Of a stretch of 47,953 nt of DNA, positions 1 to 47,953 are shown piece by piece. Made by a program: the position numbers and the translations under genes. Position 1 is the first letter of the stretch; each line of letters starts with the position of its first letter. The stretch spans positions 1 to 47,953 of the forward strand of contig JAHFRC010000005.1 of NCBI GenBank assembly GCA_023259015.1, written 5' to 3'. Origin of the DNA: Nitrosomonadales bacterium. Its GTDB lineage: Bacteria; Pseudomonadota; Gammaproteobacteria; Burkholderiales; Gallionellaceae. Under the pieces are notes generated by a model. It was given only the letters and a program-made list of their open reading frames with translations, searched no databases and was not told the DNA's origin.

Positions 1-19
1 GAAAAGCCCCACAACATCT

Positions 20-50
20 TTGTGTCCTTCGTACCCTTCGTGGTGAAATA
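20..50. repeat. CACGAAG-type dispersed repeat unit, single arm
   Basis: Upstream of phoH the sequence reads as tandem variants of CCTTCGTG (TGTCCTTCGTACCCTTCGTG at 23-42). The same motif family, in both orientations, forms the two arms between ntrB and ntrC at 11382-11501. This type of intergenic repeat occurs in many bacterial genomes. No function is evident from this copy. Confidence 0.55.
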
Positions 51-61
51 GATTTTTCAAG

Positions 62-1036
62 ATGAATACACCTGCCCTTCAATTCTCTCTCGAACCCGTG
101 GACAATGCGCGCCTCGCCAATCTGTGCGGCGCATTCGACGAGAACCTGCGCCAGGTAGAGACCGCGCTGGAAGTTGTCATTGCGCGGCGCGGCGAACACT
201 TCAGCGTGCAGGGAGAAACACAACAGGCGGAACTTGCGCGCCAGGTGTTGCAAAATTTCTACCTCGAAGCAAGGCACGACATCAGCCTCGAACGCCTGCA
301 GCTCGGCCTGATCGAGCTGATGAAGACAGACAGCCGGACGGAAGCACGAAGCGAGGATTACGTGCCGCTGCTGATGACGCGCAAGGCAGAGGTGCGCGGC
401 CGCACGCCGCGCCAGAACGATTACCTGCAAGCCATCCAGCAGCATGACATCACTTTCGGCATCGGCCCCGCCGGTACCGGCAAGACTTACCTCGCCGTGG
501 CCTGTGCGGTGGATGCAATGCAACGCGAAGCGGTGAAACGCCTGGTGCTGGTGCGCCCGGCGGTGGAGGCAGGCGAGCGCCTGGGTTTCTTGCCCGGCGA
601 CATGGCGCAAAAAGTCGACCCATACCTGCGCCCGCTGTATGACGCGCTCTACGACCTGATGGGCGTAGACAAAGTGGCCAAGGCATTCGAGCGCGGCGTG
701 ATCGAAATCGCGCCACTGGCCTACATGCGCGGACGCACCATCAACCATTCCTTCATCATCCTCGATGAGGCGCAGAACACCACGCCGGAGCAGATGAAGA
801 TGTTCCTCACCCGCATCGGTTTCGGCAGCAAGGCGGTCATCACCGGAGACGTGACGCAGATCGATCTTGCGCGCGGACAAAAGAGCGGGCTGATCGAGGC
901 GCGCGGTGTGCTAAAAGATGTGCGCGGCATCGCCTTCCAGGATTTTCTCGCCGAGGACGTGGTGCGCCATCCGCTGGTGCAGAAAATTGTCTCAGCTTAT
1001 GAGCGCCATGAACAAGAAAAAAAGCAGCAGCCATGA
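62..1036 (+). CDS. phoH: PhoH-like ATPase (YbeZ)
   Basis: This 324-residue protein belongs to the PhoH/YbeZ family of cytoplasmic P-loop NTPases linked to RNA metabolism; YbeZ works with the endoribonuclease YbeY. A Walker A motif GPAGTGKT lies at about residues 135-142, and a Walker B-like stretch ILDEAQN at about 233-239 is followed by an ITGD sensor motif. The length is normal for the family. The stop overlaps the ybeY start by 4 bases (ATGA), so translation is probably coupled. The order phoH-ybeY-corC is widely conserved in proteobacteria, where miaB often precedes it; the window starts too late to show that. The family call is firm; the exact substrate of the ATPase is not known. Confidence 0.95.
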
Positions 1037-1485
1037 GCGCCGCGTACAAACTGTCCTTGTCGGTGCAGTACGCAACCAATGCAGAACGCTTGCCCACGCG
1101 ATCACAGTTCCGGCGCTGGGTGAGAGCGGCATTGCAGCGCGATATGCAAGTTGCGCTGCGCATCGTGGATGAGGCCGAAGGGTGCGAGCTGGACAAAAGT
1201 TATCGCGGCAAGGATTACGCCACCAATGTGCTGACATTCGCGTATGACGACACCGATCCGGTCTCCGGCGATGTGGCCATCTGCGCGCCGGTGGTGGAGC
1301 GCGAGGCGCACGAACAACACAAGAATTTGCATGCGCATTATGCACATCTCGCTATCCATGCCGCCTTGCATCTGCAAGGTTACGACCACGAAAATGAGGC
1401 AGATGCCGTCGCCATGGAAACGCGCGAAACTGCAATATTGCTGAAATTAGGGTATGCTGATCCTTATCAGGGAGTGGCTTCATAA
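1033..1485 (+). CDS. ybeY: Endoribonuclease YbeY
   Basis: YbeY is a zinc-dependent single-strand endoribonuclease needed for 16S rRNA 3' maturation and ribosome quality control. The 150-residue product carries the signature HxxxHxxxxxH, with His109, His113 and His119 in the run [11 protein letters not shown], which binds the catalytic zinc. The length is typical. Its ATG overlaps the phoH stop, and corC follows after 8 bases, so the three genes probably form one transcript. Nothing unusual is seen. Confidence 0.95.
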
Positions 1486-1493
1486 TTATAAAG

Positions 1494-2354
1494 ATGGACG
1501 AGTCAGGAAGTAGTAACAAACCAACCTTGCTGGAGCGGCTTTCCACGCTGCTGCTGCGTGAACCGGAAGACCGCGAGCAACTCATAGAATTGTTGCACTC
1601 CGCTTATGAGCGGAATTTGCTGGATGCCGATGCGCTCTCCATGATGGAAGGGGTAATTCTGGTTTCGGAGCAGCAGGTGCGCGAGATCATGATTCCGCGC
1701 GCGCAGATGGATGTCATCGATATCAGCCAGCCGCCGGAAAAATTCATTCCCTTTGTCATAGAGACCGCGCATTCGCGCTTCCCCGTGATTGACGGCAACA
1801 AGGACAACATCATCGGCATTCTGCTTGCCAAGGACTTGCTGCGCTATTATGCGGGCGAGGAATTCGAAGTGCGCGAGATGCTGCGACCTGCCGTATTCGT
1901 ACCGGAATCCAAGCGCCTCAATGTGCTGCTGCGCGATTTTCGCGCCAACCGCAACCACATAGCGCTGGTGGTGGATGAGTACGGCGGCGTATGCGGCATG
2001 GTAACCATCGAGGATGTGCTGGAGCAGATCGTCGGCGACATCGAAGATGAATACGATTTCGACGAAGAAGAAGACAACATCATCCCTGACGGCAAGGGCA
2101 ACTGGCGCGTCAAGGCTGCGACCGAAATTGTGGATTTCAATGAAGCGCTTGGCACGTCGTTCAGCGATGAAGAATATGATACAGTCGGCGGCCTGGTGCT
2201 CAAGGCTGCCGGCCAGCTTCCCAAGCGTGGCGACCGCATTCCCATCGACGGTTGCACCTTCACCGTGTTGCGTGCCGACAGCCGCCGCCTCTATTCGTTG
2301 TTGGTGGAACTCAAGGCAATTCAAGGAAGGGTTGAAAATCAGCCCGTAACGTAG
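1494..2354 (+). CDS. corC: CorC/HlyC-family CBS-domain protein
   Basis: This 286-residue soluble protein has the standard CorC layout: an N-terminal segment, a pair of CBS domains (starting near the IMIPRAQMDVI motif at about residue 65 and ending with DEYGGVCGMVTIEDVLEQI near 165-185), an acidic linker, and a C-terminal CorC/transporter-associated domain. Family members are linked to Mg2+/Co2+ efflux and are found with the membrane protein CorB or the phoH-ybeY cluster. In many relatives lnt (apolipoprotein N-acyltransferase) comes next; here glyA follows after 125 bases, so the usual cluster is cut short. The ion specificity cannot be read from the sequence. Confidence 0.9.
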   Translation: MDESGSSNKPTLLERLSTLLLREPEDREQLIELLHSAYERNLLDADALSMMEGVILVSEQQVREIMIPRAQMDVIDISQPPEKFIPFVIETAHSRFPVIDGNKDNIIGILLAKDLLRYYAGEEFEVREMLRPAVFVPESKRLNVLLRDFRANRNHIALVVDEYGGVCGMVTIEDVLEQIVGDIEDEYDFDEEEDNIIPDGKGNWRVKAATEIVDFNEALGTSFSDEEYDTVGGLVLKAAGQLPKRGDRIPIDGCTFTVLRADSRRLYSLLVELKAIQGRVENQPVT

Positions 2355-2479
2355 TCGCGGTGCTTATCCACCCTGTGCAACCGCACTTGTCCGCCAGCGC
2401 ACCGCATTTTCGCCCTTGCCATCCGCCGTGATAAAATGCGCTGCTTTCCCATTCACCGATATTTTTTGGAAGGTTTGCC

Positions 2480-3727
2480 ATGTTATCCAGCAGAAACACC
2501 ATCGCCCATACCGACCCGGAATTGTGGGCCGCAATCCAGAACGAAAATCGCCGCCAGGAAGATCACATCGAGCTGATAGCCTCGGAAAATTACACCAGCC
2601 CGGCGGTGATGGAGGCGCAGGGTAGCCAGCTCACCAACAAGTATGCCGAGGGCTATCCCGGCAAGCGCTACTATGGCGGTTGCGAGTATGCGGACGTGGC
2701 GGAACAATTGGCCATAGACCGCGCCAAGGCGCTGTTCGGCGCGGAATATGCCAATGTGCAACCGCATTCCGGTTCGCAAGCCAACCAGGCGGTATATATG
2801 GCGGTGCTCAAGCCGGGCGACACGATTTTGGGCATGAGCCTGGCGCATGGCGGGCACCTGACTCATGGTGCATCGGTGAACCTCAGCGGCAAGCTGTATA
2901 ACGCCGTCACCTACGGCTTGAACGACAAGGAAGAAATTGATTACGACCAGGTGCAGAAACTGGCTAACGAGCATAAACCCAAGATGATCGTGGCGGGAGC
3001 TTCCGCTTATGCGCTGGTGATCGACTGGAAGCGCTTCCGCGCGATTGCCGACAGCGTGGGGGCTTACCTGTTCGTGGATATGGCGCACTACGCCGGCTTG
3101 ATCGCGGCGGGGGTGTATCCGAACCCTGTCGGCATCGCTGATTTCGTGACCACCACCACCCATAAAACCTTGCGCGGGCCGCGCGGAGGTTTGATCCTGG
3201 CCAAGTCCGAGCACGAAAAGGCGCTGAATTCGGCGATCTTTCCCGGCATTCAGGGCGGCCCGCTGATGCATGTAATCGCGGCCAAGGCGGTGGCTCTCAA
3301 GGAAGCGATGAGCAAGGAATTCAAGGTGTACCAGAGGCAGGTGGTGGATAACGCGCGCGTGATGTCCAAGGTGTTGCAGGAGCGCGGTTTACGCATCGTA
3401 TCCGGCCGCACCGACAGCCATGTATTTCTGGTGGACTTGCAACCCAAGCGCATCACCGGAAAAGATGCCGAAGCGGCGCTGGGTCGTGCCCACATCACGG
3501 TGAACAAAAACGCCATCCCCAACGATCCGCAAAAACCGTTCGTCACCAGCGGCATCCGCATCGGCAGCCCGGCGATGACCACGCGCGGCTTCAGGGAGCT
3601 GGAAGCGGAGAAGCTGGCGTACCTGATTGCGGATGTGCTGGATGCGCCCAACGACGAAGCGGTGATCGCGCGCGTTGCAGGGGAAGTAAAAAAGTTGACC
3701 ACGCAGTTTCCGGTGTATGGAGCATAA
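2480..3727 (+). CDS. glyA: Serine hydroxymethyltransferase
   Basis: GlyA is the cytosolic PLP enzyme that interconverts serine and glycine with tetrahydrofolate, the main source of one-carbon units. The 415-residue product is full length. The PLP lysine is Lys229 in the motif [14 protein letters not shown]. The start is supported by a GGAAGG ribosome-binding site about 6 bases upstream of the ATG. A weak -10-like TAAAAT lies at 2432-2437. The TAA stop is the first part of a 17-bp inverted-repeat arm. The usual neighbour nrdR follows only after a 378-base spacer holding a transposon-like element and then a terminator hairpin. Confidence 0.97.
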
Positions 3728-3748
3728 GTTGTCAGTCGTAAGACGTAG

Positions 3749-4023
3749 GGAAACACTGAATAAGTCCCACATGGCCGCGCACTGTGTTTTGCGGAATGGG
3801 CTGCAAGGCGTGCGAGGCAGCGAATGGTTGATCCCCTTCGCAACGAGCACAACGCTGCAGACCGCCCGCAAAACCAGTGCCCATAAGGGTTGCGACAAAA
3901 TAGCGCGCTCGCGGCGTTGCGCTCCTCGGCATCGTAGTCCGGGCTACGACCTTCGTCGCGCGTCTTGCGATCATCGCGATTTTGTCAGCAACGCGGCTCA
4001 TGGAGGACTTATTCAGTGTTTCC
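3749..4023. mobile_element. MITE-like element with 19-bp terminal inverted repeats and two internal hairpins
   Basis: Perfect 19-bp terminal inverted repeats, GGAAACACTGAATAAGTCC at 3749-3767 and its reverse complement at 4005-4023, bound a 275-bp non-coding unit. Inside are two consecutive long imperfect palindromes. The first has outer arms at 3779-3794 and 3866-3880. The second has outer arms starting at GACAAAAT (3894) and ending at ATTTTGTC (3986), with its centre at CGTAG-TCCGGG-CTACG. No transposase is encoded, so any movement would depend on an enzyme supplied in trans. I see no clean target-site duplication; the flanks carry only a short GTA-like similarity. It occupies most of the glyA-nrdR spacer. 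Confidence 0.75.
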
Positions 4024-4045
4024 GTAAGTCATTAGTTGGTTTTGT

Positions 4046-4066
4046 CGCCGCAATGCGGCGGTTTTT
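4046..4066 (+). terminator. Rho-independent terminator downstream of glyA
   Basis: A perfect 6-bp GC stem (CGCCGC / GCGGCG) with a 3-base loop is followed by GTTTTT. It lies 40 bases before nrdR and 319 bases after the glyA stop, on the far side of the MITE-like element. It probably ended the glyA transcript close to the gene before that insertion. Confidence 0.7.
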
Positions 4067-4105
4067 AACTTACGACTTCCAACTTGCGGCTTACGACTAT
4101 TTTTT

Positions 4106-4585
4106 ATGAAATGCCCCTTCTGTAAATGCCCGGATACCCAAGTGGTGGACACACGCGAGAGCGAGGAGGGCGACAGCATCCGCCGCCGCCGCCGCTGTCT
4201 GTCCTGCGAAAAGCGCTTTACCACCTATGAAATGGTAGAGTTGCGCATGCCGCAGGTGGTCAAGCAAAACGGTATGCGCAGCGAATTCGATGAAGAAAAA
4301 CTGCGCACCAGCTTCAGCCGCGCACTGCACAAGCGTCCGGTGCCGACGGAACTGGTGGATGCCGCCATCGATAATGTGACGCAAAAGATATTCGCGCTTG
4401 GTGAACGCGAGATTGGGTCGCGCCAGATCGGCGAAATGGTGATGAAAGAGCTGCTGAAGCTGGACAAGGTAGCCTATATCCGCTTTGCTTCGGTGTACAA
4501 AAGTTTTCAGGACGTGGGCGATTTTACCGATGCGGTGGAAGCAGTGCGCAAATCCCCATCCCGCCGCAAGCCGCAAACAAAATAA
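4106..4585 (+). CDS. nrdR: Transcriptional repressor NrdR
   Basis: NrdR is a zinc-ribbon plus ATP-cone repressor that senses ATP/dATP and controls ribonucleotide reductase operons. The 159-residue product has the zinc ribbon Cys3-x2-Cys6 ... Cys31-x2-Cys34 with the basic run RRRRR before the second pair, followed by an ATP-cone from about residue 45 to 140. The length is standard. ribD starts 2 bases after its stop and ribE 2 bases after that, so nrdR-ribD-ribE is probably co-transcribed. The terminator just upstream suggests nrdR needs its own promoter or read-through; I could not identify that promoter. Confidence 0.95.
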
Positions 4586-4587
4586 TC

Positions 4588-5679
4588 ATGTTTACCCCGC
4601 AGGACAGCGTGTGGATGGCTCAAGCGCTCCGCTTGGCAGAGCGCGGTCTTTATTCTGCCAGCCCCAATCCGCGTGTCGGCTGCGTGCTGGTGCGCAACGG
4701 CAACGTTGTTGGCGAAGGCTGGCACGAACGCGCCGGAGAACCTCATGCGGAAGCGCATGCGCTACGCGCAGCAGGCGAAGCGGCGCGCGGCGCAACCGCT
4801 TATGTGACGCTGGAACCTTGCAGCCATCAGGGGCGTACCCCGCCCTGTGCCGATGCGCTGATAGAAGCCGGAGTGGCGCGAGTGGTGGCCGCAGTGCATG
4901 ACCCCAATCCGCAGGTGGCAGGGCAGGGTATTGCGAAATTGCGTGCGGCAGGTGTTGAAGTCGAGTGCGGTCTGATGGAAACCGCAGCGCGCGAGTTGAA
5001 TATCGGGTTTTTTGCGCGCATGACGCGCGACATGCCGTGGGTGCGCAGCAAGATCGCGGCAAGCCTGGATGGCCGCACAGCACTCAACAATGGCGAGAGC
5101 AAATGGATTACCGGTGAGGCAGCGCGGCAGGATGTACAGCAATGGCGCGCGCGTTCCTGTGCGGTGCTCACAGGCATCGGCACCGTGCTGGCGGACGATC
5201 CGCAGTTGAGTGTGCGCGGGATTGCAACCACGCGCCAGCCGTTGCGTGCGGTAGTGGATAATGCCTTGCGCCTTCCGCCGAAGGCACGGCTGCTGCAACA
5301 AAGAGGCGTGATGGTTTACACTGCCACACATGATGCGGAAAAAGTCGGCGTACTGGAACAGGCAGGGGCTTGCGTAATGGTGCTGCCGGATGCGAGCGGC
5401 CAGGTGAATATGGCAGTCGTATTGCGCGACCTCGCCGCGCAGGGCTGCAACGAAGTGCTGGTGGAAGCGGGTGGCAAGTTGAATGGAGCCTTGTTCAAGG
5501 AGGGGTTGGTGGATGAACTGGTGCTGTATCTCGCTCCGCAATTGCTGGGAGATATGGCGCGCGGCATGGCGCGGCTGGGCGAACTGACCAGCCTGGACCA
5601 GCGCATCGAGTTGGAATGGAAAGACGTACGCCATGTGGGCCGCGATTTGCGCATCGTGGCGCGGGTGAAGAAAGGATAA
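4588..5679 (+). CDS. ribD: Bifunctional riboflavin deaminase/reductase RibD
   Basis: RibD carries out two riboflavin steps, deamination of the pyrimidine and NADPH-dependent reduction of the ribosyl side chain. The 363-residue protein has an N-terminal zinc deaminase domain with His53-Ala-Glu55 (PHAEAHAL) and the Cys pair in EPCSHQGRTPPC (Cys78, Cys87). A C-terminal RibD reductase domain starts at about residue 145 (RSKIAASLDGRTAL). It is full length, lies 2 bases after nrdR, and is followed by ribE after 2 bases. No FMN riboswitch is visible in front of this operon. Confidence 0.95.
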   Translation: MFTPQDSVWMAQALRLAERGLYSASPNPRVGCVLVRNGNVVGEGWHERAGEPHAEAHALRAAGEAARGATAYVTLEPCSHQGRTPPCADALIEAGVARVVAAVHDPNPQVAGQGIAKLRAAGVEVECGLMETAARELNIGFFARMTRDMPWVRSKIAASLDGRTALNNGESKWITGEAARQDVQQWRARSCAVLTGIGTVLADDPQLSVRGIATTRQPLRAVVDNALRLPPKARLLQQRGVMVYTATHDAEKVGVLEQAGACVMVLPDASGQVNMAVVLRDLAAQGCNEVLVEAGGKLNGALFKEGLVDELVLYLAPQLLGDMARGMARLGELTSLDQRIELEWKDVRHVGRDLRIVARVKKG

Positions 5680-5681
5680 AT

Positions 5682-6278
5682 ATGTTCAGCGGCATCATCG
5701 CAGACATAGGCGTTATCGCCCGCGCGGAAGACCGCAACGGCGGCCTGCGCCTTTCCATCGAAACGCGTATGCTCGGCATGGGCGACGTGCAACTTGGCGA
5801 CAGCATCGCGGTGAACGGCGTTTGCCTCACCGTGGTAAAGAAAGAGGACAATTTTTTTGTTGTGGACGTATCGCGCGAAACATTGAATTGCATCGTAGGG
5901 CTGGAAGTGCAGGGCGCGCGCGTCAACCTGGAAAAGGCGCTACGCCTGGCAGACAGGCTGGGCGGACATCTGGTGAGCGGGCATGTAGATGGCGTGGGTG
6001 AAGTGGTTGCATTCACTGACCTCGGCGAGAGCTGGAAACTGGTGGTGCGTGCACCGCAAGCGCTGGCAAAATACATCGCGGTGAAGGGTTCCATCACCAC
6101 CAACGGCGTGAGTTTAACGGTGAATGAAGTGGATGGTGCAGTATTCAGCATCAACCTGATTCCGCACACGATGGCGATGACTACCCTGTCGGAGCTGCAT
6201 GCGGGTGAGAAAGTGAACCTGGAAATCGATTTGATTGCGCGCTATGTGGAGCGCATGCTGGCGGCTGAAAAGGAGTAA
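5682..6278 (+). CDS. ribE: Riboflavin synthase, alpha subunit
   Basis: This enzyme dismutates two 6,7-dimethyl-8-ribityllumazine molecules to give riboflavin. The start is the ATG at 5682 (MFSGIIADIG), preceded by AAAGGA; the frame is open upstream, but those codons lie inside ribD. The 198-residue product has the two repeated lumazine-binding barrels, seen in the parallel motifs NGVCLTVV and NGVSLTVN. No ribBA or ribH follows, as would be common; the next gene is convergent. A short AT-rich palindrome CCAATTTTAATTGG (6281-6294) sits just after the stop. Confidence 0.95.
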   Translation: MFSGIIADIGVIARAEDRNGGLRLSIETRMLGMGDVQLGDSIAVNGVCLTVVKKEDNFFVVDVSRETLNCIVGLEVQGARVNLEKALRLADRLGGHLVSGHVDGVGEVVAFTDLGESWKLVVRAPQALAKYIAVKGSITTNGVSLTVNEVDGAVFSINLIPHTMAMTTLSELHAGEKVNLEIDLIARYVERMLAAEKE

Positions 6279-6338
6279 TTCCAATTTTAATTGGCTGACA
6301 GCTATCCGCTACAAACTACCAGCTCAATTTGCATTGCA

Positions 6339-6791
6339 TCAGCTTTGTTCCCACGGTAACCCGCTCACGCGCCAGCCGTTCAACATGTTACGGTGCTCAT
6401 CCGCATCCTTGTCGCCCTCGAAGCCTTCCAGCACGTTATAGCAGTCGACATAGCCCGCCCGCGTGGCGGCGATGGCGGCGTTGTGCGAGCGGACGCCGCT
6501 ACGGCAGATGAACATCACCAGCGCTTCCTTGTCCACCTGTTGCTCGAGTTGCGCGATGAAATTAGGGTTGGACTTCATGCCGGGATAGGCAGCCCATTCG
6601 ATTTCCGCCGCATTGGGGATGCGTCCCACCCATTCCAGTTCGGCATGCGTGCGTACGTCTACCAGTTTCGCGCCGGGTGCGGATTGCATGATTTCGTAAG
6701 CCTCGTCCGGCAACAGTGCGCCTTCATAAGGCAAGTTCATTTCTTTGGCGCGGCTTTGCGCGGCATTCAGAATTTCGGTAATTTTACCCAT
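6339..6791 (-). CDS. Rhodanese-like sulfurtransferase
   Basis: This single-domain rhodanese-fold protein has about 150 residues from the chosen start MGKITEIL; an upstream in-frame Met at 6845 gives an unlikely 18-residue extension. The catalytic loop is CRSGVRS with Cys96, the residue that would carry the persulfide. The N-terminal 25 residues precede the fold proper (DVRTHAELEWVGRIPNA). No signal peptide is seen, so it is probably cytoplasmic. It converges on ribE and diverges from the cation-efflux gene. The sulfur acceptor cannot be deduced. Confidence 0.88.
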   Translation of the reverse strand: MGKITEILNAAQSRAKEMNLPYEGALLPDEAYEIMQSAPGAKLVDVRTHAELEWVGRIPNAAEIEWAAYPGMKSNPNFIAQLEQQVDKEALVMFICRSGVRSHNAAIAATRAGYVDCYNVLEGFEGDKDADEHRNMLNGWRVSGLPWEQS

Positions 6792-6868
6792 TGCGTCCCC
6801 GTTGATGTTTAATATGCAGTCGGCAAGTGTTATCCTGCACGGCATAGTTTAATAGTAACGCAACCGCA

Positions 6869-8059
6869 ATGAAAAATCCTGTTCACTCACAAACCCACAG
6901 CAAATCCGATGCCTTCGAACCCGCCCATCCGGAGCGCTTTGCCGCTGCGCGTAAAAGCACATGGATCAGTATTTTTATCAACCTGCTGCTGACAGTGCTG
7001 CAGGTGGTTGCCGGTTACCTTGGGCGTTCGCAATCCTTGATGGCGGACGGCCTGCATTCGTTGTCCGATTTGCTCGCCGATTTTCTGGTGTTGTTCGCCA
7101 ACCGCCATGGCAACCGCCATGCCGATGCCGACCATCCCTACGGCCACGCGCGCATGGAAACCGCCGCCACGCTGATCCTCGGCATAGCGCTGGCGGCATT
7201 GGGCGCTGCGCTGCTGTTCGCCGCCGGAATGCGCTTGCAGCATCCCGAACTGGTGCAGCCCGTGCATCCGCTCACGCTGTGGATCGCGCTCATTGCGCTG
7301 GCAGCCAAGGAAGGTATGTTCCGCTACATGCTGGCGGTGGCCAAGCGCGTGCGCTCGCAAATGCTCGTCGCCAACGCGTGGCATGCGCGCTCCGATGCGG
7401 CGTCTTCGCTAGTGGTGGTGGTGGGCATTTCCGGCAACCTGATGGGCTATACTTTTCTCGACCTGATTGCCGCCGCAGTGGTGGGCGTGATGATCGCGCA
7501 CATGGGCGGCAAGTTCGCGCTGGAGGCGATGGCCGAGCTGATTGACACCGGCCTTTCCTCCGAAGAGGTGGAAGCCATCCGCAATACTTTGCAATCAACA
7601 CCTGGTGTGCGCGGGTTACATGAATTGCGCACGCGCAAGATGGCCGACCATGCGCTGGTGGACGCGCACATTCTGGTCGACCCGAAAATCAGTGTGTCCG
7701 AAGGGCATTACATCGCCGAGTCGGCGCGCCAGGCGGTGCTGCGCCAACATCATGTGATGGATGTGATGGTGCACATCGATCCGGAAGATGACATGCGGGT
7801 CAAACCCAATGCCCATCTGCCGAACCGCGAAGTTTTGCTCAAGCATCTTGCCGGGCGGCTGGGCGATAATCTGCCGCTTGGAAATCGCATCATGCTGCAT
7901 TATCTGGATGGCAAAGTAGACGCCGATTTATTTCTTGACCCGGTGGATTATCAGGACTCCAACAAGACAGAAGCATTAAGAAGTAAATGCGCTGAAATCA
8001 CGGCGGATGACCCGTATTTTCGCACCATTCATCTGCACCACAGCCGCGCACAGGAATAG
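6869..8059 (+). CDS. Cation diffusion facilitator family transporter
   Basis: This 396-residue inner-membrane metal/proton antiporter has six predicted membrane segments between about residues 30 and 225. The family motifs are ADGLHSLSDLLAD in TM2, HPYGHARME in the loop before TM3, and HARSDAASS (an HxxxD metal pair) in TM5, followed by a cytoplasmic dimerisation domain. It is longer than the usual 290-320 residues: after the normal C-terminal domain a further segment of about 90 residues (from about 305) ends in HLHHSRAQE. The metal is probably Zn2+, Fe2+ or Mn2+; the sequence does not settle which. It stands alone, divergent from the rhodanese gene. Confidence 0.88.
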   Translation: MKNPVHSQTHSKSDAFEPAHPERFAAARKSTWISIFINLLLTVLQVVAGYLGRSQSLMADGLHSLSDLLADFLVLFANRHGNRHADADHPYGHARMETAATLILGIALAALGAALLFAAGMRLQHPELVQPVHPLTLWIALIALAAKEGMFRYMLAVAKRVRSQMLVANAWHARSDAASSLVVVVGISGNLMGYTFLDLIAAAVVGVMIAHMGGKFALEAMAELIDTGLSSEEVEAIRNTLQSTPGVRGLHELRTRKMADHALVDAHILVDPKISVSEGHYIAESARQAVLRQHHVMDVMVHIDPEDDMRVKPNAHLPNREVLLKHLAGRLGDNLPLGNRIMLHYLDGKVDADLFLDPVDYQDSNKTEALRSKCAEITADDPYFRTIHLHHSRAQE

Positions 8060-8090
8060 TGCGTTTATATAACCCTTGCCCAACTTCAGG

Positions 8091-8138
8091 GCGCATATTT
8101 TCATCCATTTAATTGGATGGATATGGCAAAATATGCGC
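8091..8138. promoter_or_regulatory. Long palindrome upstream of the glnA promoter
   Basis: Perfect 11-bp arms GCGCATATTTT (8091-8101) and AAAATATGCGC (8128-8138) enclose a second inverted pair CATCCA / TGGATG (8102-8107, 8114-8119). The centre lies about 70 bases upstream of the expected sigma-54 transcription start. It could be an activator (NtrC-type enhancer) or repressor site. The arms are not a textbook NtrC half-site (TGCAC), so the identity of the protein is open. Confidence 0.5.
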
Positions 8139-8157
8139 TTCGGTGCTGGGAAGTGTA

Positions 8158-8173
8158 TGGCGCGTTTTGTGCT
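8158..8173 (+). promoter_or_regulatory. Sigma-54 (RpoN) promoter of glnA
   Basis: TGGCGCGTTTTGTGCT matches the -24/-12 consensus TGGCACG-N4-TTGCW with two differences. The invariant GG (8159-8160) and GC (8171-8172) are separated by exactly 10 bases. Transcription would start near 8184, leaving a leader of about 68 bases before glnA. The sigma-54 activator gene ntrC lies downstream in the same locus. Confidence 0.72.
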
Positions 8174-8251
8174 GAAGAATTGTCGGGTTTTAGCTAGCCT
8201 GATTTCCGGTTTATTTTTGGTTTGGTTGTTAACGTTCAAGGGAGAACAATT

Positions 8252-9673
8252 ATGTCGAAGTCGGCAGCAGATGTTGTAAAGTTACTCAAAGACAACGAGG
8301 TCAAATTTGTTGACCTGCGTTTTACCGATACCCGCGGCAAGGAGCAGCACGTTTCCATTCCCGCGCATGTGGTGACGGATAGCGATGACTGGTTCGAGAA
8401 CGGCCACGCCTTCGATGGCTCTTCAATCGCCGGCTGGAAAGGCATACAGGCATCCGACATGCTGCTGATGGCCGACCCCGATTCCGCCTTCATCGACCCG
8501 TTCATGGACGAGACCACGCTGGTGATGAGCTGCGACGTGATCGAGCCTTCCGACGGCAAGGGTTACGACCGCGACCCGCGCTCCATCGCCAAGCGCGCCG
8601 AAGCCTACCTGAAGAGCAGCGGCCTGGGCGATGCGGCCTACTTCGGCCCGGAGCCGGAATTCTTCATTTTCGATTCGGTAAACTGGCAAGTGGACATGTC
8701 CGGCTGCTTTTGCAAGGTGCATTCCGAAGAAGCCGCATGGGCTTCCGCCGAAAAATTCGAGGGCGGCAACACCGGACACCGCCCCACCGTCAAAGGCGGT
8801 TACTTCCCTGTTCCCCCGGTCGATTCGCTGCAAGACATCCGCTCTGCCATGGTGCTGGCGCTGGAAGAAATCGGTGTTCCCGTCGAAGTGCACCACCACG
8901 AAGTGGCCACTGCCGGACAGTGCGAGATCGGCACCAAGTTCAACACACTGGTGAAGCGCGCCGACATGACACAGAAACTGAAATATGTCGTGCACAACGT
9001 TGCGCACCAGTACGGCAAAACTGCGACATTCATGCCCAAGCCTATTGTCGGCGACAACGGCTCCGGCATGCACGTACATCAATCCATCTGGAAGGGCGGC
9101 AAGAACCTGTTCGCGGGTAATGGCTATGCCGGCCTGTCCGAAACTGCCTTGTACTATATCGGCGGTATCATCAAGCATGCGCGTGCATTGAACGCCATCA
9201 CCAACCCCGGCACCAACTCCTACAAGCGTCTGGTGCCCGGCTTTGAGGCTCCGGTGAAACTGGCTTACTCGTCGCGCAACCGTTCCGCCTCGATCCGCAT
9301 TCCCTTCGTGCAAAGCGACAAGGCACGCCGCATTGAAGTGCGTTTCCCGGATCCGACAACCAATCCCTATCTGGCTTTCACCGCCATGATGATGGCCGGC
9401 CTGGACGGCATACAGAACAAGATTCATCCCGGCGACCCAGCCGACAAGAACCTGTATGACCTGCCGCCGGAAGAAGATGCGAAGATACCAACCGTATGCT
9501 CCAGCCTCGAGCAAGCGCTGGAAGCGCTGGACAAGGACCGCGATTTCCTGACACGCGGCGGCGTATTCTCCAACGACTTCATCGACGCCTACATCGACCT
9601 GAAGATGGAAGAGGTAACGCGTTACCGCATGACTACGCATCCGGTCGAGTATGATATGTATTATAGTTTGTAA
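8252..9673 (+). CDS. glnA: Glutamine synthetase type I
   Basis: GlnA makes glutamine from glutamate, ammonia and ATP and is the main ammonia-assimilation enzyme. The chosen ATG at 8252 ([10 protein letters not shown]) has the ribosome-binding site AAGGGA 8 bases upstream; an upstream in-frame GTG-type start is not preferred. The 473-residue length is standard for GSI-beta. Active-site motifs include [11 protein letters not shown], the glutamate-rich [19 protein letters not shown] and NRSASIRIP. The adenylylation site is Tyr402 in NLYDLPPEE, so control by GlnE is expected. A sigma-54 promoter precedes it and a strong terminator follows. Confidence 0.98.
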
Positions 9674-9692
9674 TACCAGCTTTGCTTTGTAC

Positions 9693-9726
9693 AAGAAACG
9701 GGGCCGCAGGGTCCCGTTTCTTTTTT
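9693..9726 (+). terminator. Rho-independent terminator of glnA
   Basis: A perfect 10-bp stem (AAGAAACGGG / CCCGTTTCTT) with a 10-base loop runs into a six-T tract, 20 bases after the glnA stop. It separates glnA from the ntrBC genes and rules out the ATG at 9725 as the start of the next gene. Confidence 0.9.
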
Positions 9727-9781
9727 GAAATGCTTTCTGCGTTTGTCACAGCACCGGGCTTTAACCTATACTTGGCGCATC

Positions 9782-10243
9782 ATGACACTATTCAAGATAC
9801 GCTTCATGAAGCCTCCAGGCTTGTTTGTATTGCTATGCATGGCCCACATCGGCTGGGCGCAGGCCGAGATTTACAAATATATCGACGCCGACGGCCACGT
9901 GACTTATTCCAGCTCGCCGATAAAAGGAGCAAAAAAACTTAACCTGGAACCAAAGGGCGGCATGCCATCGACCGTGCGCGCGCATAATGTGGATACCAGT
10001 CCTTCCGATTTTCCCAGAGTGGATAGCAATACACAAAAAAACCGCGATGGCGCACGCCGCAAAATACTGGAAGATGAATTGGCCAATGAAGGCAAGCTGC
10101 TCGCCGAAGCACGCCAGAACCTGAAAAATGGCTATGAAAACCAGGAAGCCCCCATGAGTAAAATAAAGGAACTGCAAGAGCTGGTGATGTTGCATGAAAA
10201 AAATATAGAAGCACTCAAATCCGAGCTCGCCAATCTCAAGTGA
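9782..10243 (+). CDS. Exported DUF4124 protein with C-terminal coiled coil
   Basis: This small protein of about 153 residues has an N-terminal signal sequence (hydrophobic PGLFVLLCMAHIGWAQA, likely cleaved before EIYKY) and a DUF4124 motif, IYKYIDADGHVTYSSSP. A charged C-terminal helix from about residue 85 to the end looks like a coiled coil. DUF4124 proteins are common periplasmic proteins of unknown function. A homologue between glnA and ntrB is, in my recollection, usual in betaproteobacteria. The start is uncertain: ATG 9782 or ATG 9806 (MKPPGLF), neither with a clear ribosome-binding site. Confidence 0.75.
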   Translation: MTLFKIRFMKPPGLFVLLCMAHIGWAQAEIYKYIDADGHVTYSSSPIKGAKKLNLEPKGGMPSTVRAHNVDTSPSDFPRVDSNTQKNRDGARRKILEDELANEGKLLAEARQNLKNGYENQEAPMSKIKELQELVMLHEKNIEALKSELANLK

Positions 10244-10248
10244 CCATT

Positions 10249-10266
10249 GCCTGCCTCAGGGCAGGC
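10249..10266 (+). terminator. Hairpin between the DUF4124 gene and ntrB, weak terminator
   Basis: A 7-bp perfect stem GCCTGCC / GGCAGGC with loop TCAG begins 6 bases after the DUF4124 stop. The following bases (TGTCTGCAATTT) are only moderately T-rich, so this is either a weak terminator or an mRNA-end stabiliser. Confidence 0.45.
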
Positions 10267-10305
10267 TGTCTGCAATTTGACGCTTACATGAATTAAGAAA
10301 CACTC

Positions 10306-11346
10306 ATGCCGGACGCTTTCTTTCCCACACTGGAACATCTCGCCACGGCGGTCATGCTGCTGGATGACCAGTCACACATCGTCTACCTTAATCCCGCAGC
10401 GGAAAACCTGTTTGCTTTAAGCAGCAAAAACCTGATCGGTTATCCGGTGCAGCATGCCTTTACCCACACAGGGCAGCTCGCTGCCGCAATGCAGCAGGCG
10501 CTGGATAACAACGCCAGCTATATCGAGTATGACCTCACGCTGGGCACTTATCCGCATGGCAAGCTGCACCTGCGTTGCACTGCCACGCCGCTACTGCTGG
10601 ATAAACGCTACCTGCTGCTCGAGTTTCATCCCATGGACCGCCCGCTGAAGCTGGCGCGCGAGGAACAGATGCTCGACCAGACCCAGGCCAACCGCCTGCT
10701 GCTGCGCAACCTGGCGCATGAAATCAAGAACCCGCTGGGCGGTATCCGCGGCGCGGCGCAGTTGCTGGAACAGGAGCTGGAAAAACCCGGCTTGCGTGAG
10801 TACACCAGGGTGGTAATTCAGGAAGCTGACCGTTTGCGCTCGCTGATGGAAAAACTGCTCATACCGCAACAAGCGCCTTGTTTCAGTGCACTCAACATTC
10901 ATGAGGTGCTGGAACGTGTACGCAGCCTGATATTGGCAGAGATTCCATCCGGGCTGGTCATTCAGCGCGACTACGATGTCAGCCTGCCTCCGCTGTTCGG
11001 CGACAAGGAACAGTTGATACAGGTGATGCTCAATATCGTGCGCAATGCGGCACAGGCAATGCAGGGCCAGGGCACAATCATATTGCGCACGCGCATCGCA
11101 CGCCAGGTCACGCTGATAAAAAAACGCCACCCCATGGCGGTAATGGTGCAGGTCATCGACAATGGCCCCGGCGTGCCTGAGCATTTGCGCGACAAGATTT
11201 TTTACCCGCTGGTGTCCGGTCGCCCTGAGGGTCATGGTTTGGGGTTGACGCTGGCACAGGATTTCGTCAGCCAGCATCAGGGCGGCATCGAGTTCGACAG
11301 CGAGCCGGGGTGCACCTGCTTTACCGTGATGCTTCCGCTACAATAA
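10306..11346 (+). CDS. glnL: Nitrogen regulation sensor kinase NtrB
   Basis: NtrB is the cytoplasmic histidine kinase/phosphatase that controls NtrC in response to PII protein. The 346-residue protein has an N-terminal PAS domain (about 10-115), a dimerisation/phosphoacceptor helix with His138 in NLAHEIKNPLGGIRG, and a C-terminal ATPase domain with N box NIVRNAAQAM, G1 DNGPGVP and G2 GHGLGLTLA. There are no membrane segments, as expected. ntrC follows after 173 bases rather than overlapping, with an inverted-repeat structure in between. Confidence 0.96.
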   Translation: MPDAFFPTLEHLATAVMLLDDQSHIVYLNPAAENLFALSSKNLIGYPVQHAFTHTGQLAAAMQQALDNNASYIEYDLTLGTYPHGKLHLRCTATPLLLDKRYLLLEFHPMDRPLKLAREEQMLDQTQANRLLLRNLAHEIKNPLGGIRGAAQLLEQELEKPGLREYTRVVIQEADRLRSLMEKLLIPQQAPCFSALNIHEVLERVRSLILAEIPSGLVIQRDYDVSLPPLFGDKEQLIQVMLNIVRNAAQAMQGQGTIILRTRIARQVTLIKKRHPMAVMVQVIDNGPGVPEHLRDKIFYPLVSGRPEGHGLGLTLAQDFVSQHQGGIEFDSEPGCTCFTVMLPLQ

Positions 11347-11381
11347 CGGGCGGCCCCTGATGAACTCGAAAGAAATACCTC

Positions 11382-11501
11382 ACCACGGAGGGCACGAAGA
11401 TTTTTCGGGCAGCCGCTTGATATTGGGCGATCTCAGGCAAGATGAGCCCCGTTTTGGAAGGTTCCATTATTTTTCTTCGCGGCCTTCGTGTTCTTCGTGG
11501 T
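11382..11501. repeat. CACGAAG-type inverted repeat in the ntrB-ntrC spacer
   Basis: The 18-base arms ACCACGGAGGGCACGAAG (11382-11399) and CTTCGTGTTCTTCGTGGT (11484-11501) are complementary at 15 of 18 positions. They would fold the 173-base spacer into a long hairpin ending 19 bases before the ntrC start. The arm sequence belongs to the same dispersed family as the unit at 20-50. It could lower or uncouple ntrC expression from ntrB, but this is inference. Confidence 0.6.
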
Positions 11502-11519
11502 TAATTTACGGAATATAGG

Positions 11520-12911
11520 ATGAAACCTGTCTGGATCATAGACGATGACCGTTCCATCCGCTGGGTACTGGAAAAAGCCCTGGCGCGCGAGGGCATCGAA
11601 TACAAGAGCTTCGTTTCCGCCGCCGAAGCCGTGCAGGCGCTAACGCATGGCGCACCGCAAGTGGTCGTCAGCGATATCCGCATGCCCGGCAGTTCCGGGC
11701 TGGAACTGCTGCAAACCTTACGCGAGCGCCATCCAACCCTGCCGGTCATCATCATGACCGCCTATTCCGACCTGGAAAGCGCGGTTTCTTCATTTCAGGG
11801 AGGCGCGTTCGAATACCTGCCCAAGCCGTTCGACATCAACCATGCGGTCGAGCTGATCCGCCGTGCGCTGGAACAAAGCCAGCGCAAGAATGCCGCCCTC
11901 GAAGAAGCAGTCGCAACGCCGGATATTCTGGGCCAAGCTCCCGCGATGCAGGAAGTATTCCGCGCCATCGGCAGGCTTTCCCAATCGCAAGCCACCGTAT
12001 TGATCAACGGCGAATCCGGCACCGGCAAGGAGCTGGTTGCGCAAGCCCTGCACCGCCACAGCCCGCGCAAAAATGCGCCGTTCGTCGCCATCAACACCGC
12101 CGCCATCCCGAAAGACCTGCTCGAATCCGAATTGTTTGGCCACGAGCGCGGCGCCTTCACCGGCGCCACCGCCATGCGGCGCGGACGTTTTGAACAAGCA
12201 GAAGGCGGCACGCTGTTTCTCGACGAGATCGGTGATATGCCCGCCGAATTGCAAACCCGGTTGCTGCGCGTGTTGTCCGACAATAACTTCTACCGCGTCG
12301 GCGGCCATCAACCGGTCAAGGCCAATGTGCGCATCATCGCCGCTACCCACCAGGATATCGAAGAGCGCGTGAAGCAAGGGTTATTCCGTGAAGACCTGTT
12401 TCACCGCCTCAACGTCATCCGCTTGCGCCTGCCGCCGTTGCGCGAACGGCACGAAGACATCCCGCTGCTGGCAAAATATTTCCTGCAAAAAAATGCGCGC
12501 GAGCTCGGCGTCGAACAAAAATCCTTTAGCGATGCCGCCATTCAATACCTTGCGGCGCAGGATTTTCCCGGCAACGTGCGGCAACTGGAAAACCTGTGCC
12601 ACTGGCTCACCGTGATGACTCCATCGCGGCAAATCGAAGTTGCCGACTTTCCGCCGGAATGGCGCGAAACGCCCGCTATCTTGCCTGGAGACTGGCGCAA
12701 CGCGCTGGCGCAGCAAGCCGCTCTCGCGCTGCAGCGCGGCGACCAGAACATCCTCGACAACCTGGTGCGCCAATTCGAAAGTACGCTCATCACCCAGGCG
12801 TTGCAGTACACCGGAGGGCGCCGCATCGAAGCGGCGACACTGCTGGGCATGGGGCGCAATACGCTCACACGCAAGATTCAGGAATTGGGCTTGGAAGAAG
12901 AGGGCAAATAG
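11520..12911 (+). CDS. glnG: Nitrogen regulator NtrC, sigma-54 activator
   Basis: NtrC is the response regulator that, when phosphorylated by NtrB, activates sigma-54 promoters such as that of glnA. The 463-residue protein has a receiver domain with phospho-acceptor Asp52 (SDIRMPG), a central AAA+ domain from about 140 to 370 with Walker A GESGTGKE and the sigma-54 contact loop GAFTGA at 211-216, and a C-terminal Fis-type helix-turn-helix (RIEAATLLGMGRNTLTRKI). The length and order are standard. It is followed by a convergent gene after 56 bases. Confidence 0.97.
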   Translation: MKPVWIIDDDRSIRWVLEKALAREGIEYKSFVSAAEAVQALTHGAPQVVVSDIRMPGSSGLELLQTLRERHPTLPVIIMTAYSDLESAVSSFQGGAFEYLPKPFDINHAVELIRRALEQSQRKNAALEEAVATPDILGQAPAMQEVFRAIGRLSQSQATVLINGESGTGKELVAQALHRHSPRKNAPFVAINTAAIPKDLLESELFGHERGAFTGATAMRRGRFEQAEGGTLFLDEIGDMPAELQTRLLRVLSDNNFYRVGGHQPVKANVRIIAATHQDIEERVKQGLFREDLFHRLNVIRLRLPPLRERHEDIPLLAKYFLQKNARELGVEQKSFSDAAIQYLAAQDFPGNVRQLENLCHWLTVMTPSRQIEVADFPPEWRETPAILPGDWRNALAQQAALALQRGDQNILDNLVRQFESTLITQALQYTGGRRIEAATLLGMGRNTLTRKIQELGLEEEGK

Positions 12912-12967
12912 GGTGCGCTTGCAGTTGACGGATGCTATGAATACCATCCACACAAAGGTTGAGAGCG

Positions 12968-13798
12968 TTATTTTCTCGTGCGCCCAACCTTCTGCCACAC
13001 CCCCCTAACCGGCTCTGCCTGTGCGCTTTCGCCCGGATACGCCAACCCATACATTTCCGAGAGGGTACGCAGGATGTTGTAGTGGTTGATGCGTTGCGCA
13101 CTGGCTCCAGGCTTGACCATAGGCCCGATGAACAGGGTGGCGACGCGGTTGTCCGCCGGGCCGTTGTCCTCATCCCAAGTAAGGATGAGCAGGCTGTTGT
13201 GCGCCATCACCCATTGTGCGTAAGGTTCAATATTTTTTTCCAGCCATGCATCGCCTTGCGCCACGCTACCGTCGTGCATGTCGTTTTGCTGGTCTGGCGC
13301 CACCAGCGCCACCGTCGGTAATTTTGCAAAATCCTGCGGGAATGCGCTGAACGGCTGGTTTAGCGCCGCCAGCTTATTCCAGTTCGCCACCGGGTTATGC
13401 TTGCGCATGTATGCGCCATGGGCGCAGCCATCGAAACCGGCTTGCGGCATGGATTCGGCGTAGCTGGTAAAGCTCAGCCCTTTTTCAGCCAATGCGCCTG
13501 CAAGGTTGGCTCCGCTCAATTCCAGCGGGCAGTCATTGTTGCCGACACCGTGAGTGGAGCCGGAGAACAGGGCGAGATAGTTTGGCTGGCTGGGATGGGT
13601 GACGCCGTAGGATTGGGTGAACAGCAAGCCGCGTTTGGCAAGCGCGTTGATGTAAGGCGCAGACGGATTGCCGATGATTTGCGCGAATGATTTGTTTTCC
13701 TCGATCACGATCACGATGTGATCCGGGCGAGGCAACGATTGCGCTATTGCCGTGGCGGCATGGCATGCAAAAAGGAGCGCCAAAAAACGCAGCGTCAT
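12968..13798 (-). CDS. Secreted phosphoesterase (acid phosphatase/phospholipase C-like)
   Basis: This protein of about 276 residues belongs to the phosphoesterase family (Pfam PF04185 type, alkaline-phosphatase fold). The chosen start gives a clear signal peptide, MTLRFLALLFACHAATAIAQ; a longer reading frame upstream lacks any such feature. Family motifs are HIVIVIEENKSFAQIIG near the N terminus, THPSQPNYLALFSGS in the middle, and LTWDEDNG with nearby acidic residues near the C terminus. The substrate may be phosphomonoesters or phospholipid head groups; the sequence does not decide. It is convergent with ntrC. Confidence 0.83.
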   Translation of the reverse strand: MTLRFLALLFACHAATAIAQSLPRPDHIVIVIEENKSFAQIIGNPSAPYINALAKRGLLFTQSYGVTHPSQPNYLALFSGSTHGVGNNDCPLELSGANLAGALAEKGLSFTSYAESMPQAGFDGCAHGAYMRKHNPVANWNKLAALNQPFSAFPQDFAKLPTVALVAPDQQNDMHDGSVAQGDAWLEKNIEPYAQWVMAHNSLLILTWDEDNGPADNRVATLFIGPMVKPGASAQRINHYNILRTLSEMYGLAYPGESAQAEPVRGVWQKVGRTRK

Positions 13799-13925
13799 TC
13801 CAGGCCAATTATAAAAGAGATGGGGAGAACCCTGGAAAAATCCCGGAATTCTCCCGCATTGTAAATTAAAGGCAGGGTGTAAACTGGCCTGCTGCTGGTT
13901 CTGGCCGTGGCCCGGTTTTAATTGC

Positions 13926-14555
13926 TCACATTCCGGAAACAAATTCCGTTATTGCGTCAATTTCGGCGGGGGTCATTTTCTTGGCGACACTGCCCATCAT
14001 TCCCGCCGGGTCGTTATGGCGGTCCCCACTACGAAAATCATTCAGTTGCTTCATGAGGTAATCTTTCGTTTGCCCGCTGATTACCGGAAAGACATTATTC
14101 TGGGCATCTTTTCCATATCCGTTTTCGCCATGGCAATTGCTGCAAGCGTATACTCCGGTATCCGGATTGCCATTGTAGAAAATATCCTTGCCTGTTGCCG
14201 CCAATGCCTTGTTGGCGCCGGGTGTGCCCTTCATGCGTTTCTTGCTGGAGAAATAAGCGGCTATATCCTTCAGGTCCTGTAATTCGGTAATGCTGGCTGC
14301 CATGCCGGACATCATGGGGTCAACGCGCCTTCCGTCCTGAAAATCGCGAATTTGCCTTTCGATGTATTTTGCAAACTGCCCAGCCAGGTTAGGGAAATTG
14401 GGTGCTGCGCTAATGCCTTCTTCACCGTGACAACCCTGGCACATTGCGGACTTTTCCTTGCCTGCGTTTGGATCCCCATCTGCCGCTTGCGCCGCTCCCA
14501 TGGAAGCCATGACAACCAGCAATACGCGGATGCTAAATTTTATTCCCTTGCTCAT
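13926..14555 (-). CDS. Diheme cytochrome c4
   Basis: This 209-residue periplasmic electron carrier has a signal peptide ending at about AAQA-ADGD (residue 24) and two class-I cytochrome domains. The heme motifs are CQGCH (Cys39, Cys42, His43) and CSNCH (Cys138, Cys141, His142). Methionine ligands are likely in the MMSGMA and MMGSVAKKM stretches of each half. Cytochrome c4 typically feeds electrons to cbb3 or other terminal oxidases. A GGGG-rich ribosome-binding site precedes the ATG. It lies between xthA upstream and the phosphoesterase downstream on the same strand; neither is an obvious partner. Confidence 0.92.
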   Translation of the reverse strand: MSKGIKFSIRVLLVVMASMGAAQAADGDPNAGKEKSAMCQGCHGEEGISAAPNFPNLAGQFAKYIERQIRDFQDGRRVDPMMSGMAASITELQDLKDIAAYFSSKKRMKGTPGANKALAATGKDIFYNGNPDTGVYACSNCHGENGYGKDAQNNVFPVISGQTKDYLMKQLNDFRSGDRHNDPAGMMGSVAKKMTPAEIDAITEFVSGM

Positions 14556-14622
14556 ACTGTTTTCCCCCTGTGGTTATTTTGGGCGTATTGTTTCCCATAA
14601 CTTTTTCGCCGTCAACGCAATT

Positions 14623-15390
14623 TTAACCAACCAACTCTGCCGTCACCGGCGCATGATCGGATGGCCGTTCCAGTTTGCGCGGTGCGCGGTCAATAGAACA
14701 ACCCGTGCAAACCCGTGCCAGAGGCGCGCTGAACAAGATATGATCGATGCGCAGCCCCATGTTGCGGCGAAACGCCAGCATGCGGTAATCCCACCATGAA
14801 TAGGATTTTTCCGGCTGCTCGAACAGGCGGAAACTGTCGCGCAAACCCAGTTGCTCGAGCGCATGAAATGCCGCACGCTCCGGCGCGCTTACCAGCACAT
14901 TGCCCGCCCACGCCTGCGAGTCATACACGTCGCGGTCTTCCGGCGCGATGTTGTAGTCGCCAAGCAAGGCGAGTTCCGGATAGCGCACCAGCTCTTCTTT
15001 CAGCCACTCACGCAACGCATCCAGCCACGCCAGTTTGTAGCGGTATTTGTCTGAATCCACGCTCTGTCCGTTCGGCACATACACACACACCATGCGCACA
15101 CCCAGAACGGTCGCGGCGATCAGGCGCTTTTGTTCATCGGGAAAATTGGGCAGGCCATACCCCACATCCGTGGCCCCTGTTTTGCTGATGATGGCGACGC
15201 CATTATAGGTTTTTTGCCCGCTGAATACCGCCTGATATCCTGCCTGCTGCAATGCAACCAGGGGAAACTGGCTGTCTTCCTGCTTGGTTTCCTGCAGGCA
15301 CAGCACATCCGGCTGATTGACCGCCAGCCAGTCCAGCACATGGGGCAGGCGTACCTTGAGCGAATTGACATTCCAGGTGGCTATACGCAT
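14623..15390 (-). CDS. xthA: Exodeoxyribonuclease III
   Basis: This 255-residue member of the exonuclease III/AP endonuclease family acts in base-excision repair. Seen motifs are the N-terminal MRIATWNVNSLKVR, LCLQETKQ (metal-binding Glu), LLGDYNIAPEDRDVYD (catalytic Asp/Asn) and the C-terminal RIDHILFS and SDHAPVTAEL with the catalytic Asp-His. The length is standard. It lies 67 bases upstream of cytochrome c4. The 172 bases before its start hold no gene I can support. Confidence 0.95.
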   Translation of the reverse strand: MRIATWNVNSLKVRLPHVLDWLAVNQPDVLCLQETKQEDSQFPLVALQQAGYQAVFSGQKTYNGVAIISKTGATDVGYGLPNFPDEQKRLIAATVLGVRMVCVYVPNGQSVDSDKYRYKLAWLDALREWLKEELVRYPELALLGDYNIAPEDRDVYDSQAWAGNVLVSAPERAAFHALEQLGLRDSFRLFEQPEKSYSWWDYRMLAFRRNMGLRIDHILFSAPLARVCTGCSIDRAPRKLERPSDHAPVTAELVG

Positions 15391-15562
15391 TTTTGTCTCG
15401 GTCGGCGAAGGCTTACTGCGTCTGCTTTTCTGCTTCCTGCTTCAAAGCTTCGGCGCTCTTTGGCTACTTGCCAAAACCAAGGACAACAATCCGGCGCCGG
15501 TCTTTTTCTGCTTGCCCAAGAGCGATGTCATGACATTACCTGGCGTATTATTTCCGGATGCA

Positions 15563-16069
15563 TTATTTTTCCGTTGCCGGCTTGATCGGCTCTTGCGGAG
15601 GACGGTAGAGCAATGCCTTGGGGTAACCCGCAATATCCAGCTCGCTGTTCCACTGCTCGGCTTGAAAACCTATGAGATAGGTCTTGCCTACAGCAAGCGT
15701 GGGAGCCTGCTCGCTGCCCGAGGCTTGCTTGAAGTCATCAAGTTCTTTTTGCGTGGTCAGGGATCTTTCGGTATAGGGAATCCCACGCTGGTTAAGAAGC
15801 CCTCGCGCCATCTGGCATGGCTCGATACAGTTGATCGCCGTGTAGAGTGTGACCGGAAAATTCTGCCGCGCAAGATACGATTCATACGGCATATCTTCAC
15901 CATCCTGCACGACGGGGGTTTTCTTCTTTTCGACCTGCTCCGCCTCGGTTGCAGGCGCATCGCCATAATACACCTTGCCGGACTTGTCCACCCAGCGGTA
16001 CAGCTCACCCGCGTTGCTGGCGAAGGGCATCATCAGAAAGCAACTCAACAACAAGACGCTGTATTTCAT
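15563..16069 (-). CDS. DUF4124-glutaredoxin fusion protein, exported
   Basis: This 168-residue protein has a signal peptide (MKYSVLLLSCFLMMPFASNA), a DUF4124 motif (LYRWVDKSGKVYYGDAP, residues 23-39) and a glutaredoxin-like domain from about 70 to 150. Its redox motif is C81-IEP-C85, a CxxxC spacing rather than the classical CxxC; similar Cys-x-Glu-Pro-Cys motifs are, in my recollection, usual in this family. It is probably a periplasmic thiol-disulfide protein. It begins 9 bases after prlC on the same strand, so the two are probably co-transcribed. It is the second DUF4124 protein in the window. Confidence 0.8.
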   Translation of the reverse strand: MKYSVLLLSCFLMMPFASNAGELYRWVDKSGKVYYGDAPATEAEQVEKKKTPVVQDGEDMPYESYLARQNFPVTLYTAINCIEPCQMARGLLNQRGIPYTERSLTTQKELDDFKQASGSEQAPTLAVGKTYLIGFQAEQWNSELDIAGYPKALLYRPPQEPIKPATEK

Positions 16070-16078
16070 TTTGCCTCC

Positions 16079-18133
16079 TCAGGGAGTTTCGAGCAGTCCA
16101 TTATGCCGCAATAATGCATCTATGCTCGGCTCGCGCCCGCGAAACGCCGCAAACGATTGCATCGCATCCCGGCTGCCGCCCATCGCCAGAATTTCGCTGC
16201 GGAAACGCGCGCCGACATCCGGGTTCAGCACGCCGTTTTCCTCAAACAGGCTGTATGCATCGGCGGACAATACTTCCGCCCATTTGTAGCTGTAATAGCC
16301 CGCCGCATAGCCGCCGGCGAAAATATGCGAAAAGCTGTGCGGAAAGCGGTGAAATGCGGGCGGGATCAGCACCGCGACTTCAGCGCGCACCTCGTCGAGC
16401 AAGTCAAGGATGGACTTTGCGCTGCCCGCCTCGAAGCTGCTGTGCATCAGCATGTCGAACAGCGCGAATTCGATCTGGCGCAGGGTCTGCAAGCCGCTCT
16501 GGAAGTTTTTTGCGGCCAGCATCTTGTCGAACAACGCGCGCGGCAATGGCTCGCCGCTATCCACATGGCGCGTCATGCCCTGCAATACATCCCACTCCCA
16601 GCAAAAATTTTCCATGAATTGGCTGGGCAATTCAACCGCGTCCCATTCCACGCCGTTAATGCCGGAAACAGCCAGGTCTTCCACTTCGGTGAGCAAGTGA
16701 TGCAAGCCGTGGCCGAACTCATGGAACAGCGTGATTACCTCGTCGTGGGTGAACATTGCTGGTTTTCCGCCGAGGGGTGCGGAAAAGTTGCAGTTCAGAT
16801 AGGCGACCGGTGTCTGTATCCCCGATGCAAGGCGGCGGCGCGTGATCGCATCGTCCATCCAAGCCCCGCCGCGCTTGCTGTTGCGCGCGTACAAGTCGAG
16901 ATAGAACTGGCCGACAAGTTGTCCTTGCGCATTGCGGATATCAAAGAAGCGCACGTCGTCATGCCATACCGGCGCGGCGGAAGCGTTGATTTGCAGCCCA
17001 TACAGCGTCTCCACCAGCTTGAACATGCCCGGCAGCACTGCATCCTCCGGGAAATACCGCTTTACCTCCTGTTCGGAAAAGGCATAGCGTTTTTCGCGCA
17101 GTTTCTCGCTGGCGTAACCGATGTCCCAGGACTGCAATTCCGGCAACCCCAATTCGGTGCGCGCGAATTCACGCAGTTCAGCCAGATCTTTCTCGGCGAA
17201 CGGCCGTGCGCGCCGCGCCAGTTCGCGCATGAATTCGACAACCTGTTGCGGTGAATCCGCCATCTTGCTTGCCAGCGACAGTTCGCCAAAGCTGGCAAAG
17301 CCCAGCAGGCTTGCTTCCTCGCCGCGCAGCCTGACGATCTCATCCATCAAGGCGGTGTTGTCCAGCTCCGGCTTGCCGAATTCGCTGGCGCGCGTGCCAT
17401 AGGCGCGATACATCTTTTCGCGCAATGCGCGGTTGTCGGCGAATTGCATGACCGGCATGTAGGACGGCGCTTTCAGCGTGAACAGCCAGCCAGCCTTGCC
17501 CGCCGCTTGTGCGGCTTCCTGCGCCGCCTGCAGCGCGTCTTCAGGCAAACCGCCAAGTTCCTCCCTGTTCTCGATGGCCAGCGTGTAATCGTTGGTGGCG
17601 TCGAGCAGGTTGTCGGAAAAGCGCGACGACAATTCCGCCAGGCGTTCCTGGATTTGCAGGAAGCGCGCCTTCTTGTCCTCCGCCAATTCCGCGCCGCCGA
17701 GGCGAAAGTCGCGCAGCTCGTTTTCGATGATTTTCTTGCGCGCCGCGCTCAAACCGGCGAATTCAGGGCTGTTGCGCAAAGCCTTGAATTTTTCGAACAG
17801 CGCGAGGTTCTGGCCGAGCTCGGCGTAATGCTGGATGATCTTCGGCAGCGTGGCGTTATACACCTCGCGCAATTCCGGGCTGTTCATCACCGCATTCAAA
17901 TGTCCGACCGGCCCCCAAGCGCGTGACAGGCGCTCGTTGGCATCTTCCATCGGCACGATGAAATCCTGCCAGGTGGGCGGCGCGCTATCGCCGAGCAGCC
18001 GCGCAATCAGTGCGCGATTTTCCACCAGCAATTGTTCAATCGCCGGTGCGACGTGTTCAGGCTTGATCTCCGCAAAACGCGGCAGACCGGAGAAATCCAG
18101 CAGTGGATTATTTGAATCGGCTTGCTTGCGCAT
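16079..18133 (-). CDS. prlC: Oligopeptidase A
   Basis: PrlC is a cytoplasmic M3-family zinc metallopeptidase that degrades oligopeptides, including released signal peptides. The preferred start is the ATG at 18133 (MRKQADSNNPLLDFSGLPRF), giving 684 residues, the usual length; an upstream in-frame Met at 18193 would add 20 atypical residues. The zinc motif is HEFGHGLHH, with His471-Glu-Phe-Gly-His475, near the expected two-thirds position, and the third ligand lies in the following helix. It leads the DUF4124-glutaredoxin gene. Confidence 0.93.
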   Translation of the reverse strand: MRKQADSNNPLLDFSGLPRFAEIKPEHVAPAIEQLLVENRALIARLLGDSAPPTWQDFIVPMEDANERLSRAWGPVGHLNAVMNSPELREVYNATLPKIIQHYAELGQNLALFEKFKALRNSPEFAGLSAARKKIIENELRDFRLGGAELAEDKKARFLQIQERLAELSSRFSDNLLDATNDYTLAIENREELGGLPEDALQAAQEAAQAAGKAGWLFTLKAPSYMPVMQFADNRALREKMYRAYGTRASEFGKPELDNTALMDEIVRLRGEEASLLGFASFGELSLASKMADSPQQVVEFMRELARRARPFAEKDLAELREFARTELGLPELQSWDIGYASEKLREKRYAFSEQEVKRYFPEDAVLPGMFKLVETLYGLQINASAAPVWHDDVRFFDIRNAQGQLVGQFYLDLYARNSKRGGAWMDDAITRRRLASGIQTPVAYLNCNFSAPLGGKPAMFTHDEVITLFHEFGHGLHHLLTEVEDLAVSGINGVEWDAVELPSQFMENFCWEWDVLQGMTRHVDSGEPLPRALFDKMLAAKNFQSGLQTLRQIEFALFDMLMHSSFEAGSAKSILDLLDEVRAEVAVLIPPAFHRFPHSFSHIFAGGYAAGYYSYKWAEVLSADAYSLFEENGVLNPDVGARFRSEILAMGGSRDAMQSFAAFRGREPSIDALLRHNGLLETP

Positions 18134-18192
18134 AAATATGTCAGTAATTTTTACGTATGTTGAACTTTCAGCGCCGGCTGGATTGTGGGGCA

Positions 18193-18207
18193 AGTTACGC
18201 CGTAACT
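18193..18207. promoter_or_regulatory. Compact palindrome upstream of prlC
   Basis: AGTTACG-C-CGTAACT is a perfect inverted repeat with a single central base, 60 bases upstream of the prlC start. The loop is too small for an RNA hairpin, so it looks more like a dimer-binding site. The binding protein is unknown. Confidence 0.3.
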
Positions 18208-18288
18208 AAAAATCGAATAAAGGATTCATGGCTGAGTTTAAGAATTGACTGCCAAATTCCTGTCTGCGAGGGGGTGTTGCAGAAGCTG

Positions 18289-19563
18289 TCAGGTTTGATA
18301 AACAACCTTTCCATCCACCAGCGTGTAACGCACCTTTCCCTGCAATTCCAGGCCGGTGAACGGCGTATTCTTGCCTTGGCTCTTCAGTGCAGCAGGCTCA
18401 ATTTTCCACCATGCTTCAGGGTCAAATACGCACACATCCGCAGCGGCGCCGACCGACAAATGCCCCGCATCCAGGCCCATGATCTGCGCGGGCCGCAACG
18501 TTACCCTGGCGAGCGCATCGGCCAGCGCAAACTTATCCTGCCCTGCCCACTTGAGCACCAGCGGCAGCAGCAATTCAAGCCCGGTAGCGCCTGGCTCCGC
18601 TTCGGCAAACGGCAGTTGCTTGGCATCTTCGTCCACCGGTGAGTGGTCGGAGCAGATCGCGTCTATCGTGCCGTCGAGCAAGGCGGCGCGCAGTACAGCG
18701 CGGTCGCGCAGGCTGCGCAAAGGCGGCACCAGATGACAGTTGGCATCGAAAAAGCCAATGTCCATTTCTGACAGGTGTACGTGATTGGCCGACACATCGC
18801 AGGTAACCGACATGCCGTGTTGTTTTGCGGCACGCACCAGCGAGATTCCAGACTCGCTGGAAATGCGGCAGATGTGCAGCCTTACGCCGGTTTCGCGCGC
18901 CAGTTGCAGCATGGTGGTCAGCGCGATGGCTTCGGCGCACACCGGGATGGCAGGCAAGCCCAGGCGGGTCGCCACTTCGCCATCGTGCGCCACGCCATTC
19001 TTGGCCAGGAAGTTGTCTTGCGGGCGCAGCCACACGCTGAAGCCGAAGGTGGAGGCATACTGCATCGCGCGCATCAGCACGCGGGTATCGGTCAGCGGCG
19101 CATCGGCCTGGCTGAATGCCACACATCCGGCATCCGCCAGCTCGGCCATTTCGGTGAGTTCTACGCCTTTCAACCCATAAGTCAGCGCACCCACCGGATA
19201 GACATGCGCCTGGTTCAGCACCCGCGCACGATGCTTGAGCATCTCCACCAAACCCGGCTCATCCAGCGGCGGATCGGTATCCGGGGGGCAGGCCAGCGTG
19301 GTGATGCCGCCCGTTGCTGCGGCATCCATCTCGGATTCCAGCGTGGCCTTGTATTCGTAGCCCGGCTCGCGCAGGCGCGCGGCGAGGTCGATCAGGCCGG
19401 GCATGACGACCAGCCCTGTTGCATCAATAATTTTGTCCGCGACGAATCCCGCTGGAGCATTGCCGATGGCAGTCACCTTGCCTGCACTGATGAATAAATC
19501 CTGCTGGGCATCGATCCGGTTTTTCGGGTCAATCAAACGACCATTTTTAATATGAATTTTCAT
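18289..19563 (-). CDS. pyrX: Non-catalytic dihydroorotase homologue (PyrC-like, PyrX)
   Basis: This 424-residue protein has the dihydroorotase fold, but the metal-binding DxHxH of strand 1 is destroyed: where active enzymes read DLHVHLREPG this one reads DLAARLREPG, with Ala61 and Arg63 in place of the two zinc histidines. It matches the PyrC' type known from Pseudomonas, which is inactive as dihydroorotase but is needed to assemble the pyrB-encoded aspartate transcarbamoylase into its dodecameric complex. It starts 3 bases after pyrB, as expected for a stoichiometric partner. A true dihydroorotase must be encoded elsewhere. Confidence 0.92.
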   Translation of the reverse strand: MKIHIKNGRLIDPKNRIDAQQDLFISAGKVTAIGNAPAGFVADKIIDATGLVVMPGLIDLAARLREPGYEYKATLESEMDAAATGGITTLACPPDTDPPLDEPGLVEMLKHRARVLNQAHVYPVGALTYGLKGVELTEMAELADAGCVAFSQADAPLTDTRVLMRAMQYASTFGFSVWLRPQDNFLAKNGVAHDGEVATRLGLPAIPVCAEAIALTTMLQLARETGVRLHICRISSESGISLVRAAKQHGMSVTCDVSANHVHLSEMDIGFFDANCHLVPPLRSLRDRAVLRAALLDGTIDAICSDHSPVDEDAKQLPFAEAEPGATGLELLLPLVLKWAGQDKFALADALARVTLRPAQIMGLDAGHLSVGAAADVCVFDPEAWWKIEPAALKSQGKNTPFTGLELQGKVRYTLVDGKVVYQT

Positions 19564-19566
19564 CTT

Positions 19567-20517
19567 CTACTTTCCCGCCAACATGCTCATTGCCGCCATG
19601 CGCACCGCGATGCCGAAAGTGACTTGCGGCAGGATCACCGAGTGCGTACCGTCCGCCACGCTGGAATCGATTTCCACGCCGCGGTTCATCGGTCCGGGGT
19701 GCATCACGATGGCATCCGCCTTGGCCAGCGCCAGTTTTTCCTGGGTCAGGCCGTAATACTTGAAATACTCCTGTGCGCTGGGCAAAAGAGCGCCCTGCAT
19801 GCGTTCGTTCTGCAAGCGCAGCATCATCACTACGTCCACCTCGCGCAGGCCCTGCAGCATGTCATGATAGACATGCACGCCGAGGCGTTCGACGCAGGCG
19901 GGCAGCAGCGTCCTGGGTGCGATCACACGTACTTCCGGCACGCCCAGCGTGGTCAGCGCATGAATCTGCGAGCGCGCCACGCGCGAATGCAGGATGTCGC
20001 CGACTATCACCACGCGCAGGTTATGGAATTCCTTTTTGTAGTGGCGGATGGTGAACATGTCCAGCAGCGCCTGCGTCGGATGCGCATGGCGCCCGTCGCC
20101 CGCGTTAATGACGTGAATCCTGGGCGCGACATGCCTTGCGATCAAATGCGCGGCGCCGCTTTGCGAGTGGCGCACCACGAACATGTCGGCGTGCATGGCA
20201 CACAGGTTATCCACGGTGTCGAGCAGGGTCTCGCCCTTGCTGGATGATGAAGAGCCGATGTTGAGGTTGACCACGTCCGCCGACAGGCGTTTGGCGGCAA
20301 TCTCGAAAGTGGTGCGGGTGCGCGTGCTGTTCTCGAAAAACAGGTTGAACACCGACTTGCCGTGCAGCAGCGGCACTTTCTTGATTTCGCTGCCCGCCGC
20401 CACATTCACGAAGGAGGCGGTGCGATCCAGAATGTCGCGCAGGATGGATACCGGCAAGCCTTCGGTGGAAAGCAGGTGTTGCAGTTCACCGTGTTTGTTG
20501 AGTTGCGGATTGTTCAT
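19567..20517 (-). CDS. pyrB: Aspartate carbamoyltransferase catalytic subunit
   Basis: PyrB catalyses the first committed step of pyrimidine synthesis, carbamoyl phosphate plus aspartate to carbamoyl aspartate. The 316-residue product has the carbamoyl-phosphate motif [13 protein letters not shown] near residues 59-71, and [11 protein letters not shown] near the C terminus. Its start overlaps the ruvX stop by 4 bases, and pyrX follows directly. In pseudomonads and many betaproteobacteria a pyrR regulator gene lies between ruvX and pyrB; here the overlap leaves no room for it. Confidence 0.97.
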
Positions 20518-20972
20518 GCCGTAAGCCCCATCGCGGGTTCGTCAAAATAAGCCTGCAAAATATGTTGCGCCGCAACCTGGTCGAGCAGCGGTTTCTGTTT
20601 GACGCCGCGTATCCCCGCTTCGGCCAGCTGTGAACTTGCGGCGGCGGAAGTATAACGCTCATCCACCAGAATGGTGGGCAAATCAAAGCGCCCCTTGAGG
20701 CGCTGGGCAAAGCGGCGGCACAGCCGTGTCAGCTCATGCGGCGTGCCGTCGTCATTGCCGGGCAGTCCCACCACCAGCGCCGCCGGCTGCCATTCATGGA
20801 TGAGTGCTCCGATGGCGGCGAAACGCTGTTCATTTTGCTCGCTGCGCAAAGTGGTCAGCGGCTGCGCCGTGCCGGAGATGGAATTGCCGACCGCCACGCC
20901 GATGCGTTTAGCGCCAAAATCGAATGCCAGGAAAGTGCCTTTTAATATAGCTGTAGCACCACCGTCAGGCAT
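20514..20972 (-). CDS. ruvX: Holliday junction resolvase-like nuclease RuvX (YqgF)
   Basis: This 152-residue YqgF/RuvX protein has an RNase H-like nuclease fold and is implicated in pre-16S rRNA processing and in recombination. It has the first catalytic Asp in [15 protein letters not shown], the conserved [12 protein letters not shown], and the last Asp in [12 protein letters not shown]. Length is normal. It overlaps yqgE by 8 bases upstream and pyrB by 4 bases downstream, so it is in the middle of a translationally coupled operon. Confidence 0.93.
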
Positions 20973-21525
20973 GCCCGGCTTCCTCCGACAGTGAGGCGTA
21001 ATCCACGCCCAGCAGCGCCATTGCGGCAGACAGGCGCTCTTCCGCAGGCAGGTCGAACAGGATGTGCTCGGAGGCTGTTACGCTGAGCCAGGCATTTTGC
21101 GCCAACTCATGTTCCAGTTGTCCTTGCGCCCATCCGGCATAGCCAAGAGTTACCAGCAGATGGTGCGGTCCCGTTCCCCCACCGACTGCTTCGAGAATAT
21201 CCTTGGAGGTGGTCAGGGCCAGCCGGTCATTGATGCGCAGTGTAGATTGCCAATCCCCCTGTGTGTTGTGCAAAACGAAGCCGCGCTCGGTCTGCACCGG
21301 GCCGCCAAAATGCACCGGCAAACTTTTATACTCGTCCTGATCCAGGGGAACTTTGATCTGGGCGAACAGTTCGCCCAGCGTGAGGTTGATCGGGCGGTTT
21401 ACGATGATACCCAGCGCGCCTTGCTCGTTGTGCTCGCAAATGTAGGTAAGCGACTTGGCAAACACCGAATCCACCATGGCAGGCATGGCAATGAGGAAGT
21501 GGTGGCTCAGGTCAAGTTGCGGCAT
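20965..21525 (-). CDS. yqgE: YqgE/AlgH family protein
   Basis: This 186-residue member of the UPF0301 (YqgE/AlgH) family is of uncertain biochemical role; AlgH was originally tied to alginate regulation in Pseudomonas. Family stretches include [20 protein letters not shown] at the N terminus, [10 protein letters not shown], and the central [15 protein letters not shown]. It is the first gene of the yqgE-ruvX-pyrB-pyrX operon, a conserved pairing with ruvX. The 188 bases upstream contain a repeat palindrome and no obvious promoter. Confidence 0.92.
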
Positions 21526-21592
21526 AGGCGTTATTGTAAACCCATAGGGCGGCCTTCACAATTTATTGATCCCTCCAGCCATATCCAGAAAT

Positions 21593-21658
21593 CCGTTCGC
21601 ATTGATGCTGTCGAAATGTGCACGAACTCATGCGCTTCGACAGGCTCAGCACGAACGG
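21593..21658. repeat. TTCGACAG...CGAACGG palindromic repeat
   Basis: Two 23-base arms, 21593-21615 and 21636-21658, are inverted copies with a few mismatches, ending in CCGTTCG/CGAACGG and CTGTCGAA/TTCGACAG. The right arm is the widely dispersed proteobacterial intergenic motif TTCGACAGGCTCAGCACGAA. It lies between yqgE and the truncated kinase, 56 bases past the kinase stop. No coding role is apparent. Confidence 0.65.
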
Positions 21659-21713
21659 CCGCAAGGTTTTATTTGTGCCGAACCAATAGCCCGCTTCAAG
21701 TGTACGCAAGAGC

Positions 21714-22742
21714 TTACCCAACACGTCCCGGCAAAACCTGAGACGCCATTATGGTGGGCAAGCGGACGATGAAACGCGTCCCTTCTCCCCGCTTCGAGGA
21801 CACTTCGATCCGTCCGCCAAGCGCGGTGATTTCACTAAGCACTACATCCAGGCCCACGCCGCGCCCTGATATTTCCGTCACCTTGGTTGCTGTGGTAAGG
21901 CCGGGCATGAAAACCAGCCGCATGGCCTGCTCATCGCTCATTTTTTCATCCGCCGGCATGCCAAGCTCCGCTGCCTTCTGTTGCAGGTGCGCTATGTTTA
22001 TGCCTGCGCCATCATCGCTGAGCTCGAATATCAATTCGTTATTTTCCTGATATAACGACAGGCGTATAACCCCGGTTGGAGGCTTGCCTGCGTGTTCGCG
22101 CTGTTGCGGGTCTTCCAGGCCATGGGCAATGGCGTTGCGCAGCATGTGCTCAAGCGGCGCTTTCATTTTGCCCAGCACGCGACGGTCGATTTTCACTTCC
22201 GCGCCGCCCAACTCCAGCAGGGCTTTCTTGTTCAGTTCCTTGCAGGTCTGGCGAACGATGCGATATAGCCGCTCACTGAGATTGGCGAACGGCACCATGC
22301 GGGGCGACATCAAATTTTGCTGCATTTCGGGATTAACATGGGTTTGTATGGAAAGCGCGGCAGACGCCTCATCATGCCGGGGCGCCGCTACGGCGATTTG
22401 GCTCGTATTGCGTAATTGTTCCAGCGCATTGGCGATGCCGGTAAAACAGTTTTCCAGCTCATCCATGAAGGCCGCCTCATGCTGCGCTTGCGACATGGCT
22501 TGAACGACACGTTCCTCCATGTGGTGCGTCAGATTGCCCACCCGCAATGCGCCTGCCATGCGCGCACTGCCCTTCAGTGTGTGCAGGCTGCGATGCAGGC
22601 TGCGGCCGAGCGTTTTATCCTCCGGCTGCCCGCGCCATGCGCGCATGAGGCGGGCAACTTGCGGGAAAATATCGTCGGCCTCTTCCAGAAACACCGGCAA
22701 CAGGTGTTCATCCACCTCATCCTGCACCATGTCTTCTTTCAT
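21714..22742 (-). pseudogene. Truncated ChpA/CheA-type histidine kinase (Hpt + dimerisation + ATPase)
   Basis: The 342-residue product resembles the core of ChpA/PilL-type CheA kinases. It has an Hpt domain with His54 in RSLHTLKGSARMAGA, a dimerisation helix pair around VPFANLSERLYRIVRQ, and an ATPase domain (HMLRNAIAHGLED, DDGAGIN, GRGVGLDVV). It stops right after GTRFIVRLP, exactly where a CheW-like domain would begin (TIMASQVLPGRVG then stop), and lacks both the CheW and receiver modules. No che or pil genes are nearby. It begins 9 bases after trkH with a good ribosome-binding site (AAAGGGAAGG). It may be a decayed paralogue or a minimal kinase in use; I favour truncation, without proof. 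Confidence 0.6.
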
Positions 22743-22751
22743 GCCTTCCCT

Positions 22752-24209
22752 TTATCTTTTCCAGAAATGCGGCGTAAAAAGAATCAATACGGTGAAGATT
22801 TCCAGGCGGCCGAGCAGCATAGCCAAGATGCATACCCACGTCTGAAAATCGGTCAATACGCCAAAGTTACTTGCGGGGCCGACCACGCCCAACCCTGGCC
22901 CGGCATTATTGATGCAGGCAATCACGGCAGAAAATGAGGAGAGGAAATCCAGTCCGCTGATCACCAGCGCAAAAGTCAGGGTAACCACGCTCATGAAATA
23001 CAGGAAAACAAATCCCAGCACCGAAAACACGATATTGTTGGGGATCACCTGTCCCCCGATTTTCATCGGATTCACCGCAGAGGGATGCAGCAACTTGAGG
23101 AATTCGCGTCCCGCCTGTTTGAACAGGATGATGGTGCGGATCATCTTGATGCCGCCGCCTGTGGAACCGGAACTGGCCGTAATGCAACTCAAGAACAGCA
23201 TCCACAACGGCGCAAAAACCGGCCATTGGTTGAAGTCCGCACTGGCAAGGCCGCAGTCGGTGGCCAGCGATACGAGGTTGAAACTGGCGTAGCGCAAGGC
23301 TGTCCAGAAATCCGGATAGACGCCCTTCCACCACAGGAAAACAGCGATGCCTGCACAGCTTGCCAATACCAGCGCTACTGTGGCAACACCTTCCGTGTCA
23401 TGCAGATAGAGCTTCAGGCTTTTTTTGCGCCACACCAGGAAATGCGTGGCGAAGTTCATTGCCGCCAGCAACATGAATACGATCAGCACCATCTCGATGG
23501 CGGGGGAGTTGAAATAGCCCACACTGGCATCGTGTGTGGAGAACCCGCCCAACCCCATTGCGGCAAAAGCATGGCAGATCGCATCCAGCCAGTTCATTCC
23601 GGCCAGCTTCAACGATGCGATGCAGGCCAGGGTGATGCCGAGATACACCAGCCACAGGTTGCGTGCCGTCTCGGTAATGCGCGGCGTCAATGCGGAATCC
23701 TTCATCGGGCCGGGCGTTTCCGCCTTGAACAATTGCCGTCCGCCGACGCCGAGCAACGGCAGGATCGCCACAGCCAGCACGATGATGCCCAGGCCGCCGA
23801 TCCAGTTTAATTCATGTCTCCAGATATTGATGGCAGGTGGCAGATGGTCCAGCCCGGTCAATATGGTCGCGCCGGTGGTCGTCAATCCGGACATGGTTTC
23901 AAAATAGGCATCGGTGAATGACAGCCCGTCAATCACCAGAAGCAGAGGCAGGGTTGCCACTGCGGGCATTGCCGTCCACATCGCCACCACCAGCAGGTAG
24001 CCGTGGCGTATGGAAAGCTCGCCTTTGTAACGGCGCGTCAACAGCCACATCAGGATGCCGAAAGCGGCAGTCCATAACATCGCCAGCACAAAGTCAATCA
24101 TCGTGCCGTCGTTATAAACCAGCGAAGCCGCGATGGGCATCAAATAAGTAATGCTGAACACTACCAGCATCAGCCCCAAGGCATGAATAACCGTCAAGGC
24201 ACGCTGCAT
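22752..24209 (-). CDS. trkH: Potassium uptake channel TrkH
   Basis: TrkH is the inner-membrane K+ translocating subunit of the Trk system, gated by TrkA. The 485-residue protein has about ten membrane segments and the repeated pore loops; selectivity-filter-like stretches are GLTTTGATIL, MGLGGFSTHD, ATDCGLAS and NNAGPGLG. The start codon shares one base with the trkA stop (TAATG), so translation is coupled. Length and order (trkA then trkH) are common in betaproteobacteria. Confidence 0.95.
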   Translation of the reverse strand: MQRALTVIHALGLMLVVFSITYLMPIAASLVYNDGTMIDFVLAMLWTAAFGILMWLLTRRYKGELSIRHGYLLVVAMWTAMPAVATLPLLLVIDGLSFTDAYFETMSGLTTTGATILTGLDHLPPAINIWRHELNWIGGLGIIVLAVAILPLLGVGGRQLFKAETPGPMKDSALTPRITETARNLWLVYLGITLACIASLKLAGMNWLDAICHAFAAMGLGGFSTHDASVGYFNSPAIEMVLIVFMLLAAMNFATHFLVWRKKSLKLYLHDTEGVATVALVLASCAGIAVFLWWKGVYPDFWTALRYASFNLVSLATDCGLASADFNQWPVFAPLWMLFLSCITASSGSTGGGIKMIRTIILFKQAGREFLKLLHPSAVNPMKIGGQVIPNNIVFSVLGFVFLYFMSVVTLTFALVISGLDFLSSFSAVIACINNAGPGLGVVGPASNFGVLTDFQTWVCILAMLLGRLEIFTVLILFTPHFWKR

Positions 24210-25582
24210 TAAAAGAACCCGAGATTAACCTGGAACAGTTTTTCCACCTTGCGCACCATGGCTTTATTGATGACAAACACGATGACATGGTCTTCGGCCT
24301 CGATACACACATTGCGGTGCCCCATGATGGCTTCTTCGCCGCGCACGATCGCGCCGATGGTGGCGCCCTTGGGCAGGTCGATTTCATCGATGCGCCGCCC
24401 TACCACCTTGGAAGAATTACGGTCGCCGTGAGCCACCAGTTCCAGCGCCTCCGCCGCGCCACGCCGCAGCGAATGCACCACCGCCACATCGCCCTGGCGC
24501 ACATAGGCAAGCAGAGAGCCGATGGTGACCTGGGCGGGAGACAGCGCGATATCGATCTTGCCGCCCTGCACCAGCCCGACATATGCGCTGCGGTTGATCA
24601 GCGCAATGACCTTGCGTGCGCCGCCCTGTTTGGCGAGCAGCGCAGCCATGATGTTATTCTCGTCGTCGTTGGTCAGCGCGCAGAACACATCCACTTCGGC
24701 CACATGTTCGGCAGCCAGCAATTTTTCGTCGGTGCCATCGCCATTCAGTACCAGCGTATGCATTAATTCGCCGGCCAGTTTTTTGCAGGCTTTCTTGTCG
24801 TACTCGATCAGCTTGACCTGATAGTGCCGCTCCAGCGAAAGCGCCAGGCGATGCCCGATATTGCCGCCGCCCACAATCATTACACGTTTTGCCGGCTTGT
24901 CCATGCGGCGCAGCTCTTGCAGCACGGTGCGGATATCCCCGGTGGCGGCGATGAAGAATATCTCATCGCCCGCCTCTACCACCGTGCCGCCTTCCGGAAT
25001 GATCGGCCCCCCTTGCCGGAAAATCGCGGCAACGCGCGTATCGACTTGCGGTATATGGGTGCGCAAAAAGCTTAGCGGCTTACCCACCAGCGGGCCACCT
25101 TCAAACACTTTCACCGCCACCAGCGAAACGCGCCCATCGGCAAATTCCAGCACCTGCAAGGCTTCCGGAAATTCGATCAGCTTGGAAACATAGTTGGTGA
25201 GTATCTGCTCGGGGCAGATGGAAAAATCCACACAGAAATTTGCGGGGCTGAAAATATCTGGGTGTTCCAGATAATCGGCGGCGCGGATTCGCGCAATCAG
25301 GGTCGGTGTGTTGTACAGGCTGGCGGCCAGCTTGCAGGCCACCATGTTGACTTCGTCGCTTTGCGTAACCGCCAGCAGCATGTCCGCGTCGGCAATGCCT
25401 GCCTGCTCCAGTATGGAAGGGTGCGAGGCATTGCCCGCCAGGGTGCGCAGGTCGTAACGGTCTTGCAGCGTGCGCAACTTTTCCGCGTCGGTGTCGACTA
25501 CTGTGATGTCATTGGCTTCGCTGACCAGGCTTTCCGCTACTGTCAAGCCGACCTGCCCTGCACCAAGAATCAATATCTTCAC
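24209..25582 (-). CDS. trkA: Trk potassium system NAD-binding subunit TrkA
   Basis: TrkA is the peripheral cytoplasmic regulator of TrkH. The 457-residue protein has two tandem RCK units, each with a Rossmann domain (MKILILGAGQVGLTVAESL at the N terminus; RVMIVGGGNIGHRLALSLE near residue 233) followed by a TrkA-C domain. Translation starts at a GTG with AAAGG upstream (AAAGGTTGGC-GTG). It follows the inositol-phosphatase gene by 29 bases on the same strand. Confidence 0.95.
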   Translation of the reverse strand: MKILILGAGQVGLTVAESLVSEANDITVVDTDAEKLRTLQDRYDLRTLAGNASHPSILEQAGIADADMLLAVTQSDEVNMVACKLAASLYNTPTLIARIRAADYLEHPDIFSPANFCVDFSICPEQILTNYVSKLIEFPEALQVLEFADGRVSLVAVKVFEGGPLVGKPLSFLRTHIPQVDTRVAAIFRQGGPIIPEGGTVVEAGDEIFFIAATGDIRTVLQELRRMDKPAKRVMIVGGGNIGHRLALSLERHYQVKLIEYDKKACKKLAGELMHTLVLNGDGTDEKLLAAEHVAEVDVFCALTNDDENNIMAALLAKQGGARKVIALINRSAYVGLVQGGKIDIALSPAQVTIGSLLAYVRQGDVAVVHSLRRGAAEALELVAHGDRNSSKVVGRRIDEIDLPKGATIGAIVRGEEAIMGHRNVCIEAEDHVIVFVINKAMVRKVEKLFQVNLGFF

Positions 25583-25611
25583 GCCAACCTTTCATGCCGG
25601 ACGAACGGCGA

Positions 25612-26448
25612 TTACTGCCGCGAGCGTATCCAGCTTTTCCATTCCTCGAATATCGCCGGGTCGAGAGCCGCGATTACTGAACGTTGCCATACGCCGCCCT
25701 GGTCGAAATCGTCGCAATCCAGGCAGCATGCCCGCCCGCCCGCTTCCTGCAGCACCAGCGAGCCGGCGGCATAATCCCATAGCTTCTGGCCGCCGTGCAG
25801 ATACACGTCATAGCGCCCCGCCGCCGTATAGCACCAGTCCAGGGTGCTGGCGCCGAAGTTGCGTTGCGAACTGTACGGCGGACCGGCGGCGAGTTGCGCC
25901 GCCAGCTTGCCATCAAGGCGTTTCAAATCCACGTTGGCAAGCGCGCCGGACAGGGAAGTTGCGGTGGTGCGGCCCACCAGCACCTCTCCATTCAAGAAAG
26001 CGCCGCGTCCCAGTTCGGCTGTAAATGCCTCATCCGCCACCGGGTCATACACCACACCGAGCACGCTGCGCCCCTCGCGAATCAGCGCTATGGAGACCGC
26101 GAAATACGCCAGGCCGCGCACAAAATTGGAGGTGCCGTCGATGGGGTCGATGCACCACACGCCCTCCTTGCCTTCGACCCAGGACGCAACTTGCTCCGCC
26201 TCGCCCATTTCTTCGCCGATTACAGGCACGTTGAGAATGGCTTGCAACTTGCGCGTAAGCGCCACCTGGGCGGCGGTGTCGGCCTCGGTGCACAGGCTGC
26301 CATCGCTCTTGTGCTGGTGCGCCACTTTTAAGTAACGCGGCATGATTTCTTCCGCAGCCACGAGTTTTACCGCCGCCACCATTGCCTTCAGCATGGCGCC
26401 CATGGTCTTGGCGCGGGGTGTTTTATCTTTTTCCACCTGCCGTATCAT
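25612..26448 (-). CDS. Inositol monophosphatase family protein
   Basis: This Mg2+-dependent phosphatase of about 278 residues belongs to the IMPase/CysQ/HisN superfamily. Metal and phosphate motifs are GEEM, WCIDPIDGTSNFVRG and LWDYAAGSLVLQEAGG. The chosen ATG at 26448 has GGAG 9 bases upstream and starts just after the preceding gene's TAG; a GTG at 26463 would overlap that gene. The substrate could be inositol phosphate, 3'-phosphoadenosine phosphate or histidinol phosphate, and the sequence does not decide. It sits in a run with a thioredoxin-like gene and trkAH. Confidence 0.88.
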   Translation of the reverse strand: MIRQVEKDKTPRAKTMGAMLKAMVAAVKLVAAEEIMPRYLKVAHQHKSDGSLCTEADTAAQVALTRKLQAILNVPVIGEEMGEAEQVASWVEGKEGVWCIDPIDGTSNFVRGLAYFAVSIALIREGRSVLGVVYDPVADEAFTAELGRGAFLNGEVLVGRTTATSLSGALANVDLKRLDGKLAAQLAAGPPYSSQRNFGASTLDWCYTAAGRYDVYLHGGQKLWDYAAGSLVLQEAGGRACCLDCDDFDQGGVWQRSVIAALDPAIFEEWKSWIRSRQ

Positions 26449-26450
26449 GC

Positions 26451-27029
26451 CTATTGTCTCCACTTGCCGGCTTGCGCTTCATTTTTCCACTTGATGGAGC
26501 AGCCCATGCTGGCAAACTGCTCGCGCGGCCCTTGCCCCGTTTGCGCCACCTGCACCATGGCGTTAAACAGGTCGCGCGGCACACCCGCCACCGCTTCCTT
26601 GCGCGAGGCATCCAGGCGGCCGCGGTATTGCAATTCCAGATTGGCGTTGAAGCCGAAAAAATCCGGCGTGCATACCGCCCCGTAATCCCTTGCGGCTTGC
26701 TGCGTCTCGTCCCACACATAGGGGAAGGGGTAATCATATTGCCGCACTACCAGCTTCATGTTCTCGAACGAATCTTCGGCATACTCGGCAGGGCCATTCG
26801 ACATGATGGCAATGCTGTTGACGCCGTATTCCATGAGTTCGCGGGTGTCGCGGATAATACGGTCGCGGATGGCTTTCACGTAAGGGCAGTGATTGCAGAT
26901 GAACATCACCAGCAGGCCATTCCTGCCACGTGCGCTTTCCAGCGTGTGGCGCTTGTCATCCACGCCAGGCAGGTCGAATTGGCGCGCCTTCCAGCCGAAA
27001 TCACAGACCGGCGGTTGCAGACTGACCAT
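26451..27029 (-). CDS. Thioredoxin-family (AhpC/TlpA-like) protein
   Basis: This cytoplasmic thioredoxin-fold protein of about 192 residues has redox motif C45-NH-C48 in MFICNHCPYVKAI. It resembles the peroxiredoxin/TlpA-like thioredoxin family proteins with CxHCPYV. The start is the ATG at 27029 with GAAGGG 9 bases upstream; an upstream in-frame ATG at 27107 would overlap the divergent rsmE start and is rejected. It leads the minus-strand run ending at the truncated kinase. The reduced substrate is unknown. Confidence 0.85.
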   Translation of the reverse strand: MVSLQPPVCDFGWKARQFDLPGVDDKRHTLESARGRNGLLVMFICNHCPYVKAIRDRIIRDTRELMEYGVNSIAIMSNGPAEYAEDSFENMKLVVRQYDYPFPYVWDETQQAARDYGAVCTPDFFGFNANLELQYRGRLDASRKEAVAGVPRDLFNAMVQVAQTGQGPREQFASMGCSIKWKNEAQAGKWRQ

Positions 27030-27105
27030 GGTTTTACCCTTCGGAGCTATATATTTTGTTGGGGGCGTTATATTATCACGCTGCTCCCCCGATCCTGAAT
27101 TAACC

Positions 27106-27843
27106 ATGCCGCTACCGCGCTTTTATTGTCCTCCACCGCTTCCCTCAGGAGCTGCCCTTGAGCTGCCGCCGGAAGCCGCGCGCCATGCCTACCGCGTGTT
27201 GCGCCTGCGCGTGAACGACGCGGTGCAGGTGTTCGACGGCGAGGGCAACGCGTTTGACGGCAAGATCGGCGAAATCGGTGGCAAGCGCGTGTTGCTGCAC
27301 GAGCTGCAAACTTGCATGGCCGAGCCCGGATCTTCGCTGCGCATCACGCTCGCGCAAGCGATGTGCAGCAGCGAAAAAATGGACTGGGTGGTGCAAAAGG
27401 CCACCGAACTCGGTGCGGCGGAAGTCCAGCCGGTGCAGACCCAGCGTAGCGTGGCTCGGCTTTCCCCTGAGCGTGCCGGGAAGCGCACCGTACACTGGCG
27501 CAACGTTGCCATCGCCGCTTGTGAACAATGCGGGCGAGATGTGCTGCCGCAAATCCGTGCGCCGCTGGAAATAAGCGACTGGCTTGCGCAAACACGCGAG
27601 GTTGCGCACGCAAAATTTATCCTGCTACCCGAAGGCTCCGCCACGCTGCATAAACAACCGCAGCCGCAAGGCAGTGTCGCCCTGTTGGTCGGCCCGGAAG
27701 GCGGCTTCAGCGAGGATGAGATCAAGATGGCCCATCTCGCCGGGTTCGTTCCTATCCGTCTGGGCAAGCGCGTGCTGCGCACCGAGACGGCGGCGATGGC
27801 CGGGATAGCCGCGCTGCAAACCCTGTGGGGAGATTTCAGTTGA
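27106..27843 (+). CDS. rsmE: 16S rRNA m3U1498 methyltransferase
   Basis: RsmE is a SPOUT-class enzyme that methylates U1498 of 16S rRNA. The start is the ATG at 27106 (MPLPRFYCPP), giving 245 residues; the frame is open further upstream over the divergent gene. It has an N-terminal PUA-like domain (AARHAYRVLRLRVNDAVQVFDG) and the knotted SAM site LLVGPEGGFSEDEI with RLGKRVLRTETA near the C terminus. The stop overlaps a TTG start of the next gene, so the two are probably coupled. Confidence 0.95.
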   Translation: MPLPRFYCPPPLPSGAALELPPEAARHAYRVLRLRVNDAVQVFDGEGNAFDGKIGEIGGKRVLLHELQTCMAEPGSSLRITLAQAMCSSEKMDWVVQKATELGAAEVQPVQTQRSVARLSPERAGKRTVHWRNVAIAACEQCGRDVLPQIRAPLEISDWLAQTREVAHAKFILLPEGSATLHKQPQPQGSVALLVGPEGGFSEDEIKMAHLAGFVPIRLGKRVLRTETAAMAGIAALQTLWGDFS

Positions 27844-28550
27844 GGCCATTTATAAATAAACTGATGCTGTCAGCCATTCTGCTTGCTTCCATGGCAGCGG
27901 CTTCAGCTCTGGCGAGCGAAGCGCCGGATGTGATCTACTGGGATTCGGAAGCGGGCAAGGAATTGCGCGCACGCATACCGGCTGACGCGGATTATTGGCA
28001 GCTCAGCCTGACATTTGCGGTACAGGACACACAGACTTATTGCTCCGTGGCGAGCGCCATCACCGTGCTCAACGCCATGCCGATAAAAAAGCCGGTTGAC
28101 CCGGCTTATGCGCCCTACGCCTACTTTACCCAAAGCAATTACTTCACGCCCGAAGTCACCGCAGTGATCAGTCCGCAGACCGTGCTCTCTATGGGCATGA
28201 CGCGGGATGAGATGGTAAAAACACTGACCCTGCACGGCGTCACGGCGAAATCCATCGCGGGCGACACTCTCGACGACAACAGCCTGCGCACCCTGTTGCA
28301 AAAAGCATTGGGTGACGACGGGCAATTTGTGCTGGCCAATTATTTCCGTGCAAATCTGGAGCAGGTCGGGGGCGGGCACTGGTCCGTGTTGGCGGCCTAT
28401 GACGCACAGACCGACCGCGTGCTGATACTCGACGTGGCCAAGTATAAGTACACCCCGGTATGGGTCGGCATCGGCACCCTCAGGCAGGCGCTTGCCACAC
28501 TGGACACCGCCAGCAATAAAGCGCGTGGACTGGTTATCGTATCAAAATAA
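27840..28550 (+). CDS. Secreted phytochelatin-synthase-like protein
   Basis: This 236-residue protein belongs to the phytochelatin synthase family, a papain-like fold. In plants these make metal-chelating phytochelatins from glutathione; bacterial short forms such as that of Nostoc mainly cleave glutathione. The triad is visible as Cys68 (TYCSVASAITVLNAM), His180 (GGGHWSVLAAYD) and Asp198 (ILDVAKYKYTPVWV). A signal peptide precedes it (cleavage near ASALA-SEAP), so it should be periplasmic. I take the TTG at 27840, which overlaps the rsmE stop and has GGGAG upstream; ATG 27864 is the alternative. There is no C-terminal metal-sensing extension. Confidence 0.85.
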   Translation: MRPFINKLMLSAILLASMAAASALASEAPDVIYWDSEAGKELRARIPADADYWQLSLTFAVQDTQTYCSVASAITVLNAMPIKKPVDPAYAPYAYFTQSNYFTPEVTAVISPQTVLSMGMTRDEMVKTLTLHGVTAKSIAGDTLDDNSLRTLLQKALGDDGQFVLANYFRANLEQVGGGHWSVLAAYDAQTDRVLILDVAKYKYTPVWVGIGTLRQALATLDTASNKARGLVIVSK

Positions 28551-28633
28551 ACGTGTGTGTTTCCGGCATGCTGCCTGTGCTGTTATTTCGATGGGTTACG
28601 CAAAAGGCGCTCCACCCATCCTGCCTCTTAACG

Positions 28634-29182
28634 CTATGCGGAATTCAATGGTATCCGCGCCAGCACCCGGTAGTTCGCGCCTTCTTCGTCAGGCGCCGAT
28701 TGCACCAGCGCAAAATCTCGTACCCGCCACACCGTCTCTCGCATCTCAGGCAGGGGCGCATCGCTCCACTGCGCGTGGCGCAGCAGGGTAATGTGCGGCT
28801 TGTATGGGCGCTTGTCGAAATGAAAACGGTGTTTGCCCAGGTGCTGTTCCAATGCATGCACCAATTGCGCCAATTGCGGCGGTACGTTAAGGGGTGCGGC
28901 AAACACGATGTGGTTATGTCCCCAGTAGTGCGCCGTATCGAGAACCAGGTCAAACGGCTCTCCATCAACCTCTTGCGCTGCCAGTTGCAGGGCTTCCAGC
29001 CGGTGCAGCACCATATCGCCTATGAACACCAGCGTGGCATGCAGAGTGCCGGCGCGTATGCTGCGCCCGCCGCAAAGTTTGCGCAATACCGGCTGCCATG
29101 CGGCGAGCGCGGCGCGTTCCGCATCATCCGGCCACAGCGCGAAAAACACACGGGCTGATTTCTCTTTGGGGGGTTTGCTCAT
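28634..29182 (-). CDS. thpR: RNA 2',3'-cyclic phosphodiesterase (2'-5' RNA ligase family)
   Basis: This 182-residue 2H phosphoesterase has the two diagnostic HxTx motifs, His48-Ala-Thr50-Leu (LHATLVFIGD) and His130-Ile-Thr132-Leu (KPHITLLRHA). Family members open 2',3'-cyclic phosphates and can join 2'-5' RNA ends in vitro. Length is normal. It converges on the phytochelatin-synthase-like gene and diverges from the large oxidoreductase at 29279. There is no evident functional link to either. Confidence 0.93.
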   Translation of the reverse strand: MSKPPKEKSARVFFALWPDDAERAALAAWQPVLRKLCGGRSIRAGTLHATLVFIGDMVLHRLEALQLAAQEVDGEPFDLVLDTAHYWGHNHIVFAAPLNVPPQLAQLVHALEQHLGKHRFHFDKRPYKPHITLLRHAQWSDAPLPEMRETVWRVRDFALVQSAPDEEGANYRVLARIPLNSA

Positions 29183-29278
29183 CTTTATAGCTTAGCATCT
29201 TGCCGCCGCTCCATTTGGGGTCGAGCGAGTGCAAGCGATGCGGTAAAATATGCGTTTTGCCGCTAATCCAGAATCCAG

Positions 29279-32200
29279 ATGACCGCACGTTTACGCGAAA
29301 TTCCCTACAACTACACTTCGTTCTCCGACCGCGAGATTGCCATCCGCATTCTGGGGCGCGAGGGGTGGGACATCATCAACAGCCTGCGCGGGGAGCGCCG
29401 CACCGGGCGTTCCGCTCGCATGCTGTATGAAGTGCTGGGTGATATGTGGGTGATATTGCGCAACCCGTATTTGCAGGATGACTTGCTGGGCAACCGCAAG
29501 CGGCGCGGCGCGCTCGTGGGCGCCCTGCGCCATCGCCTGCATGCCATCGAGCAGCGCCGCCAGGATAATGAGGAAGTGAAACGCTTGTTGGAACTGGCGC
29601 ACCGCGCCGTCAACGAATTCTCCGCCGATTTCGAGCATACCCTGCAATTGCGCCGTCGCGTGTTGCGTGTATTGAGCCGCTTTACACGCCGCGACAATAT
29701 CCAGTTCGACGGGCTGGCGCGCGTTTCGCACGTGACCGACGCCACCGACTGGCGCGTGGAATATCCGTTTGTGGTGCTTACTCCCGACACCGAGGAAGAA
29801 ATCGCGCCGCTGGTGCGCGCCTGCATCGAGCTCAAGCTGACCATCATCCCGCGCGGCGGCGGCACCGGCTACACCGGCGGTGCGGTGCCGCTGGATAAAA
29901 TTTCTGCCGTGATCAATACCGAGAAGCTGGATGCACACTCCGGCGTAGAGCGCCTTGTTCTGCCCGGATTGAGTGAGCCTTATGCCACTATCCATTGCGG
30001 CGCGGGCGTGGTGACGCGGCGCGTGATGGAGGCGGCGGAAGCCGCCGGGCTGGTGTTCGCGGTGGATCCGACTTCGGCGGATGCCTCGTGCATCGGCGGC
30101 AACGTTTCGATGAATGCGGGCGGCAAGAAGGCGGTGCTGTGGGGCACCGCGCTGGATAACCTGGCATCGTGGCGCATGGTCACGCCGGATGGCTTGTGGA
30201 TGACGGTGGAACGGCTGGAGCATAATCTCGGCAAGATACACGATGCGGAAGTGGCGCGCTTCCGCATCAGCCGCTTTGCGGCGGATGGCAAGACGCCGCA
30301 CGGAGAACCGGAAATACTGGAGATACCCGGCGGCAAGTTCCGCAAGGCCGGGCTGGGAAAGGATGTGACGGACAAATTCCTGTCCGGCCTGCCGGGCATC
30401 CAGAAAGAAGGCTGCGACGGCATCATCACTTCGGCGCGTTTCATCCTGCACCGCGCGCATCAGCATACGCGCACGGTGTGCCTGGAATTTTTCGGCCAGG
30501 TGCGCGAGGCGGTGCCCGCGATTGTTGAAATCACCGCGTTATTCGACAAACGCAATCTATCCGCTCCCCACCCCACACTCGTCGCTTCACCTGTCTTTCT
30601 TGCCGGACTGGAGCACATGGATGAGCGTTATCTCAAGGCGGTGGGCTATGCCACCAAGGCCCGGCGCAGCACCCGGCCCAAGATGGTGCTGATCGCCGAT
30701 GTGGTGGGCGACGACGAGAATGCCGTGGCGCAATCTGCCTCGGAAATCGTGCGCTTGGCCAGCCTGCGCAGCGGCGAGGGTTTTATCGCGGTGTCCGTGG
30801 AAGCGCGCAGGAAATTCTGGCTGGACCGGGCGCGCACCGCCGCCATCGCCAAACACACCAACGCGTTCAAGGTAAATGAGGACGTGGTGATTCCGCTGCC
30901 GCGCATGGGCGATTATTGCGACGGCATCGAGCGCATCAACATCGAGCTTTCGCTCAAGAATAAATTGAAATTGCTGGAAGCGCTGGATGAATTTTTCAAC
31001 GGTGAATTGCCGCTGCATTACCAGGATGACGTGCAGCTCGGCTCCACCGAACTGCTCGGCAACCTGCCGCAGCAGGCGCGTGACCTGCTGGCCGATGTGC
31101 GCACGCGCTGGCGGTGGCTGTTGGACAATCTGGACAAACCCGGTTCCGAGTCGTCAGTCGTCAGCTCAAGGCTGGAACCATCATCCTCAACTGTTGGCTC
31201 TACAGTCTTTCATGTCCTGCAAGACCACACCATCCGCGCTTCATGGAAACTCGAAGTGCGCGAGCAGTTGCACCAGATTTTCAGTGGGCGCACTTACCAG
31301 CCCATCCTCGACCAGTGCAACGCCATCCATCAGGGTGTGCTGAAGAGCCGCGTGTTCATCGCGCTGCACATGCACGCGGGCGACGGCAATGTGCATACCA
31401 ACATCCCGGTGAACTCCGATGACTACGCCATGCTGCAACAAGCCTACGGTGCTGTGGATCGCATCATGCGCCTGGCGAAAGACTTGGGCGGGGTAATTTC
31501 CGGCGAGCACGGCATCGGCATCACCAAGCTCGATTTCCTCGAGCCGCAGGAGATTGCCGAATTCGCCGCCTACAAGAATCGCATAGACCCGGAAGGGCGT
31601 TTCAACAAGGGCAAGCTGCTCAAAGGCGGCAACCTGCAGCGCGCCTACACGCCCAGCTTCAGCCTGATGGAACTGGAAAGCCTGATCCTGGAAAAAAGCG
31701 AGCTGGGCAAAATCTCCGATTCGATCAAGGATTGCCTGCGCTGCGGCAAGTGCAAGCCAGTGTGTTCCACCCATGTGCCGCGCGCCAATTTATTGTACTC
31801 ACCGCGCAACAAGATACTCGCTGCCTCGCTGCTGATCGAGGCATTCCTGTATGAGGAACAGACACGGCGCGGGATTTCCATCGCACACTTCGACGAATTC
31901 AGCGACGTGGCAGATCACTGCACGGTGTGCCACAAATGCCTCAAGCCCTGCCCGGTGGATATCGACTTCGGCGACGTGTCGATTGCCATGCGCAATTTCC
32001 TGCGCAAACAGGGCAAGAATAAATTCAATCCCGGCAAGGCGGCAGCGATGTTTTTTCTCAACGCCACCGACCCCGCCACCATCAAACTGGTGCGCACCCT
32101 GATGATCGAGTGGGGCTACAAGGCGCAGCGTGCCGGCTATAAACTCGCCAGGAATTTCGGCTTGTTCAACGAACAGGTTGCGCACCCTCCCGCCACGGTA

Positions 32201-33154
32201 GGGCGTGCACCTTATGTTTCGCCGCTGGTGCGGGCGCAGGTAATCCACTTCGTCAATAAACCCATGCCCGGCAACCTGCCGAAGAAGACTTCGCGTGCGC
32301 TTCTCGATATCGAAGACAACACCGTGATTCCCATCATCCGCGACCCGCGCAAGGTGAACGAGGATTCCGACGCGGTGTTCTACTTCCCCGGCTGCGGTTC
32401 GGAACGGCTATTCGGGCAGGTGGGGCTGGCCACGCAAGCGATGCTGTACGATGCCGGCGTGATCACAGTGCTGCCGCCGGGCTACGTTTGCTGCGGTTAC
32501 CCGCAAAATTCCGCCGGACAGGAAGACCGTGGCAGCAAGATCACCATGGACAACCGCGTGTTGTTCCACCGTATGGCCAACACGCTCAATTACCTGGATA
32601 TCAAGACCGTGGTGGTATCGTGCGGCACCTGCATGGACCAGTTGCTGCATTACCAGTTCGACAAGATATTCCCAGGCTGCCGCTTGCTCGACATTCATGA
32701 ATATCTCATGGAAAAGGGAGTGAAATTACAAGGTGTGCAGGGAGTCCGCTTCATGTACCACGACCCCTGTCACACGCCGATGAAAACCTACCAGCCGCTG
32801 AAAGTGGTGAATGAGCTGCTGGGTGCGCCGGCCACCCTGAATGACCGCTGCTGCGGCGAATCCGGCACGCTGGCGGCAACGCGCCCGGACATCTCGACCC
32901 AAGCGCGTTTCCGCAAGGAAGAGGAGATGCGCAAGGGTGCGGATGCATTGCGTAGCGATGGCTACACGGGAGAGGTCAAGATACTGACTTCCTGCCCATC
33001 TTGCCTGCAGGGGCTTTCGCGCTACAATGACGACTCAGGAACGACGGCGGATTATGTGGTAATCGAAATGGCCAAACGCCTGCTGGGTGAAGACTGGATG
33101 GAAAATTACGTTGCGCAAGCCAATAACGGCGGCATTGAACGAGTGCTGCTTTAA
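29279..33154 (+). CDS. DUF3683/FAD/Fe-S oxidoreductase, D-2-hydroxyacid dehydrogenase type
   Basis: This 1291-residue cytoplasmic or membrane-associated flavo-iron-sulfur enzyme reads as several modules. An N-terminal DUF3683-type region covers about 1-150; a GlcD-type FAD domain carries [11 protein letters not shown] at 191-201; the FAD-oxidase C domain includes [13 protein letters not shown] ferredoxin-like pair of 4Fe-4S sites follows, C819-x2-C822-x2-C825-x3-C829 and C881-x2-C884-x2-C887-x3-C891. Two CCG-type domains end the protein ([32 protein letters not shown]). It resembles fused GlcD/GlpC enzymes such as YdiJ that oxidise D-lactate or D-2-hydroxyglutarate. The substrate is not decided. 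Residues 623-642 hold a Ser-rich stretch that looks like inserted repeat DNA. Confidence 0.88.
31145..31207 (+). repeat. Repeat-like, Ser-rich insertion inside the oxidoreductase gene
   Basis: The sequence encodes [19 protein letters not shown] between NLDKPG and the conserved-looking [18 protein letters not shown]. The DNA contains GTCGTCAGTCGTCAG, the motif seen in the repeat arms at 3726-3742 and 4069-4085, and a small inverted pair GGTTCC / GGAACC. It keeps the frame open. The claim that it is an insertion is inference from composition; no alignment was made. Confidence 0.4.
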
Positions 33155-33175
33155 ACAATAACATTTACGTCCGCC

Positions 33176-34798
33176 ATGCTGACCCTGCCGCTGGAACCCA
33201 CCGATGACCGTGCCAACCCCGCATTCAAGGACGCCGCCGGCTGCACGCAATGGCTGGGCCAGTTGCAACTTACCAACCTGCGCATGGCGCACGGAGTGCT
33301 ACGCACACAATTGGGCGAATTCAACCTTTACCCGATGCCAAACGCGGAACGCATGCACACCCTGGAACTGCTGCGCGAAACCGTATCCCACTTGCAGGCT
33401 GATTACGCCAAAAAACTGATCGCCAAGAAACTGCCATTGAATGAAGATGAATTTGCCATCCTTGCTTCTGTCGTTGGCATGTGGCAGGACATGGTTACCG
33501 GCTACCAGCGTTGCCTGCAAGGCTATGTGGCCGGGGATAAGCAACTTGCCGCATATGGCGCACTGTTGTGCCAACGCTGCCTGCTGTATAGCGGTTTGCA
33601 AATTTTTGAGCACCTGCGCAGCGGTTACGAATTTGACGGCAAATTGTGGTATCAACTGCATGCGCTGTATGCTTTCAGCGAAGAACAGGGTTTGCAACTC
33701 GAAGAAGTGGGCGATGGCCTGAGCGGCAACACCAATCCCACCTCATGCCGCGCAGCTTATGCCAAGCTCCTGCTTGCCTGTTATGCCTACCGCGCAGATT
33801 TGACGCGCAACCAGGTTCATCTGCTGGATCGCTGGTTGACGCAATGGAGTTCGAGCATCACCGTAGAGCGCACCTACGCCATGAGCAAGGGCGATGCCGC
33901 ACCGCTGGCGGTTGACTTGGGCAGCTTGCTGGGATTGCAGTCACTGCAGCAAGCTAGCCCGTCAGGCAACTTGTGTTATTTGGCGATGGCGCCGCTAGGC
34001 AAGTTGTTGCGCGTGAAAGCGGTTCTCTTGCAACAGGGGCAGTCACCCGAGCAGTTGGAGTTGGGCAAGGGATGCAACAGTGCAGATTGCGCCAAGTTTC
34101 TTGATTATCTGCTTAATTGCTGGTGCGAAGGCAGGGGCGGGCGCATGGCCGAGCGCGGCGATGTGCGGCAACAGGCACAGATATGCTGCGGGATGGAAAG
34201 CTGCTTTGCCTATATCGCCAACAGGCCGTTCAAACAGCCGGCCAGGGAAGCAAGCGTCGACACCCTCTCACGCAAGCAAATCGCTGCCTTTGGCCGTGTC
34301 TTGTCCGATACCGACCGCCCCGATCTGGCGGTGATGGGTTTTGTGCTTGAAAACTGGCAGATCCAGAATGAGAGCATCCTTGGCGCGCGCCTGTTGCGCG
34401 AGGAAAGCGCGGGCGTACGCCTCGGCCCAAACCAGCTCGTTGCGGTGCGCCCAACCAATGCCAATGCCTTCATGCTGGGCACGGTTAGCTGGGCCAGCGT
34501 CACCCAAACCGGACAGTTGCACATGGGGGTTCGCTACTTGCCCGGCTTGCCGCAAGCCGTCGCCATGCGGGCTACCGGAATCAATCTCAGCGTATCTGAC
34601 AAGTATGTCGCTGCCCTGCTGCTCCCCGCAGTTTCCGCTCTGAAAACCCCGGCCAGCCTGATTGCGCCGCGCGATTGGTTCAGGCCCGGCCGGGTGGTTG
34701 AAATTGTCCAGGTGGACAAGGTCAAGCTGAATGTAAAAATGGAACTCGGGGTAGAAAAGGGTTCGGACTATGAACGTATAAGCTTCTCTCAGGTTTAA
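33176..34798 (+). CDS. Uncharacterised 540-residue protein, possible C-terminal PilZ-like domain
   Basis: I do not recognise this gene with confidence. The N-terminal two-thirds is helix-rich, has no signal peptide or convincing membrane segment, and contains several cysteines (for instance NSADCAK, NCWCEG, QICCGMESC). The C-terminal 130 residues look like a beta-barrel: NQLVAVRPTNANAFMLGTVSWAS followed by MGVRYLPGLPQAVAMRAT. This resembles the W-x-x-x-x-G-V-x-Y pattern of PilZ-like regulators, although the usual RxxxR c-di-GMP motif is not evident. It starts 21 bases after the large oxidoreductase and may share its transcript. Confidence 0.7.
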   Translation: MLTLPLEPTDDRANPAFKDAAGCTQWLGQLQLTNLRMAHGVLRTQLGEFNLYPMPNAERMHTLELLRETVSHLQADYAKKLIAKKLPLNEDEFAILASVVGMWQDMVTGYQRCLQGYVAGDKQLAAYGALLCQRCLLYSGLQIFEHLRSGYEFDGKLWYQLHALYAFSEEQGLQLEEVGDGLSGNTNPTSCRAAYAKLLLACYAYRADLTRNQVHLLDRWLTQWSSSITVERTYAMSKGDAAPLAVDLGSLLGLQSLQQASPSGNLCYLAMAPLGKLLRVKAVLLQQGQSPEQLELGKGCNSADCAKFLDYLLNCWCEGRGGRMAERGDVRQQAQICCGMESCFAYIANRPFKQPAREASVDTLSRKQIAAFGRVLSDTDRPDLAVMGFVLENWQIQNESILGARLLREESAGVRLGPNQLVAVRPTNANAFMLGTVSWASVTQTGQLHMGVRYLPGLPQAVAMRATGINLSVSDKYVAALLLPAVSALKTPASLIAPRDWFRPGRVVEIVQVDKVKLNVKMELGVEKGSDYERISFSQV

Positions 34799-34928
34799 CC
34801 GGTTTCTTCCTGCTGAAATAACCAACGGCACCCGGTTTGGAACACGAGACAGATCTGGAGATGGAGTTTGGCGATTGTTCATTGCGTAACCCTTCAGGCT
34901 TTATAGTTGACTGCGGACGCCACATCAA

Positions 34929-36914
34929 ATGAAGTATTTTTCCATAATAGCTTTCGTGTTGTTTTCGTTGGCCTGTTATGGGTGGGGGCGTGTACTCATC
35001 AGGCGCACATCCTTTAGTGGCAAGGATGTTTTTCCTTTCCTGGCGGTTGTCGGTATTGCCTGCCTGATTTTCCTGGGCGGGGTGCTGAACCTTGCCCGCT
35101 TTGCCTACCCGGTTGTATTGGGCATGCTGCTTTTGTCGGGACTGGTTTTCTTTGTTATCCATTGCTCGGCAAATACAGGAATGCGGCTAGCCGCAGGGTG
35201 TTCAGGCAGCCTGATAAACCCGGAAAAAACGGCACCCGCACCCGGGTATGTCTTGCCAGCCGGCATTCTGATTATTGCTGTTTGCTTTTATGCATGGACG
35301 TTGCTTCCGGCGGCAGCTTTCAATCACGATGACGATTTCCAAACCTACATACCAAGGGTGTTGCGGATGCTGCAGACCGGCACAATGGCGGGCAATCCGT
35401 TCGACGTGTTGGGCATAGACATAGGAGCCTTTGCTTTCCTGCAAGGTTTTGTCCTTCTCGGGTTGCCCATCGAATATCTGCTGGGTCTGGATGCGGTTTT
35501 TGGCTTTGCCCTTGCCGGATGGCTATTGCTTGCAATCGGCAGGAAATTTAACCTGCATTGGAGTTACACGGCATTTGCACTGCTTGCATTCATAGTCATC
35601 AATCCGCAATCCGTCAATGTTTCCGCGCTTTATACGGGTTCCGCCATAATCCTGGGGATGCTTTTCGCAAGTTGCCGCCTGCTTGACCAGATGGAAGAAT
35701 CCGGCAGCGATTCAAGCGCAATGATTTCAGCCGGAATATCAGGCCTGCTGCTGGCCGGTTTGATCGCTCTCAAGACTTCGTTCGCCAGTTATGCCTTTAC
35801 CTATTTCTTTTTTTTCTTCACCGGATTGTTGCTGACATCAAAAAACAAGCGGAAGGTTTTGAAGATATGCGGCCTCATCATGTTATGCGCGTTCGTGGCA
35901 ATATTGCCCTGGCTGGCGCTGCATGCCGCCAACTACTCGGCGGTCCTGCATTCCCCGGCTGCAGGAGCAGACAGCAAGCTTGCATTGCACAAAGGAAATA
36001 TACCCGGCCTGTTTGCCACAACCGACCTGATTTATGGCGGCTCGTTCTTGAGTTACGGAACAATTGTGTTGATGTTGTCCGTGGCGGGCTCCTATGCCTT
36101 GTACAATACCACTGGCAACAGGGTTGCGCCATTCCAACGCGGCTACCTTCTGGTTGCGGCGGCCTCTTGCGCGGCCGGCATCATCAGCTATTTTTTCACT
36201 GGATTCGTTGCCGCCCCGGAATTGGCAGTCCGTTATACCTGTCCCGTATTGATCGCCACATTTCCGTTTGCATTGCTGGCGGCGTCCATGGCAGCCTCCA
36301 GCAAGCTGCATCCCGCAAAAATACCCGCCTTGCTTGGCGTGAAGATGGCCCTGGTGCTGTCCATGCCTTTATTGATTGCCATCCTGTTCTGGAATAACTT
36401 CATGTCGCGTATTGAGCGGGCTTATCATTGGCACATGACGCTTTCGTACCCTATCAGCAATGCCTCAGTTGAACGCATCCGCTACGCAACCTCCCCTGAC
36501 ACTAGGCAGGTGATTCGCGGAGTACAGAGCCAGACCCTGCCGGCGCAGAAAATTCTTGTATGGATTTCCATGCCGGGGAATCTTGATTTTTCCAGGAATG
36601 AAATTTATTCCGTCAGGTCGGTTGGCCTGATAAATCCATGGATAGACATGCCGCTAAAGGGCAATGTTAACGACTTGGTCCAATACCTTAAGGGACTGGG
36701 AGTGCGCTACATCATGTGGGAATATAAAGGTGTTTATACCGAGGGAGAAATAAATTCATACAACAGATTCCTGCTTTACCCATACCAGGATTATCGCGAA
36801 ATTGGGCAGAGGTGTTTGAATTTGAGAAGCATGCTGTCCTCCCTAATGAAAGAAGCCAACTTTCTTTATAATGTGAATGGCTTGGTGTTATTCGATCTTC
36901 AACAGTTCAAATAG
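34929..36914 (+). CDS. Large polytopic membrane protein, possible GT-C type glycosyltransferase
   Basis: This 661-residue integral membrane protein has roughly a dozen hydrophobic segments in the first 490 residues and a soluble C-terminal part of about 160 residues. An acidic motif NHDDDFQTYIPRVLRML follows an early membrane segment at about residue 135, the position where GT-C enzymes keep catalytic or metal-binding acids. That and the adjacent polyprenyl-sugar-type GT2 gene suggest it uses a lipid-linked sugar in the periplasm. I cannot name a family. It opens the 34.9-43.0 kb locus; the 130-base spacer before it has no clear promoter. Confidence 0.65.
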   Translation: MKYFSIIAFVLFSLACYGWGRVLIRRTSFSGKDVFPFLAVVGIACLIFLGGVLNLARFAYPVVLGMLLLSGLVFFVIHCSANTGMRLAAGCSGSLINPEKTAPAPGYVLPAGILIIAVCFYAWTLLPAAAFNHDDDFQTYIPRVLRMLQTGTMAGNPFDVLGIDIGAFAFLQGFVLLGLPIEYLLGLDAVFGFALAGWLLLAIGRKFNLHWSYTAFALLAFIVINPQSVNVSALYTGSAIILGMLFASCRLLDQMEESGSDSSAMISAGISGLLLAGLIALKTSFASYAFTYFFFFFTGLLLTSKNKRKVLKICGLIMLCAFVAILPWLALHAANYSAVLHSPAAGADSKLALHKGNIPGLFATTDLIYGGSFLSYGTIVLMLSVAGSYALYNTTGNRVAPFQRGYLLVAAASCAAGIISYFFTGFVAAPELAVRYTCPVLIATFPFALLAASMAASSKLHPAKIPALLGVKMALVLSMPLLIAILFWNNFMSRIERAYHWHMTLSYPISNASVERIRYATSPDTRQVIRGVQSQTLPAQKILVWISMPGNLDFSRNEIYSVRSVGLINPWIDMPLKGNVNDLVQYLKGLGVRYIMWEYKGVYTEGEINSYNRFLLYPYQDYREIGQRCLNLRSMLSSLMKEANFLYNVNGLVLFDLQQFK

Positions 36915-37026
36915 CCCAACTCTGCTGGCTGAAGAGCATAGGCGCCCTTAAATCGTGTAAGATTCAAGTCGCGGTTCGCATTCTTCAATTTCTTTAAGTC
37001 GTTTTATAACCAGTGGATCCCATTCA

Positions 37027-38031
37027 TTGAAGCTGATTATACAAATCCCCTGCTTTAACGAGGCCGAAACCCTGGCCATAGCGCTGGCTGCCCTGCCGCG
37101 CCAAGTGACAGGTTTTGATAGCGTCGAATGGTTGATCATCGACGACGGCAGTCAGGACAGCACGGTGGAAGTAGCCAAAGCGAACGGTGCCGACCACATC
37201 GTTCGCCACGCCCGCAACCAAGGGCTGGCGCGTGCCTTCATGACCGGGTTGGATACCTGCCTGCGCCTGGGCGCCGACGTCATTGTTAATACTGATGCCG
37301 ACAATCAATATAACGCTGGCGACATTCCAAGCCTGACGGCGCCCATCGTTGCACATCGGGCAGATATCGTTGTCGGCGCACGGCCAATAGAAGCCATTGA
37401 ACACTTTTCTGTCGTGAAGAAACTGCTCCAGAAACTAGGCAGCTGGGTGGTGCGCGTTGCCAGCAAAACCGACATCCCTGATGCCCCCAGCGGCTTCCGT
37501 GCCATGAGCCGCACTGCGGCGCAGCGGTTAGTGGTTTTCAACGACTACACTTATACACTCGAAACCATCATCCAGGCAGGCCAGAAAAACATGGCCATCA
37601 CCTCGGTGCTTATCCGGGTAAACAAGGATTTGCGCCCTTCACGTCTGGTGAGGAGCATTCCGTCGTATATCACGCAAAGCATAGTCACCATAGCCAGAAT
37701 TTTCATCATCTACCGGCCATTCCGTTTTTTCGCCACCATTGGCGCTGTATTGTTTGGTGCAGGATTCCTGATCGGTTTGCGTTTCTTGTTTCACTACTTT
37801 AATGGTGAGGGCGGAGGCCATGTCCAATCGCTCATTCTGGCCGGGGCGCTGCTGCTGATGGGGTTCCAGACCTTCCTGGTGGCTTTTCTTGCAGATTTAC
37901 TGGCCGCCAACCGTAATTTAATTGAAGACATGCGGTTCCGGCTACGCGTTGGCGGGGAAACAGATGAAGGGTTGGATCATCCTGTTGATACAGGCAACGA
38001 AAGATCCATACCCTGCCGCAAGGTTTCCTGA
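37027..38031 (+). CDS. GT2 glycosyltransferase, polyprenyl-phosphate sugar synthase type
   Basis: This 334-residue family-2 glycosyltransferase has the DPM1/DPMS layout: nucleotide-sugar motifs IPCFNEAETL, IIDDGSQDST (Asp39, Asp40) and the DxD-like NTDADNQYN (Asp90, Asp92), an acceptor-loop GLARAFMTGLD, then two C-terminal membrane segments at about 235-255 and 270-295. Such enzymes attach a sugar to undecaprenyl phosphate at the cytoplasmic face. Translation appears to start at TTG 37027, since there is no in-frame ATG upstream and MKLIIQIPCFNE is the canonical N terminus. The stop abuts the GTG start of the next gene. Confidence 0.85.
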   Translation: MKLIIQIPCFNEAETLAIALAALPRQVTGFDSVEWLIIDDGSQDSTVEVAKANGADHIVRHARNQGLARAFMTGLDTCLRLGADVIVNTDADNQYNAGDIPSLTAPIVAHRADIVVGARPIEAIEHFSVVKKLLQKLGSWVVRVASKTDIPDAPSGFRAMSRTAAQRLVVFNDYTYTLETIIQAGQKNMAITSVLIRVNKDLRPSRLVRSIPSYITQSIVTIARIFIIYRPFRFFATIGAVLFGAGFLIGLRFLFHYFNGEGGGHVQSLILAGALLLMGFQTFLVAFLADLLAANRNLIEDMRFRLRVGGETDEGLDHPVDTGNERSIPCRKVS

Positions 38032-39114
38032 GTGCTTAAGGTTTTATTTATAACCCGAAAGTGGCCGCCAGCGGTGGGAGGTATGGAAACCTATTCCGTA
38101 GAACTGGCAAAAGAACTGAAAAAAATTGTTGAATTGAATATCCATTTTTTGCCCGGAAAAAAAAATGGCGCACCGCCGGGGATTATTTCAATTTTATTTT
38201 TTTTATTTACATCATTACTCCAATGCATAAAGAAAAGGGATGTCGATGTAATACATATGGGCGATATGGCGCTTTGGCCAATTGCAATGTTTGGCAGTAT
38301 TTTTAATAAGAAAACAAGTTTTGTTATTTCAGCGCACGGGACGGATATTGCTTACCATTTGAGAGCGGGTGTGTTTCCGTTTGTATATCGCTGGTATTTG
38401 GCTCTCGGTGCTTTGATAATGAAATCGCGTATCAAGGTAGTGGCCAACTCACATGCCACAGCGGCACATTGCAGGTTTCACGGGTTCGACAATGTTTACG
38501 TGGTGCCACTTGGTGTGAGAATGAACCGTGAGACCGGTTATTTTCAGCCATCTCCAGGCAATTATATTTTATTTGTTGGCCGGCTTGCGCGTCGCAAAGG
38601 GGCTGGCTGGTTCATTGAAAATGTCTTGCCGCAGTTGCCGGTGGAAATCTCCCTGAAAGTTGCAGGCACGGTTTGGGATGATGGGGAATTCACTGCAGTA
38701 AATGGCTCTTCGCGTGTCGAGTATCTGGGTCCGGTCTATGGTGATGAGCTCGCCGGATTAAGGCGTAATGCTATCGCGGTAATAATGCCAAACATCAACT
38801 GTGAAGGGCGGGATTTTGAAGGCTTCGGCTTAACCGCAATTGAGGCTGCCGCTGATGGCGCCGTATTAATCGCAAGTGGCATTGATGGCATTGTCGATGC
38901 TGTTATCGATGGGGTGAGTGGCTGGCTATTGCCAGCAGGGGATAGTGTTGCATGGAAAAATAAAATAGATGAAATTATGCATTGGGATGTGGATATGAAA
39001 ACAGGCTTTGTAATGAAAGCTCGTGCGGCTATTGCACAATTCTATTCTTGGGAACGCGTTGCGCGTGATACCTTGGATATCTACAGCAAGAGCATTCCAG
39101 GAGCTGCAGGGTAA
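38032..39114 (+). CDS. GT4-family glycosyltransferase
   Basis: This 360-residue GT-B-fold retaining glycosyltransferase has an N-terminal MLKVLFITRKWPPAVGGMET with the glycine-rich acceptor loop. Its C-terminal half has FVGRLARRKGAGWFIENV and the donor-binding EGFGLTAIEAAADG, whose Glu is the family's conserved residue. It starts at GTG immediately after the GT2 stop (TGAGTG), so the two are translated together. The gene is visibly AT-richer than the flanking housekeeping genes, especially 38.1-38.3 kb, which suggests a different origin. Donor and acceptor are unknown. Confidence 0.85.
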   Translation: MLKVLFITRKWPPAVGGMETYSVELAKELKKIVELNIHFLPGKKNGAPPGIISILFFLFTSLLQCIKKRDVDVIHMGDMALWPIAMFGSIFNKKTSFVISAHGTDIAYHLRAGVFPFVYRWYLALGALIMKSRIKVVANSHATAAHCRFHGFDNVYVVPLGVRMNRETGYFQPSPGNYILFVGRLARRKGAGWFIENVLPQLPVEISLKVAGTVWDDGEFTAVNGSSRVEYLGPVYGDELAGLRRNAIAVIMPNINCEGRDFEGFGLTAIEAAADGAVLIASGIDGIVDAVIDGVSGWLLPAGDSVAWKNKIDEIMHWDVDMKTGFVMKARAAIAQFYSWERVARDTLDIYSKSIPGAAG

Positions 39115-39230
39115 TTTATGTCCCCGGTAAAAAACCTGAGACTGCCTGGCCATCGTTCCGGAAGGATGAAACTATTTACCCCCGCTAACTTATTTGCACT
39201 CCCCAGGTTTTTTTCAAAGCAAAAGCCAAT

Positions 39231-39911
39231 ATGAAAGAATTGATAAAGAAGATTCCCATTGTTCGCTCTATAGCGCGGGTTATTTACTTTACTGCTGTTG
39301 CACCATTTAAATCATTTCCCGGCTCCAGAGATTACTGGAAACAGAGATACAGGTCAGGAGGCACCTCGGGTGCCGGCTCTTATGGCAGGCTTGCTCAATT
39401 CAAGGCAGAGATTATTAATGGAATCGTCAGGGAAAAACAGATTACAACCGTTATTGAATATGGCTGCGGAGACGGCAATCAACTCGGTTTTTCGGAATAT
39501 CCGCTATATATCGGATTTGACGTAAGCCAGGAGGCTATATCACGCTGCCAGCATCAATTCGCCAATGACAAGAAAAAAACTTTCAAGTTGATTGACGCAT
39601 ATACAAACGAAACTGCTCAACTAACCATCTCGCTGGACGTGATTTACCATTTGACTGAGGATGATGTTTTCAATACCTATATGAAGCGGCTCTTCGATTC
39701 TTCTACAGAATTAGTGATCATATACTCATCCGATACAGACAAGCAGTCAAGAGTCCAGGCTCCTCACGTAAAACATCGAAAATTTTCGAAATGGGTGGAA
39801 GAGAATAGACCTGAGTGGAAATTGATACGGCACATTCCTAACAGATATCCGTATGTTGATAATGAACAAGAGGAAACCTTCGCTGACTTTTACTTATATG
39901 CCAAGGCCTGA
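39231..39911 (+). CDS. SAM-dependent methyltransferase-like protein
   Basis: The 226-residue protein has a class-I methyltransferase core with motif I as VIEYGCGDGNQL (Gly78, Gly80, Gly82), an acidic position in FDVSQEAISRC (motif II), and LISLDV-like motif IV (SLDVIYHLTEDDVF). The N-terminal 40 residues resemble those of methyltransferases in glycan clusters (SFPGSRDYWKQRY). It is AT-rich like the previous gene. It may methylate a sugar or a lipid-linked precursor; the substrate is not shown by the sequence. Confidence 0.75.
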   Translation: MKELIKKIPIVRSIARVIYFTAVAPFKSFPGSRDYWKQRYRSGGTSGAGSYGRLAQFKAEIINGIVREKQITTVIEYGCGDGNQLGFSEYPLYIGFDVSQEAISRCQHQFANDKKKTFKLIDAYTNETAQLTISLDVIYHLTEDDVFNTYMKRLFDSSTELVIIYSSDTDKQSRVQAPHVKHRKFSKWVEENRPEWKLIRHIPNRYPYVDNEQEETFADFYLYAKA

Positions 39912-39977
39912 CAAATCGTCGCGCCTTCCGTTAATTGCGGAAGGATTGCAATGCCTTAAAACAAGGTGAAATTAAAT

Positions 39978-42017
39978 ATGAAAGATAAAATATTCTGGAT
40001 TGTTGCACCTGCCGTATTTGCCTATGGCGTATCAGCCATGGCGGCTGGTGAAGGGGCTGATCCAGACTCCCAATGGAGCCGGTCTCACGCAAGCTATTCG
40101 AGCAACAAATTCTCTTCCCTCGGCGCAATAAACATATCGAATGTAGCGCAGTTGGCGCCTGCATGGGAGTGGGATGAAGGAGGCGGCGAGCCTTCGGCGA
40201 GCGACACCGTCCAGGTTAACCCGATAATTGTGGATGGGTCGGTATTCACCACCACTTTAAGCGGCTTCCTTGTAAGCATCAATGCGCTAGATGGCAAGGA
40301 GAACTGGAGAACCAGGTTGCCTCCGCCGGTTGGCCGCAGGGGATTGACGTATGCAGAGGTAAGTTTAAAGGGAAAGGGTGTTTTCAAGGCGGTATTCACG
40401 CCTACTGCGCAAGGCATATATGCAATCGATTCAAAATCCGGGGCAATCCTGACGCAGCTCGGGAAGAACGGGGTTTACGGCGATAACTTGAGTCTCGTCG
40501 CGCCAGTGATTACCAAAGATTCGGTTTTAACGGCAACAATGTTTTCTACCATAGAGAGTTTTGACCTGGCCACAGGCAAAAAGAAGTGGTCGACCTCCCT
40601 GGTTAAGGATAAGGCTTATTCTTACAAGGCTTCGGTATGGTCTGGCATATCTTATGATGCAAAAAGAAACGCGATGTACATAAGTACCGGAGACCCGGGA
40701 GGAATGTTGGTCGGGATCGACCGGCCAGGAGATAATTTATATGCAAATAGCCTGGTTGCGATAGATACCGGCTCCGGCAAAATCAAGTGGCATGTTCAGA
40801 TAGTAAGTCACGACCTGTGGGATCTCGATGTGGTCGGCCCGCCGATTCTTTCAACACTGAAGCCGGGGCGCAAAAAAACTGATGTGGTTATCGCGGTTAC
40901 CAAATCAGGCGATACTCTGGTTGTAAATAGAGATACGGGGAAATTCATATTCGACAATAGTTATAGGGCCTATCCCCGTTCAGACTTGAAAGGCGAGACT
41001 GCTGCCAAACATCAACTGCATGTTGATTGGCCGCAAAGTTTTTCTTCCCTCGTATTCACCCCGGACATGGTTACTGATATCTCGGCGGAAGATCATGACT
41101 ATGTCATGTTCAAGTTGAGAAATGCCAGGTATGGCCCGTTTCTTCCCCCTTCCTTAGCTTATTCCGTTGCCTTGTTCGGGTTGCATGGCGGCGCAGAGTG
41201 GCCTGGAGCCGCCTATGACCCAGGCAAGGAGATTCTGGTTGTCCCGTCAAATAGCGTTCCATGGATATTGAGGCTCGAGTACCATGAGAAGAGCAGGTTT
41301 CTCGATCTGGACAAAATAAAAAACAACAGGCTGTACCAGGGAAAATGCGCTGCATGCCATGGCAAGTTTCGTCAGGGTTATCACGGGGACAATCACAGGA
41401 ATGACGTTTATTATCCGCCCCTGGTAGGCTTGACAGTCCGCAAAGCCGACCCGCTCCCGGGATTGCAGGATTTTCGTGCAAATCACCAGTACGTTGAAAA
41501 AGAGACCCAAACGGTTAGTGAAAATGACCTGGCTCCCCTGGCTGAGTATTTCAGGACTCTCGATTCGATGCAAAAAGAGAATTTGAAGGTAGCCGGGTTT
41601 TGGCAAATGGTGCTTGATACCAATGGCCTGCCCGGATCAAAACCACCTTATGGGAACCTGACAGCAATAAGCCTGAAGACCGGCAAGATTGCGTGGCAGG
41701 TTCCTTTCGGTGAGTATGGTGCGCCGGTTAAAGGAAAGAAAATTAAAGGGCAGCAGAATTTTGGCGGCGCCATCATTACCGGCTCCGGGGTGATATTTGC
41801 CACTGGCACCGTTGACAACAAGATACGGGCATTTAATGAAGAGAATGGAGAGGAGCTTTGGTCTTATACGATGCTGGCTGCCGGATCCGCACCCCCGTCA
41901 ACTTTCATGGTCAATGGGGAACAATACGTGGTGGTCAATTGCACGGGTGGACGATATACAGACTTTTCTGCCAACAAGAAAAAATTGATCGCATTCAAGC
42001 TAAAGCAAAAACAATAA
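39978..42017 (+). CDS. Exported PQQ-dependent dehydrogenase with inserted cytochrome c domain
   Basis: This quinohemoprotein has about 679 residues and a signal peptide (to about AMAA, residue 23). It has a beta-propeller with repeated W-motifs (GKKKWSTSL, GKIKWHVQI, GKIAWQVPF). The catalytic segment HDLWDLDVVGPPIL (Asp282, Asp284) resembles that of membrane glucose-dehydrogenase-type enzymes. A class-I cytochrome c domain with CAACH (457-461) sits between propeller blades, a known arrangement in one quinoprotein group. The ATG at 39978 is chosen because AAGGTG lies 10 bases upstream. No vicinal Cys-Cys pair, typical of methanol dehydrogenases, is present. The substrate is unknown, probably a sugar or alcohol. 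No pqq genes are in the window. Confidence 0.85.
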   Translation: MKDKIFWIVAPAVFAYGVSAMAAGEGADPDSQWSRSHASYSSNKFSSLGAINISNVAQLAPAWEWDEGGGEPSASDTVQVNPIIVDGSVFTTTLSGFLVSINALDGKENWRTRLPPPVGRRGLTYAEVSLKGKGVFKAVFTPTAQGIYAIDSKSGAILTQLGKNGVYGDNLSLVAPVITKDSVLTATMFSTIESFDLATGKKKWSTSLVKDKAYSYKASVWSGISYDAKRNAMYISTGDPGGMLVGIDRPGDNLYANSLVAIDTGSGKIKWHVQIVSHDLWDLDVVGPPILSTLKPGRKKTDVVIAVTKSGDTLVVNRDTGKFIFDNSYRAYPRSDLKGETAAKHQLHVDWPQSFSSLVFTPDMVTDISAEDHDYVMFKLRNARYGPFLPPSLAYSVALFGLHGGAEWPGAAYDPGKEILVVPSNSVPWILRLEYHEKSRFLDLDKIKNNRLYQGKCAACHGKFRQGYHGDNHRNDVYYPPLVGLTVRKADPLPGLQDFRANHQYVEKETQTVSENDLAPLAEYFRTLDSMQKENLKVAGFWQMVLDTNGLPGSKPPYGNLTAISLKTGKIAWQVPFGEYGAPVKGKKIKGQQNFGGAIITGSGVIFATGTVDNKIRAFNEENGEELWSYTMLAAGSAPPSTFMVNGEQYVVVNCTGGRYTDFSANKKKLIAFKLKQKQ

Positions 42018-42056
42018 CCCGGGTATTTCAATGAGGCGGCAAGGTTGCGGAACCTA

Positions 42057-43001
42057 ATGGCAAATAAGCACTTGTTGCGTTTGTTGGGCTGGCTATTCCT
42101 ATGCCTGGTTATTTATAGCATAGCCGGAATCATATCTGGAATTGACTTCGGATCGATTCTTCTGTTCGATAGAAAATTGGTTCTCCAGGCCTCCCTGTTC
42201 AAATTTTTCATGTGGATTATCTCCATGCTCCTTTTGTGTCTCGCTTGGCGATACTGTGTCTATTTGGTCACCGGGAAAAAATACAACCTGCCCATGCTGT
42301 CAAGGGTTTATTTGGTTTCTAATATCGGCAAATACTTGCCGGGCAACATTTTCAATTACGCCAGCCGCTCTTATCTCATGCTTTCCGAAGATATCGGGAA
42401 AAGGCAAGTGGTTGCGAGCAGCCTGGTGGAAGTGGTGCTGAGCGTGGTCTCGAATTCTCTCATGGTCGCGCTATCATGCGGGCTTCTAATGATCCTTGCG
42501 CCAAGCCATTTAAAAGGTTTGCTACCCGAGATTCCTGTTAACAGGTGGGAGCAGGCATTGCTTCTTGTCTTGATCGTGCTTATTGCGGGGGTTGTGCTAT
42601 GCAGCAGATGGAAGCACAAGATCATGGGCTATTTGCGCAGCATCATTCCACACCAGGATTTGCTGCGCCCCACAATAAGCATATTAGCCATATACGCCAT
42701 TATTTTCCTTGTTGAAGGAGGCAGTTATTATTTCATAACACTGATTCTCTCTGGCAATGAAGCGTTGTTTGTCGATGGGTTGCTGGCTATTTCCGTATTC
42801 GGGCTTGCAGCTTTGGTAGGATTCCTGACACCGGGGCTTCCTGCCGGAATAGGTGTCAGGGAGGGACTGGCGCTCTTATGGTTAAGCGGGAGCTTCCCCG
42901 CACCGATAATTTTATTGGCATTGGTGATTTGCAGGGTTTCTGCGCTATTCGCAGATGGGATTCTTTTTTTTGCAGCCCGCTTGGCATCGGAAAGCAAATA
43001 A
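42057..43001 (+). CDS. Flippase-like membrane protein (LPG synthase transmembrane/UPF0104 family)
   Basis: This protein of about 314 residues has around eight membrane segments and the family motif NIGKYLPGNIFNYASRSY near residue 90, plus a conserved GFLTPGLPAGIGVREG near 265. The family includes AglD-like and MprF N-terminal-type proteins, proposed to flip or modify lipid-linked substrates. The ATG at 42057 is preferred to a TTG at 42045. It starts 39 bases after the PQQ dehydrogenase and ends the glycan-type locus. Moving a lipid-linked sugar is the most plausible job here, by context only. Confidence 0.78.
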   Translation: MANKHLLRLLGWLFLCLVIYSIAGIISGIDFGSILLFDRKLVLQASLFKFFMWIISMLLLCLAWRYCVYLVTGKKYNLPMLSRVYLVSNIGKYLPGNIFNYASRSYLMLSEDIGKRQVVASSLVEVVLSVVSNSLMVALSCGLLMILAPSHLKGLLPEIPVNRWEQALLLVLIVLIAGVVLCSRWKHKIMGYLRSIIPHQDLLRPTISILAIYAIIFLVEGGSYYFITLILSGNEALFVDGLLAISVFGLAALVGFLTPGLPAGIGVREGLALLWLSGSFPAPIILLALVICRVSALFADGILFFAARLASESK

Positions 43002-43103
43002 TTTTTTGCTGCGCCTGAATATGACGTTATACGCATGACAATATTTTGCAGCCCTGCCCGCCGGTTCCGGTTGCCGGGCAAAGCCCGCCCTGCGCATTGT
43101 TTC

Positions 43104-44165
43104 ATGCGCGCCCTGTTGTTCTGCCTGGCAACATTCATATTTGGACATACCGCAAACGCCGAAGGCGTGCTGCACCTCTACAACTGGAACAACTACATCT
43201 CGGATGAGACGGTTGCGCGTTTCGAAGCGCAGTGTGCATGCCGGGTGATGCAGGACTATTACTCCGACAACGAAGAGATGCTCGCCAAATTGGCGGCGGG
43301 CGCGACCGGCTACGACATCATTGTGCCAACCGGTAATGCAATGGAATCGCTTATCCGGCAAAAGGCGTTGCGTCCGCTCGACAAATTCAGGTTGCCCAAC
43401 CTGAAGAACATCAACCCCGTTTATCTCAACACGGCATTTGATCCGGGCAACCGCTTTTCTGTACCGTATGCCTACACCATCACGCTGATCGGCTATAACG
43501 CCGAGAAAATGCGCGAACTGGCGCTACCCACCGACACATGGGCGGTGATCTTCGAGCCAAAATATCTGGGCAAGGTGAAAGGCCGCGTCACCGTGCTCGA
43601 TTCGCAACGCGAACTGATGGCGGCGGCATTGAAATACCTCGGCTATTCGGCCAATGACACCGATGAGGCGCACTGGAAGCAGGCGCGCGACCTGATTATC
43701 CGCGCCAAGCCCTATTGGGCGGCGTTCAACGCGTCGAGTTACATCAAGGAACTGACTGTAGGCAACATCTGGCTGGTGCACGGCTATTCCAACGATATTT
43801 TCCAAGCCAACCTCGACGCGCAAAAAGCCGGCAGGAAATTCAGCCTGGTTTCCAGCATACCGAAAGAGGGTGCAACCCTGTCGCTCGATTCCATGGTGCT
43901 GCACAAAGCCGGGCCGCGCCCCGATCTTGCGTTCCGCTTCATCAACTTCATGCTGGACGGCAAGAACTCTGCGGAGCTTACCAACCTGATCGGCTCCGGC
44001 AATCCAAATATGGATGCGATGCACTACATCAAAGCGGAAATCGCGCAAAACCCGGCTATCTTTCCCGATGCGCAACATCAGGCAAATCTGGAAATGCTGC
44101 GCGATCTTGACCGTAACCAGCGGCGCATGCTGTCGCGCATGTGGACTGAAATCAAACTGCGATAG
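43104..44165 (+). CDS. Polyamine-type ABC transporter periplasmic binding protein (PotD/PotF-like)
   Basis: This 353-residue binding protein has a signal peptide (MRALLFCLATFIFGHTANA) and the PotD/PotF family start VLHLYNWNNYISDETVARFE. Other typical stretches are GYDIIVPTGNAMESLIRQ and FSVPYAYTITLIGYNAEKM. The ATG at 43104 is chosen because it begins the signal peptide; the frame is open to 43035. No permease or ATPase genes accompany it, so it is either an orphan component or works with a transporter encoded elsewhere. It is convergent with ppx. Confidence 0.87.
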   Translation: MRALLFCLATFIFGHTANAEGVLHLYNWNNYISDETVARFEAQCACRVMQDYYSDNEEMLAKLAAGATGYDIIVPTGNAMESLIRQKALRPLDKFRLPNLKNINPVYLNTAFDPGNRFSVPYAYTITLIGYNAEKMRELALPTDTWAVIFEPKYLGKVKGRVTVLDSQRELMAAALKYLGYSANDTDEAHWKQARDLIIRAKPYWAAFNASSYIKELTVGNIWLVHGYSNDIFQANLDAQKAGRKFSLVSSIPKEGATLSLDSMVLHKAGPRPDLAFRFINFMLDGKNSAELTNLIGSGNPNMDAMHYIKAEIAQNPAIFPDAQHQANLEMLRDLDRNQRRMLSRMWTEIKLR

Positions 44166-44286
44166 CCGCTATGCCATAAGCTGGCGCTACGGCACGAACT
44201 TCAGTGTTGGCGGCATACCCATGCCACACAAGATTGGCTGTGGCGCCACATCCGGTTTCTGCGCCGTTTGGCAACCGCGGGCGCAT

Positions 44287-45765
44287 TCATTCCTCCCCCA
44301 CCTGCATGCTTACCCCCAAATCTTTCCACTGCTTTGCCTCTTCCTGCAAGGCGGCATCGGTCAGCGGGTTTTGAGCCAGCCAGCCGGGGGCAAGCGCAAG
44401 GTGGAATTTGGCGCCGCTGAAGCGCCCATGCATGGCCGGCAATTCGGTGTCACTGCGGTTGCGGTACATCAGGGCGGACAGGCGTAATGCCATGGTTTGG
44501 GCAAGCGCTTCCGGTGTATTCAGCAGGCCGCGCACCTTTTCCAGTTTGCCGCGATGCGCCAGTGTCAACAAACTCAAATGGCCTTGTTCTTTTCTGGAAA
44601 AACCGGGCATGTCCGCATTGGCGAGGATATAGGCAGTATGCTTGTGGTAACCGCTGTGCGCGACGCTGATGCCGATCTCGTGCAGGCTGGCAGCCCACCC
44701 CAGCAGGCATAGCGCATCCTCATCATGCTGCCCCTCTATGAACTGGCGCGCGAGCCGGTCGGCCAGATGCGCCACGCGCCCGGCCTGGCGCATATCCACA
44801 TGGTAGCGGCGCATGAATTGCCGGGCGGTTACATCGCGCATGTCATTGTGATGAAAGCGTCCGAGCAAGTCGTACAACACACCTTCGCGCAGCGCGTAAA
44901 GCGAGGGTAGCGCCAGCTCTATGCCGAGTTCGCAGAATGCGGCATACATGATGGCGAAGCCGCCTGGCAGCGCCAGGATACGGTCAGGTTTCAGTCCTTG
45001 CAGCACAAGGCCTCCCGTGTCACCCGTCTTAAGCAGATGCTCACGCAATTGCTCCATGCCAGCGCGGGTGATGCCGGCTTCGCTGTAGCCGTTTTGCTCG
45101 AGGATGTCGCTTAACACGCGCGCGGTGCCCGATGAGGCCAGCACCTCGTCCCAATGCCCGCGCGAAAATCCCGTCACGATGATTTGCAGTTCGTTGCGCG
45201 CTGCGAGTTCGGCCTGCCGGAGATTGGCCTTGGTGATTTTGCCATCCGGGAAATAACGCTGGCTGTAGCTGACGCTACCCATATACAGGCTTTCCAGCTT
45301 GAGCGGTTCGAGACCCCTGCCGATGATGAATTCGGTGGAGCCGCCGCCGATGTCTATCACCAGCCGTTTGTCGTCCGATTGCGGCAGGCCTTGCGCCACG
45401 CCGAGGTAGATGAGGCGCGCTTCTTCGAGTCCGGCGATGACTTCGATGGGAAACCCGAGCGCAGCCTCGGCCAGTTGCAAAAATTCGCCGGCGTTCTTCG
45501 CCACCCGCAAAGAGTTGGTGCCTACTGCGCGCACTGCTTCGCGTGGCAGGCCGCGCAGACGCTCGCCGAAGCGTTGCAGGCAGGCCAGCGCGCGCTGCTG
45601 CGCTTCCCGGTCGAGGCGCTTGTCTGCGGTCAGTCCGGTGGCGAGGCGCACCGGCTCGCGCAGGCTGTCCAGCATATAGAGTTGGTCGTTTTCCACCCGC
45701 GCGACTTGCAGGCGGAAACTGTTGGAGCCGAGATCAACTGCCGCGAGGATGGGTTGCTGTTGCAC
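44287..45765 (-). CDS. ppx: Exopolyphosphatase
   Basis: This 492-residue Ppx/GppA phosphatase removes terminal phosphate from polyphosphate or ppGpp-related pentaphosphate. The N-terminal ASKHA-fold motifs are AAVDLGSNSFRLQVAR and VIDIGGGSTEFIIG. A C-terminal HD-like helical domain follows from about residue 310. Translation starts at GTG 45765, 7 bases after the phoU stop, so the two genes form an operon linking polyphosphate breakdown to phosphate signalling. Length is normal. Confidence 0.94.
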   Translation of the reverse strand: MQQQPILAAVDLGSNSFRLQVARVENDQLYMLDSLREPVRLATGLTADKRLDREAQQRALACLQRFGERLRGLPREAVRAVGTNSLRVAKNAGEFLQLAEAALGFPIEVIAGLEEARLIYLGVAQGLPQSDDKRLVIDIGGGSTEFIIGRGLEPLKLESLYMGSVSYSQRYFPDGKITKANLRQAELAARNELQIIVTGFSRGHWDEVLASSGTARVLSDILEQNGYSEAGITRAGMEQLREHLLKTGDTGGLVLQGLKPDRILALPGGFAIMYAAFCELGIELALPSLYALREGVLYDLLGRFHHNDMRDVTARQFMRRYHVDMRQAGRVAHLADRLARQFIEGQHDEDALCLLGWAASLHEIGISVAHSGYHKHTAYILANADMPGFSRKEQGHLSLLTLAHRGKLEKVRGLLNTPEALAQTMALRLSALMYRNRSDTELPAMHGRFSGAKFHLALAPGWLAQNPLTDAALQEEAKQWKDLGVSMQVGEE

Positions 45766-45772
45766 GAAAGAA

Positions 45773-46480
45773 TTATTCCATTACTTCGCGTTCGATTTCC
45801 TCCACGGTCACATGGCGCACATCGCGCCCCTTGACCATGTAAACCACATATTCGGACATGTTCTTGGCGTGGTCGCCGATACGCTCGATCGCCTTGGCGA
45901 CGAACAGGATTTCCAGCGCGGTGGAGATGGTGCGCGGGTCTTCCATCATGAAAGTGATCAGGTAGCGCATGATGGTGCGGAATTCCTCATCCACTTGTTC
46001 ATCCTGGCGCACTACCTGCGCGGCGCAGGCAAGGTCGAGGCGGGCAAAGGCGTTCAGCGATTTGCGCAGCATGTCCAGCGCCAGTTCGGCGGCATGTTTG
46101 ATTTCATTGTAACGCGGCAGGATGAGGCGTTCTTTCTGCGACAGCAGCTTGGCCATGCGCGCGATTTTTTCCGCCTCGTCGCCGATGCGCTCGAGATCGG
46201 TGATGGTCTTGATCACCGTCATCACCATGCGCAAGTCGCCCGCGGCAGGCTGGCGGCGCGCGATGATCTGGTTGCAGCTCTCGTCGATCTCCACCTCCAT
46301 CGCGTTGACGCGGTGGTCGTCGCCGATGACGCGGTTCATCAGCGCCACATCGCCGTTGATCAGCGCTTCGAGCGCAAGCTGTATCTGGCTTTCCACCAGG
46401 CCGCCCATCTGCAACACGCGGGCGCGCACCGCTTCGAGTTCCGAGTCAAACTGCTTCGAGGTATGTTCTGTAGTGACCAT
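45773..46480 (-). CDS. phoU: Phosphate-signalling regulator PhoU
   Basis: PhoU is the cytoplasmic three-helix-repeat protein that represses the PhoR/PhoB response when phosphate is plentiful and moderates PstSCAB. The 235-residue product has the two PhoU repeats with the metal-binding-like DLERIGDEAEKIARM and AIERIGDHAKNMSEYVV. AAGGAAA lies 5 bases before the ATG. A PhoB-type promoter lies about 40-70 bases upstream. It is not next to pst genes here; ppx follows instead. Confidence 0.95.
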   Translation of the reverse strand: MVTTEHTSKQFDSELEAVRARVLQMGGLVESQIQLALEALINGDVALMNRVIGDDHRVNAMEVEIDESCNQIIARRQPAAGDLRMVMTVIKTITDLERIGDEAEKIARMAKLLSQKERLILPRYNEIKHAAELALDMLRKSLNAFARLDLACAAQVVRQDEQVDEEFRTIMRYLITFMMEDPRTISTALEILFVAKAIERIGDHAKNMSEYVVYMVKGRDVRHVTVEEIEREVME

Positions 46481-46515
46481 GATGTTTCCTTGAAATGAAT
46501 GAAGGCAAGCGGGAG

Positions 46516-46549
46516 ATATTACCCGCGTGTCATGACAAATTTATTACGG
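46516..46549 (-). promoter_or_regulatory. Pho box and -10 of the phoU-ppx promoter
   Basis: On the minus strand CCGTAATAAATTTGTCAT (46549 down to 46532) matches the E. coli Pho box CTGTCATAAATCTGTCAC at 14 of 18 positions, with the two 7-base direct repeats and the AAAT spacer in place. Exactly 10 bases later comes TAATAT (46521-46516), the spacing expected when PhoB replaces -35 recognition. Transcription would start near 46509, about 30 bases before phoU. Confidence 0.6.
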
Positions 46550-46592
46550 ACAGCAACGGTTTAAAACACAAATAGAATTCAAACATCAATAG

Positions 46593-46623
46593 GCAGGATA
46601 TACAAGATAGGTTTTTATCCTGC
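46593..46623. repeat. Inverted repeat downstream of rpiA
   Basis: Perfect 8-bp arms GCAGGATA and TATCCTGC flank 15 bases between rpiA and phoU. The surroundings (CCTGTTTATCCATG) resemble a family of dispersed repeats built on TATCCTG. On the minus strand it could act as an mRNA-end hairpin for rpiA, but no T-run follows. Confidence 0.4.
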
Positions 46624-46657
46624 GTGCCCTGTTTATCCATGTGAGCATGCCTTGCAT

Positions 46658-47323
46658 TCATGCAGTAAGCGTCTGCACCCCGCCAGGCGTTCCAAGCAAA
46701 AGCACATCGGCCGGGCGGCGCGCAAACAACCCGTTGGTGACCACCCCCGCGATGTTGTTCAACGTGGTTTCCAGCTCCACCGGATTCAATATGTTCAGGC
46801 CATGCACGTCGAGAATAATGTTGCCGTTGTCGGTGGTGAATCCCTCGCGCAACTTGGGCTGGCCGCCCAGCACCACGACCTGGCGCGCCACATAGCTGCG
46901 CGCCATGGGAATCACCTCGATGGGCAGCGGAAACTTGCCCAGCACATCCACCAGTTTGCTGGCATCGCATACGCACACGAATTTCCTGCTCGCCGCCGCC
47001 ACGATTTTTTCGCGCGTCAGCGCGCCGCCGCCGCCCTTGATCATGTGCATGTGGCGCGTGATCTCGTCCGCGCCATCCACATACACCGGCAGCGACCCCG
47101 CATCGTTCAGCGAGACCACCTCGATGCCATGCCCCTGCAAACGCTTTGCCGAAGCCTCGGAACTGGCCACCGCACCGCGTATCCTGTGCTTGATCTTGCC
47201 CAACTCGTCGATGAAGAAATTGGCCGTGGAGCCGGTGCCCACGCCCACGATGCAATCCGCCGGAACATGGGCGATGGCCGCCTGCGCGACTGCCTTCTTC
47301 AATTCATCCTGTGTCATGGTCAT
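46658..47323 (-). CDS. rpiA: Ribose-5-phosphate isomerase A
   Basis: RpiA interconverts ribose 5-phosphate and ribulose 5-phosphate in the pentose phosphate pathway. The 221-residue product has the phosphate loop [14 protein letters not shown], the active-site GADEI and [12 protein letters not shown], all standard. Two in-frame ATG codons lie close together (47323 and 47317); I keep the first. It is on the same strand as phoU-ppx but separated by 177 bases with a repeat and the PhoB-type promoter. Confidence 0.95.
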
Positions 47324-47464
47324 GCTGTCAAAAACGGTAATATTGTTTTCGTGTTCGGATTATTGCAGGAATATGGGGGTTAGGGAACTGTGTTGTGGAT
47401 GGGGTTGCCGGGGATGCACGGCAAATGAAAACCAACTTCGCCGGTGGTAGATCGGCGGCTAGTC

Positions 47465-47492
47465 ACTTTTTCTTGCGTCGCCAAGAAAAAGT
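47465..47492. repeat. ACTTTTTCTTG hairpin of a dispersed repeat
   Basis: Perfect 11-bp arms ACTTTTTCTTG (47465-47475) and CAAGAAAAAGT (47482-47492) have a 6-base loop. This motif, followed by AACCCAAAAGAAGGCGACC, is a recurrent intergenic element in betaproteobacteria and xanthomonads as far as I recall. It forms the left part of a larger palindromic block reaching about 47680. Confidence 0.6.
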
Positions 47493-47536
47493 AACCCAAA
47501 AGAAGGCGACCTCGGTTTGCCGCCGCTACGCGGTAC

Positions 47537-47659
47537 CCTCGATTAGCCGCAAGCAAGCGGGGCTGCGCAACTCGCCCTGGCAAGGCGCACACTACGCGCC
47601 TTGCTGCGGAGCTCGATCAGTGCTCGCCTAAACCCTCGCTTCCTTGCGGCTAATCGAGG
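47537..47659. repeat. Nested palindromic element (REP/MITE-like)
   Basis: Perfect 17-bp arms CCTCGATTAGCCGCAAG (47537-47553) and CTTGCGGCTAATCGAGG (47643-47659) extend to 22 bp with one mismatch. Inside is a second hairpin, CAAGGCGC / GCGCCTTG (47581-47588, 47596-47603 region). With the hairpin at 47465-47492 it makes a block of about 200 bp that fills most of the 516 bases between rpiA and the last gene. Open frames across it are translations of the repeat, not genes. Confidence 0.65.
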
Positions 47660-47839
47660 CGGCGCACAGGGGAAGTGAAAACCAAAAAATCTCTCGCCAA
47701 TCTCCGATATGTGCCATACATTCACTCCTGCACGTATCATTAGCGCATATACTGATAAACAATGCTGCTATTTTGAATATTTCACAACTTTCAACTGTAC
47801 TATCCTGTGAGTCGGTTTAATAACCATTAGGTATTCAAA

Positions 47840-47953
47840 ATGATCACCAACTGGACTAATGAACTATCTGAACTAAGCGATGAAATCTATAACCTAATGG
47901 AAAGAGTCGCTGCAAATGCTAACTTTGAAGTTACAGCGCAAGATTCACGTTTA
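47840..47953 (+). CDS. Partial hypothetical protein, N terminus only
   Basis: An ATG at 47840 opens a frame of 38 codons that runs off the window, beginning MITNWTNELSELSDEIYNLM. It is short, acidic and predicted helical, and clearly more AT-rich than the housekeeping genes. GGT (AGGTATTCAAA-ATG) is the only ribosome-binding-site-like sequence. A loose promoter candidate, TTGAAT ... TACTAT with 19-base spacing, lies at about 47773-47803. No function can be assigned from this fragment. Confidence 0.4.
   Translation, partial: MITNWTNELSELSDEIYNLMERVAANANFEVTAQDSRL

Follow-up and report, generated by a model that had tools for sequence, protein, structure and literature searches.

Three-component systems for extracytoplasmic glycosylation are described, in the portion of PMC11127046 consulted, as a GtrA/GtrB/Gtr type and a MATE/GT136 type. 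In archaea, genes for COG0392/UPF0104 proteins, AglD-like glycosyltransferases and PMT/STT3-like proteins lie together in neighborhoods, and the excerpted text of PMC5898192 predicts COG0392 to be the flippase of a lipid-linked saccharide. The window studied here, a stretch of 47,953 nucleotides from a Nitrosomonadales bacterium of the Gallionellaceae, resembles the systems of PMC11127046, as excerpted, in that one module encodes a GT2 akin to DPM synthase together with a candidate flippase and a transferase labeled GT-C-like. Among these genes lies one for a quinoprotein. We lean, with moderate confidence, toward reading the locus as a mosaic glycosylation island joined by a separately acquired periplasmic quinohemoprotein that possibly uses scavenged PQQ, and not as one six-gene pathway.

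Gene content and composition of the island

Six uninterrupted open reading frames lie on the + strand at positions 34929–43001, separated in order by 112, 0, 116, 54 and 27 bp, and the single strand and short spacers described in an earlier note on this DNA are borne out. The six genes are a low-GC island, with GC3 values of 0.43–0.63 compared with 0.67–0.80 for the 18 further genes that were measured in the window. Two layers of composition are present within it, as the GT-C and GT2 genes have values of 0.60 and 0.63 and the remaining four 0.43–0.57. The left border is formed by a conserved 540-aa core-genome protein without a Pfam match (33176–34798, +; 76–81% identity in three congeners), and the right border by a PotF-like periplasmic binding protein (43035–44165, +; 86–87% identity in three congeners), whose GC3 of 0.716 is that of the core genome. 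The + strand run extends into this core binding-protein gene, which begins 33 bp downstream of the sixth gene. Promoter-like sites were rarer than in shuffled sequences (5 versus 11.3), and terminator-like sites were about as frequent (14 versus 12.8). In the congeners G001–G003, the 6.8–9.1 kb beside the 540-aa gene gave no match to the island genes. The source genome is 73% complete.

The first gene (34929–36914, +) encodes a polytopic membrane protein of 661 aa. It is labeled GT-C-like solely for its 12 predicted transmembrane segments and for a DDD motif in its N-terminal part, at residue 134; searches of Pfam and of PDB sequences gave nothing significant, and no named GT family could be linked to it by sequence. 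Its AlphaFold2 model, built from a two-row alignment, reached a pLDDT of 37, and a second model of the analysis, also from a two-row alignment, reached 41; both are too poor for naming a fold. The second gene product (37027–38031, +), which is dolichyl-phosphate-mannose-synthase-like, is, as judged from its sequence, a polyprenyl-phosphate sugar synthase of the GT2/DPMS type. It matches PF00535 (E 2e-22) and, by phmmer, DPM synthase 5mlz (E 2.5e-11), has two C-terminal transmembrane segments, and also found ArnC-type chains in the PDB search. The third gene (38032–39114, +) encodes a GT4 glycosyltransferase with PF13692, PF00534 and PF13439 above their cut-offs. The fourth product (39231–39911, +) is a putative SAM-dependent methyltransferase, which matches PF13847 below the cut-off (E 2e-4) and has plasmid relatives that are 46–50% identical; the two inspected (about 47%, from Pantoea and Sinorhizobium) both adjoin glycosyltransferases.

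The fifth gene (39966–42017, +) encodes a beta-propeller of the quinoprotein type that is predicted to be exported and is interrupted by a cytochrome c-like insert, and the sixth (42045–43001, +) a distant COG0392/UPF0104 (LPG_synthase_TM) flippase-like membrane protein with 7 predicted transmembrane segments. The latter has no significant Pfam match of its own. It has relatives in the genomes G042 (E 1.5e-13) and G013 (E 2e-7), and PF03706 is matched by the G013 homologue and by the counterpart in G439. None of the six island proteins matched GtrA or MATE; the candidate flippase is instead COG0392/PF03706-like. At E 1e-3 the GT-C-like protein had no plasmid or phage match and the flippase-like protein no plasmid match, and such an origin was dropped for both; GT4 had no plasmid match at 1e-20.

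Putative glycosylation loci in related genomes

Homologues of the GT-C-like protein occur in 4 of 158 family genomes, with identities of 57% in G013, 58% in G439 and 43% in G463. GT-C-like, GT2 and COG0392-type proteins are co-located in three of the four GT-C loci, with differing partners, and the G463 locus has the GT-C-like protein without the other two. The recurrence is one of protein kinds and not of orthologues, because the GT2 of G439 is only 31% identical to that of the window and its flippase has no BLAST match to the window's. The nearest locus, that of G013, sits at the same chromosomal place beside the 540-aa core gene, with a GT2 (70% identical) adjoining the GT-C gene, and its partners are two methyltransferases and a GT4 that are not orthologous to the window's. 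In G439 the partner is a UDP-sugar dehydrogenase. A scan of a genome collection with the GT-C pair returned a single match, G013, using a few short peptide patterns that can miss relatives.

These loci, together with their resemblance to described systems, support the part of the earlier note that proposed a lipid-linked, flipped sugar. From the gene content we infer that GT2 would charge polyprenyl phosphate with a sugar, that the COG0392-type protein would move the charged lipid across the inner membrane, and that the GT-C-like protein would transfer the sugar to a periplasmic acceptor. GT4 and the methyltransferase, which are lower in GC, may be swappable genes for cytoplasmic decoration or capping. 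The locus thus suggests that extracytoplasmic glycosylation modules exchange parts at one chromosomal site among related bacteria.

The same comparison weakens the other part of that proposal, in which the dehydrogenase belongs to the glycan pathway. In G013 no quinoprotein match was found at E<=1e-3 across the whole 99%-complete genome, and none was present at the GT-C loci of G439 and G463, of which 14 and 18 kb, respectively, were covered. The search for the same six-gene order thus ended with three other GT-C loci, none with a quinoprotein as far as read, and a conserved six-gene system was rejected. The absence at the G013 locus is of the kind that the earlier note had named as telling against its proposal, although this locus is not otherwise identical, its GT4 and methyltransferases being non-orthologous. 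The dehydrogenase looks like a separate passenger because these related gene sets lack a quinoprotein. Its gene lies between those of the methyltransferase and the flippase with short spacers, a position that favors shared expression and counts against the passenger reading.

An integrated pathway, in which the island makes and flips a lipid-linked sugar and the quinohemoprotein oxidizes that same sugar (free, lipid-linked or on the surface glycan) in the periplasm and passes electrons to the respiratory chain, would fit the one-strand run with its short spacers, the same-side topology implied by the export signal and the CxxCH motif, and a PQQ importer encoded in the genome. We consider it unlikely, given that the quinoprotein is missing from all three other GT-C loci within the stretches covered and that the neighborhoods of its relatives are of another kind. 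No glycosyltransferase was found near quinoprotein relatives in eight of eight loci, as far as neighbors were annotated or partly scanned with Pfam. Six of these are plasmid loci, chosen from 37 records with a near full-length match and examined over 5–8 kb flanks with the incomplete gene tables of PLSDB (two of the six relatives, from Agrobacterium and Novosphingobium, lack CxxCH); at the other two, in G858 and G670, 10 and 7 neighbor proteins were scanned, not every open reading frame. Relatives in Spirosoma, Emticicia and Sphingobium do have genes annotated as Gfo/Idh/MocA oxidoreductase, aldo/keto reductase or oxidoreductase within a few kilobases, which hints at sugar-type substrates and would favor an integrated pathway.

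The quinoprotein and its possible supply of PQQ

The quinoprotein is the sole match in its own genome, and of the 399 genomes of the order none of the remaining 398 gave a match at E<=1e-40. A scan of the genome collection, again with a few short peptide patterns that can miss relatives, found nothing, and a scan of viral contigs gave one relative, L070, at 25%. The frame of 683 codons is intact, inspection and hydropathy show an N-terminus that resembles a signal peptide, and a single CxxCH is located at 461. The propeller domain is assigned by PF01011 (E 2e-107; 361 bits, cut-off 26.7) and by alignment. Scores against TIGR03074 (254.7 bits) and TIGR03075 (179.5 bits) lie under the respective cut-offs of 832.65 and 480.05.

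In the alignment the active-site Asp, Lys, Trp and Arg are retained, including the equivalents of E. coli Gcd D466 and K493, which we take to be the catalytic Asp and a PQQ-contacting Lys. The loop around D354/N355 of E. coli Gcd, presumably the metal-ligand loop, is a gap in the window protein, and two neighboring loops are also shortened. The heme segment 489–531 contains no Met, and the MPxF-type Met present in 6/6 aligned CxxCH relatives is missing. The protein thus appears to have the CxxCH motif of a class I cytochrome c without its Met axial ligand. The exported PQQ-cytochrome c dehydrogenase of the earlier note is consistent with the signal-like N-terminus, PF01011 and CxxCH, but a working PQQ and cytochrome c route is uncertain, as the protein has neither the metal loop nor the axial-Met motif and the search for PQQ synthesis came up empty. 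The protein may fail to bind PQQ or to act as a usual cytochrome c, and the two losses also count against an integrated pathway.

These losses would follow if the quinoprotein were degenerate or repurposed, its propeller in the periplasm no longer binding PQQ (structural, binding or decaying), a reading comparable to the "acido-empty-quinoprotein" idea. When each cytochrome-bearing relative was left out in turn, the window protein was the outlier, keeping 74 of 118 otherwise invariant positions where the five others kept 74 of 79–90, in a six-member set that omitted G858, although G858 has CxxCH. Among the 11 proteins of a broader set, from which G670 was excluded, the window protein kept 36/48 and E. 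coli Gcd hardly more (36/45); counts of this type also fall with distance by itself. The group A model of this idea, TIGR04528, was matched with 161.9 bits, far under its curated cut-off of 650, and a literature search for "empty quinoprotein" found none. The retained site residues, the intact frame with its export signal and CxxCH, and a PqqU homologue in the same genome argue against degeneration. The Spirosoma relative, which is gapped at the metal-ligand loop too and lacks the acidic metal residue, indicates that the change may be tolerated. We regard this explanation as rather unlikely.

PqqC was absent from all 36 family genomes searched, this one included, and PqqB gave only sub-threshold matches; the absence of PqqC would also suit a degenerate protein. 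PqqC was likewise not found in two complete genomes that encode quinoprotein relatives, G858 and G670, whose PqqU matches are not close (24%, and 36% over part). These relatives may live without PQQ because they have neither PqqC nor a close PqqU. Of the seven family genomes tested, only the present one yielded a full-length PQQ importer of the PqqU type (E 2e-170; 43% along the whole protein). It carries the published signature residues F99/R304/R365; the check covered this genome, G002 and G858, of which the latter two fail, and the matches in G463 and G670 are partial. One genome in seven is too few for a correlation, and mis-binning is possible because the gene sits on a contig of only 3,651 bp. 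The importer keeps PQQ use possible, and a passenger quinohemoprotein exported to the periplasm would probably oxidize a sugar, glycoside or alcohol with PQQ scavenged via this PqqU, encoded elsewhere in the genome.

Recruitment by the glycosylation cassette of a quinohemoprotein with a changed heme ligand, oxidizing the flipped or transferred sugar in the periplasm with PQQ imported by a co-acquired PqqU, seems to us quite improbable. Any link between quinoprotein and glycan is hypothetical; an enzyme that did act on the glycan would represent surface-sugar modification of a new kind.

Relation to described systems

Literature searches on PQQ or quinoproteins in combination with glycan loci, on cytochrome-bearing or PQQ-less quinoproteins and on GT-C/flippase systems gave, among the matches listed, no described glycan locus like that of the window. 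The quinoprotein itself has the same order of propeller, CxxCH insert and last propeller strands as the PF01011 quinoproteins of Spirosoma (WP_232563247.1), Emticicia (WP_015026272.1) and Sphingobium (BDX59929.1). It is 31–34% identical to them and shares the Asp and Lys common to all, but it lacks the metal-ligand loop (as, in part, does Spirosoma) and the MPxF-type Met, and the neighborhoods differ.

PqqU-dependent scavenging, as described in the part of PMC12124388 available, is similar in that PqqC is absent and a quinoprotein occurs alongside a PqqU homologue that bears the signature residues, whereas the window quinoprotein is a divergent, putative PQQ enzyme. The same excerpts report PqqU carriers without PQQ enzymes in Nitrosomonadaceae. 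With no PqqC in 36 family genomes and one genome with both quinoprotein and PqqU homologue, the family offers a test case for PQQ scavenging.

In contrast to the three-component systems in the excerpts of PMC11127046, the window has a COG0392-like candidate flippase in place of GtrA or MATE and a GT-C-like protein that no search tied by sequence to a named family, and it adds a GT4, a methyltransferase and the quinoprotein. The archaeal neighborhoods are related to N-glycosylation, and the consulted text of PMC5898192 mentions no quinoprotein, whereas the window is bacterial and encodes one. The same three kinds of protein stand together in those archaeal neighborhoods, as excerpted, and in the window.

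Island layout and borders

The six island genes (34929–43001), encoding a GT-C-like protein, a GT2, a GT4, a methyltransferase, a quinoprotein and a flippase-like protein, all lie on the + strand, with successive spacers of 112, 0, 116, 54 and 27 bp. The coordinates thus bear out the one-strand run with short spacers (0–116 bp) described in the earlier note. The island is visible by its base composition, with a GC3 of 0.43–0.63 as against 0.67–0.80 in the 18 other window genes measured. Its left border is a 540-aa core-genome protein with no Pfam match (33176–34798; 76–81% identity in three congeners), and its right border is the core gene of a PotF-like binding protein (43035–44165; 86–87% in the same congeners). 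Because the PotF-like gene starts 33 bp past the flippase gene, a possible operon may extend beyond the sixth gene. The right border looks rearranged relative to the congeners, since there the PotF-like homologue and the 540-aa gene are on separate contigs, and the homologue seems, by eye, to follow transport-type genes (L051–L053).

Of 22 further family genomes searched, 16 have the 540-aa protein near full length, at 42–81% identity. In the congeners, it is followed by phoR (assigned by profile in G003 and by likeness in G001 and G002), and the 6.8–9.1 kb read there contain no match to island genes. In G017, hsdM and hsdR occupy the same interval. The cargo beside phoR or the 540-aa gene varies by genus (L050 4551–12344; L046 8919–17728; L039; window 34929–43001) and includes type I restriction-modification genes, a TonB-receptor-like gene and glycan genes. 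The interval looks like a cargo-exchange site, resembling an insertion hotspot.

The quinoprotein and its possible PQQ supply

The quinoprotein is a single match in its own genome (73% complete). Among 399 genomes of the order, no other match was found at E ≤ 1e-40; in an overlapping sample of 398 phylum genomes, E 1e-45 was reached solely by its own genome and the complete genomes G858 and G670. The closest near full-length relatives seen, one on a Spirosoma plasmid and one in G858, share 33% identity with it. No glycosyltransferase occurs among the annotated or partly Pfam-scanned neighbours of eight relatives; annotated neighbours of some include a Gfo/Idh/MocA oxidoreductase, an aldo/keto reductase and a sugar dehydrogenase. 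A ninth, cytochrome-bearing relative, read for ORFs alone (L070 7956–10313, IMGVR_UViG_3300032160_001515; 25%), lies on a contig classed as viral and adjoins two long ORFs that are tail-like by eye.

When the protein is aligned with E. coli Gcd and a further ten proteins, the active-site Asp, Lys, Trp and Arg are kept, the loop bearing the Gcd metal-ligand residues is missing, and two adjacent loops are short. The missing loop is not decisive, because a gap falls at the acidic metal residue in the Spirosoma relative as well. The internal cytochrome segment carries CxxCH and lacks the MPxF-type Met motif present in all six aligned CxxCH relatives. The translation has no Met within residues 489–531, and His507 is a possible substitute heme ligand. 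By leave-one-out count, 118 positions are invariant in its five cytochrome-bearing relatives, and the protein keeps 74 of these; each relative, counted in the same way, keeps 74 of 79–90. In the wider set (n = 11), it keeps 36/48, hardly below the 36/45 of E. coli Gcd, so the loss of conservation is partly plain distance.

An empty quinoprotein was first suggested by the lack of PQQ synthesis proteins. At the profile cut-off, PqqC is absent from all 36 family genomes and present in 6 of 24 other order genomes; PqqB exceeds it in 2 of 37 genomes, both outside the family, with weak sub-threshold matches in the window's own genome (G000) and the congeners. PqqC was likewise not found in G858 or G670, which hold quinoprotein relatives. 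A query with E. coli PqqU, the TonB-dependent PQQ importer, returned a full-length homologue in G000 (G000:C80:1377–3440, locus L072; 43% identity, E 2e-170). The three congeners gave no comparable match; in all, the six other family genomes tested, G858 and G670 gave none or matches of 24–36%, some partial. The homologue carries F99, R304 and R365, the PqqU signature according to PMC12124388, plus K274 and R536; the signature was not found in the matches from G002 and G858. Since its contig spans 3,651 bp, mis-binning is possible; the composition is host-like (GC3 0.69). The same source reports PqqU without PQQ enzymes in Nitrosomonadaceae. On this evidence, the chances that the window quinoprotein uses scavenged PQQ are roughly even.

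Sister loci and a proposed scheme

The first gene encodes a protein with 12 predicted TM segments and, behind the fourth of them, an acidic motif. A putative GT-C-like assignment is reasonable, but neither profile searches nor a low-confidence structure model gave proof of GT-C identity. The GT2 is a DPM-synthase-type enzyme by sequence (profile match, PDB sequence search, predicted TM segments), and the GT4 assignment is clear from Pfam profiles. The methyltransferase has a weak Pfam match and plasmid relatives at 46–50% identity; the two examined (~47%) lie downstream of glycosyltransferases in Pantoea and Sinorhizobium, the latter region also holding capsule genes. The flippase-like protein belongs, distantly, to the COG0392/PF03706 type, as its homologue in G013 shows.

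The GT-C-like protein occurs in 4 of 158 family genomes. In G013 (JACQFX010000019.1, a MAG assigned to Nitrosomonadales whose isolate name includes 'groundwater'), it is 57% identical to that of the window, its adjoining GT2 is 70% identical, and the locus borders on phoR and on the 540-aa core gene that also flanks the island in the window. Running opposite to the GT-C-like gene are genes for a flippase of COG0392 type, a GT4 and two methyltransferases; a search of this genome found no quinoprotein match at E ≤ 1e-3. The G439 locus combines the GT-C-like protein with a UDP-sugar dehydrogenase, a GT2 sharing only 31% identity with that of the window, and a COG0392-type protein that is truncated where the contig stops and has no BLAST match to the window's flippase-like protein. 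At the G463 locus, no GT2 or flippase match accompanies the GT-C-like protein. The quinoprotein is absent from the 14 kb (G439) and 18 kb (G463) read around this gene. The GT-C-like protein, GT2 and flippase thus recur by kind in three of the four loci, the remaining genes being swappable. The earlier note had suggested a candidate new system in which a lipid-linked sugar is made inside, flipped, and oxidised or used outside; comparison with other loci lends no support to the less likely reading of the six genes as one new glycan-oxidation system.

Most likely, the GT2 would charge a lipid with sugar, the COG0392 protein would flip the charged lipid, and the GT-C-like protein would transfer the sugar outside. 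The GT4 and methyltransferase may serve decoration, and the quinohemoprotein would be a periplasmic passenger acting on some sugar or alcohol. The locus is a modest variation on a known kind of system, with one curious enzyme added. The GT2, flippase and GT-C-like scheme resembles the three-component systems described in PMC11127046 and the archaeal neighbourhoods described in PMC5898192.
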